A stretch of DNA of 64,000 nt from Melioribacter sp. Its GTDB lineage: Bacteria; Bacteroidota; Ignavibacteria; Ignavibacteriales; Melioribacteraceae. This document shows, one piece after another, positions 1-64,000 of this stretch. The notes beneath the pieces were generated by a model, which had not been told where the DNA came from, did not search any database, and worked only from the letters and a program-made list of their open reading frames with translations. Location of the stretch: the NCBI GenBank assembly GCA_003155655.1, contig PMDS01000128.1:1-64000 (forward strand). Direction: 5' to 3'. Every line of letters starts with the position of its first letter. Position 1 is the stretch's first letter. The position numbers and the translations under genes are program-made.

Positions 1-51
1 CGATGTTATGCTATTTATGAACTAAGTACTAAATACTATTTACTAAAAGAA

Positions 52-1407
52 TCATTTCGTTTTGTAAGTTTTCAATAAATATTCAGCAACTACTTGAGCT
101 TCATTTTGCTTGAGTCCCTGGCTGGGCATGGAAGGATAATCCGGATTTTTCTTAACCGGGTTCATTATAAATGCAACAAGATCATTAATCTTGCCTTCAT
201 ATTTCGGTAAGGTTTGTTTGTATGGCGGACCAACTACCTTATGGTCAAAACTATGGCAAGCAATACATCTGCCGTTATAAATATCTGCACCGTTTATTGG
301 TGCGGTAGTTCCTGTGGCTTCTTCAAATTTCTTTATGTATTCGTCATATTGCCCGGCAAGAATTTCGGAATGCATTTTAGCAGAGGTCTCAAATGCAAAT
401 TGGTCTTTTATAACAATCAAAGCAAAAGCGGCAATTACAAGATAAATTACCGGCTGGCTGTATTTAATATTAGATTCCTTAATCATAAAGTAAAAAAGGA
501 AGCTTGTCAGAAACAAAACAATAAGAATTAACAGTATTGAACCAAAGAAGCTGAAAGAAAGAGAATTAACCGGTTGTGTAAATACAGATAATATTATTAA
601 TATTGAAAATAAGATGATTGAGACAAGTCCCAATCTTAGCGAAAATGTTTTTACAAACGATATGTAATCTTCATCCCTGTTTGCAGATTCTTCATCCTGT
701 CTAAGTAACCTAAAGATAATAAATGCAGAGGTAATTACTGCCGAACCTATAATAAATTGAATGAAACCTATTAAAGTAGATGATGAAAAAATTATTCCTA
801 AAAGATTGTTACCGTCTTCCCATCTTGTAGAATCTGATGCGAACTCAACTGAACCTATTACAATATAAATAGAGAACAAAAGCAGCAGCAATCCATAAAA
901 GCCGGTTTTGTTATTCAATAAAGCTGTCTTCTGTGAATAAGTTGAAATTTCATGTTTGATTTCATTGTCAGATTCGTTTCCATCTTTTTTTGCATCTGCA
1001 TACTTAAAAATATCTTTCAGATGAAAAGTGTATTTATATGTGTATATAAAAAGCAATGCTCCCGCTAATATTACAAATGAGATTAAGAGGAAACCCGGAA
1101 CGCCCGAATTGCTTGAGTGCAGGAGCTGCGAATAACCAAAAATTGAGCTTAATATCGGAATAAGAGCAAATCCAAAAGAGATACTTTTATTAATTGTTGC
1201 AAGATCAATTAAATCTTTAGAAAAAATTGTATAAATGCCGGAGCCTGTTTTTTGCCCTTTTCTTCTAAAATACAATGAAAATGAAAGTGTCCCCACCAAT
1301 ACACTTACATAAGGGATGAAAATGGTAAAAGAGAGAGACAACAAATACCTTATAAGCTGTAAATGCTGTGGTGATTGAGGTAAAACAGATTGATCTAGCA
1401 AATCCAT
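52..1407 (-). CDS. Polytopic membrane protein with C-terminal cytochrome c domain
   Basis: The 451-residue product has about eight hydrophobic segments in its first 340 residues and then an extracytoplasmic monohaem cytochrome c domain. The haem site is CIACH at 381-385, and a likely axial Met lies in YPSMPS (Met427). The N-terminal membrane part is not a family I recognise. The gene is the last of the oxidase operon, 20 bp after ctaB. A role as an electron donor to, or accessory of, the haem-copper oxidase is therefore a reasonable inference. This matters because the CtaC encoded nearby has no cytochrome c tail of its own. The haem domain is certain; the role is not. Confidence 0.8.
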   Translation of the reverse strand: MDLLDQSVLPQSPQHLQLIRYLLSLSFTIFIPYVSVLVGTLSFSLYFRRKGQKTGSGIYTIFSKDLIDLATINKSISFGFALIPILSSIFGYSQLLHSSNSGVPGFLLISFVILAGALLFIYTYKYTFHLKDIFKYADAKKDGNESDNEIKHEISTYSQKTALLNNKTGFYGLLLLLFSIYIVIGSVEFASDSTRWEDGNNLLGIIFSSSTLIGFIQFIIGSAVITSAFIIFRLLRQDEESANRDEDYISFVKTFSLRLGLVSIILFSILIILSVFTQPVNSLSFSFFGSILLILIVLFLTSFLFYFMIKESNIKYSQPVIYLVIAAFALIVIKDQFAFETSAKMHSEILAGQYDEYIKKFEEATGTTAPINGADIYNGRCIACHSFDHKVVGPPYKQTLPKYEGKINDLVAFIMNPVKKNPDYPSMPSQGLKQNEAQVVAEYLLKTYKTK

Positions 1408-1427
1408 ATTTATACCATCTACAATTC

Positions 1428-2303
1428 TTAAATTAATAATTTATCTAAAGAAATAACCAGTACAACTGCAAGAACGTATAAATTTATTCTTAAGAACGCT
1501 TTTCTAAACGTAACCCGCTCAAGATATTCCGAAAGAATAGAACTTGTTTCGAATAAAAGCCATATACCTAGTAAAACCATAACCACAATTGCATAAATGC
1601 TAGAGGACATGCTGTAAAGCGGAATCATAATACAACTAGTTGCAAGCGCAGCTATCCATGTAAAAGTTATTCTTCCCAACTGAAGGTTTGTAAATATTTT
1701 TGTTAATGTTGGAAAGCCTGCTTTTTCATAATCTTTGTTAAAGAGTAACAACAGAAGCCAGAAATGTGGTATCTGCCAGATGAAAAAGAAAAAAGCCAGA
1801 GATAAAATTGTAAGGTCAAACGGAGAGCCTCCTGATGCAGTCCAGCCAATTATCGGGGGAATTGCGCCAATTACAGAACCTGGTACTACTGCCAATGCAT
1901 ATTTCTTTTTTAACGGAGTATAGATAATGTTGTACCAGATTAAAGCAATAACCCCGAGAACGGCCGAGGTAACATTTGAAAATAAATATATTACAATAAG
2001 CCCTGAAATAGTTAATCCGGCAGATGTTAAAAGGGCATACAATGGTAAAACTCTTCCGGAAGGAATTGGTCTTCCTTTAGTTCTATCCATCAAAGCGTCT
2101 GATAGTCTTTCCTGGTAGTGGTTTAAAGCAGATGAGCCGCATGCTAGAAGAAAAACTCCTGATGCAATTAAGAACATTGTCAAATCAATTTTGCCTGAAT
2201 GGAAAACATATCCCACAGAAGTTGAGACCGCAACAAAGAAAGTAATCTTGACCTTGCCAAGTTCTAATGTCAGTGCAATATGTTTTTTTATTTTTTTAAA
2301 CAT
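1428..2303 (-). CDS. ctaB: Protohaem IX farnesyltransferase (haem O synthase)
   Basis: This is a UbiA-superfamily prenyltransferase of 291 residues with about nine membrane segments. It farnesylates haem B to haem O, a step towards haem A for aa3-type oxidases. The first Asp-rich loop is visible as NHYQERLSDALMDRTKGRP at 61-79, with Asp69 and Asp73 spaced as in the family and the conserved RTKGRP. It lies in the same direction as the ctaC-ctaE-ctaD genes but is separated from ctaC by a palindrome-rich gap of about 380 bp, so it may be transcribed semi-independently. Family and function are clear from the motif, length and location. Confidence 0.95.
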   Translation of the reverse strand: MFKKIKKHIALTLELGKVKITFFVAVSTSVGYVFHSGKIDLTMFLIASGVFLLACGSSALNHYQERLSDALMDRTKGRPIPSGRVLPLYALLTSAGLTISGLIVIYLFSNVTSAVLGVIALIWYNIIYTPLKKKYALAVVPGSVIGAIPPIIGWTASGGSPFDLTILSLAFFFFIWQIPHFWLLLLLFNKDYEKAGFPTLTKIFTNLQLGRITFTWIAALATSCIMIPLYSMSSSIYAIVVMVLLGIWLLFETSSILSEYLERVTFRKAFLRINLYVLAVVLVISLDKLLI

Positions 2304-2329
2304 TTTCTCTCTATTGCCTCTTCCAAATT

Positions 2330-2643
2330 CCCCCTCCTTTTCAAGGAGGGGGACTAAGGCCCAATGCTGTCAGGTTAAGAAATTAATTTTTGGCAACTCT
2401 GCTATTAAGTCCATTTATGATGCTGGTTTTATTTCTATGCATTAAAGAATCTGTTATGTAACTGTCATAACTCCGTCATTTATGACGGAGAATACGCAAC
2501 TTTCCCTTATACAAGGCTTTAGCCAAAATGGAAGTACCGATATAGACAATTTTGTCTCCTTGGGCTAAAGCCCGTCCGTGTTTTTGTTTTTATGTCCCCG
2601 CGATAAATCGCAGGGTTAATATTTATTAACCTGACAACATTGG
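2330..2643. repeat. Cluster of palindromes bounded by an 18-bp inverted repeat
   Basis: The gap between ctaC and ctaB is packed with hairpins. A CCCCCTCC/GGAGGGGG stem lies at 2330-2352. CTCCGTCA/TGACGGAG arms lie at 2471-2490. GGCTTTAGCC near 2515-2524 faces GGGCTAAAGCCC near 2562-2573. A CCCCGCGA/TCGCAGGG stem lies at 2596-2615. The set is enclosed by CCAATGCTGTCAGGTTAA at 2361-2378 and its inverse at 2626-2643 (one mismatch). The same GGGCTAAAGCCC core recurs near 31.1-31.2 kb. REP-like elements are the most likely identity. Confidence 0.75.
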
Positions 2644-2687
2644 ACTACGGCCTGTCCCGCGTTTTTTGCGGTAGGGTGGTCTAATAT

Positions 2688-3323
2688 TTAATTACTTGCA
2701 GAACCGTTTTTAACCGGCTGCCAGTTTCCACCATACCACTTTGTAAAATCATTATCCAAAAGGACTTTTACTTTAGTGTACATTGCCGAATGATTCAACC
2801 CGCAGTATTCAGCGCAGGCAATATCATAATCACCTGTCTGCTTTGCATTAAAGTATAAATGATTTGTCTGCCCGTAAATAATGTCTTCTTTTATCCTGAA
2901 TGCCGGTATGTACAAACAGTGGTTTACGTCAACTGATTTCATTTCAAGATCAACCGGAGCATTAAGCGGAACATAAAGTGTATCAGTTTTTTTCCCGTTT
3001 GCATATTCAAAAGTAAACTGCCACATGCGCGCCGTTACTTTAACAATAAACGGATTATCGGGCTTGTCCCTTAGCTCTCTGAAACTTGTATAACCGAAAT
3101 AAAACATTGAAAGAACAAGCAGGGTTGGAATTACTATCCATACAACTTCAAGCAAAACGTTACCATGAATATCAACCGGTTCATGTCCTTTTTTTCTGTT
3201 ATACTTAAAAACAAAATAAATCATAGTAACGGTAATGCCTATTAAGAGCACAACCGAAATTGCAACTATATAAAGCATTACAAAATCAACTGATTCAGCA
3301 TGAACTGTTGGAGCTGGACCCAT
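2688..3323 (-). CDS. ctaC: Cytochrome c oxidase subunit II (CuA subunit)
   Basis: The 211-residue protein has two N-terminal membrane helices (about 13-40 and 55-78) and a periplasmic cupredoxin domain. A complete set of CuA ligands is visible: His135, Cys170, Glu172, Cys174, His178 and Met181, in the motif CAEYCGLNHSAM. CuA takes electrons from cytochrome c and passes them to the haem/CuB subunit. There is no fused C-terminal cytochrome c, unlike caa3 enzymes, so the donor must be a separate protein such as the neighbouring cytochromes. The gene lies 8 bp after the COX4-like gene in a tight oxidase operon. Confidence 0.96.
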   Translation of the reverse strand: MGPAPTVHAESVDFVMLYIVAISVVLLIGITVTMIYFVFKYNRKKGHEPVDIHGNVLLEVVWIVIPTLLVLSMFYFGYTSFRELRDKPDNPFIVKVTARMWQFTFEYANGKKTDTLYVPLNAPVDLEMKSVDVNHCLYIPAFRIKEDIIYGQTNHLYFNAKQTGDYDIACAEYCGLNHSAMYTKVKVLLDNDFTKWYGGNWQPVKNGSASN

Positions 3324-3331
3324 TTAATTCC

Positions 3332-3613
3332 TCACCTATATAAAATATCCACAAATGTTAAAACAAATATTATCAGAATTGTTGTGCCGCTTAAAGCTAA
3401 AAAGATTTTGAATATTGGTTCATCAAACTTAATGTGCATAAAAATATTAATTACCAATGCAGATTTTATTGCAGCAATTAAAAGGGCGATAAATAGTGTA
3501 TATCTTCCAAGACTCACACCCGCTATTGTAACTGTGATTGCAGTGAAAGCGAGCAGGGCAATCCATACAATAACGTAAGTTCCGTAACCAATATGATGTT
3601 TATTACCGCTCAT
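3332..3613 (-). CDS. Cytochrome c oxidase subunit IV-like small membrane protein
   Basis: This 93-residue protein has three membrane segments and lies between ctaE and ctaC. In this position and size class the gene is usually the COX4 bacterial-type or CtaF-like subunit, which stabilises the oxidase without holding cofactors. The N-terminal HHIGYGTYVIVWIALLAFTA and a short lysine-containing second loop fit that family. The call rests on size, topology and position. Spacing is 23 bp to ctaE and 8 bp to ctaC. Confidence 0.85.
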   Translation of the reverse strand: MSGNKHHIGYGTYVIVWIALLAFTAITVTIAGVSLGRYTLFIALLIAAIKSALVINIFMHIKFDEPIFKIFLALSGTTILIIFVLTFVDILYR

Positions 3614-3636
3614 GAATTTTCCTTATTTAGCTCTTA

Positions 3637-4260
3637 CTATTGAATTAAATAAAACAATGGGAATAAAAATATCCAGATCAAATCCACAAGGTGCCAGTAC
3701 AAGCCTGAATTTTCCAGCTTGACGTAATTATCAGTTGTAACCTTATTTCTCTTGATAAAATTGAGCATGAATGCAAGAATTACCATTCCTATTATTACGT
3801 GTATTGCATGCAAACCGGTCATAACATAATACAAACCAAAGAAAAGAATCTGCCCGTTCGGTTTGCTTGTAAGTATAGAAGATCCAGGATAAATTCCGTG
3901 TGCAAATTTTGTTGACCATTCAAAAAATTTATTTACCAGAAACAATACAGCAAGAACAATTGTAGTTCCCAGCATAATCATTGAAAGGAGCTTGTTCCCT
4001 TTTTGCAATGCCGCAATTGATAAAGCAACAGTTAAACTGCTTGTTAAAAGAATAATTGTGTTAAGTGTGCCTATATTTGTATTTAATTCCATCGCTGCAA
4101 TGTGAAACTGCTCAGGATACTGGTACCTGTAAACTGCATAAATTAAAAACATTCCACCAAATAAAAGCACTTCTGTAAACAGGAATAGCCACATTCCCAT
4201 TTTTGCGCCAACATCATCCCTGTGAACTTTATGATCTAATACATTTTCATGATCACTCAT
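3637..4260 (-). CDS. ctaE: Cytochrome c oxidase subunit III
   Basis: The 207-residue protein has five membrane helices, the short bacterial form of COX3. Recognisable parts are KMGMWLFLFTEVLLFGGMF near the start, YVMTGLHAIHVIIGM in the middle and a final helix ending WHLVDLIWIFLFPLFYLIQ. The start codon overlaps the end of ctaD by 8 bp, which indicates translational coupling. Subunit III binds no metal; it supports proton uptake and enzyme stability. The identification is secure. Confidence 0.96.
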   Translation of the reverse strand: MSDHENVLDHKVHRDDVGAKMGMWLFLFTEVLLFGGMFLIYAVYRYQYPEQFHIAAMELNTNIGTLNTIILLTSSLTVALSIAALQKGNKLLSMIMLGTTIVLAVLFLVNKFFEWSTKFAHGIYPGSSILTSKPNGQILFFGLYYVMTGLHAIHVIIGMVILAFMLNFIKRNKVTTDNYVKLENSGLYWHLVDLIWIFLFPLFYLIQ

Positions 4261-5902
4261 TCTTCATCTCCTTCAATTGGCTGAAATCATATGGATCGTG
4301 AGTTATCACAGGAAGAGTTTCAAAATTTTCCATTATTGGAGGCGATTGAATATGCCATTCAAGTGTTACCCCACCCCAGGGATTTGACGTTGCTTTCTTA
4401 CCTCTATAATATGCATAAACAAAATAGCCGATTATAAAAAATATTGTTCCTACTAAGATCCATGAACCGTAAGTAGAGATTCTTTGATATGGAGTATACA
4501 TGGGAAGATAATTGTAATATCTTCTTGGCATTCCCATATAACCCATAATAAATTTTGGAAAGTATAACATGTTAAAGCCGATGAAATATAAAACAACTGC
4601 AACATTTGCACATTTAATATTATACATTTTTCCAAACATTTTAGGGAACCAGTAATGCATGGCTGCAATAAAAATTGTTCCGGTGCCGCCAAACATAACA
4701 TAATGAAAATGGGCAACAACAAAATATGTGTCTGTAAGATGTATATCAGTAGCTAGAGAGCCAAGCACTAATCCTGTAAGTCCTCCAATTGAAAATAAAA
4801 CAATAAAGGACATCACCCAAAGAAAAGGCGGCTGGGGATCAATTGAACCTTTATACATTGTAGCAACCCAGTTAAAGATTTTAACGCCGCTTGGCAGCGC
4901 AACTAAAAATGTAAGAAGAGAAAAGATCATGTTGCTTAAATCACTCTGACCGCTGGAGAACATATGATGCCCCCACACAAGATATCCAATGAATGCAATA
5001 GCAAGCGAGGAATAAGCAATTTGTTTGTAGCCAAAAATTGTTCTGCGTGAAAACGTTGGAATAATTTCTGATACAACCCCCATAGCCGGCAAAATCATAA
5101 TGTATACTGCCGGATGGGAATAAATCCAAAACAGGTGCTGGAATAATATGGGATCACCGCCTAATGCAGGATCAAATATTCCCACACCAAATGCTCTTTC
5201 AATTATTACTAACAGAATTGTAATTGCTATAACTGGTGTAGCTATGATCTGTATCCATGCAGTCGCATAGGTTGCCCAGACAAACAACGGCATTTTGAAA
5301 AACGTCATTCCTTTACCGCGCAGCCTGTGTACAGTTGTAACAAAATTTATTCCGGTAAGAATTGATGAGAAACCCAGTACAAACGCGGCAAATAATGCAA
5401 GAGAAACATTTGTTCCAGACCTTACACTGTAAGGAATATAGAAAGTCCACCCGGTATCAATTGGACCGCCGGGTAAAAACAAAGATGTTAAAGCAAGTAT
5501 TGCGCCAGTTATATAAACATACCATGAAAGAAGATTCAATCTGGGAAAAGCAACATCGCGCGCGCCAATTTGAATTGGCAAAAAGAAATTTCCGAATATT
5601 GCAGGAATTCCGGGAATGATAAATAGAAAAATCATTATCACCCCATGAAGCGTAAATAATGAATTGTATGTTTGAGCAGAAAATAACTTTCCACCCGGAG
5701 AAAGCAGTTCCAGACGCATCAGCAGCCCGATAATTGCACCAACTACAAAGAATGAGATTATTGCATACATGTACATTAACCCAATTCTCTTGTGGTCTTT
5801 TGTAAGCAGCCATGCACCTATACCCGTATACTTATTTGTGCTTTCCTGATAGAATGATTTTTTAACCTGCTCTACAGGCAGTACGCCTGAACTATTATCC
5901 AT
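4253..5902 (-). CDS. ctaD: Haem-copper oxidase subunit I, A2-type
   Basis: The catalytic subunit has 549 residues and 12 membrane helices. It carries low-spin haem and the haem/CuB centre. The CuB-ligand region reads YSHPAVY at 261-267, giving His263 and the cross-linked Tyr267. The Glu normally found in HPEVY (end of the D-channel) is replaced, and a Tyr-Ser pair precedes the His. This is the signature known from A2-type oxidases such as the caa3 of Rhodothermus and Thermus. The paired His residues of helix X lie in VVAHFHYVMFGG. The gene overlaps SCO upstream and ctaE downstream by 8 bp each. It should be a proton-pumping oxygen reductase. Confidence 0.97.
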   Translation of the reverse strand: MDNSSGVLPVEQVKKSFYQESTNKYTGIGAWLLTKDHKRIGLMYMYAIISFFVVGAIIGLLMRLELLSPGGKLFSAQTYNSLFTLHGVIMIFLFIIPGIPAIFGNFFLPIQIGARDVAFPRLNLLSWYVYITGAILALTSLFLPGGPIDTGWTFYIPYSVRSGTNVSLALFAAFVLGFSSILTGINFVTTVHRLRGKGMTFFKMPLFVWATYATAWIQIIATPVIAITILLVIIERAFGVGIFDPALGGDPILFQHLFWIYSHPAVYIMILPAMGVVSEIIPTFSRRTIFGYKQIAYSSLAIAFIGYLVWGHHMFSSGQSDLSNMIFSLLTFLVALPSGVKIFNWVATMYKGSIDPQPPFLWVMSFIVLFSIGGLTGLVLGSLATDIHLTDTYFVVAHFHYVMFGGTGTIFIAAMHYWFPKMFGKMYNIKCANVAVVLYFIGFNMLYFPKFIMGYMGMPRRYYNYLPMYTPYQRISTYGSWILVGTIFFIIGYFVYAYYRGKKATSNPWGGVTLEWHIQSPPIMENFETLPVITHDPYDFSQLKEMKNE

Positions 5903-6668
5903 TTATTTGAGCTCCTTCTTTTTTCTTTTTCAACAGAAGAACCGCTAAAAAAATTCCAACACCAAGTAATATAAAAGACCCAACAATTCTTGTTACATTT
6001 AACGTATACTTTCTTCCCTGCGGGTCATAGCTGAAACAATATTGAAGAACTTTTGAAATTGTGGGACTTGATTTTCCGCTTTCAGCTTCCAGCAATGCCA
6101 TTTTAACATCAAATGGATTAAAGCTGGTACCAAACATATACCGGGTAATTTTTCCCAGAGGTGAAACAACGATAAGAGTAGCGGCATGAACAAATTGCTT
6201 TTCAGCGGGCTTAAAATAAAATCCGCACGCGTCAGTCAGTTTAAGAATACTAAGACTATCACCTGTTAGAAAAAGCCAGTTTTTAGGGTCAAAATTCCTT
6301 TTGATTGTAAATAAATAATTTTTCTTCCATTTTGCCGCAATCGCAGGTGTTTCTTTATGGTCAAAACTTATGCTAACAACCTGGAAATCCTTTCCCGGCT
6401 CAAGCTGCAGTTTATCAATAGTCCAGGCAAGTTCAGACTGCATAGGGTTGCAAATTCCCGGGCATTCATAATATACAAGAGCAATAATAGTTGGTTTGTT
6501 TATAATATCCTGAAGCGCAACTGTATCGCCCTCAGAAGTCTGGAATTTAAGATCAAGCGGAATGGTGTTTCCAAGCTTTTCATCAATTCCGACTTTAATT
6601 TTCTGCTGGGCAAAACCAGAAGAAATAAGCAGAATTGAAATAATTATGTAATAGTTAACTTTTTGCAT
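5895..6668 (-). CDS. SCO1/SenC-type copper chaperone
   Basis: The 257-residue exported protein has a signal peptide (1-20), a thioredoxin-like domain and a C-terminal membrane helix (about 225-247). The copper site is complete: Cys69-x3-Cys73 in CPGIC, and a downstream His161 in QFVHAAT. SCO proteins deliver copper to, or reduce, the CuA site of subunit II, which fits its place directly upstream of ctaD. The C-terminal membrane anchor is in addition to the usual N-terminal anchor or signal. Confident by motif and location. Confidence 0.93.
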   Translation of the reverse strand: MQKVNYYIIISILLISSGFAQQKIKVGIDEKLGNTIPLDLKFQTSEGDTVALQDIINKPTIIALVYYECPGICNPMQSELAWTIDKLQLEPGKDFQVVSISFDHKETPAIAAKWKKNYLFTIKRNFDPKNWLFLTGDSLSILKLTDACGFYFKPAEKQFVHAATLIVVSPLGKITRYMFGTSFNPFDVKMALLEAESGKSSPTISKVLQYCFSYDPQGRKYTLNVTRIVGSFILLGVGIFLAVLLLKKKKEGAQING

Positions 6669-6676
6669 TTATCATT

Positions 6677-7606
6677 TTACATTATTGAGGATTTCAAATA
6701 ATCATAAAGTTTCTTCCATTCTTCCTTTGATAGCAGTGCAACAGCTGGTTTGAACCCTGCATTTATAGGGTTTGTAAGAACGTCAGCAATAAATTTATCC
6801 GGATTTTGTTTACCATTTGCAATTACATAAGAATTAAAAACTTTTTTATAATCAATTACATTATTCTTTAAGAATACTGCCATTTCGTTATTTGTATCAC
6901 CATTTACTTTATGAATAAATTTCTTTTCAAGATTACCGGTAATTGTTTTTTCTTCAAGCAATTTATTTTCTGCCAGCTTTACGGGGATAGTATTTGGATG
7001 GACTGTTACACTTGACAATTTATATGTAGCATCAAGTGATTTTAACTGCTCATCTGTGACCTGAGGAAATTGGGTTAAAGTTCTAATAAATGAAATAATT
7101 GCAAATCTATCTGAAGCAGGAATATACTCATATGCAGCCATTCCATTTTTAGTTATTCCTTCCTGTAAGGTTTTAAACATCTGGTCAATGTTGCGCCCGT
7201 TTGTCCAGCCTTCCGAAGAATGAAAATTTCTCGGCTTTTTTGCCAATGCAATACCCGCAGGTCCATCGCCCATTCCATTTTCTCCATGACACGATTTGCA
7301 GTTTGTATCAAATATATCTTTCCCTTTATCAATAAATGACTGTGTTGGAGCCTTAACTAATTTGAAATCTACCGGGGCGCTAATACCGCCTTTCTTTAAT
7401 TCAACTTCCTTCTTCATTAAGGTTGAATCCTGTATACCCGCATTTTGCACATTAAATGAAATGTCAGTTAAATGCTTAACGAAGAAAATTCCAAGAACCA
7501 GGATTAAAATCAAGAATAATGGAAAGATCCATCCAAATAATCTTATAGGATTTTTTAATAATTCTTTGAAATTTATTTCGTCTTCTAATTTCTTTTGGGG
7601 ATTCAT
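6677..7606 (-). CDS. Membrane-anchored monohaem cytochrome c of the Act/oxidase operon
   Basis: The protein has an N-terminal anchor and one haem site, CKSCH, about 100 residues in, followed by GENGMGDGPAGIAL, typical of cytochrome c subunits around Alternative Complex III. A C-terminal segment of about 120 residues beyond the haem domain has no obvious motif. The ATG encoding MNPQKK at 7606 is preferred. An upstream in-frame TTG at 7633 would overlap actF by 17 bp and lacks a ribosome site. It may be the stand-alone ActE-like subunit or the carrier between Act and the oxidase. Haem assignment is certain, precise subunit name less so. Confidence 0.82.
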   Translation of the reverse strand: MNPQKKLEDEINFKELLKNPIRLFGWIFPLFLILILVLGIFFVKHLTDISFNVQNAGIQDSTLMKKEVELKKGGISAPVDFKLVKAPTQSFIDKGKDIFDTNCKSCHGENGMGDGPAGIALAKKPRNFHSSEGWTNGRNIDQMFKTLQEGITKNGMAAYEYIPASDRFAIISFIRTLTQFPQVTDEQLKSLDATYKLSSVTVHPNTIPVKLAENKLLEEKTITGNLEKKFIHKVNGDTNNEMAVFLKNNVIDYKKVFNSYVIANGKQNPDKFIADVLTNPINAGFKPAVALLSKEEWKKLYDYLKSSIM

Positions 7607-7616
7607 AAATTTTATT

Positions 7617-8795
7617 TTATAATTTAAAATCAATTCCGCGTTTTAATTTTGGATCACCAACCGGTACAAGATTTTCTTTTTTGATTTTGTTAACAAAAAT
7701 AAGGATTATTAGTCCTGCTATTAATATTGGGAAACCAAGCTCAATCCAGCCAAAAGCTGTTTCATTTTTGCTTAAAGTCGGCATTGCCAGCCAATACAAA
7801 TCATAATAATGCGCAAATAATATTACACATGACATTAAAAGCAATCTTTTAGGATTTGATTTAGATGGCTGTGAAAGCAGCCCAACATAAGGGATTACAA
7901 ACCTGATGAAAATTAACCCAACGGAAACATATTTCCAGCCTCCGTTCCATCTTGCAAGAAACCAGTAAGTTTCTTCAGGAAGATTCGCGTACCATATCAA
8001 CAGAAACTGGCTGAAAGCTATATAAGCCCAAAAATTTGTGAATGCAAATAATAATGCGCCAAGACTGTAATAATTATCCTTTCTAATACCTTTAACAAAA
8101 TATCCTCTTTCATTGAGAAGAACGATAATTATTGTTCCTGCCGCAAGGGCTGCCAGCACAGTTCCGGAGAAATAATAAACTCCAAAAATTGTAGAGAACC
8201 AATGAGGTTCAAGACTCATCAGCCAGTCAATAGCAGTAAATGTAATTGTAATTGCAAAAAACGGCATGAATACTGCTGAAAGTTTGATATTCTTCTTTGT
8301 TAAATATTGGTCTTTCGTCTGATCCTGTCTACGTGAATTATTAATTATAAAATAATAAAATGCCAGCCAGATCAGCCAGAAAACAAGTACCCTTATGATG
8401 AAAAAATTCACATTGAGATACGGCGCTTTACTCTGCACCAGTTTATCGGTAGGAATAGGATGAGTCCAATGAAAAACTTTATCTACATTTAATAAAAGCG
8501 GTATAATAAGAATTGGAAGATAAATAATTGATGAGGAAAGAAACTCTCCAACTCTTCTAAATGGTGTACTCCAAACTGCTCCGGAAAGATATTCTACTGC
8601 TACAAAGAAAAGAGATCCCACGCCAATACTTATTAAAAATGTTAAACCCAGAATATTATTGAATGCAGTACGCACCGGATCAGTAACGTAACCAGCTATA
8701 ACAATGATCAGCCCTGCAATCAATAACGCAATACCAATGTTCAAAACTCTTTTTGGCAATTCTTTTTTCTTAAATTCAACTAAAGAAGAACTCAT
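7617..8795 (-). CDS. actF: Alternative Complex III integral membrane subunit ActF
   Basis: The 392-residue protein has about ten membrane helices and is of the NrfD-like ActF type. It is one of two quinol-interacting membrane subunits of Alternative Complex III. Hydrophobic segments run from residue 15 to the C-terminus, with a characteristic WLMSLEPHWFSTIFGVYYF stretch shared by this family. It overlaps the actD/E gene by 4 bp (ATGA). Position after actD/E matches known Act operons. The membrane part is thought to couple quinol oxidation to proton translocation. Confidence 0.92.
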   Translation of the reverse strand: MSSSLVEFKKKELPKRVLNIGIALLIAGLIIVIAGYVTDPVRTAFNNILGLTFLISIGVGSLFFVAVEYLSGAVWSTPFRRVGEFLSSSIIYLPILIIPLLLNVDKVFHWTHPIPTDKLVQSKAPYLNVNFFIIRVLVFWLIWLAFYYFIINNSRRQDQTKDQYLTKKNIKLSAVFMPFFAITITFTAIDWLMSLEPHWFSTIFGVYYFSGTVLAALAAGTIIIVLLNERGYFVKGIRKDNYYSLGALLFAFTNFWAYIAFSQFLLIWYANLPEETYWFLARWNGGWKYVSVGLIFIRFVIPYVGLLSQPSKSNPKRLLLMSCVILFAHYYDLYWLAMPTLSKNETAFGWIELGFPILIAGLIILIFVNKIKKENLVPVGDPKLKRGIDFKL

Positions 8796-9931
8796 TTTAG
8801 GTCGGACTCCTTAGCGTTAAGCGCTCTTTGTAAAACTCTCAAATAATTTATAACTGCCCATCTTTCATCAACAGTAAGCTGAGTTGAATATGAAGGCATT
8901 ATATTTTGTCCTTCAGTTATTACAGCAAAAATTCTACCGTCATTCCAATTCCTTACTTTATCAGAATGCAGACTTGGAGGATTAGGGAACTGTCCGTGCA
9001 GCCTGCTGTCGCTTTCCGCATGATAACCATGGCAGGGGCTACAGTAAGTATCATATTTCGTCTGCCCAATCTGAAGTGATTCTTTTGAAACCGGGATCGG
9101 GTTAACTAATTTCTCTCCTGCAAGATCGGGCTGCCCTTTGAACTGATAAGGTATATATCCACGGGCAATAGTACCGGCTACAGGCTGGCGCATTCCAAAT
9201 CCATCAACAAAGAAAATACTTTTCTGTTGGGCGCTTTGTTTTGGCTGTTCATCCATCCAGTTAAATGGTACCATGAACATTAATTTATTCAAGGAGAAAT
9301 ATGTTACACCGGATGTAACCACTGCCACCAAAATAAGGAATGCTAAAAACTTCGGATCTAATATTTTATTCTCATGATTGATTTCTTCGTTATTCCAGTA
9401 TAAAGTATTAATTTCTTTAGCATTAACACTTTGTAAAAATTCTATAATTTTTTCTTCATTAAATTTTGGATCATCTGCCTGTATGCTAATTCCATATTTA
9501 TCTGAAGAAACTTTTTTCATATAATCAGTTCCGTGCAACGGATGGGCATTGTTTGGAAGTTTGAAAAAGATAAACAACATTGCAAGAACAGTGGCTATAG
9601 AAGCTGTTAAAACAGTAACTTCAAACATGACTGGAACGTAAGCAGGAAAAGAGAACAACGGTTTGCCGCCAATAACAATTGGGTAATCAATAGCAGATAC
9701 CCACCAGAGACTTAACAATGTTCCTAGTGCTGCAGATAGACCGAAAATTAATGCAATGTAGCCAAGCTTGGAGGGAGATAAATTCATTGCTTTGTTCATC
9801 CCGTGCAAGGGATAAGGAGTATTTACATCAAACTTTGTATATCCCTGTTTTACCGCTTCTTTTGCTGCATGAGTGATATCATCAGGAGAATCAAAAATAC
9901 CTGTATAACTATATAAGATTTTATTATTCAT
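8792..9931 (-). CDS. Fused ActD (DUF3341) and ActE-like cytochrome c subunit
   Basis: The first 170 residues are a DUF3341/ActD domain, with two membrane helices around GYIALIFGLSAALGTLLSLW and FEVTVLTASIATVLAML. After a further helix near 205-225 comes a periplasmic cytochrome c domain with the single haem site CSPCHGY and a candidate Met ligand in the following NIMPSYS. In many genomes ActD and ActE are separate, so this is a fusion. It lies between actC and actF, with 2 bp to actC and a 4-bp overlap with actF. It probably carries electrons out of the complex. Confidence 0.9.
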   Translation of the reverse strand: MNNKILYSYTGIFDSPDDITHAAKEAVKQGYTKFDVNTPYPLHGMNKAMNLSPSKLGYIALIFGLSAALGTLLSLWWVSAIDYPIVIGGKPLFSFPAYVPVMFEVTVLTASIATVLAMLFIFFKLPNNAHPLHGTDYMKKVSSDKYGISIQADDPKFNEEKIIEFLQSVNAKEINTLYWNNEEINHENKILDPKFLAFLILVAVVTSGVTYFSLNKLMFMVPFNWMDEQPKQSAQQKSIFFVDGFGMRQPVAGTIARGYIPYQFKGQPDLAGEKLVNPIPVSKESLQIGQTKYDTYCSPCHGYHAESDSRLHGQFPNPPSLHSDKVRNWNDGRIFAVITEGQNIMPSYSTQLTVDERWAVINYLRVLQRALNAKESDLK

Positions 9932-9933
9932 TT

Positions 9934-11301
9934 TTAATGATCCTTATGCGAAGGTTGCGAGCCTTCTACAACAGCTTTAACTTCAGCCATTGAGACAACA
10001 GGCAAAGCTTTTGCAAAAAGTAAAATCCATGTAAAGAAAAATCCAAAACTGCCGATTAATATCATTCCATCCACATAAGTTGGAGTATAATGATGCCAGC
10101 TTGACGGGAGGAAATCTCTTGAAAGTGATGAAACAATTATTACAAATCTTTCAAACCACATACCAATATTTACAAATATTGCAATTACAAACATTGTTTT
10201 GATTGATCTTCTTATCTTTTTAATCCAGAATAATTGCGGAGATACAACATTGCAAGTTACCATTATCCAGTAAGCCCATGCATAAGGACCAAGAGCGCGG
10301 TTAAGAAAAGTAAATCTCTCTGCTTCTACTCCACCATACCATGCAATAAAAAATTCCATTGCATAAGCATATCCAACCATAGAGCCGGTAAGCAGCATAA
10401 CTTTGTTCATCTTTTCAAGAGTATCAACCGTAATAATGTGTTCGTAATTGAAAATCTTTCTTACTATAATTAAAACATTCTGTACCATTGCAAAGCCGGA
10501 AAAAACTGCCCCGGCAACAAAGTAAGGTGGGAAAATTGTTGAATGCCATCCGGGAATTACTGATACAGCAAAATCAAAACTAACTATTGTATGCACTGAA
10601 AGTACAAGCGGAGTTGCAAAGCCAGCAAGAATTAAATACACCATTTCATAGTGCTGCCAGTGCCTATTGGAAAATCTCCAGCCAAGACTGGTAACTGAAT
10701 AAATGATTTTTTTGATTTTATTGGTTGTTTTTTCACGAAGTGTAGCAAGGTCAGGAATCAAACCTACATACCAGAAGATCAAAGAAACTGTTAAATAAGT
10801 TGAAACAGCAAAAACGTCCCACAACAATGGAGATGTAAAATTTACCCATATTGAATTCTGGCTAGGGTATGGGAATAAATATCCGGCCAACCACGGACGC
10901 CCAACATGGATAAGAGGAAATAATCCGGCAGTCATTACTGCAAAGATGGTCATACCTTCAGCAAAGCGCGCTATGCCTGTACGCCATTTTTGCCGGAACA
11001 AAAATAGAATTGCTGAGATTAAAGTTCCTGCATGGCCAATTCCTATCCAGAAAACAAAATTTGTAATATCCCAAGCCCAGCCAACAGGAATGTTATTGCC
11101 CCACATTCCTATGCCGTAATAAAACGTCAATCCAAGACCAATAACTAAAAGAGCTGTCATGCTTAGAGTGATAGAAAGCGCAATAAAAAATTTTCTATTC
11201 GGCTTAGTCTCTAAAGGTTTAGATATAAGGTCATCAAGTTCTCTAAGAGGAGGTTTCCCTTCCAGAACAGATAATTCTCTAGTATAATCGACAGTACTCA
11301 C
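9934..11301 (-). CDS. actC: Alternative Complex III NrfD-like membrane subunit ActC
   Basis: This is a polytopic protein of 455 residues with about ten membrane helices, related to NrfD/PsrC quinol-binding subunits. The GTG start overlaps the actB stop by 1 bp (TAGTG) and is preceded by GAGGAG, which fixes the start. ActC docks against ActB and holds a quinol site. A WNPNIP-like loop ([20 protein letters not shown]) and a His-rich HAGTL segment are seen. Family, size and operon position agree. Confidence 0.94.
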
Positions 11302-14300
11302 TATTTCTCCTCTGAATGAGTATTTCTCAATTTGGCAATATAAGTTACGTTGGGTTTCACATTAAGTTCTTCCAAAACATGATAAGATAAATTATGCTTC
11401 CTAAGTTTTGCTATTTGTGAAGCGGGATCATTGGCATCACCAAATGTTATTGCATTTGTAGGACATGCCTGCTGGCACGCTGTAACAACATCACTGCCTT
11501 TTAATTCTTTTCCATCACGGATTGCATTTGAGCGGGCTTCCATTATTTTCTGTACACAAAATGTGCATTTCTCCATCACACCGCGGGAACGCACAGTTAC
11601 TTCGGGATTGTACATTAAACTTGTTAAATCATTATCATAATATGCATCAGCAAAATGATCTCTATGATTAAAGAAATTAAATCTGCGCACTTTATAAGGA
11701 CAGTTGTTAGAACAGTATCTTGTTCCAACACAACGGTTATAGACCATCTGGTTCAACCCATCCGGGCTGTGATTGGTTGCGTTAACAGGACATACATTTT
11801 CGCAAGGAGCGTTATCACAATGCTGGCAAAGCATTGGCTGGTTGCTTACTATTGGATTATCAGGCTGCCCTGAGTAGTAACGGTCAATTCTAATCCACTG
11901 CATTTCCCTGCCCCGTTCGACCTGTTCCTTACCAACTACTGCAATATTATTCTCAACATTACATGAACTAATGCATGCACTGCAACCGGTACATTTGTTC
12001 AGGTCAATTGCCATTGCCCATTTGTGACCGGTATATTTTATTTCATTTGTAATGCTAACAAGATTTTCTTTTTCTTCATTAAGGAAATTCGGTTCTTTTA
12101 TATATTTTTCTAAAGTTCCTTCCTGAATGATCTTCCTTGAATAATGAAAATCTTTAACAAAGGTATCATCCAATGAATGATGTTCCTGTGTAGAAACCAA
12201 TTTATGACTGCCTTCAGATTTTCGTATAGAAGCATTTTCAAAAAGAAACGGCGAATAGACCCAGTTTTTTGTCATCAATTCAACACTATTAAAGCCAACA
12301 TTTTTGCCTACCTCGCCTGCTTTGGTTCTACCATATCCAAGTTCAATATTTATTGTCCGTTCATGAACACCCGGTTGAATTAGTGCTGGCAAAACAAGTT
12401 TTCTGCCATCTAAACTCACCTCAATAAAATCATTCATCTGAACATTTAATTGTTTTGCTGTTATAGGAGAGATAGAAGCATAATTATCCCACGTAATTTT
12501 TGATACAGGATGAGGTAATTCCTGCAACCAGCCGTTATTTGCAAAGCGCCCATCTCCCACAAAATAGCTTTCTGTCAAGTGCACAATAAAATTATTACCA
12601 GGAATTATTTCTTTTATATTATTTAGAACAATATTGTTGAATCTAGTTATCTGCCTGGTTCCATTTTTACGAACAATCCCATCATGAAGAGCTGAATACC
12701 AGAATGTTTTTGCGTCTGCAAGTGAATTGGCTTTAACAAATACATCTGAGTTAAAACTTTTCATCAAGTATTGATGATAAATATCTTCCTGATAAGAATT
12801 AGGATTAGCAGAAATCCATGATAGCAGAACAGATTCTTTCTGACGGGAATTAAATATTGGAGAAATAACCGGCTGCTGCAAGCTGTAAAATCCTTCACGC
12901 GCATAAGCATCTCCCCAAGCTTCAAATGAATGATTCGTTGGAAGAGTATAATTTGCATAAGCTGATGATTCATTCTCAGAAACAGTCAGAGAAATAACTG
13001 TCTTCACATTTTTCAAAGCTGATTCATACCCAAAATCTTTTGGCATCGTATAAACAGGGTTTGACTCATAATGGATTATAATACCCACCTTCCCTTGATT
13101 CATTGAATTGATAAGAGAAGTAATTTCTTCTTTGGTTGAATGCTTTACTATATTTTTAAATGATGATTTATAATCGTAAAGAATTGTATTACCAAGTACT
13201 TCATTTAAGTAATTGACCGCTAAATGAACATCCTTGGACAAAGAATCGCCGGCATAAATAATTGATTTGCCCCTGTTATCATTTAAATCTTTAATGAGAT
13301 GTTTAAATTTTTCTCCATCAGCACTATCTAATAAAGAGAATTTTTTCAACCTGGCACTTATTGACTTATCCAATTGGAGATGAGGATTTATTTTATTCAG
13401 CTCATATATAATTCCAAGGACAAAATTCAATTGTTGCGAAGGAGCAACCTTCAATCTATAATCCGCCATCATACCGGTTGAACTCATTCTCCCCTCCGCA
13501 GCATAGAGTCTGTTGAAGTTCAACTTGTCAACTACCTCTCTTTTGGAAACATACTTTCTCATATTCTCAATATAATTTCCTTCATTGCCCAGAAAATCAG
13601 CATCAAGAGTAAGGATTATGTTTGCATCATCAAATTTAACAGCCGGGTATTCATCGGTACCATAACATTCAGACCATGCCTGTCTGCGTATAAAGTCATT
13701 TACAAGAGAGTAAGAATAAATTTTTGTATTCTGATATTTTGCAGTGAAATCATCTAATACTTTTTTTGCAGTTGGTGAAACGATAGTATCAGTTACAATA
13801 GCTATTTGCTTTCCATTTTTTTGAGTTTCATTTAGGATGTTAATTACAGTTGAATCAACATTCTTCCAACTGGTTTCTTTTCCATTGAAATATGGAGCTT
13901 TCAGTCTTTCCGGGTCGTAAAGATCCAAAATACTTGCCTGCCCCTTAGCGCAAATTTTTCCTCTACTTACCGGATGATCAGGGTTGCCTTCAACTTTAAT
14001 TGGACGTCCTTCGCGTGTTTTAATTAAAATACCGCATGATAATGAACATCCATTACATGTTGATGCATAATAGTTAGCTGCACCGGGTAAAATTTCTTCA
14101 GGACGTTTGTTATAAGGAATTATCTCTCCTTTATCCCGGTAATTAGTGCAGGCAGTTGCAGTTAAAGCAGCAGAAGCAGAAAGCAGAGCAAAAAATTTTC
14201 TTCTTGATATACCTGAAAGTTTGGAAGAATCAAATTCATCCGTAACCCCATCAAGGAATTCATCGTGCTTCATTTTAAGTACATCATCTTCGTTGTGAAA

Positions 14301-14354
14301 TTCTTTTAAACTTTTCCACAATTTATTATTTGATAATTTTGAATAATCGTCCAT
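11301..14354 (-). CDS. actB: Alternative Complex III iron-sulfur/molybdopterin-like subunit ActB
   Basis: The 1017-residue protein joins two parts, as ActB does elsewhere. There is a molybdopterin-oxidoreductase-like N-terminal region and a ferredoxin-like C-terminal region. A twin-arginine signal is visible near residue 50 ([17 protein letters not shown]). A Cys cluster CNGCSLSCG follows at about 98. The C-terminal third carries four cluster motifs: [38 protein letters not shown] and [14 protein letters not shown]. ActB homologues keep the fold but lack molybdenum. It passes quinol electrons through Fe-S clusters. Confident. Confidence 0.95.
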
Positions 14355-14356
14355 TA

Positions 14357-14530
14357 TTACGCCTTATTTCTTTTTACAGCAGAAGGATGAATTTTAATTT
14401 TAGGATTTGACTGCCTGGATAAATGTGCTGCTTTTGAGAAAAATTTAATCGGCAAAGCAGATGATAGAGCAACAATTAAAGCTCCTTTACCAATAGTCTT
14501 AAAAAAGTTCTTTCTATCAATATTTTCCAT
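14357..14530 (-). CDS. 57-residue ORF with Tat-like N-terminus inside the Act operon
   Basis: A short ORF fills the gap between actA and actB in the operon direction, with 2 bp to the actB start and 15 bp from the actA stop. It begins MENIDRKNFFKTIGKGALIV. The RK-NFFK motif followed by a hydrophobic stretch resembles a twin-arginine signal in which one Arg is Lys. The tail is short and basic (about 30 residues) with no cofactor motif. It could be a small membrane-tethered Act subunit, a Tat-targeting partner of ActB, or a decayed gene. The tight packing argues for real translation. Confidence 0.6.
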   Translation of the reverse strand: MENIDRKNFFKTIGKGALIVALSSALPIKFFSKAAHLSRQSNPKIKIHPSAVKRNKA

Positions 14531-14545
14531 TACATTTTATCCTTA

Positions 14546-15115
14546 TTAACGATGACAAGCTGAACAATTTTCCGGTCCAAGATTTACCTTACTTAGATAA
14601 GGCAGATAAGCAGATGGATTTCTATGACAATCGAGACATGCAGTCATTGTAAAAGCTTTCACCTGGTTAACAACTTCCATCTGTTTAAGATCACCATGAC
14701 ACGAAGCACAATCAATTTTTTTATTTACATGAACACTATGATTAAAATAAGCGTACTCCGGAACTTTGTGAATTCTCTTCCAGGGGATTGGTATACCCTC
14801 ATTATAATAATGAGTTAATTTAATTATTTCAGGTTTGTCTTTACGTGCAACTGAATGGCAGTTCATGCAAATATTAACTGACGGAATAATAGCATGTCTT
14901 TCCTTAGAAACGCCAATATGACAGTATTGACAGTCAATTGACATCTGTCCTGCATGTAACTTATGAGAAAATTTAATTGGCTGCTCCGGAGCATAACCAA
15001 CACTATCTCTTTCTGCTCTTGAAATATAAAATGTAAGTATAAAAGAAACAGCAATAATAAATAATGTTAAAGGAAGGCGAATTTTTAGTGCATAATCCAG
15101 TACGGTTCTCTTCAT
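14546..15115 (-). CDS. actA: Alternative Complex III pentahaem cytochrome c subunit ActA
   Basis: The 189-residue protein has one N-terminal membrane anchor (about 12-31) and five CxxCH sites: CQYCH, CMNCH, CASCH, CLDCH and CSACH. The fifth lies at the very C-terminus. Spare His residues (KFSHKLHAG, YFNHSVHVN) can act as distal ligands. ActA is the pentahaem subunit that collects electrons from ActB. It is the first gene of the operon, preceded by about 200 bp without a gene that should hold the promoter. The haem count matches the family exactly. Confidence 0.95.
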   Translation of the reverse strand: MKRTVLDYALKIRLPLTLFIIAVSFILTFYISRAERDSVGYAPEQPIKFSHKLHAGQMSIDCQYCHIGVSKERHAIIPSVNICMNCHSVARKDKPEIIKLTHYYNEGIPIPWKRIHKVPEYAYFNHSVHVNKKIDCASCHGDLKQMEVVNQVKAFTMTACLDCHRNPSAYLPYLSKVNLGPENCSACHR

Positions 15116-15322
15116 CTAATACCTATAAAAAGAATATGATGAATAATTGCAATTTATTTTACTGATTTGATTATCCTCAGGCTGAAAGTCCGGCATTTAC
15201 AGTACTTGGATGTAACTATAATATTAATTACATCTTAAAATAATAAACCAGCACTAAAATCAAAAACCGATTAATGACCTGTTAAGATTATCAACAGCAC
15301 TTTTTTATGAAAGGTTCATTTT

Positions 15323-16060
15323 TTAGCTTAAAATTGGTTTATTTTTTAATTTTAACATTATAAGAATAACTGCAACAATCACCACAATTACAGAAACTAC
15401 CATTAAAATAATTTTAAATTTTGAGATTGGTTTTTCGAATGTAACCGTCATCAATTGAGGTTTAGAAATTGAAGCCATTGAAACAGTCCATTTAATCATA
15501 TTTGTTGAATAATCGATATCATTTTGCGCTGCATTTGAAGAAATTATCTTTCCGGGCAGGGTAAGTTCATAACTCCACTTGAAATGTCCAAATATCATTT
15601 CCATCATCCCCTGACTGACAGCATCACTTGCGCTATCACCTTCTGTATTAACCGGTTCTTTGTATAGTTTTCTAGTAAAAATCATTTTCCCATCAGATGT
15701 TTCTGAAAGAGAAATGTCTCCAAGTATAGTCTTTTGAGTACTGTCAGCTGTTGCAGAGATAAGATAGTCTAAAGTTTCAAAAGCTAAATTAATTTCGATC
15801 CACCTTTGGCCTGCTTGCGAATAAGTCCGGCTTGAAAGAACCTTAACCCCTTTTTTATTTTTAAATTCTTCATTGATTTTCGATTCATCAAAATCCTTGA
15901 TGTCATTATTGCTGCTTTCCATATTTAGGAGAGATTCGCTAATACCAAAAGAAAACATAACCTCACCACTTCCATCAGAATTGAGTTTCATTTTTTCCTG
16001 GTATTCAAGGCAGCCAGATAGTAAAAATGCAGCAGAAAAAAATAATAAAATATTCTTCAT
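15323..16060 (-). CDS. Lipoprotein with C-terminal membrane helix, unknown function
   Basis: The 245-residue protein has a lipoprotein signal with lipobox LSGC (Cys17) and a hydrophobic C-terminal helix (about 218-240) followed by a Lys-rich end. The N-terminal mature part (YQEKMKLNSDGSGEVMFSFG) resembles the start of LppM-type bacterial lipoproteins, which have a polar domain followed by one helix. That similarity is only suggestive. It lies 45 bp downstream of the polyprenyl synthase gene, so it may be co-transcribed with it. Confidence 0.75.
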   Translation of the reverse strand: MKNILLFFSAAFLLSGCLEYQEKMKLNSDGSGEVMFSFGISESLLNMESSNNDIKDFDESKINEEFKNKKGVKVLSSRTYSQAGQRWIEINLAFETLDYLISATADSTQKTILGDISLSETSDGKMIFTRKLYKEPVNTEGDSASDAVSQGMMEMIFGHFKWSYELTLPGKIISSNAAQNDIDYSTNMIKWTVSMASISKPQLMTVTFEKPISKFKIILMVVSVIVVIVAVILIMLKLKNKPILS

Positions 16061-16105
16061 ACAGTACTCCTTATTACAAATGAATAATATGTATGTAAAT
16101 AATTA

Positions 16106-17086
16106 TTAGTTAATTCTGGTTACAACAAATTTTACGAGTAGATCTAAAGCAATCCTAGATTCGGAATTATTAAAATTTTTCAACTGATCAATTGCATTTG
16201 CTGAATATTCATCGGCAATCTTTTCTGCATAATCAATTCCATTATTATCATTGACAAATTGAATTACACTTTCAACATCAGTTTTATTAGCGCCATTTCG
16301 GATCATCCGGATTATTCTTTTAGCTTCATCTTTAGGAGATTGTTTAATTGCAAAAATAAGCGGCAGGGTTATTTTTTTTTCTTTAATATCGCCTCCCAGC
16401 GGTTTACCAATTAAAGATTTGTTTCCGACATAATCAAGAATATCATCGCGTATTTGGAAGGCAATACCAAGATTTTCGCCAAAACGTTTCATAGCTAAAA
16501 TTTTTTCTTCATCGGAAGTAGAAGCCCGGGCTCCAACTTCACAGCATGTGGAGAATAAAGAAGCTGTTTTATCAGAAATAATTCTGAAATAAGTCGGTTC
16601 ATCGATATCAAGTTTTCTTGTTTTGCTGATTTGCAGAAGTTCTCCTTCCGACATTCTTTTAACAGTGTCGGTAATAACCTTTAAAAAATCAAAGTCATTT
16701 CCATCAACGGCGGCCATTAAGCCCCGGGATAATAAATAGTCTCCCATCAGAACAGCAATTTTATTTTTCCAAACTGCATTTATAGAAGGGAAGCCACGGC
16801 GGGTCTCTGCGTTATCAACAACATCATCATGTACTAAAGTTGCAGTGTGCAGTAATTCAACAAGTGTCGCACCACGGTAACTGCGTTCATTAATTCCACC
16901 ACACACACTGCTGGCTAGGAGCACAAGCAATGGGCGTATTTTTTTCCCTTTTTGTCTGTGGATATAACGCGTAATAAGTTCTACAAGGGCAACTTTGGAT
17001 TTTAATGCAAGTTTAAATTGCTCGCCAAATTTTTCAAGCTCGGGTTCAATTGGTTTAGTAATATCAGAAAGAGATATTTTCTTCAA
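16106..17086 (-). CDS. Polyprenyl diphosphate synthase (quinone side chain)
   Basis: This trans-prenyltransferase has 326 residues. The first Asp-rich motif is HDDVVDNAETRRG, with Asp87, Asp88 and Asp91. The second is RDDILDYVGNKSLIGKPLGG. Both have the DDxxD spacing used to bind Mg-diphosphate, and the KxKxxRP motif near residue 48-51 is present. Products of this family (hepta- to decaprenyl diphosphate) supply the tail of menaquinone or ubiquinone. That suits a genome with quinol-dependent respiration, but chain length cannot be read with confidence. It overlaps tatC by 4 bp. Confidence 0.93.
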   Translation of the reverse strand: MKKISLSDITKPIEPELEKFGEQFKLALKSKVALVELITRYIHRQKGKKIRPLLVLLASSVCGGINERSYRGATLVELLHTATLVHDDVVDNAETRRGFPSINAVWKNKIAVLMGDYLLSRGLMAAVDGNDFDFLKVITDTVKRMSEGELLQISKTRKLDIDEPTYFRIISDKTASLFSTCCEVGARASTSDEEKILAMKRFGENLGIAFQIRDDILDYVGNKSLIGKPLGGDIKEKKITLPLIFAIKQSPKDEAKRIIRMIRNGANKTDVESVIQFVNDNNGIDYAEKIADEYSANAIDQLKNFNNSESRIALDLLVKFVVTRIN

Positions 17087-17841
17087 GATTTCTTATAGAA
17101 AAATTTTGAAACTAAAATACTTATTTCATATAAGAAAACCAACGGAATTGCCAAAACTATCTGTGAAACGGGGTCTGTTCCCGGGGAAAGAACAGCAGCA
17201 AGAACCATAATTACAACAATGGCGTGGCGGCGATATTTCTTCATTAAATTCGGAGAAAGTATCCCAATCTTAGAGAGGAAAAATGAAAGCATCGGTAACT
17301 CAAAAATCAATCCTGCTCCAAGAATTATACTCATGATTATTGAAAAATATTCATCAATGGAAAAATTATTTGATATGGATGCAGAACCAAACCCGGCAGC
17401 AAATTTTAGCGTAAAAGGAAGCATTATAAAATATGCAAAAACAACACCGCATAAAAAGCATACAGTTGTAAATAGAACTATCCACTTAATCCATTTCTTC
17501 TCATTACTTTTTAGTGCAGGCGAGATAAATTTCCAAAGATGGTAAACTAAATTTGGAAAACTTATTATCAAACCAATAATTAAGGCTACTTCGAAATATA
17601 ACATTAGCTGCCCGAATGGTCTCAAATTCTGAAGCTTAAAACCTGAAACCTTTGCAGGAATTAATAGAACATGGTCAATAAAGAAATCAATGAATATCCA
17701 GGCAATAATTGTCCCTACTACAATTCCAATAAGCGAATAGATAATTCTCCATCTTAATTCTTCAAGATGATCGAGAAACGTCATCTCCGCTTCTTCGTGG
17801 GAACCTTCTTCTTCCGAAGTATTTTCTTCAGGATCTGCCAT
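17083..17841 (-). CDS. tatC: Sec-independent protein translocase TatC
   Basis: The 252-residue protein has six membrane helices. The family-defining N-terminal segment FLDHLEELRWRIIYS is present, preceded by an acidic extension of about 20 residues rich in Glu. TatC recognises twin-arginine signal peptides, so it is the export route expected for ActB in this window. The 4-bp overlap with the prenyltransferase gene and 8 bp to glyA suggest one transcript. No tatA/tatB gene is visible here. Confidence 0.96.
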   Translation of the reverse strand: MADPEENTSEEEGSHEEAEMTFLDHLEELRWRIIYSLIGIVVGTIIAWIFIDFFIDHVLLIPAKVSGFKLQNLRPFGQLMLYFEVALIIGLIISFPNLVYHLWKFISPALKSNEKKWIKWIVLFTTVCFLCGVVFAYFIMLPFTLKFAAGFGSASISNNFSIDEYFSIIMSIILGAGLIFELPMLSFFLSKIGILSPNLMKKYRRHAIVVIMVLAAVLSPGTDPVSQIVLAIPLVFLYEISILVSKFFYKKS

Positions 17842-17849
17842 TTATAAAC

Positions 17850-19145
17850 TCAAGCTAATTCCGGGTAAAGAGGAAATTTTTTGCAAAGCTCTGCAACTTC
17901 CTTTTTTATTCCGGAAAGTGCAGATTCATTATCAATATTTTTAATTGCACGGTCTATAAAAGCGGCTATTAATTTCATTTCATTTTCTTTCATACCGCGT
18001 GTAGTAACAGCAGGAGTACCAATTCTAATACCACTTGTAACAAACGGACTTTTTGTGTCAAACGGAATCATATTTTTATTTACAGTTATGCCCGCACATC
18101 CAAGAGAAATTTCAACTTTCTTGCCACTTAAATCATTTTTTGTAAGATCAACAAGCATTAGATGATTATCAGTTCCACCAGATACAATATCAAAACCAAG
18201 TAACATCATCTCGTTGGCAAGTATTTTGGCATTCTTAATTATCTGCTTTGCATATTCAGTAAAAGAATCCTGCAAAGCTTCACCAAAAGCAACAGCTTTT
18301 GCCAAAATAATATGCATCAAAGGTCCGCCTTGAATACCCGGCATAACCATTCCATCAAGAATTTCAGACATCAACTTTAATCGATCACCTTTCACTGTTT
18401 TAATACCAAAAGGATTTTCCATATCCTTACCCATTAAAACAACACCGCCTCTAGGACCGCGTAAAGTTTTATGAGTTGTAGAAGTTACAACATCACAATA
18501 AGGAAGTGGATTATTTAAAAGACCTTTTGCAATTAACCCAGCCGGATGTGCCATATCCATCATCAACAATGCACCAACTTTATCAGCAATTTCTCTAAAC
18601 TTGGAATAATCCCATTCTCTTGAATAAGCACTTGCCCCCATTATAATCAATTTTGGCTTTACTTTTTTTGCAGCATCTTCAATAATATTATAATCAAGCA
18701 TTTTTGATTTATTATTCAAAGAGTATCCGACTGCATGGTAAATCTGTCCCGAAAAATTAACAGGTGAACCATGAGTCAGGTGCCCTCCATGATCTAAACT
18801 CAAGCCTAGAATTGTATCTCCGGGTTTAAGTAATGCCATATATACAGCCATATTAGCTTGAGAGCCACTATGCGGTTGAACATTAACATATTCAGCACCA
18901 AATAATTTTTTTAATCTGTCTTTAGCAAGATTTTCAGCCATATCAACAAATTCGCAGCCGCCATAATATCTTTTGCCCGGATACCCTTCCGCATACTTAT
19001 TTGTGAGCACGGAGCCGGCTGCTTCTAGTACAGCCATTGAAACAAAATTTTCCGATGCAATTAATTCAAGATGACTTTCCTGCCTGGCAAGTTCAAGTTG
19101 CGCAATTTTGTATACTTCCTGGTCATTCTGTAAATATTTTGTCAT
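17850..19145 (-). CDS. glyA: Serine hydroxymethyltransferase
   Basis: This is a PLP enzyme of 431 residues, normal for the family, that interconverts serine and glycine with tetrahydrofolate. The PLP-lysine motif is visible as [15 protein letters not shown]. Other landmarks are [10 protein letters not shown] near residue 25 and [15 protein letters not shown] near 55-70. It makes 5,10-methylene-THF, which links it to the folate-dependent formimino enzymes at 25-27 kb. The ATG lies at the end of a 190-bp gap that shows no clear regulatory element. Confidence 0.97.
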
Positions 19146-19335
19146 TGTGTTTTACTTTTTTATTAATTGTATTAATCAAATATATAATGTTAAATTTATC
19201 TATTTAAATATGCGTTTCTAAAATTTTATTTCAAAGAAGATAAAATTGTATTAACACTTGAACTGCATTAATAATTCTGATTGGCCTTATAAATATTTTA
19301 TGGCAGGATAACTCAGTTTTGAAAAGTAATAATTT

Positions 19336-20577
19336 TTACCTATCGGTACGTACAAACCAGAGTTCTCCGATGCTCAAGGTGACATTAAATTTATAGATAT
19401 TTTCAAGAATTAATCCGTTATCCTTAGTTCCTCTTTTACCAAATTGGAAACCAAAATCAATACTGTTATCAAATGCAAGAGGCATTGAAAAACCGCCATA
19501 AATTGAAAACTGATTAATACCCGTACCATTTATTTTGTATGGTGTTTGTTCATAACTTACACCTGTACGCAACATTACATGATCCCAAAATGAATTAGAT
19601 TTGTAATCAGTATTTCGAAATTCAAATCCTATTGCAAACTTATAATAATCCTGCATGCTGGCAACTGAAGATCCATTTTGTGTAAACTGACTGAAAGGTT
19701 GAAATAAATAATCAATCATGAAAGTATAATATTCATCATAAGTAAGAGTTGTACCCACTCCAAGTCTATATGGTATTTTTGATTGAACTGAACCCGTAGA
19801 AGTTTCAACTGTACCAATTGTAGTTGATGAATTATCAACTGAGTCAACATTCATAGTTATGGCTGGTGTATAAGTAAGACCAAACCTAAAATCCTTTATT
19901 TTACCTTGACCAAATATTTTAGCAATATCACCTGAAATAAGACCAGCAGTAACGCTCATACCATGATATTCCACCGTTGAGCCATAAGATGAATTTGAAA
20001 AACCTGATGAATCCGGGAAACTTGCTGAAGTGCCAGTTTCAATATGACCAAAATAATAATCATAATCTATTCCAAGCGCAAAATCGAGAGGCAACTTATA
20101 TGAAGTGCCAATAAAAAATTTAGAGAGCCCTCCCTGAGCTTTGTTTTCCAATTGATAATTCCCAATGATGGGATGATATTGATTTTCTATTACATCATAA
20201 CGAACATTAGAATATGGAACTAACCCGGCAGCAAATGAGATACCCAGATCATGTTCTATCGGGAAGCCGAAAGCAAAGCCATTAAAATGAACATTATTAT
20301 GGTAAACTGATTCTGAAGAACCTTGAAGAAAACTTCCTGAGTAATTAAGGCTTACTTCATACCTGGTCATTCTTAATTCATTCCACGCAGCTGGGTTAAG
20401 AGAATTAATAAAATCTTTATCACTAAGTGCAATTCCTAATTCACCAAATCCAAATCTTCTTGCTGAAAACGAAGTTTGAAGGTCGCCAATACCATAGCCT
20501 GAATAAATAGAACCGCCTTGAGCAAATAAAGGGAAGGTAGTAATTAATACCAGAAATAAAATTTTAGTTGTTTTCAT
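19336..20577 (-). CDS. Outer-membrane beta-barrel-like protein, function unknown
   Basis: A signal peptide (about 1-20, ending LFAQG) is followed by roughly 390 residues of alternating hydrophobic strands and Gly/Asn/Ser turns, with a C-terminal strand ending in aromatic residues. This is the look of an outer-membrane channel or OmpP1/FadL-like barrel. ATG at 20577 is preferred over a TTG one codon upstream. It lies 5 bp after the lipoprotein gene at 20583-21815, so the two probably form a secretion or surface pair. No ligand can be predicted. Confidence 0.75.
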   Translation of the reverse strand: MKTTKILFLVLITTFPLFAQGGSIYSGYGIGDLQTSFSARRFGFGELGIALSDKDFINSLNPAAWNELRMTRYEVSLNYSGSFLQGSSESVYHNNVHFNGFAFGFPIEHDLGISFAAGLVPYSNVRYDVIENQYHPIIGNYQLENKAQGGLSKFFIGTSYKLPLDFALGIDYDYYFGHIETGTSASFPDSSGFSNSSYGSTVEYHGMSVTAGLISGDIAKIFGQGKIKDFRFGLTYTPAITMNVDSVDNSSTTIGTVETSTGSVQSKIPYRLGVGTTLTYDEYYTFMIDYLFQPFSQFTQNGSSVASMQDYYKFAIGFEFRNTDYKSNSFWDHVMLRTGVSYEQTPYKINGTGINQFSIYGGFSMPLAFDNSIDFGFQFGKRGTKDNGLILENIYKFNVTLSIGELWFVRTDR

Positions 20578-20582
20578 CAATA

Positions 20583-21815
20583 TTATTGTTTTTGCGTATA
20601 AGTGAAAGTTAACTTCGGTCTCAATAATTTATTAGGATTTTTACTACCATAAAAAGCGATCCGAGCTGCGGATTCAGCTTGATCACTAAGAGCTAAAGTA
20701 ATACCCTGATTTGGGTAATTAACATCTTTATCAATCCACTTTTGAATCATCCAGGCAACATTTCCTGAAAAAGTATTTCCGCTTCTGCTAAGCAGTGCAT
20801 AAGTTGAACTATCTTTTGAAAGTACATTTGAAGTGCTGTCTCCAAGAGTTTTTGCATTAATGGAATCGGACTTTAAGGAACCGTCAGTTGTATTGAGTGA
20901 ATCAACGTAAAGTGTAAGAGTAGCTTTATTAATAATTACATTTTTAGGAATTGAAGGAAAATCAATAAACACTTTCCCTTCAGTCGCATAGCTCCCTTCA
21001 AGATAAATGTCACCGGTATTTGCAGGGGGGATATATTTTTGTATAAAGTGAATGTCCTGGGATGGAGAAACAGCAAGTGTATCATCACTGGACCAAGTTG
21101 GACGAGAAAGCACAACGTGTAATAATGTTGCATTACTAGTGGTGGATGAAAGTAAATTTATTGCACTAAATCCGATAATTTTTTTAGTGGAAGAGGTTGG
21201 AGTAAGCTGGGTTCCATAACTTCTCGGCACTGAATTAGAGTCGGCAACATATTTCAACCAATTGTAGACAGCGCTTGTATTAAGATTGCAAGAGTATAAC
21301 GAATCAAAATTTTGAGTGCTTTTAGTAATAGTGATATTGCTAATTTTGATATTTGAATTATCTAAAACAAGCTGACTTATACTGTCTCTATCAAATCCGG
21401 AGGCACTCCATGGACTTCGAATTTGAGAAATTGTAAAATCAAGACTTGAAGTGGAATCACCAATTGTGTACACAGGAGTCATAGTAAGATAAGCAGATTT
21501 GACAGTCAACGATCCATTTTGAAGTGCAGTTTTTAAAGAATCATCCATGAAAATATCCCATCTGAGAAGTATAGAGGATTGCATATATGGAAGATTACCA
21601 ATCAGGATGAAAGTACCACCGCCAAGTTTAGGTTTTATTGAATAATAAGAAGAGCTCTGTTTGTAATTTCCCAAATAACTATCAACTTGAGCAAAGCCGA
21701 TCTGATTTTTTGATGGAACAATATTAGATCCAATAGATGTGGGGTCTTGATTACATGAAATAAAAATTAAAACAGAAGTCAAAACCAAGAGTGAAAGACG
21801 CAAAATTCTAACCAA
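20583..21815 (-). CDS. Surface lipoprotein with a DNRLRE-like C-terminal domain
   Basis: The 410-residue product has a lipobox FISC and then a Ser/Thr-rich extracellular region. The C-terminal 150 residues resemble DNRLRE-type beta domains: ATLTLYVDSLN, then a stretch on AWMIQKWID, then FYGSKNPNKLLRPKLTFTY. The start is TTG. It is chosen because GGAGGA stands 7 bp upstream and no in-frame ATG precedes the lipobox. Co-transcription with the barrel gene downstream suggests a shared role at the cell surface. Function unknown. Confidence 0.75.
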   Translation of the reverse strand: MVRILRLSLLVLTSVLIFISCNQDPTSIGSNIVPSKNQIGFAQVDSYLGNYKQSSSYYSIKPKLGGGTFILIGNLPYMQSSILLRWDIFMDDSLKTALQNGSLTVKSAYLTMTPVYTIGDSTSSLDFTISQIRSPWSASGFDRDSISQLVLDNSNIKISNITITKSTQNFDSLYSCNLNTSAVYNWLKYVADSNSVPRSYGTQLTPTSSTKKIIGFSAINLLSSTTSNATLLHVVLSRPTWSSDDTLAVSPSQDIHFIQKYIPPANTGDIYLEGSYATEGKVFIDFPSIPKNVIINKATLTLYVDSLNTTDGSLKSDSINAKTLGDSTSNVLSKDSSTYALLSRSGNTFSGNVAWMIQKWIDKDVNYPNQGITLALSDQAESAARIAFYGSKNPNKLLRPKLTFTYTQKQ

Positions 21816-22388
21816 TTAAACTCCTCCGGATAAATCCTTGATTATATAATCACAAGCTTGAATGAAATTAGCGGCTACAAAATTGGGCTTTTTTCCCAGA
21901 TTATGCAAGGTAGAAATTTCCTTTTCTAAATTTTGCCCAGAAATTAAAATTGATTTCACATTAGCATTTAAGCCGCATTCCACATCACTTGCCTTATCAC
22001 CAACCATGTACGAATTTGAAAGATCAATTTCGTATTCTTCTGCTGCTTGAACAATCATAAACGGAGAAGGTTTCCTACAAATTGTCTTTTCCGGGGGATC
22101 AAAATCCGGATGGTAGGGACAGTAATAGAAAGCATCTACCGAAGCGCCTTCATACTGAAGGAGTTGATTCACGCGTAGGTTAACAGCCTCAACATCTTCC
22201 CTTGTCATCAATCCTTTTGAAACACCAGCCTGATTGGAAACAACAATAATTTTAAAGCCAAATTTTTCTTTTAATTTTTTTAATCCTTCAGAAACACCAT
22301 CAAGTATAATAATCTCAGAAGGGTCTTTAATGTACCCGGGATCGTGATTAATTGTACCATCACGGTCTAAAAAAATTGCACGCTGCAT
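21816..22388 (-). CDS. gmhB: D,D-heptose 1,7-bisphosphate 7-phosphatase (HAD family)
   Basis: This HAD IIIA phosphatase has about 190 residues. The nucleophile motif is FLDRDGTIN near the start. The zinc-binding loop CPYHPDFDPPEKTICRKPSP is followed by VGDKASDVECG near the end. Such enzymes remove the 7-phosphate of D-glycero-D-manno-heptose-1,7-bisphosphate for LPS core heptose synthesis; histidinol-phosphatase relatives exist. ATG at 22388 is used rather than the TTG at 22391. It follows glgA by about 3 bp. Confidence 0.88.
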   Translation of the reverse strand: MQRAIFLDRDGTINHDPGYIKDPSEIIILDGVSEGLKKLKEKFGFKIIVVSNQAGVSKGLMTREDVEAVNLRVNQLLQYEGASVDAFYYCPYHPDFDPPEKTICRKPSPFMIVQAAEEYEIDLSNSYMVGDKASDVECGLNANVKSILISGQNLEKEISTLHNLGKKPNFVAANFIQACDYIIKDLSGGV

Positions 22389-22391
22389 CAA

Positions 22392-23885
22392 TTAATCTGT
22401 AAGCTTTTTATAGAAGTCGACATATTTTTTGGAAGAATTAAGCCATGTAAAGTTTGACTTCATTCCATTTCGCATAATTGTCTGCCAGGTCTCCTGATCA
22501 GTAGAAAAAATCTTTAAAGCATTCTTAATTTCCGCCAGCATATCTTTAGCAGAATATTTTTCGAAAACAAAACCATTGCCGGTTTTATTTTTTTGATTAT
22601 AAGCTTGTACAGTATCAGCAAGCCCGCCGGTTTTTCTAACTATTGGTACGGTTCCGTACATAAGGCTGTACATCTGATTAAGTCCGCATGGTTCATACTT
22701 AGAAGGCATAAGAAACATATCTGAACCGGCTTCTATAAGGTGTGCAAGTTCGTCATCAAAACCAATATAACACGAAAATTTATTGTGATACTTAGAGCCG
22801 GCATTCATAAAAAATTTATGATATTTTTTTTCACCTGTACCAAGTAGTATAAGATGTAAATTCAGTTTCATCAATTCAGGGAAAGCCTTCTCTAAAATGT
22901 CCATACCTTTGTTGTCATACAATCTGGCAATCATTCCAATAACCGGTGTATCTTCTTTATAAGTAAAATTAAAATTGTGAGCTAAAGCTTTTTTGCTCTC
23001 TTTTTTCATCTCAATATTTTTACTTGAATACCTGTGGGGTATTTTTGTATCTACTTCAGGGTTCCAAATAGTTTCATCAATTCCATTTATAACTCCAAAC
23101 AGATCTTTTTTACGTTTAGTTAAAATATCTTCAAGACCAAAGCCCATTTCTTTATTTTGGTAAATTTCTTTAGCATAAGTTTCACTAACAGTATTTATCA
23201 TATCAGAATATAGAAGCCCGCTTTTCAGGAAATTAATTTTTCCTTTATGCAGAATTCCTTTTTCGCTATCAAGTTCTTTAGGCAATTCGGTTTTGGCAAA
23301 CGTTGTTTTAGGGAAAATACCCTGGAAAGAAAGATTATGAACCGTAAATAATGTTTTAATTGAACTAAATAAAGGATTCTTCTTATACGTTGATTTAAGA
23401 TATGCAGGTATTAATCCAGTCTGCCAATCGTTACAATGAATAATATCTGGAGTCCAGCCAAGTTTATTGATTAATTCAAATACAGCCCTAGCAAGTAAAA
23501 TGAATCTTTCATCATTATCAGGATAATCTTCTCCAGTAAGTGGGTCTGTATAGAGGCTATGTCTGCTGCCAAAGTACTCAGGATTATCCAGGAAATAAAT
23601 TTGAACGCGTGTTTTAGGACCAATCAAAAAGGAAGAACGCAAAGAAAAAATAACTTCTTTATCTCCAATGTTGATTTTTAAATCCTTAAGTCTAACAACT
23701 TCATGAATTTTAAATTTTCTTTCATCAATAGCGCCATATTTAGGGACGATAATTCTCACAAAATGCCCCATTTCCTGCAATTTTTGAGTCAAAGCAGATG
23801 AAACGTCAGCTAAACCACCAGTTTTGATAAACGGTACAACTTCTGAAGTTGCAAATAGAATTTTTAGTTTTTTACCAGTAGACAT
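22392..23885 (-). CDS. glgA: Glycogen synthase (ADP-glucose type, GT5)
   Basis: The 497-residue enzyme is a GT-B glycosyltransferase. The KTGGL motif that binds the ADP-glucose phosphates is at 21-25 (FIKTGGLADVSS). The C-terminal domain carries MPSKYEPCGLNQMYSLMYGT, with the nucleotide-binding Glu, and RKTGGLADTV. It extends alpha-1,4-glucan chains for storage glycogen. It is the first gene of the leftward unit and diverges from hutI across a 116-bp gap. Confidence 0.95.
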   Translation of the reverse strand: MSTGKKLKILFATSEVVPFIKTGGLADVSSALTQKLQEMGHFVRIIVPKYGAIDERKFKIHEVVRLKDLKINIGDKEVIFSLRSSFLIGPKTRVQIYFLDNPEYFGSRHSLYTDPLTGEDYPDNDERFILLARAVFELINKLGWTPDIIHCNDWQTGLIPAYLKSTYKKNPLFSSIKTLFTVHNLSFQGIFPKTTFAKTELPKELDSEKGILHKGKINFLKSGLLYSDMINTVSETYAKEIYQNKEMGFGLEDILTKRKKDLFGVINGIDETIWNPEVDTKIPHRYSSKNIEMKKESKKALAHNFNFTYKEDTPVIGMIARLYDNKGMDILEKAFPELMKLNLHLILLGTGEKKYHKFFMNAGSKYHNKFSCYIGFDDELAHLIEAGSDMFLMPSKYEPCGLNQMYSLMYGTVPIVRKTGGLADTVQAYNQKNKTGNGFVFEKYSAKDMLAEIKNALKIFSTDQETWQTIMRNGMKSNFTWLNSSKKYVDFYKKLTD

Positions 23886-24001
23886 TTTGGAAAGCCCTGC
23901 TATTTTAACATGTAAAATTACGAAAATAGGACGGCATAGACAAAATTATTAGCAAATAAACAATCGATTTTTCTATTTTTAAGCCGTTTGAAAAATGGAC
24001 A

Positions 24002-25258
24002 ATGATGAAAACAATTTTCAAAAATCCTTCACAAATTGTTACTGTTGATACTAACGGAAAGGATTTCAAGAGTGGGAATGAGCTTTCGGATGCTGCAATT
24101 CTTTATGAGCATTCAATTATAGTTGAAAATGGGATTATAAAGGATTTAATTCCAAACTCATCGCTTCAAAAAGTTAATGAATCAAGAATTATTGACCTGA
24201 AAGATATGGTTGTCTTGCCCGGACTTGTGGAATGCCACACACATGCAGCCTTTGCCGGAAATAGAGCCGGTGAATTTTTAATGCGTTTGCAAGGCTCTTC
24301 TTATGAAGAGATAGCCCAAGCAGGTGGAGGCATTATTTCGACAATGAAGGCAGTTAGAGAATCATCATTTGATGAATTAGTCAAATTATTACAACCGAGA
24401 ATAAGTCATTTTGTGGCTCAGGGTGTTACAACATTAGAAATTAAAAGCGGTTATGGCTTAAGTTATTATGATGAAATAAAACTCCTACAGGTTATTAATT
24501 ATTTTAAGACTAATTCTTCGATATGTATTATTCCAACATTTTTAGGCGCGCATGCTTACCCTCCTGAATACAAGAATGATCATAGTCAGTACCTTGAACT
24601 GATTATTAAGGAAATGCTTCCATATATTATCAAAAATAAATTAGCAGAACATGTAGACGCATTTTGTGAAAAAACAGCGTTCTCTGCCGAAGAAGTTGAT
24701 AAAATATTTTTGAAAGCAAAAAAACTGGGCTACAAAATCAGGCTGCATACAGAGCAATTTAACAATATCGGTGGACTTGAGGTAGCACTAAAACATAAAA
24801 TTCTATCTGTTGATCATCTTGAAGTAATTACCGGTAAAGATATTTCCAAATTAGCCAACAGTGAAATAACCGCTGTGCTTCTGCCGGGTGTATCTTTTTT
24901 TCTAGATTATGGTTACGCGCCGGCGAGAAAGCTGATAGAGGCAAATTGCATTGTTGCCTTATCAACTGATTTCAATCCAGGTTCGTCACATATTCCGAAT
25001 ATTCAGTTAATAATGCAGCTTGCAGCTTTAAAAATGAAAATGAGTGCTGAAGAAATAATTTCTTCCGTTACAATTAATGCTGCCAAAGCTCTTGATTTGA
25101 ATAAACAAATTGGAAGTATAGAGATAGGGAAACAAGCAGATCTAGCAGTTTTCAGAGTTAAGGAATTTCAGGAAATCATTTACAATATCGGAGTTAATTT
25201 GAACAGGTATACGGTAAAAAAAGGTGAGATTATCTATCAACAAGCGGAAACTAAATGA
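24002..25258 (+). CDS. hutI: Imidazolonepropionase
   Basis: The 418-residue protein belongs to the amidohydrolase superfamily. The metal-binding HTH lies in LPGLVECHTHAAFAGNR near residue 80. Further metal or substrate residues are seen in LHTEQFN, SVDHLEVI and ALSTDFNPGSS. It hydrolyses imidazolone-5-propionate to N-formimino-glutamate, the third step of histidine breakdown. The next gene, ftcD, takes that product and overlaps by 4 bp (ATGA). hutH and hutU are not in this window. Confidence 0.95.
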   Translation: MMKTIFKNPSQIVTVDTNGKDFKSGNELSDAAILYEHSIIVENGIIKDLIPNSSLQKVNESRIIDLKDMVVLPGLVECHTHAAFAGNRAGEFLMRLQGSSYEEIAQAGGGIISTMKAVRESSFDELVKLLQPRISHFVAQGVTTLEIKSGYGLSYYDEIKLLQVINYFKTNSSICIIPTFLGAHAYPPEYKNDHSQYLELIIKEMLPYIIKNKLAEHVDAFCEKTAFSAEEVDKIFLKAKKLGYKIRLHTEQFNNIGGLEVALKHKILSVDHLEVITGKDISKLANSEITAVLLPGVSFFLDYGYAPARKLIEANCIVALSTDFNPGSSHIPNIQLIMQLAALKMKMSAEEIISSVTINAAKALDLNKQIGSIEIGKQADLAVFRVKEFQEIIYNIGVNLNRYTVKKGEIIYQQAETK

Positions 25259-26271
25259 AAATTATAGAGTGCGTCCCAAATTTTAGCGAGGGGAAAAATC
25301 AAGAAACATTTGAAGCAATAAAACTAGCTGTATCCGGAATAGAAAATGTCAAGCTGCTTAGTTTAGAACCAGATGCTGATTATAACCGTGTGGTTGTTAC
25401 GTTAGCAGGAAATGAGAAAGGAATTTTGGAAGGTACGCTAAATGCCTGCCGTGCCGCTGCTGCAAATATTGATATGAGAACTCAAAAGGGTGAACATCCA
25501 AGACTTGGTGCAATAGATGTCGTTCCTTTTGTTCCGGTAGCAAATGTAACTACAGAAGAATGTATAAATATTTCTAAAGAGTTTGCACGGATTATTTCCC
25601 GGGAATTAAATGTGCCGGTTTATCTTTATGAAAATGCAGCGAGTAAACCGGATAGAAAAAATCTTTCCAGCATCCGTCAGGGTGAATATGAAGGACTTGA
25701 AGAGAAGTTAAAGGATCAAAACTGGAAACCGGATTTCGGCAAAGCGGAATTCAATCCAAAGCTAGGCGCTATAGTAACCGGCTCCCGTTTTTTTCTTATA
25801 GCATATAATGTTAATATTCAGTCTATTGATGTAAAATTTGCCAAAGAGATTGGAGAGATTTTACGTGAAAGCGGCTATGCCAAGCGTGATGAGAATGGAA
25901 AAGTAATAAAAGTAAACGGCAAATCTGTAAAGGTACCCGGAAAGCTTAAAGAAGTAAAAGGGATGGGTGTTGCTCTTGAAAAATATAACATTTCACAGGT
26001 CTCTATGAATCTTACGAATTATAATATCACTCCGATGCATATTGCATTTGAGGAGGTTAAAAAGGAAGCTAAGCGTCTTGGCGTTGGAGTAAATGGAAGT
26101 GAGATTGTAGGTCTTGTGCCGCTTGAAGCAATGCTGCAAGCCGGAAAATTTTATTCTGATGGTAAAGAAAAAGATGATAAAATTCTGGTTGAAATCGCAA
26201 TTGAAAAACTTGGTTTGAGCTCATTACATGCTTTCAGACCTGAGGAAAAAATTATTGAGTATATGGTCTAA
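25255..26271 (+). CDS. ftcD: Glutamate formimidoyltransferase
   Basis: The 338-residue protein matches the formimidoyltransferase half of FTCD. It begins KIIECVPNFSEG, the family signature, and carries KGEHPRLGAIDVVPFVPV. It moves the formimino group from formimino-glutamate to tetrahydrofolate. The cyclodeaminase half is encoded separately just downstream, whereas vertebrate FTCD is a fusion. The 4-bp overlap with hutI supports coupled translation. Confidence 0.95.
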   Translation: MKIIECVPNFSEGKNQETFEAIKLAVSGIENVKLLSLEPDADYNRVVVTLAGNEKGILEGTLNACRAAAANIDMRTQKGEHPRLGAIDVVPFVPVANVTTEECINISKEFARIISRELNVPVYLYENAASKPDRKNLSSIRQGEYEGLEEKLKDQNWKPDFGKAEFNPKLGAIVTGSRFFLIAYNVNIQSIDVKFAKEIGEILRESGYAKRDENGKVIKVNGKSVKVPGKLKEVKGMGVALEKYNISQVSMNLTNYNITPMHIAFEEVKKEAKRLGVGVNGSEIVGLVPLEAMLQAGKFYSDGKEKDDKILVEIAIEKLGLSSLHAFRPEEKIIEYMV

Positions 26272-26272
26272 G

Positions 26273-26300
26273 TAGCTTCAAGATACAAGTATCAAGCTGC
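26273..26300 (+). other. Small hairpin between ftcD and the cyclodeaminase gene
   Basis: AGCTT and GATAC arms are followed by GTATC and AAGCT, giving an imperfect stem within the 57-bp gap. It has no T-tract and may only space the two cistrons. Confidence 0.4.
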
Positions 26301-26328
26301 AAGACAAAAAACTAGAAAAGAGGCAAAA

Positions 26329-26961
26329 ATGAATTTATCACAGACATTACAAGAATATTTTAATGAATTATCATCTAATTCTCCTACTCCAGGTGGAGGT
26401 AATGTTGCTGCAATGTGCGGTGCATTATCTTCAAGTTTAGGAATAATGGTATGTAATCTTACAATTGGCAAAAAAAAATATATTGATGTAGAACAGGAAA
26501 TGATATCCACTAAGGATAAATTAATTCAATGCCAGGAAAAGTTTTTTGAATTAGGTATAAAAGATAACGAAGCATTTAATAAAGTTATTGATGCATTTAA
26601 ACTTCCAAAAGATACTGATCCGGAAAAAGAAATAAGGACAATGAAAATTGAGGAAGCTACAATTGGCGCCGCTGAAGTACCTTCAAGCGTAATTGCGGCT
26701 TGTGCAGATATTTTGCCATTATTGAAAATAATTATTGTAAAAGGGAATAAAAATTCTTTATCCGACGCAGGCGTGGCTGCATCATTAATTGGAACGTCCG
26801 CCAAGGCGGCATATTTAAACGTACTAATTAATTGCGCTTCTCTTAATAATCAAACAATAGCAAACGAGTTGAAGAAAAAAGCTGATATTCTAATGGATGA
26901 GATTTCAAAGTTAAGCGAGCATCTTGTTATACAAGTGGAAAAAGCAGTGCAGGCTCAATGA
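26329..26961 (+). CDS. Formimidoyltetrahydrofolate cyclodeaminase
   Basis: This mostly helical protein of 210 residues starts with SPTPGGGNVAAMCGALSSSL, the glycine-rich motif of the FTCD C-terminal/FchA family. It converts 5-formimino-THF to 5,10-methenyl-THF and ammonia. An AGAGGC-type ribosome site precedes the ATG. The neighbours hutI and ftcD give the same pathway. It overlaps the NamZ-like gene by 4 bp, so four genes form one operon. Confidence 0.92.
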   Translation: MNLSQTLQEYFNELSSNSPTPGGGNVAAMCGALSSSLGIMVCNLTIGKKKYIDVEQEMISTKDKLIQCQEKFFELGIKDNEAFNKVIDAFKLPKDTDPEKEIRTMKIEEATIGAAEVPSSVIAACADILPLLKIIIVKGNKNSLSDAGVAASLIGTSAKAAYLNVLINCASLNNQTIANELKKKADILMDEISKLSEHLVIQVEKAVQAQ

Positions 26962-28250
26962 AATATAAATCAATAAATTTTCCATATACCAGACTACCCA
27001 AGGCAGCAAGATCAATCAGCTTTAAACTGATTCTTTTCTCTTTTTTAATTTTTCCAATTCAAAAAGTTAATTGCCAAAAAGTATTACTTGGTATTGATGT
27101 TCTTCAAAGGGATAATTTTACATTGTTAACCGGTAAGCACGTTGGATTGGTTACAAATCACACCGGGGTTAATAGTTTACTAGTTTCAACATTGGATCTT
27201 TTCAAAAAAGCACCGAACTTTACTCTTGCTGCTGTTTTTTCACCGGAACACGGTTTGAAAGGAATAATTGGTTCCGGTCAAGCATTTGATGATTCAACTG
27301 ACCCTGCTACAGGTATAAAATTCTTTTCTTTGTATGGTAAAACGCAAAAGCCAACAAAAGAGATGCTTGAAGGTATTGACGTTCTTGTTTATGATATACA
27401 GGATGTTGGGATCCGCTCTTATACTTACATTAGTACACTTGGCTTTGCAATGGAATCCGCTGCAGAGAATAATATTGAGTTTATTGTTTTAGACAGACCA
27501 AATCCATTAGGCGGATTACGCATTGAAGGAAGCCTTGTAGAAGATGATTTTATTTCTTTTGTCAGCCGGTATAAAATTCCTTATGTATATGGATTAACAT
27601 GCGGGGAACTTGCTACGCTTTTGAACGAAAGAAAAATGCTGACAGACAAAGTGCAATGCAAATTAACAGTAGTAAAAATGGATGGCTGGAAACGGGAGAT
27701 GAAATTTAATGATACAGGATTGATATGGGTACCCACTTCTCCAAACGTTCCCACACCTGAAACACCATTTTATATGGTGGCTACTGGAATTCTAGGAGAG
27801 TTATCAGTAGTTGGAATTGGTATTACATATACACTTCCTTTCCAGACATTTGCAGCAGAATGGATAGACTCAGATACTCTTGCAAAAAAAATGAACGGGC
27901 TGAATCTGGCAGGAGTACTATTTAGACCTATTGTTTATAAACCTCTTTACGGCAATTGGCAGGATAAAATATTAAATGGCGTTCAAATTCATATTACTGA
28001 TTTTGATAAAGTGGAGCTATTGGATTTGCAATTATATTTTCTGCAAGTTCATCACCAGCTTTTTCCTAAAACTAATCTATTTAACTTAGCAACTTCATTG
28101 AGAATAAAGATGTTTGATAAAGTATTCGGAACAGATAGAATACGTAAAAGGTTAGTTCAAAGATTCAAAGTAAAAGATGTTAAAAGATATTTGATGAAAG
28201 ATGTGGAATCGTTCAGAAAGATTTCAAAGAAGTATTTTCTATATAATTAG
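26958..28250 (+). CDS. Exo-beta-N-acetylmuramidase NamZ-like (DUF1343)
   Basis: The 430-residue protein has a signal-like hydrophobic segment at about 22-40 after a basic n-region, then the DUF1343/NamZ domain. Family marks visible are GKHVGLVTNHTGV, FSPEHGLKG, VYDIQDVGIRSYTY and LDRPNPLGG. NamZ enzymes remove terminal MurNAc from peptidoglycan fragments. The gene ends in a 4-base overlap with the convergent Ig-like gene (stop codons in TTAG). Its place after a histidine-degradation set is unexplained. Confidence 0.9.
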   Translation: MKYKSINFPYTRLPKAARSISFKLILFSFLIFPIQKVNCQKVLLGIDVLQRDNFTLLTGKHVGLVTNHTGVNSLLVSTLDLFKKAPNFTLAAVFSPEHGLKGIIGSGQAFDDSTDPATGIKFFSLYGKTQKPTKEMLEGIDVLVYDIQDVGIRSYTYISTLGFAMESAAENNIEFIVLDRPNPLGGLRIEGSLVEDDFISFVSRYKIPYVYGLTCGELATLLNERKMLTDKVQCKLTVVKMDGWKREMKFNDTGLIWVPTSPNVPTPETPFYMVATGILGELSVVGIGITYTLPFQTFAAEWIDSDTLAKKMNGLNLAGVLFRPIVYKPLYGNWQDKILNGVQIHITDFDKVELLDLQLYFLQVHHQLFPKTNLFNLATSLRIKMFDKVFGTDRIRKRLVQRFKVKDVKRYLMKDVESFRKISKKYFLYN

Positions 28251-29932
28251 TTCTTGCCAAATGAAAAATTTATATCGCCAACAGGCCAGCGCGCCCTCAG
28301 GTTTAAGGTATCCGGATAATACCTGAATTCTTCCGAATAGCTAAATGGTTTAATATATCCGTGATCATATTTCCCGTTGTTATTTTTATCTTTAAAACCC
28401 CACAATAAATATTTACCGGGAATTACCTTCTTGAAATCAAAGGTCTTCTTTTTATCTACAGGCTGTTCATAATGTTGTTTGTTTTTATCAGCACTTTCAA
28501 GTACAACAAATACTTTAGCGGAATCTGCTGAACCAGATACGTTTCCAGACGCACCGCTAAAATCAAGCTCATTTGACGTGAATAATTTTTGCTTGAAAAG
28601 TGAATCTATTTTATTCCCTGAAACATCCATAAAATTTTTCAAATCAATTTTGAGAACATATTCACTGCTTTGTTTCAGCTTCGATTTAACATTAAGTTTA
28701 ATTAGTGCATCATCAAGCCTTTCCAAATTGAATCCAATAATACTTCCCTTAGCATCCTGGAAGCTCAATCTATTTTTAATAACTGCCGTATCAACCGCGT
28801 TATTAAAAGAAATTTCAATATTAGGGTTTTCAAAATCAATTTTATCATCCGGCAAAGAACCGTGAATTCTTTTTGGCATTAATTTCAAAGTATCTTTCAC
28901 ATTCTTTACAGAAAAAGGTGTTTTTTCCAAAACAGAGAAATTCCCTTTTGTATCAGGAATTTTGTCTGAAACCATGACCCAGCTTACTTTTTGATTAATT
29001 GAGTCTGTAAAACATAAATAATATTGATTAACTCTTGCATCTCCTTTGTAGAAATATTTAGGCAGAATTTTTTTATTTATTGTTGAATCAAAAGCATAAA
29101 AATTTTCTGCAGAAACTCTAGTAGTATCAATAGCCTTATTTAATTCAACGAGTAAATGATTATTATCCTTCATCAATACTTTTGTAACTTTTGGCGCAAT
29201 TGTATCTTCCATCGTAAGAAAGAAATCAATGTTATCCAATTGATATGCTGATTCGTTTAACTCAATTTTTCTGCTTTGAACACCGTATTCATCTTCATTC
29301 TTTTGATACTTATAATCGCGGTACTTATCACGAATTGCAAAGACATAAAAACTGCCGTCTCCAACTCCCTGCAGCATATATTTGCCATTTTTGCCGACTT
29401 GAGAGATGTAATCGGGTTTCTGTTTACTTGCATCTACCTGGTTTCCATTATTCCTAAAAGCAAAAACCATTACGCCTTCAGGATTCTGATCATAGACTTT
29501 GCCGAGGATTTTGCCTTTATCAATTTTAGCCCCGGTAGAGAATGCCAACGAAAAGGATTCAGCCATTTTATTACCATTGTGCAGGTCTTTTACATCAGTA
29601 CCAATTGTAATTGTGTAAGTTGTATTTTGCTTCAGTGTATCTTTAAAATAAACAGTTAAGGTTTTTCCGCCCCAATCATATTTTAATGGATATTGCATAG
29701 AAGGTGAAATGAACATTGCATCTATTACAGAACGTTTGTCAACATATTTACTAAAGGTTACCTCAAAATAATTTTCAGAATAATTAATAGTTCCATTAGC
29801 CGGAAAAAATTCAATAATCTGTGGCGGCACCTTATCAACCTCCCCGCCATTAGGAGCCATCTGATTTGCGCATCCAGCAAATAACACTACGCATGCCGCA
29901 ACAAGAAAAATTAGTTTTGAGTTTTTCGCCAT
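28247..29932 (-). CDS. Ig-like (Big_5 type) lipoprotein
   Basis: The 561-residue product has a lipobox FAGC at the N-terminus, then a Big_5-like domain (VPPQIIEFFPANGTINYSE, VTFSKYVD, FSTGAK). Further beta-rich domains follow, with a C-terminal region around FDFKKVIPGKYLLWGFKD. This family is common as an uncharacterised outer-membrane lipoprotein in the Bacteroidetes/Ignavibacteria group. It overlaps mltG by 22 bp, which suggests a link to cell-wall work, but that is only inference. Confidence 0.82.
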   Translation of the reverse strand: MAKNSKLIFLVAACVVLFAGCANQMAPNGGEVDKVPPQIIEFFPANGTINYSENYFEVTFSKYVDKRSVIDAMFISPSMQYPLKYDWGGKTLTVYFKDTLKQNTTYTITIGTDVKDLHNGNKMAESFSLAFSTGAKIDKGKILGKVYDQNPEGVMVFAFRNNGNQVDASKQKPDYISQVGKNGKYMLQGVGDGSFYVFAIRDKYRDYKYQKNEDEYGVQSRKIELNESAYQLDNIDFFLTMEDTIAPKVTKVLMKDNNHLLVELNKAIDTTRVSAENFYAFDSTINKKILPKYFYKGDARVNQYYLCFTDSINQKVSWVMVSDKIPDTKGNFSVLEKTPFSVKNVKDTLKLMPKRIHGSLPDDKIDFENPNIEISFNNAVDTAVIKNRLSFQDAKGSIIGFNLERLDDALIKLNVKSKLKQSSEYVLKIDLKNFMDVSGNKIDSLFKQKLFTSNELDFSGASGNVSGSADSAKVFVVLESADKNKQHYEQPVDKKKTFDFKKVIPGKYLLWGFKDKNNNGKYDHGYIKPFSYSEEFRYYPDTLNLRARWPVGDINFSFGKN

Positions 29933-30957
29933 TGTCTATAATGCTGAACGTTTATTTCATGTTCTTCAATTGTTTTAGAGAAAATATGACGGCCATTTCC
30001 ATTGGATACAAAATACAAATAATTATTTTGTTCCGGGTATAATGCAGCTATAATAGCATCCTTGCCGGGATTGTTAATTGGTGCCGGCGGAAGTCCTAAA
30101 TATTTATATGTGTTGAACCTTGAGTCTATTTCCAAGTCCTTATAATAGATTTTGTTCTTATGTTTTCCTCTTATAAGGTATTGGATAGTAGGATCTGCTT
30201 GAAGGGGCATTCCTTTTTTTAACCTATTATAATAAACCCCTGCAATAGTTTTAAATTCAGGGACATAATTTGATTCACCATCAACAATTGATGCAAGAGT
30301 AAGTATTTGGTGCTTGTTCATTTTTAATTCAGACATTCTTTTTTCCGTCTCAGGAGTAAAAATTTTATCCATTTGATTTTTCAATTTCCTAAGAATGTCC
30401 CCTTCATTAGTTAAAGGATAGAAATAATATGATTCAGGCAGTAAATAACCTTCCAGATTAAATTCATCTATTCCAAGAGAATTAATAAAAGACCTGCTTT
30501 TGCTCAATTCAAGAATTTTCAGTGAATCAGCTCCCAGATCCTTGTGCAAAATTTTAGCAAGTTCTGCCTGCCATATCCCCTCGGGAATTGTTACTAAAAT
30601 TTGTTCTTCTGAAGGACCATTAGTTAATGATTCAACCAGCTTTATGTAATTCAAGCCATTTTTAATTGCGTACCGGCCCGCCTTAACTTTTTTCTCGGCG
30701 CCATAAATAAAGACTACAATCTTCATATTTGTCTTGCTGGGAATAATTCCTTTAGCATACATTGAATCGATAACGTTTGAAAAAGTTTCGCCATGCTTTA
30801 CATCCAGCTCAATTGGCTCCGAACTTTTATAATAATTAGGGGAAAAGAAAGTCATTAAAAGAATAAAAAGAACAACACAAAAAAAAGCTATAACGATATA
30901 AAGCTCATTTTTAGAAAATAGTTTTTTATTTTTTTTTGATTCTTCTATCTCAAACAT
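29911..30957 (-). CDS. mltG: Endolytic murein transglycosylase MltG
   Basis: The 348-residue protein has one N-terminal helix (about 20-42) and a periplasmic YceG domain. The active-site region reads LASIVDGESNYVPEFKTIAGV. The usual ASIVEKET is altered to ASIVDGES, but the second acidic residue is kept. Other marks are EGYLLPESYYF, MPLQADPTIQYL and LPPAPINNPG. MltG cuts nascent peptidoglycan strands and sets their length. It is upstream of, and overlaps, the Ig-like lipoprotein gene. Confidence 0.93.
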   Translation of the reverse strand: MFEIEESKKNKKLFSKNELYIVIAFFCVVLFILLMTFFSPNYYKSSEPIELDVKHGETFSNVIDSMYAKGIIPSKTNMKIVVFIYGAEKKVKAGRYAIKNGLNYIKLVESLTNGPSEEQILVTIPEGIWQAELAKILHKDLGADSLKILELSKSRSFINSLGIDEFNLEGYLLPESYYFYPLTNEGDILRKLKNQMDKIFTPETEKRMSELKMNKHQILTLASIVDGESNYVPEFKTIAGVYYNRLKKGMPLQADPTIQYLIRGKHKNKIYYKDLEIDSRFNTYKYLGLPPAPINNPGKDAIIAALYPEQNNYLYFVSNGNGRHIFSKTIEEHEINVQHYRQWRKTQN

Positions 30958-31021
30958 TTTTCTTCAAAATAAATTTAGCACTAAGGATTTTCATTTCTTA
31001 ATGAAAATACAAAATAATATT

Positions 31022-31347
31022 TTACTAACTCACCTTACGCATAATTTAATTTAAAATCACGACTTTTACGTCGTTGATTTATTTGGGCTAAAGCCCTTTT
31101 CTTTTTTGTTGTCTTTTTTCTCCACCGTAAACGGTGGAGTTATATTATTAACCATGTCCTTCAGGACGTGGAGTCTAACCAGGTAAAATAATCCTGGGCT
31201 TTAGCCCAACTCTTTGTTTAATAGAAACATAATTTAGCTATTAGCTTACATCTTCATAATGAACTCGAAAATATGAAAGTTTGCTTTGCTATGAAGTTTT
31301 AAAATCAATTAGTGTAAATACCGTTCTTGCGTAACGTAAGTTACTAA
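31022..31347. repeat. Nested palindrome element with 20-bp terminal inverted repeats (MITE-like)
   Basis: TTACTAACTCACCTTACGCA at 31022-31041 is inverted at 31328-31347 with three mismatches. Inside, GGGCTAAAGCCC lies at 31085-31096 and GGGCTTTAGCCC at 31196-31207. A CTCCACCG/CGGTGGAG hairpin lies at 31120-31139 and a CATGTCCTTCAGGACGTGG hairpin near 31153-31171. An ACGAC/GTCGT stem stands at about 31059-31075. No ORF is present. The right end touches the tsaD stop codon. It fills the 386-bp gap between tsaD and mltG. Confidence 0.7.
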
Positions 31348-32360
31348 TTAATGAAAGTATTATCTTTTAAACTTGGGTATGCATTAAAATCCAAAGAATT
31401 CCTTATTCCTACCTCATGAAGTTGCATCCCTCTAAAAGCGATCATCGCCCCATTATCTCCGCAAAAGCGGAAATCCGGAATTACCAATTTCTTTTTATAT
31501 CGTACAGACAATTCCTGAAAACCCAGGCGCAGCATCTGGTTTGCTGCCACGCCTCCAACAAGAGAAAGTGATTTTATATTGAATCGTCTAAGAGCTTTTT
31601 CTGTTTTATCAATTAAAGCCTTAACAACAGATTTTTGAAAAGAAGCTGCTATTAAGGGCAATAAATCCACAGGGATATTTTCGGGCTTTTCAAATTCTTT
31701 TTGAATAAAACGAAGTACTGAAGTTTTAACACCGCTAAAAGAAAAATCAAACTCATTTTTACATTGTGCAACCGGGAAATCTGCAAAATCTGTTTTCTGA
31801 TTTAAAGCAATATTTTGAATTTTAACTCCGCCGGGGTAACCAAGACCCAATAATTTGGAAACTTTGTCAAATGCTTCACCTGCAGCATCATCAATTGTAG
31901 AGCCAAGTTTTTTGATTTGTGTAAAGCCTTCAACCAATAATAACAGGGTATGCCCACCGGAAACTACAAGACACAAAAATGGAAATTCAGGTTTATCATC
32001 CATAAGAAACCCTGAAAAAATATGACCTTCAATATGATTGACAGCCACAAAAGGTTTATTACATGAATATGCATATCCTTTAGCAAATGTAAGACCAACA
32101 AGAAGCGCCCCTATTAATCCCGGACCGGCAGTAGCACAAATAAGATCAACCTGATTTAGTTTTAAGCCTGCCTCATCCAAAGATTTTTTAACCAAAGGCA
32201 GCACTTTTTGAAGATGTGCCCTGCTTGATAGTTCAGGCACTACCCCACCATACTTCTCATGAATATCTTGAGAATAAATTAAATTAGATACAATCTTATT
32301 GTTGCAAATCACCGCAGCAGAAGTTTCATCACACGAGCTTTCAATTCCTATTATATTCAT
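31344..32360 (-). CDS. tsaD: tRNA N6-adenosine threonylcarbamoyltransferase
   Basis: The 338-residue protein is of the Kae1/TsaD family. The metal-binding pair is in NHIEGH (His109 and His113), after the N-terminal GIESSCDETS. GEAFDKVSKLLGLGYPGG and the end FCGDNGAMIAF are typical. It adds the threonylcarbamoyl group to adenosine 37 of ANN-decoding tRNAs. It overlaps the proline dehydrogenase gene by 1 bp. Confidence 0.96.
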   Translation of the reverse strand: MNIIGIESSCDETSAAVICNNKIVSNLIYSQDIHEKYGGVVPELSSRAHLQKVLPLVKKSLDEAGLKLNQVDLICATAGPGLIGALLVGLTFAKGYAYSCNKPFVAVNHIEGHIFSGFLMDDKPEFPFLCLVVSGGHTLLLLVEGFTQIKKLGSTIDDAAGEAFDKVSKLLGLGYPGGVKIQNIALNQKTDFADFPVAQCKNEFDFSFSGVKTSVLRFIQKEFEKPENIPVDLLPLIAASFQKSVVKALIDKTEKALRRFNIKSLSLVGGVAANQMLRLGFQELSVRYKKKLVIPDFRFCGDNGAMIAFRGMQLHEVGIRNSLDFNAYPSLKDNTFIN

Positions 32361-33259
32361 TAGTTAAAGCTGAAAATACTTTTGGTGATATACCATGCCA
32401 TTTGCGGGTTTTCCTGCAGGCGCCTGATAGAATATTTATACCAATGCTCACCAAACGGCACATAAATTCTAAGCTTATAGCCATCAGCATTAATTTTATT
32501 ACGCAAATCTTCTTTTATACCATATAGCATCTGAAATTCAAATTTATCCTTAGAAATATTTTTCTTCTTTATAAGATCATAAGCTTTATTAACGAGGTAA
32601 TCATCATGAGTGGCAATACCGACATAATTTCTATTGTCAAGCATTGTTTCAAGAACCTTTAAAAAATTATCTCTTACTTCTTTTCTGGTTTTATATGAGA
32701 TTTCTTCCGGTTCAATATAGATTCCTTTACAAAGCCTGTAATTTGTTCCAAGCTTATTTTGTTTTTGCACATCCTCATAAGTTCTTTTAAGATAAGCCTG
32801 CACAACAACCCCAACATTCGAAAATTTCTTTTTCAATTTATTATGCAGTTCAAATGTGTCACCAGTTGTAGGAGAATCTTCCATATCAATTCTAACAAAA
32901 TTTTTATACTCTTTTGCTTTATCTAAAATTTCAGAAATTTGATTAAAGCAAAATCCCTTGTCAATCAATAAACCCAACTGAGTGGGTTTAAGAGAAAGAT
33001 TAGAATCAAGTCCATTCTTATTGATTGCATCCAGGACCATCAAACATTCTTTTTTTGCTTCCTCGGATTCTTCTTTTGTACTTACAGCTTCACCAAGAAC
33101 ATCCATTGTAGCAACTATACCTTTTGAGTTCAAAGCCTTCACTACTCTAACAGCATCTTCCAGCTTAACGCCTGCTATGTACTTTTTTGCAAAAATGAAA
33201 ACAACCGGTTTGGGTAAAACTTTTACAAATCCTACGATCAAATTATTTATAGCTTTCAC
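32360..33259 (-). CDS. Monofunctional proline dehydrogenase
   Basis: The 299-residue protein is a short TIM-barrel PRODH, without the P5C-dehydrogenase part of PutA. Barrel-core marks include LSLKPTQLG, VRIDMEDS, QAYLKRTYED, LCKGIYIEPE, GIATHDDYL, QMLYG and LRIYVPFGEHWYKYSIRR, which carries the substrate-binding Arg pair. It oxidises proline to pyrroline-5-carboxylate with FAD and can feed quinone. The start is GTG. No P5C dehydrogenase lies next to it. Confidence 0.93.
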   Translation of the reverse strand: MKAINNLIVGFVKVLPKPVVFIFAKKYIAGVKLEDAVRVVKALNSKGIVATMDVLGEAVSTKEESEEAKKECLMVLDAINKNGLDSNLSLKPTQLGLLIDKGFCFNQISEILDKAKEYKNFVRIDMEDSPTTGDTFELHNKLKKKFSNVGVVVQAYLKRTYEDVQKQNKLGTNYRLCKGIYIEPEEISYKTRKEVRDNFLKVLETMLDNRNYVGIATHDDYLVNKAYDLIKKKNISKDKFEFQMLYGIKEDLRNKINADGYKLRIYVPFGEHWYKYSIRRLQENPQMAWYITKSIFSFN

Positions 33260-33347
33260 AGAACACCTTTAATGAAAATTTCAATGATGAAAATTAGGAG
33301 TGGTTAGAATAGAAATCAAGGAAGGATAATTTATCTTTTCAAAAAGA

Positions 33348-33953
33348 TCAGATAGTAATTGATTTTAATAAATTAAGTATAAACAGTGTTCGAGATTTCA
33401 GATCATCTATGGTAGAATTATTTTCAATAACAAAATGAGCAAGATTCTTTTTTTTTTCATCAGGTATCTGGAACGCCATACGTTTTTTGATTTCTTCCAC
33501 AGTAGTTTTTTCTCTTAGTACAGTTCTTTTAATACGGTCAGTTTCATCAGAATAAACAAGAATTATAAAATCAAATTTATCCTGAATTTTAGCTTCATAA
33601 ATGAGAGCTGATTCAACAAATACTATCCGGTACTCATTGAATAGCTGCTTTGCAAGTTCGTCATTTTTTTTTATTACAGCTGGATGAACTATTGAATTAA
33701 TTTTCACGACATTTTCTTTTGAATTAAAAATTTTTTCGGCAAGATATTTTGTGTTTAACACATTATTTTCAAACACTTCTACCCCAAACGCTGCAACCAG
33801 TTTTTTCTTTACTTTTTCATCTTTGAGCATTAATTCTTTAGCAATTTCATCAGACTTAATTACCGGATAACCGGATTCTTTCAGGAAGCCGGTCACCACG
33901 GATTTGCCAGAGCCAATTCCGCCGGTTATACCAATTTTAAGTTTTTTTGCCAT
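33348..33953 (-). CDS. coaE: Dephospho-CoA kinase
   Basis: The 201-residue P-loop kinase carries GGIGSGKS at 11-18 and SGYPVIKSDEIAKEL for the substrate loop. It catalyses the last step of coenzyme A synthesis. Later marks are VFVESALIYE and the lid region RIKRTVLRE. It lies 65 bp after rny, across the rny terminator. Confidence 0.95.
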   Translation of the reverse strand: MAKKLKIGITGGIGSGKSVVTGFLKESGYPVIKSDEIAKELMLKDEKVKKKLVAAFGVEVFENNVLNTKYLAEKIFNSKENVVKINSIVHPAVIKKNDELAKQLFNEYRIVFVESALIYEAKIQDKFDFIILVYSDETDRIKRTVLREKTTVEEIKKRMAFQIPDEKKKNLAHFVIENNSTIDDLKSRTLFILNLLKSITI

Positions 33954-33955
33954 GA

Positions 33956-34004
33956 TAAAAAATAAGCCCTAACTCATTATAAAGTAATATAAAAAGAAGG
34001 GCTT
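33956..34004 (-). terminator. Rho-independent terminator after rny
   Basis: Read on the minus strand, AAGCCC is followed by a long loop and GGGCTT, then an ATTTTTT tract. It stands 15 bp past the rny stop and ends next to the coaE start, so it may also trim coaE read-through. Confidence 0.65.
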
Positions 34005-34018
34005 GAAAAGTTATAAAT

Positions 34019-35584
34019 TTATTTTGCGTAAGCTATTTTTCTAACTTCACGAATAACAGTAACCTTAATTTGTCCCGGGTATTCCATTTCCTCTTGAATC
34101 TTTTGAGCAATATCGTAAGCTAAACGATCAGAAAAGACATCATCAACTTTATCAGGTTCAACAACAACACGCACTTCCCTTCCTGCCTGGATTGCGTAAC
34201 ATTTTGCAACACCTTCAAATGATTTTGCAATAGCTTCAAGGTTTTCCAATCTTTTAACATAACTTTCAAGAGGTTCTCTTCTTGCACCAGGACGGGCTCC
34301 GCTAATAGCATCGGCGGCCTGGACTAAAGCTGCAATAGGATGCTCCATTTCAATATCTTCATGGTGGCTTCCAACTGCGTTTACAACAATTGCATGTTCA
34401 TTATATTTTTTTACAAGATCATAACCGAGCAGAGCATGTGGACCTTCCACACTTCTATCAATAGTTTTACCGATATCATGGAGCAAGCCTGCTCTGCGGG
34501 CTAAGTTAGTATCGAATCCAAGTTCTGCTGCCATAATTCCGGTAAGATAAGCAACTTCAATACTATGCTGTAAAAGATTTTGACCATAGCTTGAGCGGTA
34601 TTTCATTTTGCCGATATGCTTAACTAATTCAATATGAACCCCATGTAACCCTAATTGAATTAATGTGTTCTCACCTTCTTTTTGAACTTCTTCATCAAGT
34701 TCTTCAGTAACCTTAGCAACAATTTCTTCAATTCTTGCGGGGTGAATTCTACCATCAGCAATCAATCTTTCTAAAGAGATCCTAGCCACTTCTCTTCTGA
34801 ACTGGTCAAATGCAGAAAGAATTACAGCTTCGGGAGTATCATCAACAATAACATCAACACCTGTAGCGGCTTCAAATGCGCGGATATTTCTGCCTTCACG
34901 ACCAATAATTCTACCTTTCATCTCATCATTTTGTATTTGTACAACAGACACAGTAGATTCAACCGAATGATCTACAGCAGTTCTTTGTATAGCTTGAATT
35001 GTAATACGCTGGGCTTCTTTTTTTGAGTCAAGTTTAGCTTGATCCCTAATTTCTTTAATTGACTGGGATGCATCGGTCTTTGCCTTGTTGATCATATTTT
35101 CCATAAGCATTTTCTTTGCATCTTCAGATGACAGCCCGGCAGTTTTTTCAAGACGAACATTTTGTTCAACAATCAGATGATCCAGTTCCGAATGTTTTCT
35201 TTCAAGATCGGTTTTTAAATCATTTATTACTTTCTCAGAATCTTTAATCGCTTTTTCTTTTGTTGTTACAATTTCATATTTTTTTTCAAGACTCTCTTCA
35301 CGCGATTCAAGTTGTTTTTCATGATTCTGTAATTTTTGACGTTTGTTGTTAACTTCACTATCGAATTCTTGTTTCTTCTTTAACCATTCATCTTTAACTT
35401 CAAGAAGTTTTTCTCTTTTAATATGCTTTGATTCTTTTTCAGCTTCTTCAATAATCGAAGAAGCTTTTTCTTTTGCACTTTTGATACTGTTCAAACCCAT
35501 CCTTGAATTTAAGATCCATCCAAGGAGAAATGATAATACCACTAAACCGGCTGCTGCAAGAATCGTGATCAAATCCAACTGCAT
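34019..35584 (-). CDS. rny: Ribonuclease Y
   Basis: The protein is about 521 residues if begun at the ATG of MQLDLITIL. That ATG has GGAGG 6 bp upstream, while a longer in-frame reading at 35677 has no such site and would enter the 6S region. Parts in order are a membrane helix (about 3-25), a long coiled coil, a KH domain (RIIGREGRNIRAFE) and an HD domain (LLHDIGKTIDRSVEGPHALLG). RNase Y starts mRNA decay at the membrane. The chosen length is usual for the family. Confidence 0.95.
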   Translation of the reverse strand: MQLDLITILAAAGLVVLSFLLGWILNSRMGLNSIKSAKEKASSIIEEAEKESKHIKREKLLEVKDEWLKKKQEFDSEVNNKRQKLQNHEKQLESREESLEKKYEIVTTKEKAIKDSEKVINDLKTDLERKHSELDHLIVEQNVRLEKTAGLSSEDAKKMLMENMINKAKTDASQSIKEIRDQAKLDSKKEAQRITIQAIQRTAVDHSVESTVSVVQIQNDEMKGRIIGREGRNIRAFEAATGVDVIVDDTPEAVILSAFDQFRREVARISLERLIADGRIHPARIEEIVAKVTEELDEEVQKEGENTLIQLGLHGVHIELVKHIGKMKYRSSYGQNLLQHSIEVAYLTGIMAAELGFDTNLARRAGLLHDIGKTIDRSVEGPHALLGYDLVKKYNEHAIVVNAVGSHHEDIEMEHPIAALVQAADAISGARPGARREPLESYVKRLENLEAIAKSFEGVAKCYAIQAGREVRVVVEPDKVDDVFSDRLAYDIAQKIQEEMEYPGQIKVTVIREVRKIAYAK

Positions 35585-35636
35585 ATATCCTCCATTATAA
35601 CTGTATATAAATCCGCTACTGCCGATCTTGTTATTG

Positions 35637-35795
35637 AAAAAGAACCGTTTCCTATAACAATGTGGGAAATCGCCCAACGCTTTTTACTTCCACTGGTCCC
35701 ATCAGCAATTAGAATCGGGATCCCGACGGATCGGGATGAGGCCTGTAATACACGCTGTGAGCCGAAAACCCTATAGATTACTATTAGTTCTTTTT
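35637..35795 (-). ncRNA. ssrS: Probable 6S RNA between zapA and rny
   Basis: On the minus strand AAAAAGAAC at the 5' side pairs with GTTCTTTT at the 3' side. A CTATAG/TTATAG helix follows, then a middle bubble flanked by GGCCTCATC and GATGGGACC. A terminal hairpin of GATCCGTCGGGATC type closes it. The result is a long rod with a central open region of about 160 nt, the shape of 6S RNA, which binds RNA polymerase. 6S RNA is often next to zapA. No covariance test could be run; the ends are approximate. Confidence 0.55.
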
Positions 35796-35820
35796 ATAAC
35801 TAACCGGCAGCGCGGAAAAA

Positions 35821-36120
35821 TTATGAAGGATTTGACATTAATTTAGAATCGGAAAGGAGAAGCTTGATCTTTTTGATCTTATCGGTAGCCTGTATGCTGA
35901 ATTCTCTATATTTATTTTTTTCAACAAATAAATCATACGCAATGTTTAGCGCAGCAATGATGGCAATTGTATCTTTTGTTTGATCTGGTAACTCATCTTT
36001 TGTTTCTTCCATCATTGTATTAACATATTCAGCCAATTCAGCTGCTATCTCTTGATTTTCAACAAGCAGTGAATATTCTTTATCAAAGATTTTAACTTTC
36101 AGCTTCTTTTTTTCGTTCAT
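35821..36120 (-). CDS. zapA: Cell division protein ZapA
   Basis: The 99-residue protein starts KLKVKIFDKEYSLLVENQE and has a helical coiled-coil half ending near KIKKLLLSD. The AALNIAYDLF segment matches ZapA. It promotes FtsZ bundling at the septum. It stands 30 bp downstream of the coiled-coil ORF and just before the likely 6S RNA, the arrangement seen in many bacteria. Confidence 0.92.
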   Translation of the reverse strand: MNEKKKLKVKIFDKEYSLLVENQEIAAELAEYVNTMMEETKDELPDQTKDTIAIIAALNIAYDLFVEKNKYREFSIQATDKIKKIKLLLSDSKLMSNPS

Positions 36121-36150
36121 TTTTTGTCAAGTCCAACATCAAAAATATAT

Positions 36151-36465
36151 TTAAGAACGCAGATGATAGTCAATTTTAGCTATCAACTCTGTAATCTTAC
36201 TCTTAAGTACTTCTTTTTCCTCCGAGTTAAATGTTGCATTACCAAAAACATTATCGTCTTTAAAAACAGATCTGCTAATTTTAGACTCAATTTCGGCAAT
36301 TTTTTTCTTTAAAGCATCATTTTCTCTTTCCAAAAGAGTAATACGATTATTTAATGCCAAATTGGCATCAAAAAGTTCAGAACCCTTTTGTAGAAAGTAA
36401 TAAACTTGCTTTTCGAGTGCATTAAGCTCATCAAGAAACAAATCATATTTAGAAGTTTCTGCCAA
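36151..36465 (-). CDS. Coiled-coil protein next to zapA (possible ZapB-like partner)
   Basis: A 104-residue ORF starts at a TTG directly behind the pheT TGA. Most of it (about 30-70) is a predicted coiled coil with Leu/Ile heptads (ITLLERENDALKKKIAEIES). Coiled-coil proteins beside zapA are often septum partners, as ZapB is, but there is no sequence match I can claim. No ATG precedes the coiled coil. The tight order pheT, this gene, zapA supports expression. Confidence 0.7.
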   Translation of the reverse strand: MAETSKYDLFLDELNALEKQVYYFLQKGSELFDANLALNNRITLLERENDALKKKIAEIESKISRSVFKDDNVFGNATFNSEEKEVLKSKITELIAKIDYHLRS

Positions 36466-38871
36466 TCAACTGCCTCTCAGTTGAGCACCGAATTTTTGTT
36501 CCACAATTTTAATAGCGTTTCGAAAATCTTTATCAATATCTTCATCAGTTAGAGTCTTATTTCTATCGTAAAACTCTAATTGAAACGCCAGGCTTTTTTT
36601 GCCTTTACCTAAGCTTTCACTTTGAAAGATATCAAATAACTTAACATTATGCAACAAGTTAGAGCAGCTTTCTTTGATAACTCCTACAACCTGATCTGAC
36701 TCAATTTCACTATTAATTAAAAAAGCACAATCCCTAAATACTTTAGGAAACTTAAGTAATTCAGTAAAATTCCTCTGCGGGAGCATTACTTTTTGTAAAT
36801 CGATCAAATTAGTCTGAAATACATACACTTCAGTTTCAACATCAAAAATATCACAAATCTCTTTATTTAATTTGCCACCATATCCCAATAAAGTATTACC
36901 GGCTAGAATTTCGAAAGAATAATGCATAACATCTTTAGGTAATTTTTCATATCTGACTTGTAAGTTAGTTCCAGATAATAATTTTCCTAAAAACGATTGC
37001 GCAAAACCTTTAAGTTCAGAAAAATCAAAAGGTTTATCAGCCAGATACCACTCACTTCTTGCAGAATTACCACAAACAGAAAAAAGCAGCTGTTCCGTTT
37101 CCTTGAAGTCATCAAAGCTTTGAATAGCTGAATCACTCACTTTTTCAAATACTTTGCCAATTTCAAAAAGCTGTAAATCTTTTTCGTTCACTTTAATATT
37201 TTTTGAAATTGTATATAACATACCTGGAATTAAAGAAGGACGTAATTGGGCCATTTCGCTGTTTTGCGGATTTAATATAGAAACCGGTTTCCCAAATTTT
37301 ACAGCTATAGAATCACTTAAAAAAGAATTTGTTATTATCTCAAAGAAACCAAGTGAATTTAAAACTTCTCTTATCTTATTATTAAAAGCGGATTGATTTA
37401 TTTTTTCTTCAAGAGCGATAGTAATCTTGTTAATTTCCGGAATTTTATTGTAGCCATAAATACGCGCAATTTCTTCAATAAGGTCAATTTCTCTTTCGAT
37501 ATCATGGCGCCATGAAGGCACTATTACAGCAATCTTGTCATTTGATTTTTCTTTGATAATAAATCCAAGGTTAACCAAAATTTTTTCAATTTCATCACTT
37601 GCTATATGATAACCAAGAATTTTATCAACCCTGTTAAAACGAACAAATGTTTCTATAGATTTTAATTCCTTTGGATATGCATCAATTTCGCCCTTTGCAA
37701 TTTCACCACCGGCGGTTTCCTGAATAAGCTGAGCTGCACGCTTTGCTGAAAATAGAGTATTAACAGGGTCAGTTCCTCTTTCAAATCTATAAGATGCATC
37801 TGTAGACATTCCCAGTTGTTTAGCAGTTTTTCTAACTGATGATGGATTGAAAAATGCGCTTTCGATCAAGATATTTTTTGTAGATGCTGTAACTTCCGAA
37901 TTTTCACCACCCATTACCCCTGCAATTGCAACAGGAATTTTTGCATCACAGATCATCAGATTATCCGGCTGGAGATTTCTTTCTTTAGAATCGAGCGTAA
38001 CAAATTTTTTATCACTACCTGCTTTGCGTACAATGATCTTCTTGCCGTTTAACATATCCAGATCAAAAGCGTGTAACGGCTGTCCGAGTTCGTACAAAAT
38101 GAAATTTGTAACATCAACAACATTATTAATTGGTCTTGATCCAATACTTTTTAATTTTTTCTTCAGCCATTCAGGGGATTCTTTAATCTGAACATTTGTT
38201 ACAACCTTGCCAACATATCTAGGACAGTTTTCCGCATCCTGGATTTCAATTTCTGCAAATGATTTTGAAGCTGCTGATGATTCATTCAATTTAAGTTCAG
38301 GCAGCTTCAAAGGAATATTAAACAGCGCTGAAAGATCGCGGGCAATTCCAATGTGACTTAAAGCGTCGGCCCTGTTTGGAGTAATAGCTACTTCAATAAG
38401 GACATCATCCATTCCCAATGCTTCTGAAATTGGAGTACCTTCCTTCAAAGCAGGATCAAGTATCATAATTCCTGAGTGGTCATCGCTGATTCCAAGTTCG
38501 CGTTCAGAGCAGAGCATACCAAAAGAAACTTGACCTCGTATTTTTGCTTTCTCTATTTTCATTCCCCCGTTTGGAATTACTGCACCAATTTTAGCAAAAA
38601 CAACTTTCTGCCCGGAGGCTACATTTGGCGCTCCGCATACAACACTAAATTCTTCAGTACCATCATTTACTTTGCACAAAGATAACTTATCTGCATTTGG
38701 GTGCTTACCGGCTTCTTTAACATAACCAACAACAATATTTTCAAAATTTTTGGCCTGATCAACTACTTCTTCAACTTCCAACCCTGCATAAGTAAGCTTA
38801 TCAAGAATTTCATCAAGAGAAATTCCCTTAAGATTTATATAATCATTTAACCACTTTAAAGAGACTTTCAT
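36466..38871 (-). CDS. pheT: Phenylalanyl-tRNA synthetase beta subunit
   Basis: The 801-residue protein carries the usual domain order. An N-terminal EMAP/tRNA-binding OB fold (about 40-150) is followed by the B3/B4 editing region, which contains VEVAITPNRADALSHIGIARDL. The B5 domain and synthetase-like core come next. The C-terminal anticodon-binding ferredoxin-fold domain starts near FRDCAFLI. With pheS it charges tRNA-Phe and edits mischarged Tyr. The normal length shows no damage. Confidence 0.97.
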   Translation of the reverse strand: MKVSLKWLNDYINLKGISLDEILDKLTYAGLEVEEVVDQAKNFENIVVGYVKEAGKHPNADKLSLCKVNDGTEEFSVVCGAPNVASGQKVVFAKIGAVIPNGGMKIEKAKIRGQVSFGMLCSERELGISDDHSGIMILDPALKEGTPISEALGMDDVLIEVAITPNRADALSHIGIARDLSALFNIPLKLPELKLNESSAASKSFAEIEIQDAENCPRYVGKVVTNVQIKESPEWLKKKLKSIGSRPINNVVDVTNFILYELGQPLHAFDLDMLNGKKIIVRKAGSDKKFVTLDSKERNLQPDNLMICDAKIPVAIAGVMGGENSEVTASTKNILIESAFFNPSSVRKTAKQLGMSTDASYRFERGTDPVNTLFSAKRAAQLIQETAGGEIAKGEIDAYPKELKSIETFVRFNRVDKILGYHIASDEIEKILVNLGFIIKEKSNDKIAVIVPSWRHDIEREIDLIEEIARIYGYNKIPEINKITIALEEKINQSAFNNKIREVLNSLGFFEIITNSFLSDSIAVKFGKPVSILNPQNSEMAQLRPSLIPGMLYTISKNIKVNEKDLQLFEIGKVFEKVSDSAIQSFDDFKETEQLLFSVCGNSARSEWYLADKPFDFSELKGFAQSFLGKLLSGTNLQVRYEKLPKDVMHYSFEILAGNTLLGYGGKLNKEICDIFDVETEVYVFQTNLIDLQKVMLPQRNFTELLKFPKVFRDCAFLINSEIESDQVVGVIKESCSNLLHNVKLFDIFQSESLGKGKKSLAFQLEFYDRNKTLTDEDIDKDFRNAIKIVEQKFGAQLRGS

Positions 38872-38915
38872 TTATTCACCAATAAACTATTCACAACACT
38901 TAAAAAATTGAAGAA

Positions 38916-39908
38916 TTAAAATTGAGTTAAGAAACGTTTATCATTATCAAATAAAATTCTGATATCATCAATACCATATTTTCTCATGGCAGTTCTTTCA
39001 ATGCCCATTCCAAATGCATAACCTGTATATTTTTCCGGATCAATATCAACATTAATTAAAACATTAGGATCAACCATGCCACACCCAAGAATTTCAAGCC
39101 AGCGCCCCGGTTTACCTTTCGGCTGCCACCAAACATCCATCTCAGCACTTGGTTCCGTAAAAGGAAAAAAGCTTGCACGGAAACGGTATGGTACTTCCTG
39201 CCCATAAAATAATTTTGCAAAAGCCACAAGCGTTCCTTTCAATTCGGCAAAAGTAATATCCGTATCAATAACCAACCCCTCAACCTGATGAAAAAGGCAA
39301 TAACTTTTTGCACTTATAGCTTCATTGCGAAAAACTTTTCCAGGCATCAAGGCTCTAATCGGAGGTTTATTTTCCGTCATTACCCTTACCTGTACAGGTG
39401 AAGTATGAGTACGAAGCAAAAACTTTTCAGTTATAAAGAATGTATCTTGCATGTCTCGCGCTGGATGATCGGGCGCAAAGTTTAGCGCTTCAAAATTATA
39501 GTAGTCCGATTCAAGTTCAGGTCCTTCATAAACAGAAAAACCCCATCCCTTAAAAATGTCTGTGATCTCATTTAACGTTTGAATAAGGATGTGCTTACTT
39601 CCAATTTCTCTTTTTCTACCCGGGAGGGTTAAATCGATGATTTGTTTTGAACTATTTACTTCTGTTTCAAATTTTTCTTTCAGTTCATCATATTTGGCCT
39701 GAGTGTAAATCTTCAATTGATTTAAAGCCTGACCAACTTTTGGTTTATCATCTTTTTTCACATCTTTAAGTGAACCGAAAAGGTTAGATACCAAGCCTTG
39801 ACCACGGCTAAGATATTTAATACGCAGTTCTTCAAGATCTGCAAGATTTGTAACTTTAACGAGATCATCATCAAAGTTTTTTCGGGTATCTTCAATTTTG
39901 TTAATCAT
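38916..39908 (-). CDS. pheS: Phenylalanyl-tRNA synthetase alpha subunit
   Basis: The 330-residue class II synthetase has an N-terminal coiled coil and a catalytic domain. Visible motifs are FNFEALNFAPDHPARDMQDTFF, LRTHTSPVQVR, FHQVEGLVID and, at the end, GMGIERTAMRKYGIDDIR. It pairs with pheT, 44 bp downstream. It is separated from rplT by a run of three small hairpins and a terminator. Confidence 0.97.
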   Translation of the reverse strand: MINKIEDTRKNFDDDLVKVTNLADLEELRIKYLSRGQGLVSNLFGSLKDVKKDDKPKVGQALNQLKIYTQAKYDELKEKFETEVNSSKQIIDLTLPGRKREIGSKHILIQTLNEITDIFKGWGFSVYEGPELESDYYNFEALNFAPDHPARDMQDTFFITEKFLLRTHTSPVQVRVMTENKPPIRALMPGKVFRNEAISAKSYCLFHQVEGLVIDTDITFAELKGTLVAFAKLFYGQEVPYRFRASFFPFTEPSAEMDVWWQPKGKPGRWLEILGCGMVDPNVLINVDIDPEKYTGYAFGMGIERTAMRKYGIDDIRILFDNDKRFLTQF

Positions 39909-39914
39909 AACATT

Positions 39915-39966
39915 AATCCCGAGAACCCGCCTATGGCGGGTAAAACTGCCTACGGCAGGAAAACCA
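39915..39966. repeat. Three short hairpins in a row before pheS
   Basis: CCCGCCTATGGCGGG, CTGCCTACGGCAG and CCAGTCTAACGCTGG follow one another, each separated by a short A-rich spacer. All three loops are 3-5 bases. They stand between rplT and pheS, 7 bp upstream of the pheS start. They may cap the mRNA or be REP relics. Confidence 0.6.
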
Positions 39967-39985
39967 GTCTAACGCTGGCAAGTTT

Positions 39986-40029
39986 AAAAAAATTCCCTCC
40001 CAAAACTAAAATTAGATATTGAGAGGGAT
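39986..40029 (-). terminator. Rho-independent terminator after rplT
   Basis: On the minus strand TCCCTC is matched by GAGGGA after a loop of about 25 bases, then AATTTTTTTAAA. It lies 6 bp past the rplT stop. It should lower read-through from the infC-rplT unit into pheS. Confidence 0.6.
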
Positions 40030-40034
40030 AAAAA

Positions 40035-40382
40035 TTAATTCATTGCAAATTTTACAACATCGGAGAATGCCTGCGGATTCTCAACAGCAAGACTGGCAAG
40101 TAATTTTCTATTGATACCAATACCTTTATCTTCAAGCATGTGCATCAAACGTGAATAAGTTGTTCCTTGAATTCTTGCTGCAGCATTTATTCTAACAATC
40201 CAAAGTGAACGGTATACTCTCTTTTTAAGTTTACGATCGCGGTAAGCGTGCTGTAATCCTTTATCAATATGATGTTTTGCAACAGTTAATACTTTACTTC
40301 TGGCGCCCCAATAACCTTTAGCTAAAGCCATAGTTTTTTTACGGCGTCTGTGTGAGGCAACCTTATTTTGTGCTCTAGGCAT
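40035..40382 (-). CDS. rplT: Ribosomal protein L20
   Basis: The 115-residue basic protein opens [20 protein letters not shown], the standard L20 start, and runs on with [25 protein letters not shown]. It binds 23S rRNA early in 50S assembly and in many bacteria represses its own operon. It follows rpmI by 13 bp in the infC-rpmI-rplT order. Size is normal. Confidence 0.97.
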
Positions 40383-40395
40383 AATTTACTACTCC

Positions 40396-40587
40396 TTATT
40401 GAATCAAAATTTTAATTCTCTTTTGTTCAGCTTTTGAAACAAGGGTCGATTTTCTTAAACCTCTTTTTCTCTTTTTAGATTTAGTAGTGAGAATATGAGA
40501 TTTGTAAGCCTTGCTTCTTTTAACTTTTCCTGATGCAGTTTTACGAAATGTTTTAGCTGCACCACGATTACTTTTCATTTTGGGCAT
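40396..40587 (-). CDS. rpmI: Ribosomal protein L35
   Basis: The 63-residue, very basic protein begins [20 protein letters not shown], the family signature. It is a structural part of the 50S subunit. It lies between infC and rplT in the conserved cluster, 12 bp after infC. Confidence 0.97.
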
Positions 40588-40599
40588 TCAATCACCTGT

Positions 40600-41127
40600 T
40601 TATTTTTTCTTTTTGCTTTTTTGCGGCGCTAAAATTGCATGTACCGCCCTGCCTTCAAACTTAGGTTCCTGCTCGACCTTTGCAACATCTGCTAATCTTT
40701 CAATAAACTTCTTGAGTAAATTTTCACCAATTTCAGTATATGCTAATTCTCTACCTTTAAAAATTACAGAGACTTTAACCTTATCACCCTCTTCAACAAA
40801 ATTAGCTGCATGTCGCGCTTTGAAATCAAAATCATGAGTATCAGTGTTTGGATGAAGCCTGATTTCTTTTAAAACGCTCACTTGCTGTTTCTTCTTCTGG
40901 AGTTTTTCTTTCTTCTGTAATTCGTAAGAAAATTTTCCAAAATCAATAATTTTACATACCGGTGGTGTTGCTTGCGGAGCAATTTCAACAAGATCCATCT
41001 GAATCTCTTCTGCTCTTCTAATTGCATCTTTAGTAGATACTACACCAATAGCCTCGCCGTTTGGTCCAATGAGTCTTACTTCAGGAATTCTAATTTCCTG
41101 ATTGACCCGGTATTTGATTTGAGTGAT
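40600..41127 (-). CDS. infC: Translation initiation factor IF-3 with non-standard AUC start
   Basis: Reading from the only well-placed start gives about 175 residues, beginning ITQIKYRVNQEIRIPEVRLI, the usual IF-3 N-terminus. The first codon is ATC at 41125-41127, placed 6 bp after AGGGAGG. An in-frame TAA stands just upstream, and no ATG, GTG or TTG exists in between. The first ATG, at 40998, would cut off the N-domain. IF-3 genes elsewhere start at AUU or AUC, which lets IF-3 repress its own synthesis. thrS ends 12 bp upstream. Confidence 0.95.
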   Translation of the reverse strand: MTQIKYRVNQEIRIPEVRLIGPNGEAIGVVSTKDAIRRAEEIQMDLVEIAPQATPPVCKIIDFGKFSYELQKKEKLQKKKQQVSVLKEIRLHPNTDTHDFDFKARHAANFVEEGDKVKVSVIFKGRELAYTEIGENLLKKFIERLADVAKVEQEPKFEGRAVHAILAPQKSKKKK

Positions 41128-41139
41128 AAAATACCTCCC

Positions 41140-43068
41140 TTAGTTGTGATTAACCCTGTTGTTTATAACATCTAAAATTTCAGACACAAATTGCCCGAGC
41201 GGAATACTACCTTTATCGCCAATTTTGTGCTGACGTACAGAAACCGTTCCTGATTCTTTTTCTTTTTCACCAACAATCAGCATATAAGGGACTTTTTGAG
41301 TTTCCCAATCGCGGATTTTATAACCAATTTTTTCATTCCTGGAATCAAATTCAACAATTATATCTTTAGCTTTTAATACGTTCGCAACATGTTTAGCATA
41401 TTCAAAATGATGCTCAGAAACCGGAATAACAGCAACCTGAACCGGAGCCAGCCAAGTTGGAAATGCTCCGCCGTAGTGTTCAATTAAAATGCCCATAAAG
41501 CGTTCAATAGAACCAAGCAGTGCACGGTGAATCATAAACGGGCGGTGCTCTTTTCCATCCTCACCAATATAATGCATCTTAAATCTTTCAGGTTCATTAA
41601 AATCGAACTGAATCGTGCTAAGCTGCCACTCACGGTTTAGTGCATCTTTAATCTTTATATCAATCTTAGGACCGTAGAAAGCGCCTCCGCCTTCATCCAT
41701 CTCATACTTTTGATTTTCTCTTTCCAGCGCACGCTTTAATGAATCTGTTGCTTTCACCCATAGGTCATCTTCACCAACTGCGCCTTCAGGCTTAGTTGCA
41801 ACATAGAACGCAAGATCTTCAAAACCAAATGATTTTAGCATGAATCTTGAGAAACGAACAACTTCAATTATTTCATCTTCCATCTGTTCTAGTGTACAGA
41901 ATAAATGCGCGTCATCCTGTGTAAATCCTCTAACACGCAGCAATCCATGAAGCACACCGCTCTTTTCATAACGGTAAACTGTACCCAGTTCTGCCCAGCG
42001 CAATGGTAAATCTCTATACGAACGCAAGCTGGATTGATAAATTAAAATATGAAACGGGCAATTCATTGGCTTGATGAAATAATTTTGTTCATCAATCGGC
42101 ATTGGAGCATACATATTCTCTTTGTAAAATCCCAAGTGACCGCTAGTTTCCCATAGCCAGCTTTTACCAAGATGAGGTGTATATAATAGTTCATACCCGT
42201 TAGCAAGATGCTGCGCACGCCAGAAAGTTTCAATAGTATTTCTTACTCTAGCACCTTTAGGATGCCAGTAAATTAAACCGGCGCCTGCTTCTTCATGAAT
42301 ACTAAAAAGATCTAATTGTTTGCCAAGTTTACGGTGATCGCGTTTCTTCGCCTCTTCCAGGAATAGTAAATAATCGTCAAGCATTTTTTTCTTTGGGTAA
42401 GAAATGCCGTAGATACGTTGCATCTGTTTGTTCTTTTCGTCACCGCGCCAGTATGAACCTGAAACTGTAAGAAGTTTTACAAATTTAATTTTACCTGCAT
42501 CGGGTAAATGAGGACCAGTACAAAGATCTGTAAATTCACCTTCTCCATAAGTACTGATTATTTCAGAATCGTCAAGTTCACTTAGAATTTCTAATTTGTA
42601 ATTATCACCTTTCTTTTCGAAAAATTTTACAGCATCGGTTTTGGGTAATTCGGTTCTATTAAAAGAATTTTTCTGCCCTGCAATCTCCATCATTTTCATT
42701 TCGATCTTAACTAGGTCATCTTCAGTCAACATAGAATTAATATCAATATCATAATAGAACCCTGCATCAATAGCAGGACCAACACCAAACTTAGCTTCAG
42801 GATATATAGATTGTATTGCATGAGCCATCAAATGTGAAGTTGAATGCCAATAGGTTTGTTTTCCCTGCGGATCATCAAAAGTAAAAATTTGTAAAGCAGA
42901 ATCCTGATTAATTTTAGTTGAAAGATCCCGGACTTTATCATTGATCTTACAAACTAAAGCTTCTTCTGCCAAACGATTTGAAATTGATTTTGCAATCTCA
43001 AATGCAGTTATCCCTTTATCGAATTCTCTAGCAGAGCCGTCAGGAAATGTAATTTTAATTTTATCCAT
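41140..43068 (-). CDS. thrS: Threonyl-tRNA synthetase
   Basis: The 642-residue protein has a TGS domain (1-62), the SAD editing domain (about 80-240), the class II core and an anticodon domain. The zinc/substrate loop IKPMNCPFHILIYQ and RWAELGTVYRYE are seen in the core, with HRALLGSIERFMGILIEH later. It charges tRNA-Thr and edits Ser-tRNA. It heads the thrS-infC-rpmI-rplT-pheS-pheT run and follows a small terminator hairpin 12 bp before the ATG. Confidence 0.97.
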   Translation of the reverse strand: MDKIKITFPDGSAREFDKGITAFEIAKSISNRLAEEALVCKINDKVRDLSTKINQDSALQIFTFDDPQGKQTYWHSTSHLMAHAIQSIYPEAKFGVGPAIDAGFYYDIDINSMLTEDDLVKIEMKMMEIAGQKNSFNRTELPKTDAVKFFEKKGDNYKLEILSELDDSEIISTYGEGEFTDLCTGPHLPDAGKIKFVKLLTVSGSYWRGDEKNKQMQRIYGISYPKKKMLDDYLLFLEEAKKRDHRKLGKQLDLFSIHEEAGAGLIYWHPKGARVRNTIETFWRAQHLANGYELLYTPHLGKSWLWETSGHLGFYKENMYAPMPIDEQNYFIKPMNCPFHILIYQSSLRSYRDLPLRWAELGTVYRYEKSGVLHGLLRVRGFTQDDAHLFCTLEQMEDEIIEVVRFSRFMLKSFGFEDLAFYVATKPEGAVGEDDLWVKATDSLKRALERENQKYEMDEGGGAFYGPKIDIKIKDALNREWQLSTIQFDFNEPERFKMHYIGEDGKEHRPFMIHRALLGSIERFMGILIEHYGGAFPTWLAPVQVAVIPVSEHHFEYAKHVANVLKAKDIIVEFDSRNEKIGYKIRDWETQKVPYMLIVGEKEKESGTVSVRQHKIGDKGSIPLGQFVSEILDVINNRVNHN

Positions 43069-43079
43069 AATTCCTACTT

Positions 43080-43103
43080 AAAAAAAAACGGAAGTTACTC
43101 CGG
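43080..43103 (-). terminator. Terminator hairpin before thrS
   Basis: On the minus strand a short CGGAG/TTCCG hairpin is followed directly by nine Ts and ends 12 bp before the thrS ATG. It may end the tRNA-Val transcript or act as an attenuator. No T-box core is seen. Confidence 0.5.
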
Positions 43104-43119
43104 CTGATTGTGGGTTGGA

Positions 43120-43158
43120 TTAATTCCGTCAAGGAATGGTCCTTGACGGCCGGGTAAA
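43120..43158. repeat. Dispersed palindrome, copy 1
   Basis: TTAATT is followed by the perfect arms CCGTCAAGGA and TCCTTGACGG around ATGG, then CCGGGTAAA. It matches copy 2 base for base. Confidence 0.85.
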
Positions 43159-43185
43159 CACCACTAAATCAATCTTTACTTTGAG

Positions 43186-43236
43186 TGGGTTCTATAGTCA
43201 CCTCGTGAGAACCTCTGATCTTATATGCTTAGAACA
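43186..43236 (-). pseudogene. tRNA-Val relic
   Basis: The 3' acceptor end (TATAGAACCCA) and a 5' end close to GGGTTCTTAGC are kept, but the D and anticodon arms are deleted or altered. The segment with TTTGAGTGGGTTCTATAG at about 43180-43197 is the same as at the intact tRNA-Val at 43304. It has probably arisen by tandem duplication of a tRNA plus palindrome unit. Confidence 0.55.
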
Positions 43237-43251
43237 CCACTAATCAAACTT

Positions 43252-43290
43252 TTAATTCCGTCAAGGAATGGTCCTTGACGGCCGGGTAAA
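43252..43290. repeat. Dispersed palindrome, copy 2
   Basis: This is identical to copy 1 through the arms and the CCGGGTAAA tail. It lies 13 bp past the tRNA-Val 3' end. Confidence 0.85.
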
Positions 43291-43303
43291 TTTTAACTTT
43301 GAG

Positions 43304-43377
43304 TGGGTTCTATAGGATTCGAACCTATGACCTTCTGCACGTCAAGCAGACGCTCTAACCAACTGAGCTAAGAACCC
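43304..43377 (-). tRNA. tRNA-Val (anticodon GAC)
   Basis: The 74-nt tRNA folds with acceptor GGGTTCT/AGAACCC, the D arm GCTCAGTTGGTTAGAGC, the anticodon loop TTGACGT and the T-loop GGTTCGAATCC. Discriminator A. The anticodon GAC reads Val codons. Confidence 0.93.
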
Positions 43378-43427
43378 GCAGAAATTAATTAGTCATTACT
43401 ACAAAACCCAAATCAAAAAAAATGCTG

Positions 43428-43513
43428 TACCGAGGGCCGGACTCGAACCGGCACGGGTATAAATACCCACAGGATTTTAAGTCCTGTGCGTCTACCAATT
43501 CCGCCACCCCGGC
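43428..43513 (-). tRNA. tRNA-Leu (anticodon TAA)
   Basis: The 86-nt class II tRNA has acceptor GCCGGGG/CCTCGGT with G-U pairs, a long variable arm (GTGGGTATTTATACCCGT) and the anticodon loop CTTAAAA. The T-loop is GGTTCGAGTCC. Confidence 0.95.
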
Positions 43514-43720
43514 GTAATTTATACTATTTTGCGAATGCCAACTTATTCTTTAAATAACAGAATCCGTTAACTTTACAAAACGAGTAACAAATATAAGTTT
43601 TTTTCCTAATTTAGCGCAATTTTTTAGTATTAAAGTTAAAAATTAATGTAATTCTTTAAGTGGATTAGGTAAAGGTATATCCTTTACCTGGGCTGTCAAG
43701 ACCTGGAAAAGAGTTGTTTC

Positions 43721-43744
43721 CGTCAAAGCCAGACAGGTTTGACG
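43721..43744. repeat. Inverted repeat, possible decayed palindrome copy
   Basis: CGTCAAA and TTTGACG arms stand 10 bases apart, preceded by GTTTC. The arms resemble the dispersed CCGTCAAGGA palindrome. It lies 18 bp past the vapC stop and may serve as its terminator-like end. Confidence 0.45.
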
Positions 43745-43761
43745 TCTCTAAAAATAATGCA

Positions 43762-44136
43762 CTAATTCTTTTTATAATATTTAACGCCATCCAAATTCTT
43801 AAATTCAATATCTTGAGTCCATACGATAGAATCATTTACCCTGGCTGTTGCATATATTATACTATCTGCCATCGGTATTTTGAATTCATAGCTGAATTTT
43901 GCTGCTTGAATAGATATAGCAGGAGTAACATCAATAACCTTTGCCTGCTGCATTAAACCTACAACCTGTATAGCAGTGTTTTCATCTTTTTCTAATAATA
44001 CTTTCTTATATATTTCGTAGATATTAATGACAGATACAATCAATTCATCTGTATTTTCAATGGCTGAGGCAAAGAATTTAGCGTTCTTACCATCAGCTAA
44101 ATATTCCAACCAACCGGAAGAATCGACCAAATTCAT
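43762..44136 (-). CDS. VapC-type PIN-domain toxin
   Basis: The 124-residue PIN protein carries acidic active-site residues Asp5 (NLVDSSGWLEYL), Glu41 (IYEIYKK), Asp91 (MADSIIYATA) and Asp109 (WTQDIEF). PIN toxins are Mg-dependent RNases, usually cutting tRNA or rRNA. It overlaps the antitoxin gene by 4 bp (ATGA), the usual type II pair arrangement. It is the first gene of the accessory region after the tRNA pair. Confidence 0.93.
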   Translation of the reverse strand: MNLVDSSGWLEYLADGKNAKFFASAIENTDELIVSVINIYEIYKKVLLEKDENTAIQVVGLMQQAKVIDVTPAISIQAAKFSYEFKIPMADSIIYATARVNDSIVWTQDIEFKNLDGVKYYKKN

Positions 44137-44339
44137 AGTCTATCCTCTTCTCTATTAATGGTAGTATCAATTCCCTTAAGAAAACCACGCGCATCTTTAA
44201 TATCCTTAAGAAGGATAAATTCTATCCTTTCACCAAATTGTAGAATTTGTAACTTTTGACCGGGTTTCAGTTTTAATTTATTGCGGATTTCTTTTGGTAT
44301 TACAACCTGATACTTGGGTGATATTTTTACTATTGTCAT
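44133..44339 (-). CDS. VapB/AbrB-type antitoxin
   Basis: The 68-residue protein has the AbrB/MazE swapped-hairpin start MTIVKISPKYQVVIPKEIRN and an acidic C-terminal tail (GFLKGIDTTINREEDRL) that should bind the toxin. AbrB-fold antitoxins bind their own promoter, so the 136-bp region upstream is the likely operator. It is translated ahead of the PIN gene with a 4-bp overlap. Confidence 0.9.
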   Translation of the reverse strand: MTIVKISPKYQVVIPKEIRNKLKLKPGQKLQILQFGERIEFILLKDIKDARGFLKGIDTTINREEDRL

Positions 44340-44475
44340 ACGATATCTATAATTGTTTTACGCCTAATATATCGATAAGAATAACGTATGTCAAATAATA
44401 TCGATAGAAGTAATGTAAGATATTTTTCTGGGCTATTGGTATTGAACGATTGATTAGACAGCCGCGATTACTAAT

Positions 44476-44925
44476 CTATAATACAACACTAAGATCATTC
44501 CATACGAGCCAATATTGATTTAGACCGACAGCACCATGATGTTTATAAAAATTACGCGCATGTTCGTTACCTACATCCACACATATACGTAGTGCTTTGT
44601 TTTCAACAAACCATTTAGCAAGAATCCTAAGAAATTCTGAAGCAATTTGGCTTCCCCGATATTTTGGTAACACATATATCCACTGGAGTTCTCCATCGCA
44701 TCCAAAACGCCGCGTAAGGTGCCCGGCAATGTAACCAATTGGTGACCCACCTTCCTCAGCCATTAAAATAACACGCGGCAAAAGTGCCTGTTGCGGATGA
44801 TGTGTCCCGGCATAGTATCGCCTCATTCTATCTTCCGATGAACCTCCCGATTCATTGTTACCTCGAAGTCGAGCAAGTGCCGGTATATCCTCTAAATCTG
44901 CTTTTCTGTATTTCAATGTTTTCAT
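44476..44925 (-). CDS. GNAT-family N-acetyltransferase
   Basis: The 149-residue GNAT shows the acetyl-CoA motif as YVLPKYRGSQIASEFLRILA, followed by the beta strand ALRICVDVGNEHARNFYKHHGA. The substrate is not predictable. It stands alone in the accessory region, with a degenerate palindrome copy 19 bp before its start. Its composition (GC-richer than neighbours) suggests transfer. Confidence 0.88.
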   Translation of the reverse strand: MKTLKYRKADLEDIPALARLRGNNESGGSSEDRMRRYYAGTHHPQQALLPRVILMAEEGGSPIGYIAGHLTRRFGCDGELQWIYVLPKYRGSQIASEFLRILAKWFVENKALRICVDVGNEHARNFYKHHGAVGLNQYWLVWNDLSVVL

Positions 44926-44944
44926 AAAAACTCCTTTCTCATGA

Positions 44945-44973
44945 TGTCAAGGAATGGATGACGAGCGGGTAAA
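44945..44973. repeat. Dispersed palindrome, degenerate copy
   Basis: GTCAAGGAATGG is intact, but the right arm is reduced to ATGACGAGCGGGTAAA. It lies directly before the GNAT gene start. Confidence 0.6.
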
Positions 44974-44988
44974 TCATGCTTACAACCC

Positions 44989-45023
44989 TGCCTAAGTGTA
45001 ATTCTTCAATATTTCGGAACCGG
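44989..45023. repeat. Direct repeat left of the adhesin gene
   Basis: TGCCTAAGTGTAATTCTTCA and the following ATTTCGGAACCGG recur, with a few changes, at 47659-47693 in the same direction. The two copies flank the adhesin gene. Confidence 0.65.
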
Positions 45024-45190
45024 CCCATATGCATTGTAAATGAAAAGGCTCAAATTGAAACAAAATCTCAATATAATAGATTGATTTCTTTGAAAAACCT
45101 CATTACCGGGCATTTTTCATTGGCTCACTATTTGATTATTGCGACTAGTTTATAATCACATTTTTATACAATTATAATGGAAAAAAAATA

Positions 45191-47473
45191 ATGAAAAAGT
45201 TACTTTTTTTTACAATAATACTTACTTCAGTTCTTTCTATGAATTTAACAGCCCATACTGAAAGCACAGCATCGGTAACAGGGATGGACAAGTATGTTAC
45301 CCTTCACTTGCCAGCCGCATATAATAATGAATATGTATATTGCGGATCATTAGTTGGCACGGCAGATGGTAAAGATGTAAAACTTTATTGTATTGATCTT
45401 ACGCACAATCTTCCATGGAATACTGCATACCAGGATCAAGGACCAACAATTTCGACAATTACTTATATTCTAAACAATTTCTACCCTTACAAAGTTTTCC
45501 CTTATGCAAATTCATTATCTGATGTAAATCAGGAAGCAGCAGCGATTCAACTGGCAATATGGAATCAATCAGATAACCTTGATGTTACAACAGTGAGTAT
45601 TGATGGCGGTTCAACAGTTGATGCGGCAATTAAGGCAAGAGCCCAGGCAATTATAGCTGAAACTTTATTAAAAGCCGGTAATATTCAGCCTTTCAATACA
45701 TTACAGATTAATTTTACTTCCCAATCATTCACAGTTGGCACTCCTGCAACATTTACTGTTGAAACCTATAATGAATTAGGTATTCCTATTCCTAATGCCC
45801 AGATTACACTATCAGTAAATGAAGGTACGTTATCATCATACACAACAACTACAAATAATTCCGGAGTCAGCCCCGTTCTAACTTTAACAGCAGGGCCACA
45901 TAACAATACAACTATTACTGCAACGGCAAATTGTATAATACCAGCCGGAATACAATACTGGACTGTTGTAAACCCAGGTTCAAATCAAAAATTAGTTATT
46001 GCAGCACCGGTAACGGCTTCAAAAACAATAACTGCTAATTGTGTCTGGATGAACCAGGTAAATCTTTCAATTTCAAAAACATGTGCAACCTTAACAGTAA
46101 ATAACGGCGATCAGGTTCAGTATAAAATATCAGTCACCAATACCGGCAACGTAGCAGCAACGGGAATACAGATATCCGACGTCATGCCGGCGATCCTTGA
46201 TTTTGTATCTACCGATGGCACATACAGCTCCACTACCCATATCTGGACTGTTGGAAACTTAGGAGTTGGAGAAACAAAGACATTAACAATTAATGCAAAA
46301 GCGGATTTTACAGCTCCGACGGCGTCTTACTTTGATCTTGGTTCAGCATCTGATTACAACACGTTTGTATTAACAAATCTGAATCAGCCTTCTTCTGATA
46401 CCGAAGGAAAACTGGCTGTAGGTAACAATGCTGTTCTTGCAAATTATAGTGTCGGAGATAAATTACCGGCTAATAGCGGGAATGTTTTGGTAGTTGGAAG
46501 AAAGCTAACATTTGCAAGCGGCAGAGTTTATAACGGCGACATAGCCTACGGATCATTCATCGATACTTCGATCTGCAATTCAGCCGATGGAAAAATTAAA
46601 AAGGCATCTCCAATCGATTTCACTGCTGCCTCATTATATTTGAATACATTATCACAGCAACTCTCGGTTCTTATTCCGAACGGAACTGTTACATATCAAT
46701 ACGGACACCTTGCCTTAACCGGAGCCAACACGTCACAGAATAAATTTTTAGTAAATGGTTCTGATATGAGCACCTGCAACGATTTCACGATTGACGCTCC
46801 TGCCGGTTCAGTAGTCATAATAAATGTAAGCGGAACCACAGTATCGTGGACAGGCGGAATGGAATTGACCGGGGTTAAGAATGAAAATATAATTTTCAAC
46901 TTTTACGAAGCTAAGACACTTACAATACACGGCATAGCGCTTTACGGATCAGTTCTTGCCCCGCTGGCGACTTTAAATTTCAGCGCAGGTACGATCTACG
47001 GTCAGACAATAGTAAACAATTGCAGCGGTTCGGGACAATTCAACTGGATTCAATTCCAAGGGAAAGTAACAATCGGACAGACAATAACAAACACTGCAAC
47101 TTTAGTACATGTTGATCAACCTCTAGGTTCTCCAGTTCAATACGCATATGCCCAGGTAAAAAGCTCATACAAGTTAACTGATGTACAGAACAGCAACAGC
47201 ACAATACCTACCACATTTGAACTATCGCAGAATTATCCAAATCCATTTAATCCTTCAACTATAATAGAGTTCGCAGTACCGCAGACAGGAAATTATTCAT
47301 TGAAAGTTTACAACGTTATCGGTCAAGAAGTTGTCAATCTGCTCGATAAGGAATTGCCAACAGGCACATACAAAGTAACGTTTAATGCAAGCAAACTTTC
47401 CAGCGGAATGTATATTTATAGATTAAGCGGAAGCAATATCAACATGAGCAAAAAAATGATTTTGATGAAATAA
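45191..47473 (+). CDS. T9SS-exported thioester adhesin
   Basis: The 760-residue protein has a signal peptide (1-21) and then a thioester-type domain (about 32-165). The candidate reactive pair is Cys67 in KLYCIDLTHNLPW and Gln120 in AAIQLAIWNQ, matching the YCID...QxAIW layout of Gram-positive TQXA adhesin domains. After an Ig-like part (about 170-265) come a DUF11-like domain (288-372), a choice-of-anchor A/collagen-binding-like region (about 380-628) and a T9SS type A sorting domain (676-760, with NYPNPFNPST). It may bond covalently to a host or surface amine. The thioester itself is inferred. Confidence 0.85.
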   Translation: MKKLLFFTIILTSVLSMNLTAHTESTASVTGMDKYVTLHLPAAYNNEYVYCGSLVGTADGKDVKLYCIDLTHNLPWNTAYQDQGPTISTITYILNNFYPYKVFPYANSLSDVNQEAAAIQLAIWNQSDNLDVTTVSIDGGSTVDAAIKARAQAIIAETLLKAGNIQPFNTLQINFTSQSFTVGTPATFTVETYNELGIPIPNAQITLSVNEGTLSSYTTTTNNSGVSPVLTLTAGPHNNTTITATANCIIPAGIQYWTVVNPGSNQKLVIAAPVTASKTITANCVWMNQVNLSISKTCATLTVNNGDQVQYKISVTNTGNVAATGIQISDVMPAILDFVSTDGTYSSTTHIWTVGNLGVGETKTLTINAKADFTAPTASYFDLGSASDYNTFVLTNLNQPSSDTEGKLAVGNNAVLANYSVGDKLPANSGNVLVVGRKLTFASGRVYNGDIAYGSFIDTSICNSADGKIKKASPIDFTAASLYLNTLSQQLSVLIPNGTVTYQYGHLALTGANTSQNKFLVNGSDMSTCNDFTIDAPAGSVVIINVSGTTVSWTGGMELTGVKNENIIFNFYEAKTLTIHGIALYGSVLAPLATLNFSAGTIYGQTIVNNCSGSGQFNWIQFQGKVTIGQTITNTATLVHVDQPLGSPVQYAYAQVKSSYKLTDVQNSNSTIPTTFELSQNYPNPFNPSTIIEFAVPQTGNYSLKVYNVIGQEVVNLLDKELPTGTYKVTFNASKLSSGMYIYRLSGSNINMSKKMILMK

Positions 47474-47504
47474 ATAAATGGTCAAATAAAAGAAGTCGGA
47501 AAGG

Positions 47505-47528
47505 TCCCGGTCACAAGCCGGGATTTTT
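47505..47528 (+). terminator. Terminator of the adhesin gene
   Basis: TCCCGG/CCGGGA stem with loop TCACAAG and an ATTTTT tail stands 31 bp after the stop. Confidence 0.85.
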
Positions 47529-47539
47529 CGTTTAAACTT

Positions 47540-47583
47540 GCCCGCCGTCTTTTTGGCGGGCTTGTCCGCCGCTTTCTGGCGGA
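47540..47583. repeat. Two tandem hairpins
   Basis: GCCCGCC/GGCGGGC at 47540-47561 is followed by TCCGCC/GGCGGA at 47565-47583. REP-like. Confidence 0.6.
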
Positions 47584-47634
47584 TCAGTTTTGTATTTCTT
47601 GGCTGTTGAGTCTTTTCCACTCCTCGACAGTAAA

Positions 47635-47660
47635 TTAATTCCGTCAAGGAATGATTCTTG
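47635..47660. repeat. Dispersed palindrome, partial copy
   Basis: TTAATTCCGTCAAGGAATG is intact; the right arm has been lost. The adhesin-flanking direct repeat begins where it stops. Confidence 0.7.
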
Positions 47661-47693
47661 CCTAAGTGTATTACTTCAGCAATTCGGTAACGG
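47659..47693. repeat. Direct repeat right of the adhesin gene
   Basis: TGCCTAAGTGTATTACTTCA, then GCAATTCGGTAACGG, matches 44989-45023 in order and direction. Confidence 0.65.
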
Positions 47694-47796
47694 TTCTGAG
47701 TTTCGTAAACATCAGGATTTTTTGTCATTCCTTTAATTTTTTTTCAGAACCTTTTTAGCAAAAAATATCAATTCTCCTTTTAATGCTAGTCCTAAG

Positions 47797-47917
47797 TTTT
47801 CCAACAATTTTCACCAAGTTTCATCTAATTTTCACCCAATTATCACCCTGTTTTTCACCCTGTTTTTATCCCGTTTTCACCTTGGTTTTATCCCATTTTC
47901 ATTCCGTTTTTTCACCG
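47797..47917. repeat. Eleven-unit T-tract array with 11-bp spacing
   Basis: Units of 10-12 bp follow TTTTCACCCnG: TTTTCCAACAA, TTTTCACCAAG, TTTCATCTAA, TTTTCACCCAA, TTATCACCCTG and so on to TTTTTTCACCG. They total 121 bp for eleven units, so the T-tracts recur about once per helical turn. No gene is encoded by it. Confidence 0.8.
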
Positions 47918-47988
47918 TTAGGCATCAATGGAATAGTCAGTATGTCAAAGAACAAATTTTTTGTCCCAGCCCTTTGGCTAGTTTATCT

Positions 47989-48032
47989 CCCCTCCTTATT
48001 TTAAGGAGGGGGTGTCACGCTTTAAGTGTGAC
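47989..48032. repeat. Pair of hairpins, CTCCTT type
   Basis: CCCCTCCTT and AAGGAGGGG arms at 47989-48011 and GTCACGC/GTGTGAC at 48014-48032. The first resembles the stems at 2330 and 51580. Confidence 0.65.
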
Positions 48033-48077
48033 GGGGTGGTTCACCCTTCGCAAATATGCAAAACTCGTTTAAAAAAT

Positions 48078-48098
48078 AATTTTGAACTGTTCAAAATT
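48078..48098. promoter_or_regulatory. Perfect 10-bp-armed palindrome
   Basis: The left arm AATTTTGAAC and right arm GTTCAAAATT stand around a single T. It is AT-rich and perfect over the whole site. It could be an operator for the VOC gene or a cruciform; no regulator can be named. Confidence 0.45.
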
Positions 48099-48220
48099 AA
48101 TTGCAAAACTTTTTTTGTACACCAGGTTTTTAATTAATATAACTAATGTGTTACCAAGATACTTAAGAATTATACTAAGGCAGGCTTAACGGATGGGTAA
48201 TATTAACTGTTATCACTGTT

Positions 48221-48727
48221 TTATTTTGTTTGTCCGCCGGTAAATTTTCCATAGACAGCATCAACAGGTTCCCATAATTCAATTTTGTTTCCTTCGATAT
48301 CAAGAATATGAACGAACTTACCATAATCTACAGCTTCAATTGTATCAAGAACTGTTACTCCTTCTTTACGGAGCTCACCAACTAGCCAAACAAGGTTTTC
48401 TACACGATAGTTAATCATGAAGTCTTTTGTTGATGGATCGAAATACTTTGTCTTTTCGTTAAACACACTCCATTGAGTGAATCCCTTCTTTGTGCTGTCT
48501 TCATCATGCCGCCACACAAAGTTAGTTCCATATTGATCAGTATGAAGTCCAAGATGCTGTGAGTACCATTCTCTTAGCTGCTTTGGGTCCTTCGACTTGA
48601 AGAATACTCCGCCTATTGATGTAACTCTTTTAGTAGTTTTATTATCTGTCGGCAGAACGGACTTTGTTATAAATCCAAGTGTGAATGCCATGACAAGAAA
48701 AAGGGATATCAAAAGATATTTTTGCAT
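48221..48727 (-). CDS. Exported VOC/glyoxalase-family protein
   Basis: The 168-residue protein has a hydrophobic N-terminus (5-24) and one VOC domain. Landmarks are the GGVFFKSKDPKQLREWYSQHLGL start, then FVWRHDEDS, then VHILDIEGNKIELWEPVD, with a metal-type Glu in the last. The usual cytoplasmic enzymes of this family do not carry a signal, so this one may be periplasmic or membrane-attached. Substrate unknown. It lies between the adhesin block and the defence-like pair. Confidence 0.85.
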   Translation of the reverse strand: MQKYLLISLFLVMAFTLGFITKSVLPTDNKTTKRVTSIGGVFFKSKDPKQLREWYSQHLGLHTDQYGTNFVWRHDEDSTKKGFTQWSVFNEKTKYFDPSTKDFMINYRVENLVWLVGELRKEGVTVLDTIEAVDYGKFVHILDIEGNKIELWEPVDAVYGKFTGGQTK

Positions 48728-48859
48728 GCTGCTTCTCCTTTCAACAATTTAAATAACCCTGATGAACATTTTAATAACAAAACGATTGGCTATGGTGTTC
48801 CGTTTGGGGTGCGGGTTATATGAGTTTTATTTGGGATTGATACATGTTTCGACAATGAA

Positions 48860-48899
48860 TTAATTCCGTCAATGAATGGTCTTTGAAGGCTGGGATAAA
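48860..48899. repeat. Dispersed palindrome, copy at the 3' end of the TOPRIM gene
   Basis: TTAATTCCGTCAATGAATGG then TCTTTGAAGGCTGGGATAAA. It has several changes from copy 1 and includes the stop codon and last codons of the TOPRIM gene. It matches the copy at 51670 best (AATGAATGGT), with TTCGACAnTGAAT in front of both. Confidence 0.75.
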
Positions 48900-49780
48900 T
48901 ACGAATATTTTAATCTGATTTTATTAAATAATCTGTTATTTTTTAAATTTTCTCTTGATACACAGAGTTGTAATGTTCTTCCCAATTGTTCTTCTGAATG
49001 ACATAAATTATTATCAATTTTTTTTATAAAAAGGTAAAGAACTTTAATAAAATCATGTCCTCTTATTTCTAATCTTGGATCACTTGGAGAGATATTAAGG
49101 AATCTATAAATGGTTTCTTTGAATCCAAATTTATTTTCTATAAAATAATTTGCGTTAAATATTTTGTCTAAATATTCTTTATCATTAAATATAATTTGAC
49201 CTGAAGCAATATCAATTGTAAGGCTTCTTCTAATATCAACTATTTCAGGTTCTAAATATTTTGGGTTTGGCAAATTGTAAAGTTCATATCTAAGGATAAA
49301 TAAAAATCTTAAAATAGGCACTAATGAAGCTAGAAGATTCTCACTATTAACAGAATATTTATGAAACATAATTTTTAACAAACGATCTAGACATTCTTTA
49401 TTAAAAAAATACAATTCTAAAGAATTATAATCTGTGTAGAATAAATAACTATTCCATATAGATACTTTTTCTAAACTATTAAAATCTAAATCTGCTATAC
49501 AAATTACAAATCCTAATTGATTATTAAATTTTTCAAACAATTGTATTGATAATTCAATTATTTTATCATGGTTATTACATCGTAAATAAGGTTTTTCAGG
49601 ATATAATTCATTGAAATCAATTTGATTAATTTCGATAAATCTAACTTCGTGATTACCATTATAATATTCAGAATAAAAAGCAAAATCATCAGCACCTTCA
49701 ACATATATATCTTCCAAAAAAGGCTCTAATGAATACATAGTAATTACTTCATAAAGATATCTTCTTTCTATAAAATTCAT
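48869..49780 (-). CDS. DUF4435/TOPRIM-like protein, AriB-like of a PARIS-type pair
   Basis: The 303-residue protein shows TOPRIM marks: Glu28 in DIYVEGADD, Asp97 and Asp99 in ICIADLDFNSLE, and Glu122 in TDYNSLELYFF. The last is typical of DUF4435 (AriB). In the PARIS anti-phage system AriB is a nuclease held by the ATPase AriA and released on phage infection. Its ATG follows the ATPase stop with no gap (TAAATG). The final ~10 codons and stop are supplied by a dispersed palindrome copy. Homology to PARIS is by motif and order only. Confidence 0.75.
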   Translation of the reverse strand: MNFIERRYLYEVITMYSLEPFLEDIYVEGADDFAFYSEYYNGNHEVRFIEINQIDFNELYPEKPYLRCNNHDKIIELSIQLFEKFNNQLGFVICIADLDFNSLEKVSIWNSYLFYTDYNSLELYFFNKECLDRLLKIMFHKYSVNSENLLASLVPILRFLFILRYELYNLPNPKYLEPEIVDIRRSLTIDIASGQIIFNDKEYLDKIFNANYFIENKFGFKETIYRFLNISPSDPRLEIRGHDFIKVLYLFIKKIDNNLCHSEEQLGRTLQLCVSRENLKNNRLFNKIRLKYSYLSQPSKTIH

Positions 49781-51118
49781 TTAAAATTTTTTGCTATTGA
49801 CTAATTTTATTACATTATCTCTATTACTGGCTAATAATTCAATAGAATGGGTTGCTATTATAAAATGAATATTTCTTGATTTACTTAGGAATAGAAGAGA
49901 ACTAAGTAATTTTCTTTGCCATTTTATATTTAATGAAAGTTCTGGCTCATCTATAATAAAGAACGTAGCTTGGTTACTGGCCAATATAGAACAACAAAAT
50001 AATAGTATTATTTGTTTTTCACCTGATGATAAAGAAGAGAATGGGATATTTTTTTCTGTATGGTTTTGAGTTACTTTGAAACCACTTTGTAATTCAAAGC
50101 TTAATAATTTATTTGTTAAGAAAGAATTAGTAATATTAATAAATGAAGTTAAAGTTTCTTGTAAATCACTTTGTGCATCTAACTTTGCTTTAATTCCTTT
50201 AATAAATGGTTCTAGAATATTATAAATAATCTCTTTTTTTTGATCATTTTGTATGTTAAAAGCTTTACTTAGTTGTTCATATTCAGACCTTGTTATCAAA
50301 CCCACTTTTTCATATGCTTTTGATCTTACACTAATATCTAAAATTAATTCCTGTATAGCTTTAATTTTTTCTTCTATTTTTTCTATCTTTTCCGGTCCTG
50401 GTATAATTATATTGTTAACTATATCCAAATAGATAGTATTTGTTTTATTTTCGCCATAATTGGAAGCTTTTAAAGCTTGTTCTTTTATCCAATCTTCGAA
50501 AATTTTAATTGTATTTTCCAAAATATCTTTTTCAGCAATATTTGTCCTTTTACGAAATTTAAGTTCGTTTTCAAATAGTAATTTAGTAGTGCTAAGTGCA
50601 TTAATTAGATCAGATTCACTTGTACTTGGCTGATCGATTGTTTTCATTTGTTTTCTTGAATCAGAAAGGAAAAATATCTCAATATTCAAAGATTTTATAA
50701 ATTTCAATAATTCATGAAATTTCTTCCCTTCTTCAGTACTATCAGAAACATTAATTGCATTATCATTATTCTCATCAGCTTGAAGGAAAATATTATATTT
50801 TTCTACATTATCTTCTAACAGATAATAATTATAAGAACCAATTATATCATTTAATCTCGAAGCACCAATTGTTACATTGTTGCTTAAAGTAATATCTATT
50901 TTCTTAAAAGAAATTCTAGCTAGACCTGATTTATGTCCAGCTTTATCTGCACTTGAAAGCAAAAAAAGAATAGATTTTAAAATAGTAGTTTTACCAGATC
51001 CATTATCTCCATATAAGATTAACATTTTATTATTTTCTATTTTTGTCATATCAAAGGTATAATCATAATATCCGAACAGGTCTCTAATTTCAATTCTTTT
51101 AATACCAATATTATCCAT
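49781..51118 (-). CDS. ABC-type ATPase, AriA-like of a PARIS-type pair
   Basis: The 445-residue ATPase has Walker A GDNGSGKTT at 37-45, a signature LSSGEKQ at 363-369, Walker B IIDEPELSL with Asp390/Glu391, and a switch His at 424 (ATHSIELL). An insertion of about 200 residues between the halves is coiled-coil rich. The SMC/OLD-like architecture and partner DUF4435 gene match AriA-AriB. It would sense infection and hold the nuclease. RecF- or Septu-type ATPases are alternatives, but their partners differ. Confidence 0.8.
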   Translation of the reverse strand: MDNIGIKRIEIRDLFGYYDYTFDMTKIENNKMLILYGDNGSGKTTILKSILFLLSSADKAGHKSGLARISFKKIDITLSNNVTIGASRLNDIIGSYNYYLLEDNVEKYNIFLQADENNDNAINVSDSTEEGKKFHELLKFIKSLNIEIFFLSDSRKQMKTIDQPSTSESDLINALSTTKLLFENELKFRKRTNIAEKDILENTIKIFEDWIKEQALKASNYGENKTNTIYLDIVNNIIIPGPEKIEKIEEKIKAIQELILDISVRSKAYEKVGLITRSEYEQLSKAFNIQNDQKKEIIYNILEPFIKGIKAKLDAQSDLQETLTSFINITNSFLTNKLLSFELQSGFKVTQNHTEKNIPFSSLSSGEKQIILLFCCSILASNQATFFIIDEPELSLNIKWQRKLLSSLLFLSKSRNIHFIIATHSIELLASNRDNVIKLVNSKKF

Positions 51119-51373
51119 AATACCCTCACGAATTTTACCAAATAATTCAATTGCTATTATTTAAATATAAATGATAATAATTATTTTCAAATAATTAATC
51201 AAAACTCAAGAACAAAAGGAATAAATAATATTAAGATATTTAAAAATAATTACAAATTAATAATTTAATTTTTATAATGAGTGATGTCCACTCCATTATT
51301 CCGCATTAATTCCAAATCAAATGTTTATTTATCAATAATTTATTCGCCAAGAATTGAATATCGATAACTTTAT
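51119..51373. other. AT-rich gap, no feature seen
   Basis: About 255 bp upstream of the ATPase gene. It is very AT-rich, with no hairpin, tRNA or ORF of note. It should hold the promoter of the defence-like pair. Confidence 0.5.
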
Positions 51374-51560
51374 TTAAGATATTAATGGTTGTATAAGAAA
51401 TGCTTCTAACTTCTTTTTTATAATATTAGCTTGCCTAATTATTACCCGAACCTGATCCTGAAGTTGTTGTACATTATCTTTTACTATCCTTTCTAAAATC
51501 ACTATGGATTTTCCCCATAAAGTGATTGTAACATAAAAATATTCCTTGTAATATTCAAAC
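51374..51560 (-). repeat. Dispersed ~190-bp repeat, copy A
   Basis: The minus strand reads AAATCC..GTGATTTT, then GTTCGGGTAAT, as in copies B and C. A 68-codon ORF runs through it (segment LWGKSIVILERIVKDN), matching SIWGKSIVILKRVAKEN in copy B. Copy C has stops at that place, so coding is doubtful. Confidence 0.7.
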
Positions 51561-51579
51561 CTCACCTGTCCTCCGGCCA

Positions 51580-51601
51580 CCTTCTCCTTATGAAGGAGAG
51601 G
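51580..51601. repeat. CTCCTT-type hairpin
   Basis: CCTTCTCCTT and AAGGAGAGG arms. Third member of the CTCCTT hairpin kind after 2330 and 47989. Confidence 0.55.
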
Positions 51602-51669
51602 GACAAAGTGAAGTCATTTTTGTACAACCAGGAACACCGTGGTGAACTTTTAACCTCTTCGACATTGAA

Positions 51670-51707
51670 TTAGTCCCGTCAATGAATGGTCATTGAAGGT
51701 CAGGAAA
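51670..51707. repeat. Dispersed palindrome, copy upstream of the defence pair
   Basis: TTAGTCCCGTCAATGAATGG then TCATTGAAGGTCAGGAAAA. Same direction as the copy at 48860, and preceded by TTCGACATTGAAT. Confidence 0.75.
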
Positions 51708-51712
51708 ATGGG

Positions 51713-51737
51713 AAACCCCTCTGCTCGAGGGGTTTTT
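51713..51737. terminator. Terminator-like hairpin
   Basis: AAACCCCTC and GAGGGGTTT arms with a TTT tail on the plus strand. The following AGTAGACCCGGAAG resembles the 3' end of a tRNA, as at 61771-61810, but no tRNA folds. Confidence 0.55.
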
Positions 51738-51841
51738 AGTAGACCCGGAAGTTATGTTCCAGCGCCTTTTCTTGAAACCTTACCGGTTAAAAATATTATT
51801 TATAATATCCTTGGAGTTATAAGATTTAAAAATGTATTTAT

Positions 51842-53167
51842 TCAATAATACTTGAATAAATATAATCTATCAAAACTTGTTAATACAAAAAAATCGTTCC
51901 TGGTTGAAAATGCACAAACATTTGCAGATCCATCATTCATATTAATTGATTTTAATTTTTTGATCAACTTATAATCACTTCCTAATAACCATAAATCAAT
52001 TATTTCCCAATCATGGTAGGCAGACAATATTGAGCCAATACTATTTATGTTGACTTTATATTGAACATTATAAACGCCACTCCCATAATTGAAATCCTTA
52101 ATTGTAACAGCAAGACTTTTATTTTTAAAATCGTAGAAGTTTAGTGAATTTTTATAATAAAAAACTATATCTTGATTAATGAGATGGGGCAATACGCTTC
52201 CATCTCCATTAACCGAATAAATAACATTCCATGTTTCTGTATCATAAACTATAATCTGACTATTGTTATCCCTAGCAATCAAATATTTCTCATCACCACT
52301 TAACTCAAAATATCCCATAAATACAGAATCTTGAAAATGCAATCCGCCTATAGACTTTTGAATTATTGGAGATAGAATATTTTCAAGATTCCATACATTT
52401 ATTGTACTACCATAGAAAGAAATAAGAATGTTACCCTTCATATTAAACACCAAAGAAGAAGATTGGGTCAAAGGTTCATATACGTTGTAATTGGTTTCAT
52501 CGAAAAAGCTGGTTATTAAAGTTCCATCACTTATTCTCCAAAGTTTTATATTAACAATTTTTATAGTTTGATTTTTGGTAGTATTAATTGCTGTTGCGAT
52601 ATAATCATTACTTAAGCAAAATACTTCTGTATTATAACTTATACTAGAAAGTTTTGTGCCATCGGATGTATTGAATACTGTTATCATTCCGTTTATGTGT
52701 GCAGCTACATATTGACCGTTGGGACTGAGGCAAAAATTATCTACATTATCTGCGAGTTTAATTTTTTCAGTATATGGTTCAGTAATTATATCCGAAGTAT
52801 TATTTGTTATTGTATTTTTCATTCGTACACGGTACAAATAGCTATTGCTTACCGGGGCATTATCAATAAAAGAAGTAATATTATGACCAACCTCGCCTAT
52901 TTTAACATAATTACTATCATTAATTAACGTCCTCTCAATTATATAACCATTTTCATAATTACTATTGTTTTGCCATTCTAGTTTAATAGCATTTTGTGAC
53001 AAAATAGTAATCTTTAAATTTGTGGGGGACTGGCCCTGGAATGATACAGCGTCCGGATCTAATATATTTTTATAATCAGGAGCAACATTTTCCTTGCAGC
53101 TGTTTAACAATAAAACTGCTAATACAATAAAAAAAATCGATTTGTTTAACCTGATTAAAAATTCCAT
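51842..53167 (-). CDS. Lipoprotein with Fn3 domain and WD40-like repeats
   Basis: The 441-residue product has a lipobox LNSC, a fibronectin type III-like domain (about 45-125, around NAIKLEWQNNSNYENGYIIERT) and then a beta-propeller-like region of repeats of the DNFCLSPNGQYVAAHIN type. It overlaps the PEGA protein gene by 13 bp. The two larger paralogues at 55.2 and 57.6 kb have the same layout, so the three belong to one family. Likely a surface-bound binding protein; ligand unknown. Confidence 0.8.
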   Translation of the reverse strand: MEFLIRLNKSIFFIVLAVLLLNSCKENVAPDYKNILDPDAVSFQGQSPTNLKITILSQNAIKLEWQNNSNYENGYIIERTLINDSNYVKIGEVGHNITSFIDNAPVSNSYLYRVRMKNTITNNTSDIITEPYTEKIKLADNVDNFCLSPNGQYVAAHINGMITVFNTSDGTKLSSISYNTEVFCLSNDYIATAINTTKNQTIKIVNIKLWRISDGTLITSFFDETNYNVYEPLTQSSSLVFNMKGNILISFYGSTINVWNLENILSPIIQKSIGGLHFQDSVFMGYFELSGDEKYLIARDNNSQIIVYDTETWNVIYSVNGDGSVLPHLINQDIVFYYKNSLNFYDFKNKSLAVTIKDFNYGSGVYNVQYKVNINSIGSILSAYHDWEIIDLWLLGSDYKLIKKLKSINMNDGSANVCAFSTRNDFFVLTSFDRLYLFKYY

Positions 53168-54282
53168 TGTATACCTGCGCTTATACTTTTATAACCAATT
53201 TCATTTTTTATTTGATACTTACCATCCTGTTTTTCATAGCGAATAAGATCCAGTCTGCCGCTGAATAGTACCGCATCCAATAAATTGTACAGGTAGACTC
53301 CTATCATTGTGCCAATAGCAAGAGATTTTAATTTTGACGCTGTATTTACCTTATCATAAGCATTTTGCGTCATAGAATGATAATAGCTTGCATCTGCCTC
53401 AGTTTTTGCTAAACGATATTTATCCTGGAATGAATTATATTCATCTGTTTTCCGGTGGTGATTATTTATTGACCATGCCGTTAAACATCCGCTTGCAATT
53501 GTTGAAAGTAATATTAAAGTACCTTTCTGGTAATACTGGTTAGATATTTGGCCCAATCCGGGTATAATAGCAGAATAGATCAAAGGCCTTAATGAAAATT
53601 TATTTCGGTCCAAATAAATTTCATAATGATTGTCAGGTTCCATATTTATATTTTTAGAAATCTCACAATCATATTTTGCATCAATTAATTGTATCCGGTG
53701 GCTTCCAATTAGCAGCTTATAATTTGCAAATTTGGTGCTATCCAATAGTACCCCATCTATATAAAGTTTTAGATCGTTTGAAAAATTATTAAAAGATAAT
53801 GAACTGTATATACTATGTAAATTGATGGTTTTTTTTTCTAACCTGCGGCCTATTCCAAAATACTCTTCCCATGGTACATAATTTTCCTTTTCGATTTTAA
53901 ATTTATGAATAAAGTTATTTATTTTATATTCAAGTATAGGTGTCTTTCCTATCAAGGAATCGTTGATAGAAACATTGGCTCCTGAAGGATTTGAATATAG
54001 AGATAATAATCCGTAATCGCCATCCAGTATCGCATATATTTGATAACTCGAATCCTTTTCAATATGGTAATTATATGCCCACTCTTTAAGGGAATCTTTT
54101 TCAATTGAAATTAATTTGTTCCCGGCGCCAATGTTCGAAATCTTTAAAGGAGTTTTACCATATAACGAATCATTAACATAAACATTTGCATTATCAGGTT
54201 TGGACTGGATCGATAAAACAGATTGAGCCTCAATTTTCGCTATGAGGCACAAACAAAATATCATAATAATTTTCACTTTCAT
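53155..54282 (-). CDS. PEGA-repeat protein with C-terminal membrane domain
   Basis: The 375-residue product has a signal peptide and two clear PEGA repeats: SIQSKPDNANVYVNDSLYGK near 23-45 and SLYSNPSGANVSINDSLIGK near 95-115. A third is weak. The C-terminal part has IPGLGQISNQYYQKGTLILL, as in DUF5683-like membrane proteins of Bacteroidetes. PEGA domains are mostly found in surface proteins. It precedes the smallest Fn3/WD lipoprotein with a 13-bp overlap. Confidence 0.82.
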   Translation of the reverse strand: MKVKIIMIFCLCLIAKIEAQSVLSIQSKPDNANVYVNDSLYGKTPLKISNIGAGNKLISIEKDSLKEWAYNYHIEKDSSYQIYAILDGDYGLLSLYSNPSGANVSINDSLIGKTPILEYKINNFIHKFKIEKENYVPWEEYFGIGRRLEKKTINLHSIYSSLSFNNFSNDLKLYIDGVLLDSTKFANYKLLIGSHRIQLIDAKYDCEISKNINMEPDNHYEIYLDRNKFSLRPLIYSAIIPGLGQISNQYYQKGTLILLSTIASGCLTAWSINNHHRKTDEYNSFQDKYRLAKTEADASYYHSMTQNAYDKVNTASKLKSLAIGTMIGVYLYNLLDAVLFSGRLDLIRYEKQDGKYQIKNEIGYKSISAGIQWNF

Positions 54283-54460
54283 TTTTAATTTCCTGCATAA
54301 TATGGTAGTTTATCTAAAAACATTTTCATTTTATATAATGACTATTATTCATTTTATGTGCTAAATGTTACGTTAATTAAAGTACCTCTTAAAAAGCTTT
54401 AAAGAGCGAACGTCAATTAATCTAATTCGCAATATTTTATATATCTCTACTTTAATTTTT

Positions 54461-55192
54461 TCATAATTTTATGCCAATCGTTGCAAGAAAGATTAAACCA
54501 TTTGGAGCAATTTCTATCATTCTCGAATCTGTTACAATTCCGTATTTTGAAGTATGCCGTTCCGGCATTACTTCATTCCAGGAATAGGTATAACCACCTT
54601 CAAGCCCTAATATTAATTTACCTAACGTAATAGAACTACCAATTGTAACTTGATAAATTGGACTCCAGCCATCCGATGTCATTTCCCAATTATAATTATT
54701 GGAGGAATAATTATAATACTTCAATTCTTCTGTTATTTTTAACGATGAATAACAAGCACCAATTTGCGCACTTAAAATGATTGGAAAATCACCAATCATA
54801 AAAGGTGAATACCGGACCTTTACAGAAATGTCAAAAGCATTTACTAATCCGTCAATTTTTAGTGCGCCTCCATAATCTCCATAGTTTGCGTATGCGGGGC
54901 AATAAAAGTATCCGCATAATAATCCTACTCCAAGATTTTCATATATACCAAAATTTATTCCGGCATTGGCTATTGCGGTTTTACCAAATTCAGTTTTTGT
55001 CTGTGCTTGAATTCCATGAGACCTATAATTTTCTACAATATAATTAAAATAATCTCTAGCTCCGGCCGTGCCTGTATTCCCGTAGCCAACCGAGACAAAA
55101 GCATCCCACGAAATAAATGTTCTCCTTTGTTGAGGATATACAGATTGAGATAGAATAATAATAGTGACTAATAATAAAAGATTTTTATTCAT
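54461..55192 (-). CDS. Outer-membrane barrel-like protein, paralogue 1
   Basis: The 243-residue protein has a signal peptide (1-20) and then alternating strands with many aromatic residues, ending FLATIGIKL. It is a paralogue of the 56898-57620 product. The shared line is YGxxxxxGxxDYxxYIxxxxxxHGIxxQTxT, and both keep GLEGGY/GLEAGY near 200. It lies 2 bp after the large lipoprotein, as the other does, so barrel and lipoprotein form a unit. Likely beta barrel. Confidence 0.72.
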   Translation of the reverse strand: MNKNLLLLVTIIILSQSVYPQQRRTFISWDAFVSVGYGNTGTAGARDYFNYIVENYRSHGIQAQTKTEFGKTAIANAGINFGIYENLGVGLLCGYFYCPAYANYGDYGGALKIDGLVNAFDISVKVRYSPFMIGDFPIILSAQIGACYSSLKITEELKYYNYSSNNYNWEMTSDGWSPIYQVTIGSSITLGKLILGLEGGYTYSWNEVMPERHTSKYGIVTDSRMIEIAPNGLIFLATIGIKL

Positions 55193-55194
55193 TC

Positions 55195-56820
55195 TTAATT
55201 ATCCCCTATTTCAACTATCCATTGATTATTTGATGAACAAGCAAATAAGTACCTGCCTTGTGTTGATAAAGATATTGATTGAATTTCATCATCAAATTTC
55301 CATCTACGGCCTTCCTTACCTGTTGATGCATCATATTCCACCAGCAGGGTCGATCTGTTATTATTTAATTTGATTGTGCAGGCAGCATAAAGATGCTTGA
55401 AGTCTGCATTGATAGCTTTAATTTGAATTATTTCATCAGTACCGGCAGGTATATTAAATGAATTTATAAAATTAAATGTCTCAGTATTCCATGATTCAAT
55501 TAAATTTGTTTGCCTCTGAGTAAAGATTCTTGAATTATCCCAATCAACTTTAAGTAAACGGATTGAATCTCTAATAGCTGATTGCTGAACTAAATTAACA
55601 GACAGGTTTTTGTTAGTGGCATTTTGATCAATGGAATATTTATTAATCCCTGATTTATCTGCTGCAATTAGTTTTTTCCCATCAAGAGAAATACTAATTA
55701 AAGAAGTTGGACTGGCAAATTTTACTAATTGGTTACGTAATTTTTGAGAATTTCTGTTAACGCTATACAGATAACCTGACTGAGTTGATACCATCATTGA
55801 ATCATTAATTCCTACAACAAAATTTAAAATTCCAGGTTGATACAAAGTTGAAATTTGTCCATAACCATATAAGTTTAAAGCAGAATATTTATTTATAGAG
55901 TAATTATTCCAGAATAAAAATAGACTGGTTCTATCATAATTTAAAGCCATCATTCCAATTTTAATATTAGAAGAATAATCTGGAGGATTTGAACTGGTTA
56001 ATATAGTACACGTATTTGCTGAAACCGCTGTAAGACCGTCAGGAGTAAAAAATACAACTCTATCTGAGAGGCCGTCTAATAGATTCAAAACTGAATTTAA
56101 CCTCAACCATGTTCCTTTGGTTATTGAAAAAGCATTTGAATACTTTACATCACTCATTGTTGCTGCACCTACTTCATAATTTACTTTATAATAATCAGAT
56201 AAAATATAATTCTCATCAATATATGTTGAATCTTTTTGATTATTTATTGTGGCTATTATTGTTCCATTTCTACGTATCACGTAGGAATAAAAATTGTTTA
56301 ACTTGGTGGGTGTCCAGAAGACTTTAGTATGTTTATTGGTTTCAATACAATTAACATTTGTGGGAGCAGTTGGTGCAGTATTATCAAAAGAAAGCGTAAA
56401 TGTAAATATTTTATAAGGAGTATTTATTAAATCCAGAATACCAAGTTTAGGATCTTTTATATAAACTAAAAATGAAAGTATATGTTTGCCTTTACTCCAT
56501 TTCGTTGTATTTACACTAAAATTATATGGGGAACTCTTAATTGTACCCACAATTGTAGTATCAACCTGTAAACTTACCTGGGTAATATTTTTTATAGTTG
56601 AATCAGGGACATAAGGTATCTGGACTATTCCACTCATGACTTGAGTTGCTGAATAATTGGTTAGGGTATAAGATTTGGTCTCCTGACGAACTGCGTCATC
56701 ATAATTATTTAGTTCCGGCTCAGAAAACAGATTACATGAGATAACAACAAAGGTTAATGAAAGGATTACAACTATTAATCCGAATTTGCTGTTATACAAC
56801 TTATTACTGTGCATCTTCAT
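55195..56820 (-). CDS. Fn3/propeller-like lipoprotein, paralogue 1
   Basis: The 541-residue lipoprotein has lipobox VISC followed by NLFSEPE. Around residues 145-235 is an Fn3-like domain (APTNVNCIETNKHTKVFWTP), then a run of strand-rich repeats with SLDGKKLIAADKSG and the end QSISLSTQGRYLFACSSNNQ. The product at 57620-59263 has the same lipobox SLFSEPE and the same end (GRYIFACTATDQW). It precedes barrel paralogue 1 by 2 bp. Function unknown. Confidence 0.78.
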   Translation of the reverse strand: MKMHSNKLYNSKFGLIVVILSLTFVVISCNLFSEPELNNYDDAVRQETKSYTLTNYSATQVMSGIVQIPYVPDSTIKNITQVSLQVDTTIVGTIKSSPYNFSVNTTKWSKGKHILSFLVYIKDPKLGILDLINTPYKIFTFTLSFDNTAPTAPTNVNCIETNKHTKVFWTPTKLNNFYSYVIRRNGTIIATINNQKDSTYIDENYILSDYYKVNYEVGAATMSDVKYSNAFSITKGTWLRLNSVLNLLDGLSDRVVFFTPDGLTAVSANTCTILTSSNPPDYSSNIKIGMMALNYDRTSLFLFWNNYSINKYSALNLYGYGQISTLYQPGILNFVVGINDSMMVSTQSGYLYSVNRNSQKLRNQLVKFASPTSLISISLDGKKLIAADKSGINKYSIDQNATNKNLSVNLVQQSAIRDSIRLLKVDWDNSRIFTQRQTNLIESWNTETFNFINSFNIPAGTDEIIQIKAINADFKHLYAACTIKLNNNRSTLLVEYDASTGKEGRRWKFDDEIQSISLSTQGRYLFACSSNNQWIVEIGDN

Positions 56821-56897
56821 TATTTTCCCATTTATTTTTTATAAATAGTATCTTCTTTTTTATGAATTGAATTAAATATATATCAATAGCATAACAT

Positions 56898-57620
56898 TTA
56901 TAATTGGAATCCAACCGATGCAAGAAGAATTATAGTCTGGGGACCATTATCAACCACTCTTGGATCTGCAATTACTCCCAATTTTGTCTTAACTCCTTCA
57001 GGCAAAAATTTAATGTAGGAATATGCATAGCCTGCCTCAAGTCCTAAATTAAATCCTCCAAATTTAAAGGATGTCCCAATTGAACCCTGGAAAAAGATTC
57101 CTACGTCATTTAAGGATACATTCCAATCTTCATTATATAAGGCGTAAGTAATAAATCTAATTTGCCCGGTAATATTCGAAGATGCAGAACAAATACCTAC
57201 CTGAGATCTCAAAATAATAGGGCAGCCGAAAATTTTATAAGGAGTATACCGGATCATTCCCGAAATGTAAAAAATATTTAGTGATCCGTTTATTTTTAAA
57301 GTACCATTATCATCTTCATAGTTTGTATATGCAGGAGAGTGCATATAACCCAAAGAAATACCTGCGCTGAAATCTTTTAAAAAGCCATACATAACACCTG
57401 CATTTAATATTGCGGTTTTGCTGAATTTTGTCTGCGTCTGAAGTGGAATTCCGTGAGCTATGTAAAAATTACAAAGATAATCATAGTACCCACTCAAACT
57501 GCTGGTATTAGAAATTCCATAACCGGCGGCAAAATATACGTCCCACGCTGAACTAACTCTTCTTGTCTGTGGAAATACTAATTGTGACAATACAATAATA
57601 AAAAATAGTATCTTTTTCAT
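56898..57620 (-). CDS. Outer-membrane barrel-like protein, paralogue 2
   Basis: The 240-residue protein is the duplicate of the 54461-55192 product. It has a signal peptide ending FPQTRR, the line YLCNFYIAHGIPLQTQTKFSK and the C-terminal IILLASVGFQL. Its start overlaps the preceding lipoprotein stop by 1 bp (TAATG). The pair was probably copied as a two-gene unit. Confidence 0.72.
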   Translation of the reverse strand: MKKILFFIIVLSQLVFPQTRRVSSAWDVYFAAGYGISNTSSLSGYYDYLCNFYIAHGIPLQTQTKFSKTAILNAGVMYGFLKDFSAGISLGYMHSPAYTNYEDDNGTLKINGSLNIFYISGMIRYTPYKIFGCPIILRSQVGICSASSNITGQIRFITYALYNEDWNVSLNDVGIFFQGSIGTSFKFGGFNLGLEAGYAYSYIKFLPEGVKTKLGVIADPRVVDNGPQTIILLASVGFQL

Positions 57621-59263
57621 TAGTTAACTCCCGTATCAATTATCCACTGATCTGTTGCCGTGCATGCAAAAATATAACGGCCCCCTGCACCATGTACAGA
57701 TTTGATATCAGATGAAAATATCCAAGATGAAATTAATTGCCCGGTATTGATATCATATTTCTTAAGTTTATTTCGAAAAGTGATAACTGTGTAAAGATAT
57801 TTTGAATCAGCATAAATAATCGATTGCTCAGAAGTGCCCTCATAATCTTCATTTAAATTTATTATTGTTTGCGCAAAACTCATTGATTGTAAATTCCATT
57901 CATATATTGCTTTATTAGTTAATACTTTATCAAGAAGTAAGTACAACATTGAATTTTTCCATTCAATGAAATATCCACTTGGAATATTAACAGAACTTTG
58001 AGATACAAAAGAAAAAGAATTATTAATTATAGAATACTTCATAAGATTATTGGCGTAATTACTATTGCCTATAAGCAGTAAAATTTTTCCGTCTGTTGAT
58101 AAACTTAACTTTGTAGAGCTGGCAAGTTTTAAAAAAGGAGAAATATTGCTAAATTCGAGTGTTGTTTCATCTTTATTAAAAGCGTATAGACTGGAATTAC
58201 TGGAATTATAATATACCGATAAATACATTTTATCCGGACCTTCTTTAACATCTATCAATGAGCTTGATGCCGCATTACCGGTTAATTTTACTTGTTGTGT
58301 ACGAACCAAATTCAATGAATTTGCATCAAAGGTGAAGAGCATATTATTATTATCAAAACAATAAAATAGATCATTACAATCGTTTTTTATCCACCTCCCA
58401 TCAATGACATTAGCAGATTGTTTAGTTACTGCATGAGATTGTGTTGAAACTGCTGTTAAATTATTATTCGGCAGAATAAAAATTACCTGTCCATTCATAT
58501 TATCCAGGGCATCTTTTATTGTTAATTCTAATGATTCTCCTTTTTTGAAAGCAATATATGGTGAGAAATATGCATTTTGAATATCTGCTACGGCAACGGC
58601 ATAAGAACCTCTGAAAAAATCTGGTATTGTAGTATCTACATATGTAGATGTATTCCGTGAATTAATCCTGGCAATTTCGGAGCCATTTCTTGTAATAATA
58701 TATGATTTAAAATCAGCACTATTTGAAGGGTCCCATGTTATTACTGCATTTTTATTTTGAAGTTTAACCGATACATTTGTTGGTGCGGTAAGCGGAAAAT
58801 TATTAAAAATAAGACTTGTTGTGTACGAAAAAATATTATCCTGAAAAAAGCCATTAATTCCAAGTGAATCGCTTAAAGAAGCTTTTTTGTAAACTAAAAA
58901 AGTAATTGAGTGTTTAGCATTAGACCACTGTCTTGTATTTATTAATATCCAATAGAGTTGTGCAGTTTCTATAGAATAATATAACCCTCCAACACGTTTG
59001 GAATCGATATAACAGATTACTGAATCGATATTTTTATAATTCCACTCAGCAATAAAATCCAAGTTAATATCTCCCGCTACTTTTTGATCTACTGCGTAAT
59101 TATTAAGAACCGTAGTCTTACTGTAAGTTTTCGGGGGATGAATATTATTATGAAATGGTTCCGGTTCAGAAAATAAACTACATGAGATAACTACTAATGT
59201 TAAAGTTAATAATAGAACTGCCAATTTGAAGATGCTAAACAGCTTAGTGTTATTAGACTTCAT
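57620..59263 (-). CDS. Fn3/propeller-like lipoprotein, paralogue 2
   Basis: The lipoprotein has lipobox VISC and SLFSEPEP, an Fn3-like domain (APTNVSVKLQNKNAVITWDP) and a repeat region ending GGRYIFACTATDQWIID. The ATG at 59263 is preferred because GGAG stands 5 bp upstream; the ATG at 59278 lacks a site. It is the duplicate of the 55195-56820 gene and overlaps barrel paralogue 2 by 1 bp. Confidence 0.78.
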   Translation of the reverse strand: MKSNNTKLFSIFKLAVLLLTLTLVVISCSLFSEPEPFHNNIHPPKTYSKTTVLNNYAVDQKVAGDINLDFIAEWNYKNIDSVICYIDSKRVGGLYYSIETAQLYWILINTRQWSNAKHSITFLVYKKASLSDSLGINGFFQDNIFSYTTSLIFNNFPLTAPTNVSVKLQNKNAVITWDPSNSADFKSYIITRNGSEIARINSRNTSTYVDTTIPDFFRGSYAVAVADIQNAYFSPYIAFKKGESLELTIKDALDNMNGQVIFILPNNNLTAVSTQSHAVTKQSANVIDGRWIKNDCNDLFYCFDNNNMLFTFDANSLNLVRTQQVKLTGNAASSSLIDVKEGPDKMYLSVYYNSSNSSLYAFNKDETTLEFSNISPFLKLASSTKLSLSTDGKILLLIGNSNYANNLMKYSIINNSFSFVSQSSVNIPSGYFIEWKNSMLYLLLDKVLTNKAIYEWNLQSMSFAQTIINLNEDYEGTSEQSIIYADSKYLYTVITFRNKLKKYDINTGQLISSWIFSSDIKSVHGAGGRYIFACTATDQWIIDTGVN

Positions 59264-59331
59264 AATTTCTCCAAGCATATACCATTAATTAACCCGTCTA
59301 AGCCGGGCAACCTAGCCATAGGCCATTAATA

Positions 59332-59512
59332 AAAAATCATTAATTGTATTATAAATGAAATGCTGCTGACTTCTGTGTTGTGGGTGTGGCTATTCTCTGT
59401 AAGAGTTATACGAACCTGATATGAAGGTCTTAATTTATTTTCTTTTGCTACCCTTTTTAAAATCACTATTGATTTTCCCCATATGCTGAGTGTAACATAA
59501 AATAATATTTCT
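59332..59512 (-). repeat. Dispersed ~190-bp repeat, copy B
   Basis: The minus strand contains ATGGGGAAAATCAATAGTGA then CAGGTTCGTATAACTC, and AACACAGAAGTCAGCAGCAT. A 67-codon ORF is open across it. AAAATCA/TGATTTT arms give a small hairpin. It follows the glutaredoxin-like gene. Confidence 0.72.
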
Positions 59513-59536
59513 TTGCTGTCAAGAAGCATTCTGCGT

Positions 59537-59574
59537 TTAATTCCGTCAAGGAATGGTCCTTGACGGCCGGAAAA
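59537..59574. repeat. Dispersed palindrome, copy next to the glutaredoxin-like gene
   Basis: TTAATTCCGTCAAGGAATGG then TCCTTGACGGCCGG. The arms are perfect as in copy 1. It is 3 bp past the gene's stop. Confidence 0.82.
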
Positions 59575-59576
59575 CT

Positions 59577-60041
59577 TTATTTTGTTAAGAATTCACAAAG
59601 CTGGGCGCTTGTGGCATTACCAAATAAATATTTTCCATCTTTTTCAATTACTGGAACTGATCGAATACCTTTCTCCTTAATAATATTTGGTTTGAAAGTA
59701 ATGTCGATTTCTTCTAATTGAAATTCCAGATTTTTTTGTAGTTCAATAAGGCGTTGTTTTACAATCGGACAAAACGGACATACGTTAGCTGTATAGAGCA
59801 TTACTTTTGACGGTACTTTTATTTTTTGAGTAGAATCTACTGCTACGTCTTCAACTGAACCATAACCTAACAGTCGGGACATTTTAGGAAAAACTTTAAT
59901 GTAGATGCTTTGAGCAAATACACCTACAATTAGAATAAATAAGGCAGCAAGCCATCCAAGTTTTATACCCATTAACAAAGCTAATGCCGGAATACCTAAC
60001 CAGGTTAACCATATCATTCCAAGTTTACATTCTTGTTTCAT
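59577..60041 (-). CDS. Membrane-anchored glutaredoxin/thioredoxin-like protein
   Basis: The 154-residue protein has two N-terminal helices (about 8-24 and 28-46) and a glutaredoxin-fold domain with CPFC at 88-91 and the cis-proline in SVPVI. The redox pair is intact. Such a fusion would place a disulfide-exchange domain at the membrane. Partner unknown. The ATG has no strong ribosome site. Confidence 0.85.
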   Translation of the reverse strand: MKQECKLGMIWLTWLGIPALALLMGIKLGWLAALFILIVGVFAQSIYIKVFPKMSRLLGYGSVEDVAVDSTQKIKVPSKVMLYTANVCPFCPIVKQRLIELQKNLEFQLEEIDITFKPNIIKEKGIRSVPVIEKDGKYLFGNATSAQLCEFLTK

Positions 60042-60131
60042 TACTAATTCCTCTTATAAAAAGTTAAAAATACATTTTAGATGTCTAACTATTAATTAAC
60101 ACAGCCATAGGCAGGTGAACCATGCCAAATA

Positions 60132-60437
60132 TCATTTTTCAGCATATCTAAAAGTAAGTTGTCCTGGTTTTGATAATGGTATTAATTCATATTTATAATT
60201 TGCCGGATCTGATGGTGGTATTGGTATAATGTTATAATTATCATATTTACGATGATTGCCATTTAAATTGTTAGATAATATTTTTTCTAAATATGGCGTC
60301 TTAGATAGATTATAGTTATTAGTCTCCAATATTTTATTACTGCCGTCAGATATATCTTTTAAAGATATTTTATTGCTCTGAGAAAATGATGTTACGCTAA
60401 ATAGAGCCGTAATTATTAATATGAATACCATTTTCAT
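60132..60437 (-). CDS. Small secreted protein, unknown
   Basis: A 101-residue ORF with a signal peptide (MKMVFILIITALFSVTSFSQ) and a mature part rich in Asn, Lys and Ser. No family is recognised. It is flanked on the upstream side by repeat copy C and stands alone. Confidence rests on the signal peptide and length. Confidence 0.6.
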   Translation of the reverse strand: MKMVFILIITALFSVTSFSQSNKISLKDISDGSNKILETNNYNLSKTPYLEKILSNNLNGNHRKYDNYNIIPIPPSDPANYKYELIPLSKPGQLTFRYAEK

Positions 60438-60489
60438 TTAACACCTCTTCTATAATTTTTTCTTAGCTATCGAGGACTTGAAATAAAAA

Positions 60490-60680
60490 AATAATTAATT
60501 GTTTTATATAAATATGAAATGCTACAGTCTTCTGTGTTGTGAGAGCATTGGTTCGCGTTAAGAGTGATACGAACCTGATATTGCTGTCTTGTTTTATTTT
60601 CTTTTGATACTCTTTCTAAAATCACCTTGGATGTTCCCCTAATGCTGATTAAACTTAAAAATATTCCTTTTAATATTCAA
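60490..60680 (-). repeat. Dispersed ~190-bp repeat, copy C
   Basis: It shares with B the segments TTCTGTGTTGT(G)G, GATACGAACCTGATA, CTTTCTAAAATCACC and ATATTCCTTTTAATATTCAAA. Stops interrupt the frame that is open in A and B. Confidence 0.7.
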
Positions 60681-60699
60681 AACAAAAAACCATCCTACG

Positions 60700-60808
60700 C
60701 TCCTTCAGTCCGTTAGCAAACGGATTCGGAGGGCAAGCCTCAATCCCATTCGACCACTCCACTTCCCTTCGATCCGTTCTCCGTCTCCGTCAGCTGACGG
60801 AAACGGAG
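60700..60808. repeat. Two strong hairpins in a gene-free stretch
   Basis: TCCGTT/AACGGA arms at 60709-60724 lie inside CTCC/GGAG ends (60700-60731). A longer palindrome CTCCGTCTCCGTCAG / CTGACGGAAACGGAG spans 60779-60808. The rest of 60681-60949 holds no gene I can support. Confidence 0.6.
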
Positions 60809-60949
60809 TCTGATAAACCTTGCCATAAACAGGCAAGACCGCTACTAGAATTAACATATTTCTAGCAGTTTTGCGCAATTGTGTGCAATTATAAGCAATT
60901 AATTGCCGGATTGTAAGAACGCAGTAAAGCGCCTGCCTGTAATTAAAAA

Positions 60950-61032
60950 TTATTAATTGTTTTATATATGAAATGCTGCCGTTTTCTGTCTTGTGGGAGA
61001 AAAGGTTTTCCTTAAGCTCCAATAGTACCTGT
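60950..61032 (-). repeat. Dispersed ~190-bp repeat, truncated copy D
   Basis: TTAATTGTTTTATATATGAA then ATGCTGCCGTTTTCTGTCTT match copy C up to GTACCTGT. The copy contains the stop and last codons of the RibD-like gene. Confidence 0.65.
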
Positions 61033-61614
61033 CTTAACTTTTCCAGCCCGCTTGTAATTGGCAATAATAACTCCTCTAGGTGTAACAATACTTTCTATTA
61101 ATGTAAAAGCTGCCGGAAACGCGGAACTGTCAAACAACTTTTTTCCCTTGCCAAGAGTCAACGGGTGAATTTTGAGCCAGAGTTCGTCTACTAAATCATT
61201 CTTAAGCAGCAGATGAACGAGCTCACTACTACCCCAAACTTTAATATCAGAACCTTTTGAATTTTTGAGCTTTTTGATATCTGCCATGGTTTTGAGGAAA
61301 ACTGAGTTTTTCCAATCTGACTTTTTCATAGTTTTGGATATGACGTATTTTGTGACATCATTGATACCGGGCCAAAAGTCCGCATGTTCAGGCCAGAAAG
61401 AGGCAAAAATCTCAAATGTTTTTCTGCCCAAAAGAAGGTCTGCAGGTTTTATCTGTTGTTCCACGACTTTGCCATAAACTTCGTCACCAAGCGGTGCAAC
61501 CCAACCGCCATATTTGAAACCGCCTGATCTGTCTTCCTCAGGTCCACCGGGCGCCTGCATTACACCATCTAAAGTAATCATTGATAAGACGATTATTTTT
61601 CTTATATCCATCAT
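61012..61614 (-). CDS. RibD C-terminal/dihydrofolate reductase-like protein
   Basis: The protein has about 200 residues. It opens RKIIVLSMITLDGVMQAPGG, typical of the RibD-C/DHFR-like family, and continues DLLLGRKTFEIFASFWP and GSSELVHLLLKNDLVDELWL, ending with HPLTLGKGKKLF. Such reductases use NADPH, but the substrate is unknown. The start is uncertain: ATG at 61614 or 61611 is preferred over 61659. The last codons (GKVKTGTIGA) lie in repeat copy D. Confidence 0.85.
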   Translation of the reverse strand: MMDIRKIIVLSMITLDGVMQAPGGPEEDRSGGFKYGGWVAPLGDEVYGKVVEQQIKPADLLLGRKTFEIFASFWPEHADFWPGINDVTKYVISKTMKKSDWKNSVFLKTMADIKKLKNSKGSDIKVWGSSELVHLLLKNDLVDELWLKIHPLTLGKGKKLFDSSAFPAAFTLIESIVTPRGVIIANYKRAGKVKTGTIGA

Positions 61615-61663
61615 CCTTTGAGTTTTTATTTTTGGTTGTAGAGTTCCACTACTCAACATTAAT

Positions 61664-61697
61664 TTAATCAGTCAAGGAATGGTTGACAGCTAGGTAA
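61664..61697. repeat. Dispersed palindrome, degenerate copy
   Basis: TTTAATCAGTCAAGGAATGG then TTGACAGCTAGGTAAA. It lies upstream of the RibD-like gene. ATATTCAAAACAAAAAA behind it recurs at the end of repeat copy C. Confidence 0.6.
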
Positions 61698-61770
61698 ATA
61701 TTCAAAACAAAAAAACTCTTCGACAAGTTCAGGGCCGGAAGGATGGGAAAATTTGAGGGAGGTAGAATGG

Positions 61771-61796
61771 AAAACCCCAAATTTCTTTGGGGTTTT
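61771..61796. terminator. Bidirectional terminator beside tRNA-Met
   Basis: AAAACCCCAAA/TTTGGGGTTTT, 11-bp perfect arms, loop TTTC. It has T-runs on both strands and lies 3 bp past the tRNA-Met 3' end. Confidence 0.85.
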
Positions 61797-61799
61797 AAG

Positions 61800-61873
61800 T
61801 GGGCCCAGAAGGACTTGAACCTCCGACCCGCTGATTATGAGTCAGCTGCTCTAACCAACTGAGCTATGGGCCC
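61800..61873 (-). tRNA. tRNA-Met (anticodon CAT)
   Basis: The 74-nt tRNA has acceptor GGGCCCA/TGGGCCC, the anticodon loop CTCATAA and the T-loop GGTTCAAGTCC. Discriminator A. The body is like elongator Met; an Ile tRNA with modified C34 cannot be excluded from sequence. Confidence 0.9.
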
Positions 61874-61946
61874 TAAAAATCAATTCATTTTTCGTGAGGC
61901 AAAAATAGTGCTTTGAAAAAATGAATGCAAATAAACATTAAAAATT

Positions 61947-62484
61947 TCAATCACTTAATTTGATTGTTGCTTCATCAATTAAAATTGTCTGCCTGATTTC
62001 TCCACGTTTGAATGGTGATGCAGGTAAAATTCTCTTCTGCAGCGTATTTTTTGATGTCAATAAGAGAGATGTCTTTCCCTTTGCATGTAACAACTAATTC
62101 TTTAGCACCGCCTTAAAAATTTTGTACTGCATATTTAGAAACATCAAAAAAACTTTTATCTAAAAGCACGGGATTATCAGCATTATTTAGTTTGCCGGGA
62201 GCGCTCCAGCCGGCATACATTAAATCAAGTCCAAAATCTCCATTTGTTTCAAATTTGGTTTCAGAACTGCCAAAATCTTTGGCCTATTCTTCCTGTGTCC
62301 CCAATTTACCAGATAATAATTTCTTTCCATCAATTGATATCGTAAAATTTATTTTCTGGTTATTGAATACAAGGTTTAATTTCGAATCGACATGTTCTTC
62401 TTTGAATTGAACTTCCTGGGCTACGAGACAATTGACAGAGATAAAAGAAAAGACGATCAAAAATAATTTCAAGTTATCTTTCAT
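61947..62484 (-). pseudogene. Broken secreted protein gene
   Basis: The reading starts with a signal peptide (MKDNLKLFLIVFSFISVNCL). A stop (TAG, 62284-62286) follows 66 codons, a second stop (TAA, 62113-62115) 57 codons later, then a frameshift near 62030-62045. Between and after the breaks the text keeps a protein-like character (AKDFGSSETKFETNGDFGLD; GRKVNN-like turns; RILPASPFKRGEIRQTILID). No family is recognised. It is decayed beyond use unless the stops are sequencing errors. Confidence 0.7.
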
Positions 62485-62534
62485 AACACACTTATAAGTT
62501 TTTAATAAGGAATTATCAAAGTTGAATATTTATT

Positions 62535-63473
62535 TTAATTCATTATTGAAATAAAATACTTAATGGTTTCTCTAAGTCCATCCATCAAGTTCACATTAGG
62601 CTTAAAATCAAGTTTTTCTTCTGTTTCTTTTATTGAGGCAAGACTATGCTTGATATCTCCTGTTCTTTCTTTTTCATAGACTATTTTACTGCTGCTTTTA
62701 GTTTCATCAAGAACAACATTAACAATTTCATTAATTGAAATTGCTTTGCCGCCGGCGACATTAAATATACCATTAACCGCAGTATTAGTCGCGGCTAGAA
62801 TATTAGCCTGTACTGCATCTTTAACAAAAATAAAATCACGGGTCTGCTCACCATCGCCGTAAATTGTGATAGGTAAATTCTTCAAAGCTCTTTGAACAAA
62901 AATTGGAATTGCCGCTGCATATTGACTTGCGGGATCCTGCCGTGGTCCGAAAACATTGAAATATCTCAATGAGACTGCTCCCAGTTTGTACATTTCATTA
63001 TACATATTTAGATAATATTCACCGTCAAGTTTTGTAATTCCATAAGGTGATTTTGGCTGCGGCTTCATATCAATTGTTTGAGGCGACTGAGAGTTATCTC
63101 CGTAAATAGCAGCTGAGCTGCTAAATACAATTTTTTTTGCTTGATATTCTTTTGCGGCTTCAAGCACGTTTAATAATCCATCAACATTAATTTTAAAACA
63201 CTCGTGAGGTTTTTCAAAGGACTCAGGCACAGAAACCAGTGCAGCCAGGTGAAAAACATAATCCACATTTTTCATTACATTGAATACAATCTCGCGTTCA
63301 GTAATGCTTTCTTGATGAAAAATTACCTTCGGGAAAATATTAACGTTTGATAAGAAACCACTCCGTAAATTATCAATAACATGAACCTCGGCTCCCTCGT
63401 TGTTCCAGTATTCAACAATATGACTCCCAATAAAACCAGCACCGCCGGTAACAACTACTTTAGTTTTGCTCAT
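62535..63473 (-). CDS. NAD-dependent nucleotide-sugar epimerase (UDP-glucose 4-epimerase type)
   Basis: The extended short-chain dehydrogenase has about 312 residues. The NAD-binding motif is VTGGAGFIGSHIVEYW and the catalytic YxxxK is in SPYGITKLDGEYY. RYFNVFGPRQDP and a C-terminal GDGEQTRDFIFVKDAV are also typical. It acts on UDP-hexoses for surface polysaccharide. ATG at 63473 is used rather than the TTG at 63479. The gene downstream of its 5' end, a DegT aminotransferase, fits an LPS or O-antigen cluster. Confidence 0.93.
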   Translation of the reverse strand: MSKTKVVVTGGAGFIGSHIVEYWNNEGAEVHVIDNLRSGFLSNVNIFPKVIFHQESITEREIVFNVMKNVDYVFHLAALVSVPESFEKPHECFKINVDGLLNVLEAAKEYQAKKIVFSSSAAIYGDNSQSPQTIDMKPQPKSPYGITKLDGEYYLNMYNEMYKLGAVSLRYFNVFGPRQDPASQYAAAIPIFVQRALKNLPITIYGDGEQTRDFIFVKDAVQANILAATNTAVNGIFNVAGGKAISINEIVNVVLDETKSSSKIVYEKERTGDIKHSLASIKETEEKLDFKPNVNLMDGLRETIKYFISIMN

Positions 63474-63584
63474 TATCAATTCAATAAATATTAATAAATA
63501 TTCAGATAATACGCCCCTCTTTTGAGAGGCATATAATCTTTATTTGAAATTCCTAATGCAATTATAATGTTTGTACTCACCGGA

Positions 63585-64000
63585 TTATTTTGAAGCTTTC
63601 ATAAATTCGGCAATTGTGTCAACAACAAATTTAATTTGTTCATCTGTCAGTTCCGGATAAATTGGCAAGGCAATAGAATCAGTTGAAGCGCCATTAGAAA
63701 TTGGGAAATCTTCATCCTTGCAATTAAGGTATTCAAAACATTCCTGCCTGTGAAATGGAACAGGGTAATATATTTCGCAGCCAATTTCTTTTTTCCTAAG
63801 AAAATCCAAAAGCGGATTTCTTTTGTCGACTCTAATTATATATTGATTGTATATGTGATGATTCTTGTGCCCTGTATCTTTATAAATTGCCTTTGGTAAA
63901 AGGACTTTATTCTTTGAATCAAAAACTAACCTGCCCTCTTCATTAGCGAGACCAGCTTCAATGAAATATTTTGTATAAATGGATGCATTCTCCCTTCTCT
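63585..64000 (-). CDS. DegT/DnrJ/EryC1-type sugar aminotransferase, C-terminal part
   Basis: The reading stays open to the window edge, so the 5' part is outside. The C-terminal segment has HIYNQYIIRVDKRNPLLDFL, then EIGCEIYYPVPFHRQECF, and ends LPIYPELTDEQIKFVVDTIA, as in DegT enzymes. These PLP enzymes aminate nucleotide-linked keto sugars. The PLP lysine is outside the window. It lies 110 bp upstream of the epimerase, in one direction. Confidence 0.88.
   Translation of the reverse strand, partial: RRENASIYTKYFIEAGLANEEGRLVFDSKNKVLLPKAIYKDTGHKNHHIYNQYIIRVDKRNPLLDFLRKKEIGCEIYYPVPFHRQECFEYLNCKDEDFPISNGASTDSIALPIYPELTDEQIKFVVDTIAEFMKASK

Follow-up and report, generated by a model that had tools for sequence, protein, structure and literature searches.

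Thioester domains (TEDs), TIE proteins, the CLIPPER domains of Gram-negative bacteria, and T9SS adhesins are each already known. The founding survey of TEDs obtained PSI-BLAST matches exclusively from Gram-positive bacteria (PMC4450167). In characterised TEDs, the bond-forming glutamine lies in a late beta-strand, and the glutamine of the helical TQXXPhiW motif is dispensable for the thioester and hydrogen-bonds the backbone of the cysteine (PMC4450167, PMC6194298). In class II TEDs, a beta-sandwich is inserted after the third helix and before the strand that bears this bond-forming residue (PMC6194298). One class II TED is needed for contact between bacterial cells in pLS20 conjugation; in this adhesin a C68-Q256 bond has been modelled, and the C68S substitution inactivates it (PMC8092201). 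The solved CLIPPER domain has a Lys715/Asp748/Asn806 triad within a CnaA-like fold (PDB 9IFR, PMC12617251). PorU removes the tail of T9SS cargo and, in a reaction that resembles that of a sortase, can attach the cargo to A-LPS (PMC10202324). Can a TED also travel on T9SS? In the literature that we searched, with subscription journals mostly outside it, we found no paper naming TEDs in T9SS cargo or in Ignavibacteria, nor any family of TEDs that typifies a Gram-negative order.

We analysed a 64,000-nucleotide stretch of a Melioribacter sp. contig (PMDS01000128.1), hereafter the window. We consider it likely that positions 45191-47473 (plus strand) encode a T9SS-exported surface adhesin that is built like a Gram-positive TIE protein and would act covalently through a thioester between C67 and Q266. 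The ORF is intact, starts with ATG, and encodes 760 amino acids. The original prediction for this DNA had described the same ORF, with C67 in a YCID motif and Q120 in AIQLAIW, and we found all of these where it had placed them. It had also listed DUF11, choice-of-anchor A, and T9SS type A regions, which all scored above the curated Pfam cut-offs. The TED match (PF08341, residues 65-156) lies above its cut-off of 22 bits, while the narrow NCBIfam TQXA model reached 15.8 bits on the 760-aa protein, below its cut-off of 30.4.

Table 1. Features of the TED-T9SS gene and its product (positions are those of the window)
Feature	Residues	Position	Strand	Basis
Sec signal peptide, N-terminal, MKKLLFFTIILTSVLSMNLTA	1 to ~21	45191..45253	+	By eye: K-rich start, hydrophobic core
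Thioester domain	25-292	45263..46066	+	Pfam TED 35.7 bits; AlphaFold2 pLDDT 93.2; best PDB matches class II TEDs 6fwy, 6fwv
Cys67, predicted thioester cysteine, motif YCID	67	45389..45391	+	Invariant (80/80); sole Cys of the domain in 20/80
Gln120, helical TQXXPhiW motif, not the predicted bond-former	120	45548..45550	+	In model helix 88-104; PMC4450167, PMC6194298
Inserted beta-sandwich, invasin/intimin Big_1-like, class II hallmark	~169-253	45695..45949	+	VIA-align, PDB profile matches
Gln266, predicted thioester glutamine, motif NQKLVIA	266	45986..45988	+	Invariant (80/80); motif shared with the pLS20 TIE adhesin (Gln256, SYQRLMS)
DUF11/CLIPPER isopeptide-type Ig domain, first part, with K296 and D330	291-378	46061..46324	+	Pfam DUF11 at 292-375, 75 bits
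Choice-of-anchor A/pAdhesive_15, ice-binding-protein beta-helix, nested in CLIPPER in the model	383-618	46337..47044	+	Pfam pAdhesive_15 190 bits; NCBIfam choice_anch_A 182 bits; VIA Z 19.0 to FfIBP
DUF11/CLIPPER last strands, TITNTATLV	626-645	47066..47125	+	9ifr structural alignment
N634, predicted isopeptide partner of K296	634	47090-47092	+	61/62 homologues
Type A T9SS C-terminal sorting domain	682-757	47234..47461	+	Pfam Por_Secre_tail 41 bits; NCBIfam T9SS type A tail (TIGR04183) 40 bits
Intrinsic-terminator-like hairpin (CCCGG...CCGGG, then TTTTT), 3' of the stop		47506..47528	+	By eye

The original prediction had ended the thioester domain at residue 170 and had proposed a structural comparison with TED folds. 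The domain reaches approximately residue 292, and we ran the comparison on an AlphaFold2 model of residues 25-292 built with 80 sequences. Foldseek returned class II TEDs as the best PDB matches, EfmTIE86 (6fwy, E 2.7e-12) and BaTIE (6fwv, E 2.2e-9). VIA-align gave Z scores of 17.2 to 6fwv (model residues 1..264) and 15.2 to 6fwy (1..265) over 240-244 residues, with rmsd values of 8.7-9.4, which may mean that head and sandwich meet at another angle in the model; class I TEDs came next (Z ~12). Invasin/intimin Ig domains matched the insert, with Z scores of 11.6-12.4 over ~92 residues. When the family profile was compared with the PDB, intimin and invasin again matched the Ig insert and class I TEDs matched weakly (E 0.06-0.08); phmmer of the whole 760-aa protein against the PDB gave no match.

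The architecture of the model is that of class II. Helices 64-72, 88-104, and 117-137 form a three-helix bundle, no helix lies between strand 56-61 and alpha1 (alpha0 is absent, as in class II), and a beta-sandwich stands between alpha3 and the Gln266 strand, as class II requires. The class II motif of [YFL]C followed by a hydrophobic and a hydrophilic residue is present as YCID. The TQXXPhiW motif appears as AIQLAIW, with Ile for Thr and with Gln and Trp in 80/80 homologues. The weak PhiQzPhiPhi motif corresponds to N-Q266-K-L-V, in which the first position is not hydrophobic and is often Tyr in homologues. Identity to Gram-positive TEDs was 12-16% in structural comparisons. Profile and modelled fold together support residues 25-292 as a genuine member of the TED family.

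Which residues would make the thioester? Because the fold matches class II TEDs, including the beta-sandwich insert, the bond-forming glutamine is predicted to be Q266 and not Q120, and the predicted pair is C67-Q266. Both residues were invariant in the 80 aligned homologues, in which mean column identity was 47% and most positions vary, and neither was in the search patterns that gathered these sequences. Q266 is the sole invariant Gln other than Q120; it follows the Ig-like insert in a QKLV(L/I)A motif. In the pLS20 adhesin, Q256 sits in a QRLM motif at a spacing of 188 from C68, compared with QKLV and a spacing of 199 here. When hhalign compared the family with the pLS20 domain by itself, the alignment covered no more than the YCID stretch and was not significant, so the equivalence of Q266 and Q256 rests on motif, spacing, and fold. 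The original prediction had paired C67 with Q120. Q120 is indeed invariant in the 80 homologues, though it formed part of one of the two search patterns, and its helix packs against the cysteine in known TEDs. However, the Gln of TQXXPhiW is not needed in those TEDs (PMC4450167, PMC6194298), and the pLS20 partner is the equivalent of Q266; we therefore regard a C67-Q120 bond as very improbable.

One could also argue that the fold is a relic, kept for binding after the thioester was lost, and the large divergence from Gram-positive TEDs would fit such a history. We consider this improbable, although somewhat less so than a bond to Q120: the Cys and the Gln are unchanged against the variable background described above, and domains with a single Cys are common. 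In 20/80 homologues the domain has no Cys besides C67, and we therefore rejected an intradomain disulfide involving C67. The other cysteines of the window TED are conserved in 1 to 4% of homologues. Only the window protein and one paralogue (C50) have both C51 (45341-45343) and C248 (45932-45934), which may form a disulfide of recent origin close to the thioester site.

Behind the TED, the Pfam match to DUF11 covers only profile positions 2-85 of 114. Residues 286-643 were conserved as a unit in homologues carrying the stalk, with K296 in 62/62, D330 in 92%, and N634 in 61/62, the exception being a gap in a truncated sequence. The K-D spacing is 34 residues versus 33 in the solved CLIPPER, and the D330-N634 spacing of 304 equals 58 plus an insert of ~246. 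In a model of residues 286-655 (pLDDT 91.7), CLIPPER 9ifr aligned with model residues 2..358 (102 residues, rmsd 2.3 A, Z 11.9), spanning both ends of the insert, while model residues 94-336 matched ice-binding proteins with Z scores of 17-19 (for FfIBP, 195 residues at rmsd 2.6). Because the second match lies within the span of the first, the ice-binding-like beta-helix is, in this model, nested in the CLIPPER domain, where it splits the K296/D330/N634 triad. The conserved residues predict an isopeptide bond between K296 and N634. An isopeptide-type domain behind the TED is a mark of TIE proteins. The original prediction had called the choice-of-anchor A region collagen-binding-like; the family assignment was borne out, but the fold is that of an ice-binding protein. 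Domain insertion in isopeptide folds is already known from RrgA and Spy0125; a report of nesting in CLIPPER was not found in the literature searched, with most subscription papers outside it.

The LPXTG sortase anchor of TIE proteins is absent, and the C terminus is a T9SS type A tail. The genome encodes a PorU-like protein (909 bits) and SprA (1020 bits in all), together with 99 T9SS tails of type A. A type A C-terminal domain in a genome with the T9SS core marks the protein as predicted T9SS type A cargo, and the tail in a Gram-negative setting proposed originally was confirmed. The gene appears to be monocistronic. Its neighbours are encoded on the opposite strand. PIN and GNAT proteins flank it on one side; the other flank has a 168-aa protein that matches no Pfam family and, beyond it, a DUF4435/ATPase pair. 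We found no conserved neighbour of the gene. At 48869-51118 (minus strand), the DUF4435 protein (303 aa) lies beside the ABC-type ATPase (445 aa); PADLOC scored them as AriB (38.7 bits) and AriA (83.6 bits), and they are likely a PARIS anti-phage defence pair.

Is this gene an isolated case? A PF08341 search detected three TED genes in its own genome and none in 14 control genomes, which speaks against a chance match. Of 395 sampled genomes from the phylum, 33 contained TEDs, and 31 of these 33 came from Ignavibacteriales. The original prediction had suggested an HMM search; our whole-domain profile matched 98/164 Ignavibacteriales genomes (74/109 among good ones), at least about five of the 98 matching only in the Ig-like insert. 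A scan of genome contigs with the single protein as query gave no match, a query alignment of the TED alone gave 79 loci, and tblastn against plasmids gave one weak match. Named relatives include Ignavibacteriaceae, Melioribacteraceae, Melioribacter, Ignavibacterium, and Stygiobacter (including strain Stygiobacter electus 09-Me), and their sources were largely groundwater, hot-spring, lake, fen, and other environmental samples. By motif, 62/64 complete named homologues have a clear T9SS tail; of the two exceptions, homologue L152 failed the motif test, yet its C-terminal end is T9SS-like, and L125 (see below) has no tail. Among 31 full-length homologues that we scanned, all had the TED and the T9SS tail, 29 had pAdhesive_15, and 28 had DUF11.

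These data show that the pairing of TED and T9SS put forward by the original prediction is real and widespread in Ignavibacteriales, and that the TED-T9SS family is a lineage trait of this order. Since TEDs had been described only from Gram-positive bacteria (PMC4450167), we weighed whether the contig might be Gram-positive and mis-binned, or the fusion recent and accidental. The contig, however, also carries ribosomal protein L20 and tRNA synthetases near the gene, the T9SS tail is in frame, and the 98 matching genomes of the order include that of Stygiobacter electus 09-Me. The distribution refutes this explanation, to which we assign almost no weight.

Several variants of the protein were observed. 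The same genome encodes a 1692-aa paralogue (L034, 3429-8507 of G000:C31) with SdrD_B, DUF7507, and DUF11 stalk repeats, and a 756-aa paralogue (L035, 5964-8234 of G000:C50) that is 75% identical to the window protein. L062 (7020-10856) is permuted, with an ice-binding-like domain, then the TED, and then the T9SS tail; it keeps the Cys and the late Gln (SQTLI). L129 (7854-9344) and L149 (7914-9332) are minimal forms of 470-500 aa without the nested beta-helix, consisting of a signal peptide, the TED, a short linker domain, and the T9SS tail. In another family of the phylum, L073 (7803-8468) is a short TED-like protein with a borderline Pfam score and a PEP-CTERM tail, which may represent a second Gram-negative sorting route for TED-like domains. 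L125 (4129-5796), filed as Anaerolineae (Chloroflexota), carries a close relative of the TED, but in place of the T9SS tail it has a GEVED domain and, at the C terminus, a transmembrane segment; either transfer or mis-binning may account for it.

How might the adhesin work? First, the class II TED would fold and form the internal C67-Q266 thioester, buried between the head and the beta-sandwich insert. Second, a K296-N634 isopeptide bond, assisted by D330, would clamp the DUF11/CLIPPER domain, with the ice-binding-like beta-helix sitting before its last strands. Third, the type A tail would direct export by T9SS, for which the machinery genes are present, and the PorU-like sortase would cleave the tail and may join the new C terminus to a surface glycolipid. 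Fourth, by analogy with known TEDs, an amine of the target would attack the thioester on contact and end up bonded to Q266, so that cell envelope and target would be covalently connected. The beta-helix may provide a first, reversible contact.

The original prediction had named host amines as the target, which is doubtful given that the named relatives are largely environmental. Because of these sources, and because the pLS20 TED works between bacteria, the probable target is an amine carried by a nearby cell or by matrix; the likeliest would be a lysine, either in a surface protein of another cell or in biofilm matrix. The main alternative is that the thioester forms but serves self-assembly, linking the protein to further copies of itself, to different proteins on its own cell's surface, or to siblings in a cross-linked sheath or biofilm, and not foreign attachment. 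The lineage is free-living, the genome has three paralogues, and the class II TED of pLS20 is required for cell-cell contact (PMC8092201), all of which would suit such a role; against it, no partner was identified, and the gene appears monocistronic with no conserved neighbour found. We regard self-assembly as possible but clearly the less probable reading, and retain attachment to foreign amines as the preferred one.

Whether this free-living Gram-negative order builds fully covalent T9SS adhesion chains, from thioester through isopeptide-clamped nested beta-helix to a PorU-made envelope linkage, is in our judgment evenly balanced. If so, the Gram-positive TED/isopeptide/sortase design would have been rebuilt with Gram-negative export. 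Here a Gram-negative order for which no host is known conserves a TED on a protein predicted to be exported by T9SS, a system whose PorU step is sortase-like, and the predicted self-made reactive bond could permanently glue cells to amine-bearing targets. Should the bonds form, covalent adhesion would be independent of pathogenesis and of LPXTG anchoring, and survival of a reactive thioester through the periplasm, where amines might consume it before export, would become a testable question. The nested isopeptide/beta-helix module would be new and a source of protein-ligation parts.

Compared with known systems, the protein shares with other T9SS type A cargo (PF18962/TIGR04183) its tail family, its signal peptide, and a genome with PorU, SprA, and 99 tails; it differs in its predicted reactive thioester domain, of which we found no mention for T9SS cargo in the literature searched. 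With choice-of-anchor A/pAdhesive_15 proteins and DUF3494-like ice-binding beta-helices it shares fold and family, but here the beta-helix is nested in a modelled isopeptide domain and attached to a TED, and ice binding is not implied. With the CLIPPER (DUF11) domains of Gram-negative fibrillar adhesins (9IFR, PMC12617251) it shares the fold and, minus the insert, the spacing of the Lys/Asp/Asn triad, whereas a whole beta-helix domain lies between D330 and N634. The Gram-positive class II TIE adhesins (BaTIE, EfmTIE86, SaTIE, and pLS20 TIE) likewise have an N-terminal class II TED with a beta-sandwich insert, a YC(I/V)D cysteine, a late-strand Gln, isopeptide-type domains behind, and a signal peptide in front. 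In contrast to them, the protein described here has a T9SS type A tail in place of LPXTG and sortase, an invasin Big_1-like insert, a CLIPPER stalk (plus SdrD_B in long paralogues) in place of CnaB, an ice-binding-like domain, and a free-living Gram-negative host.
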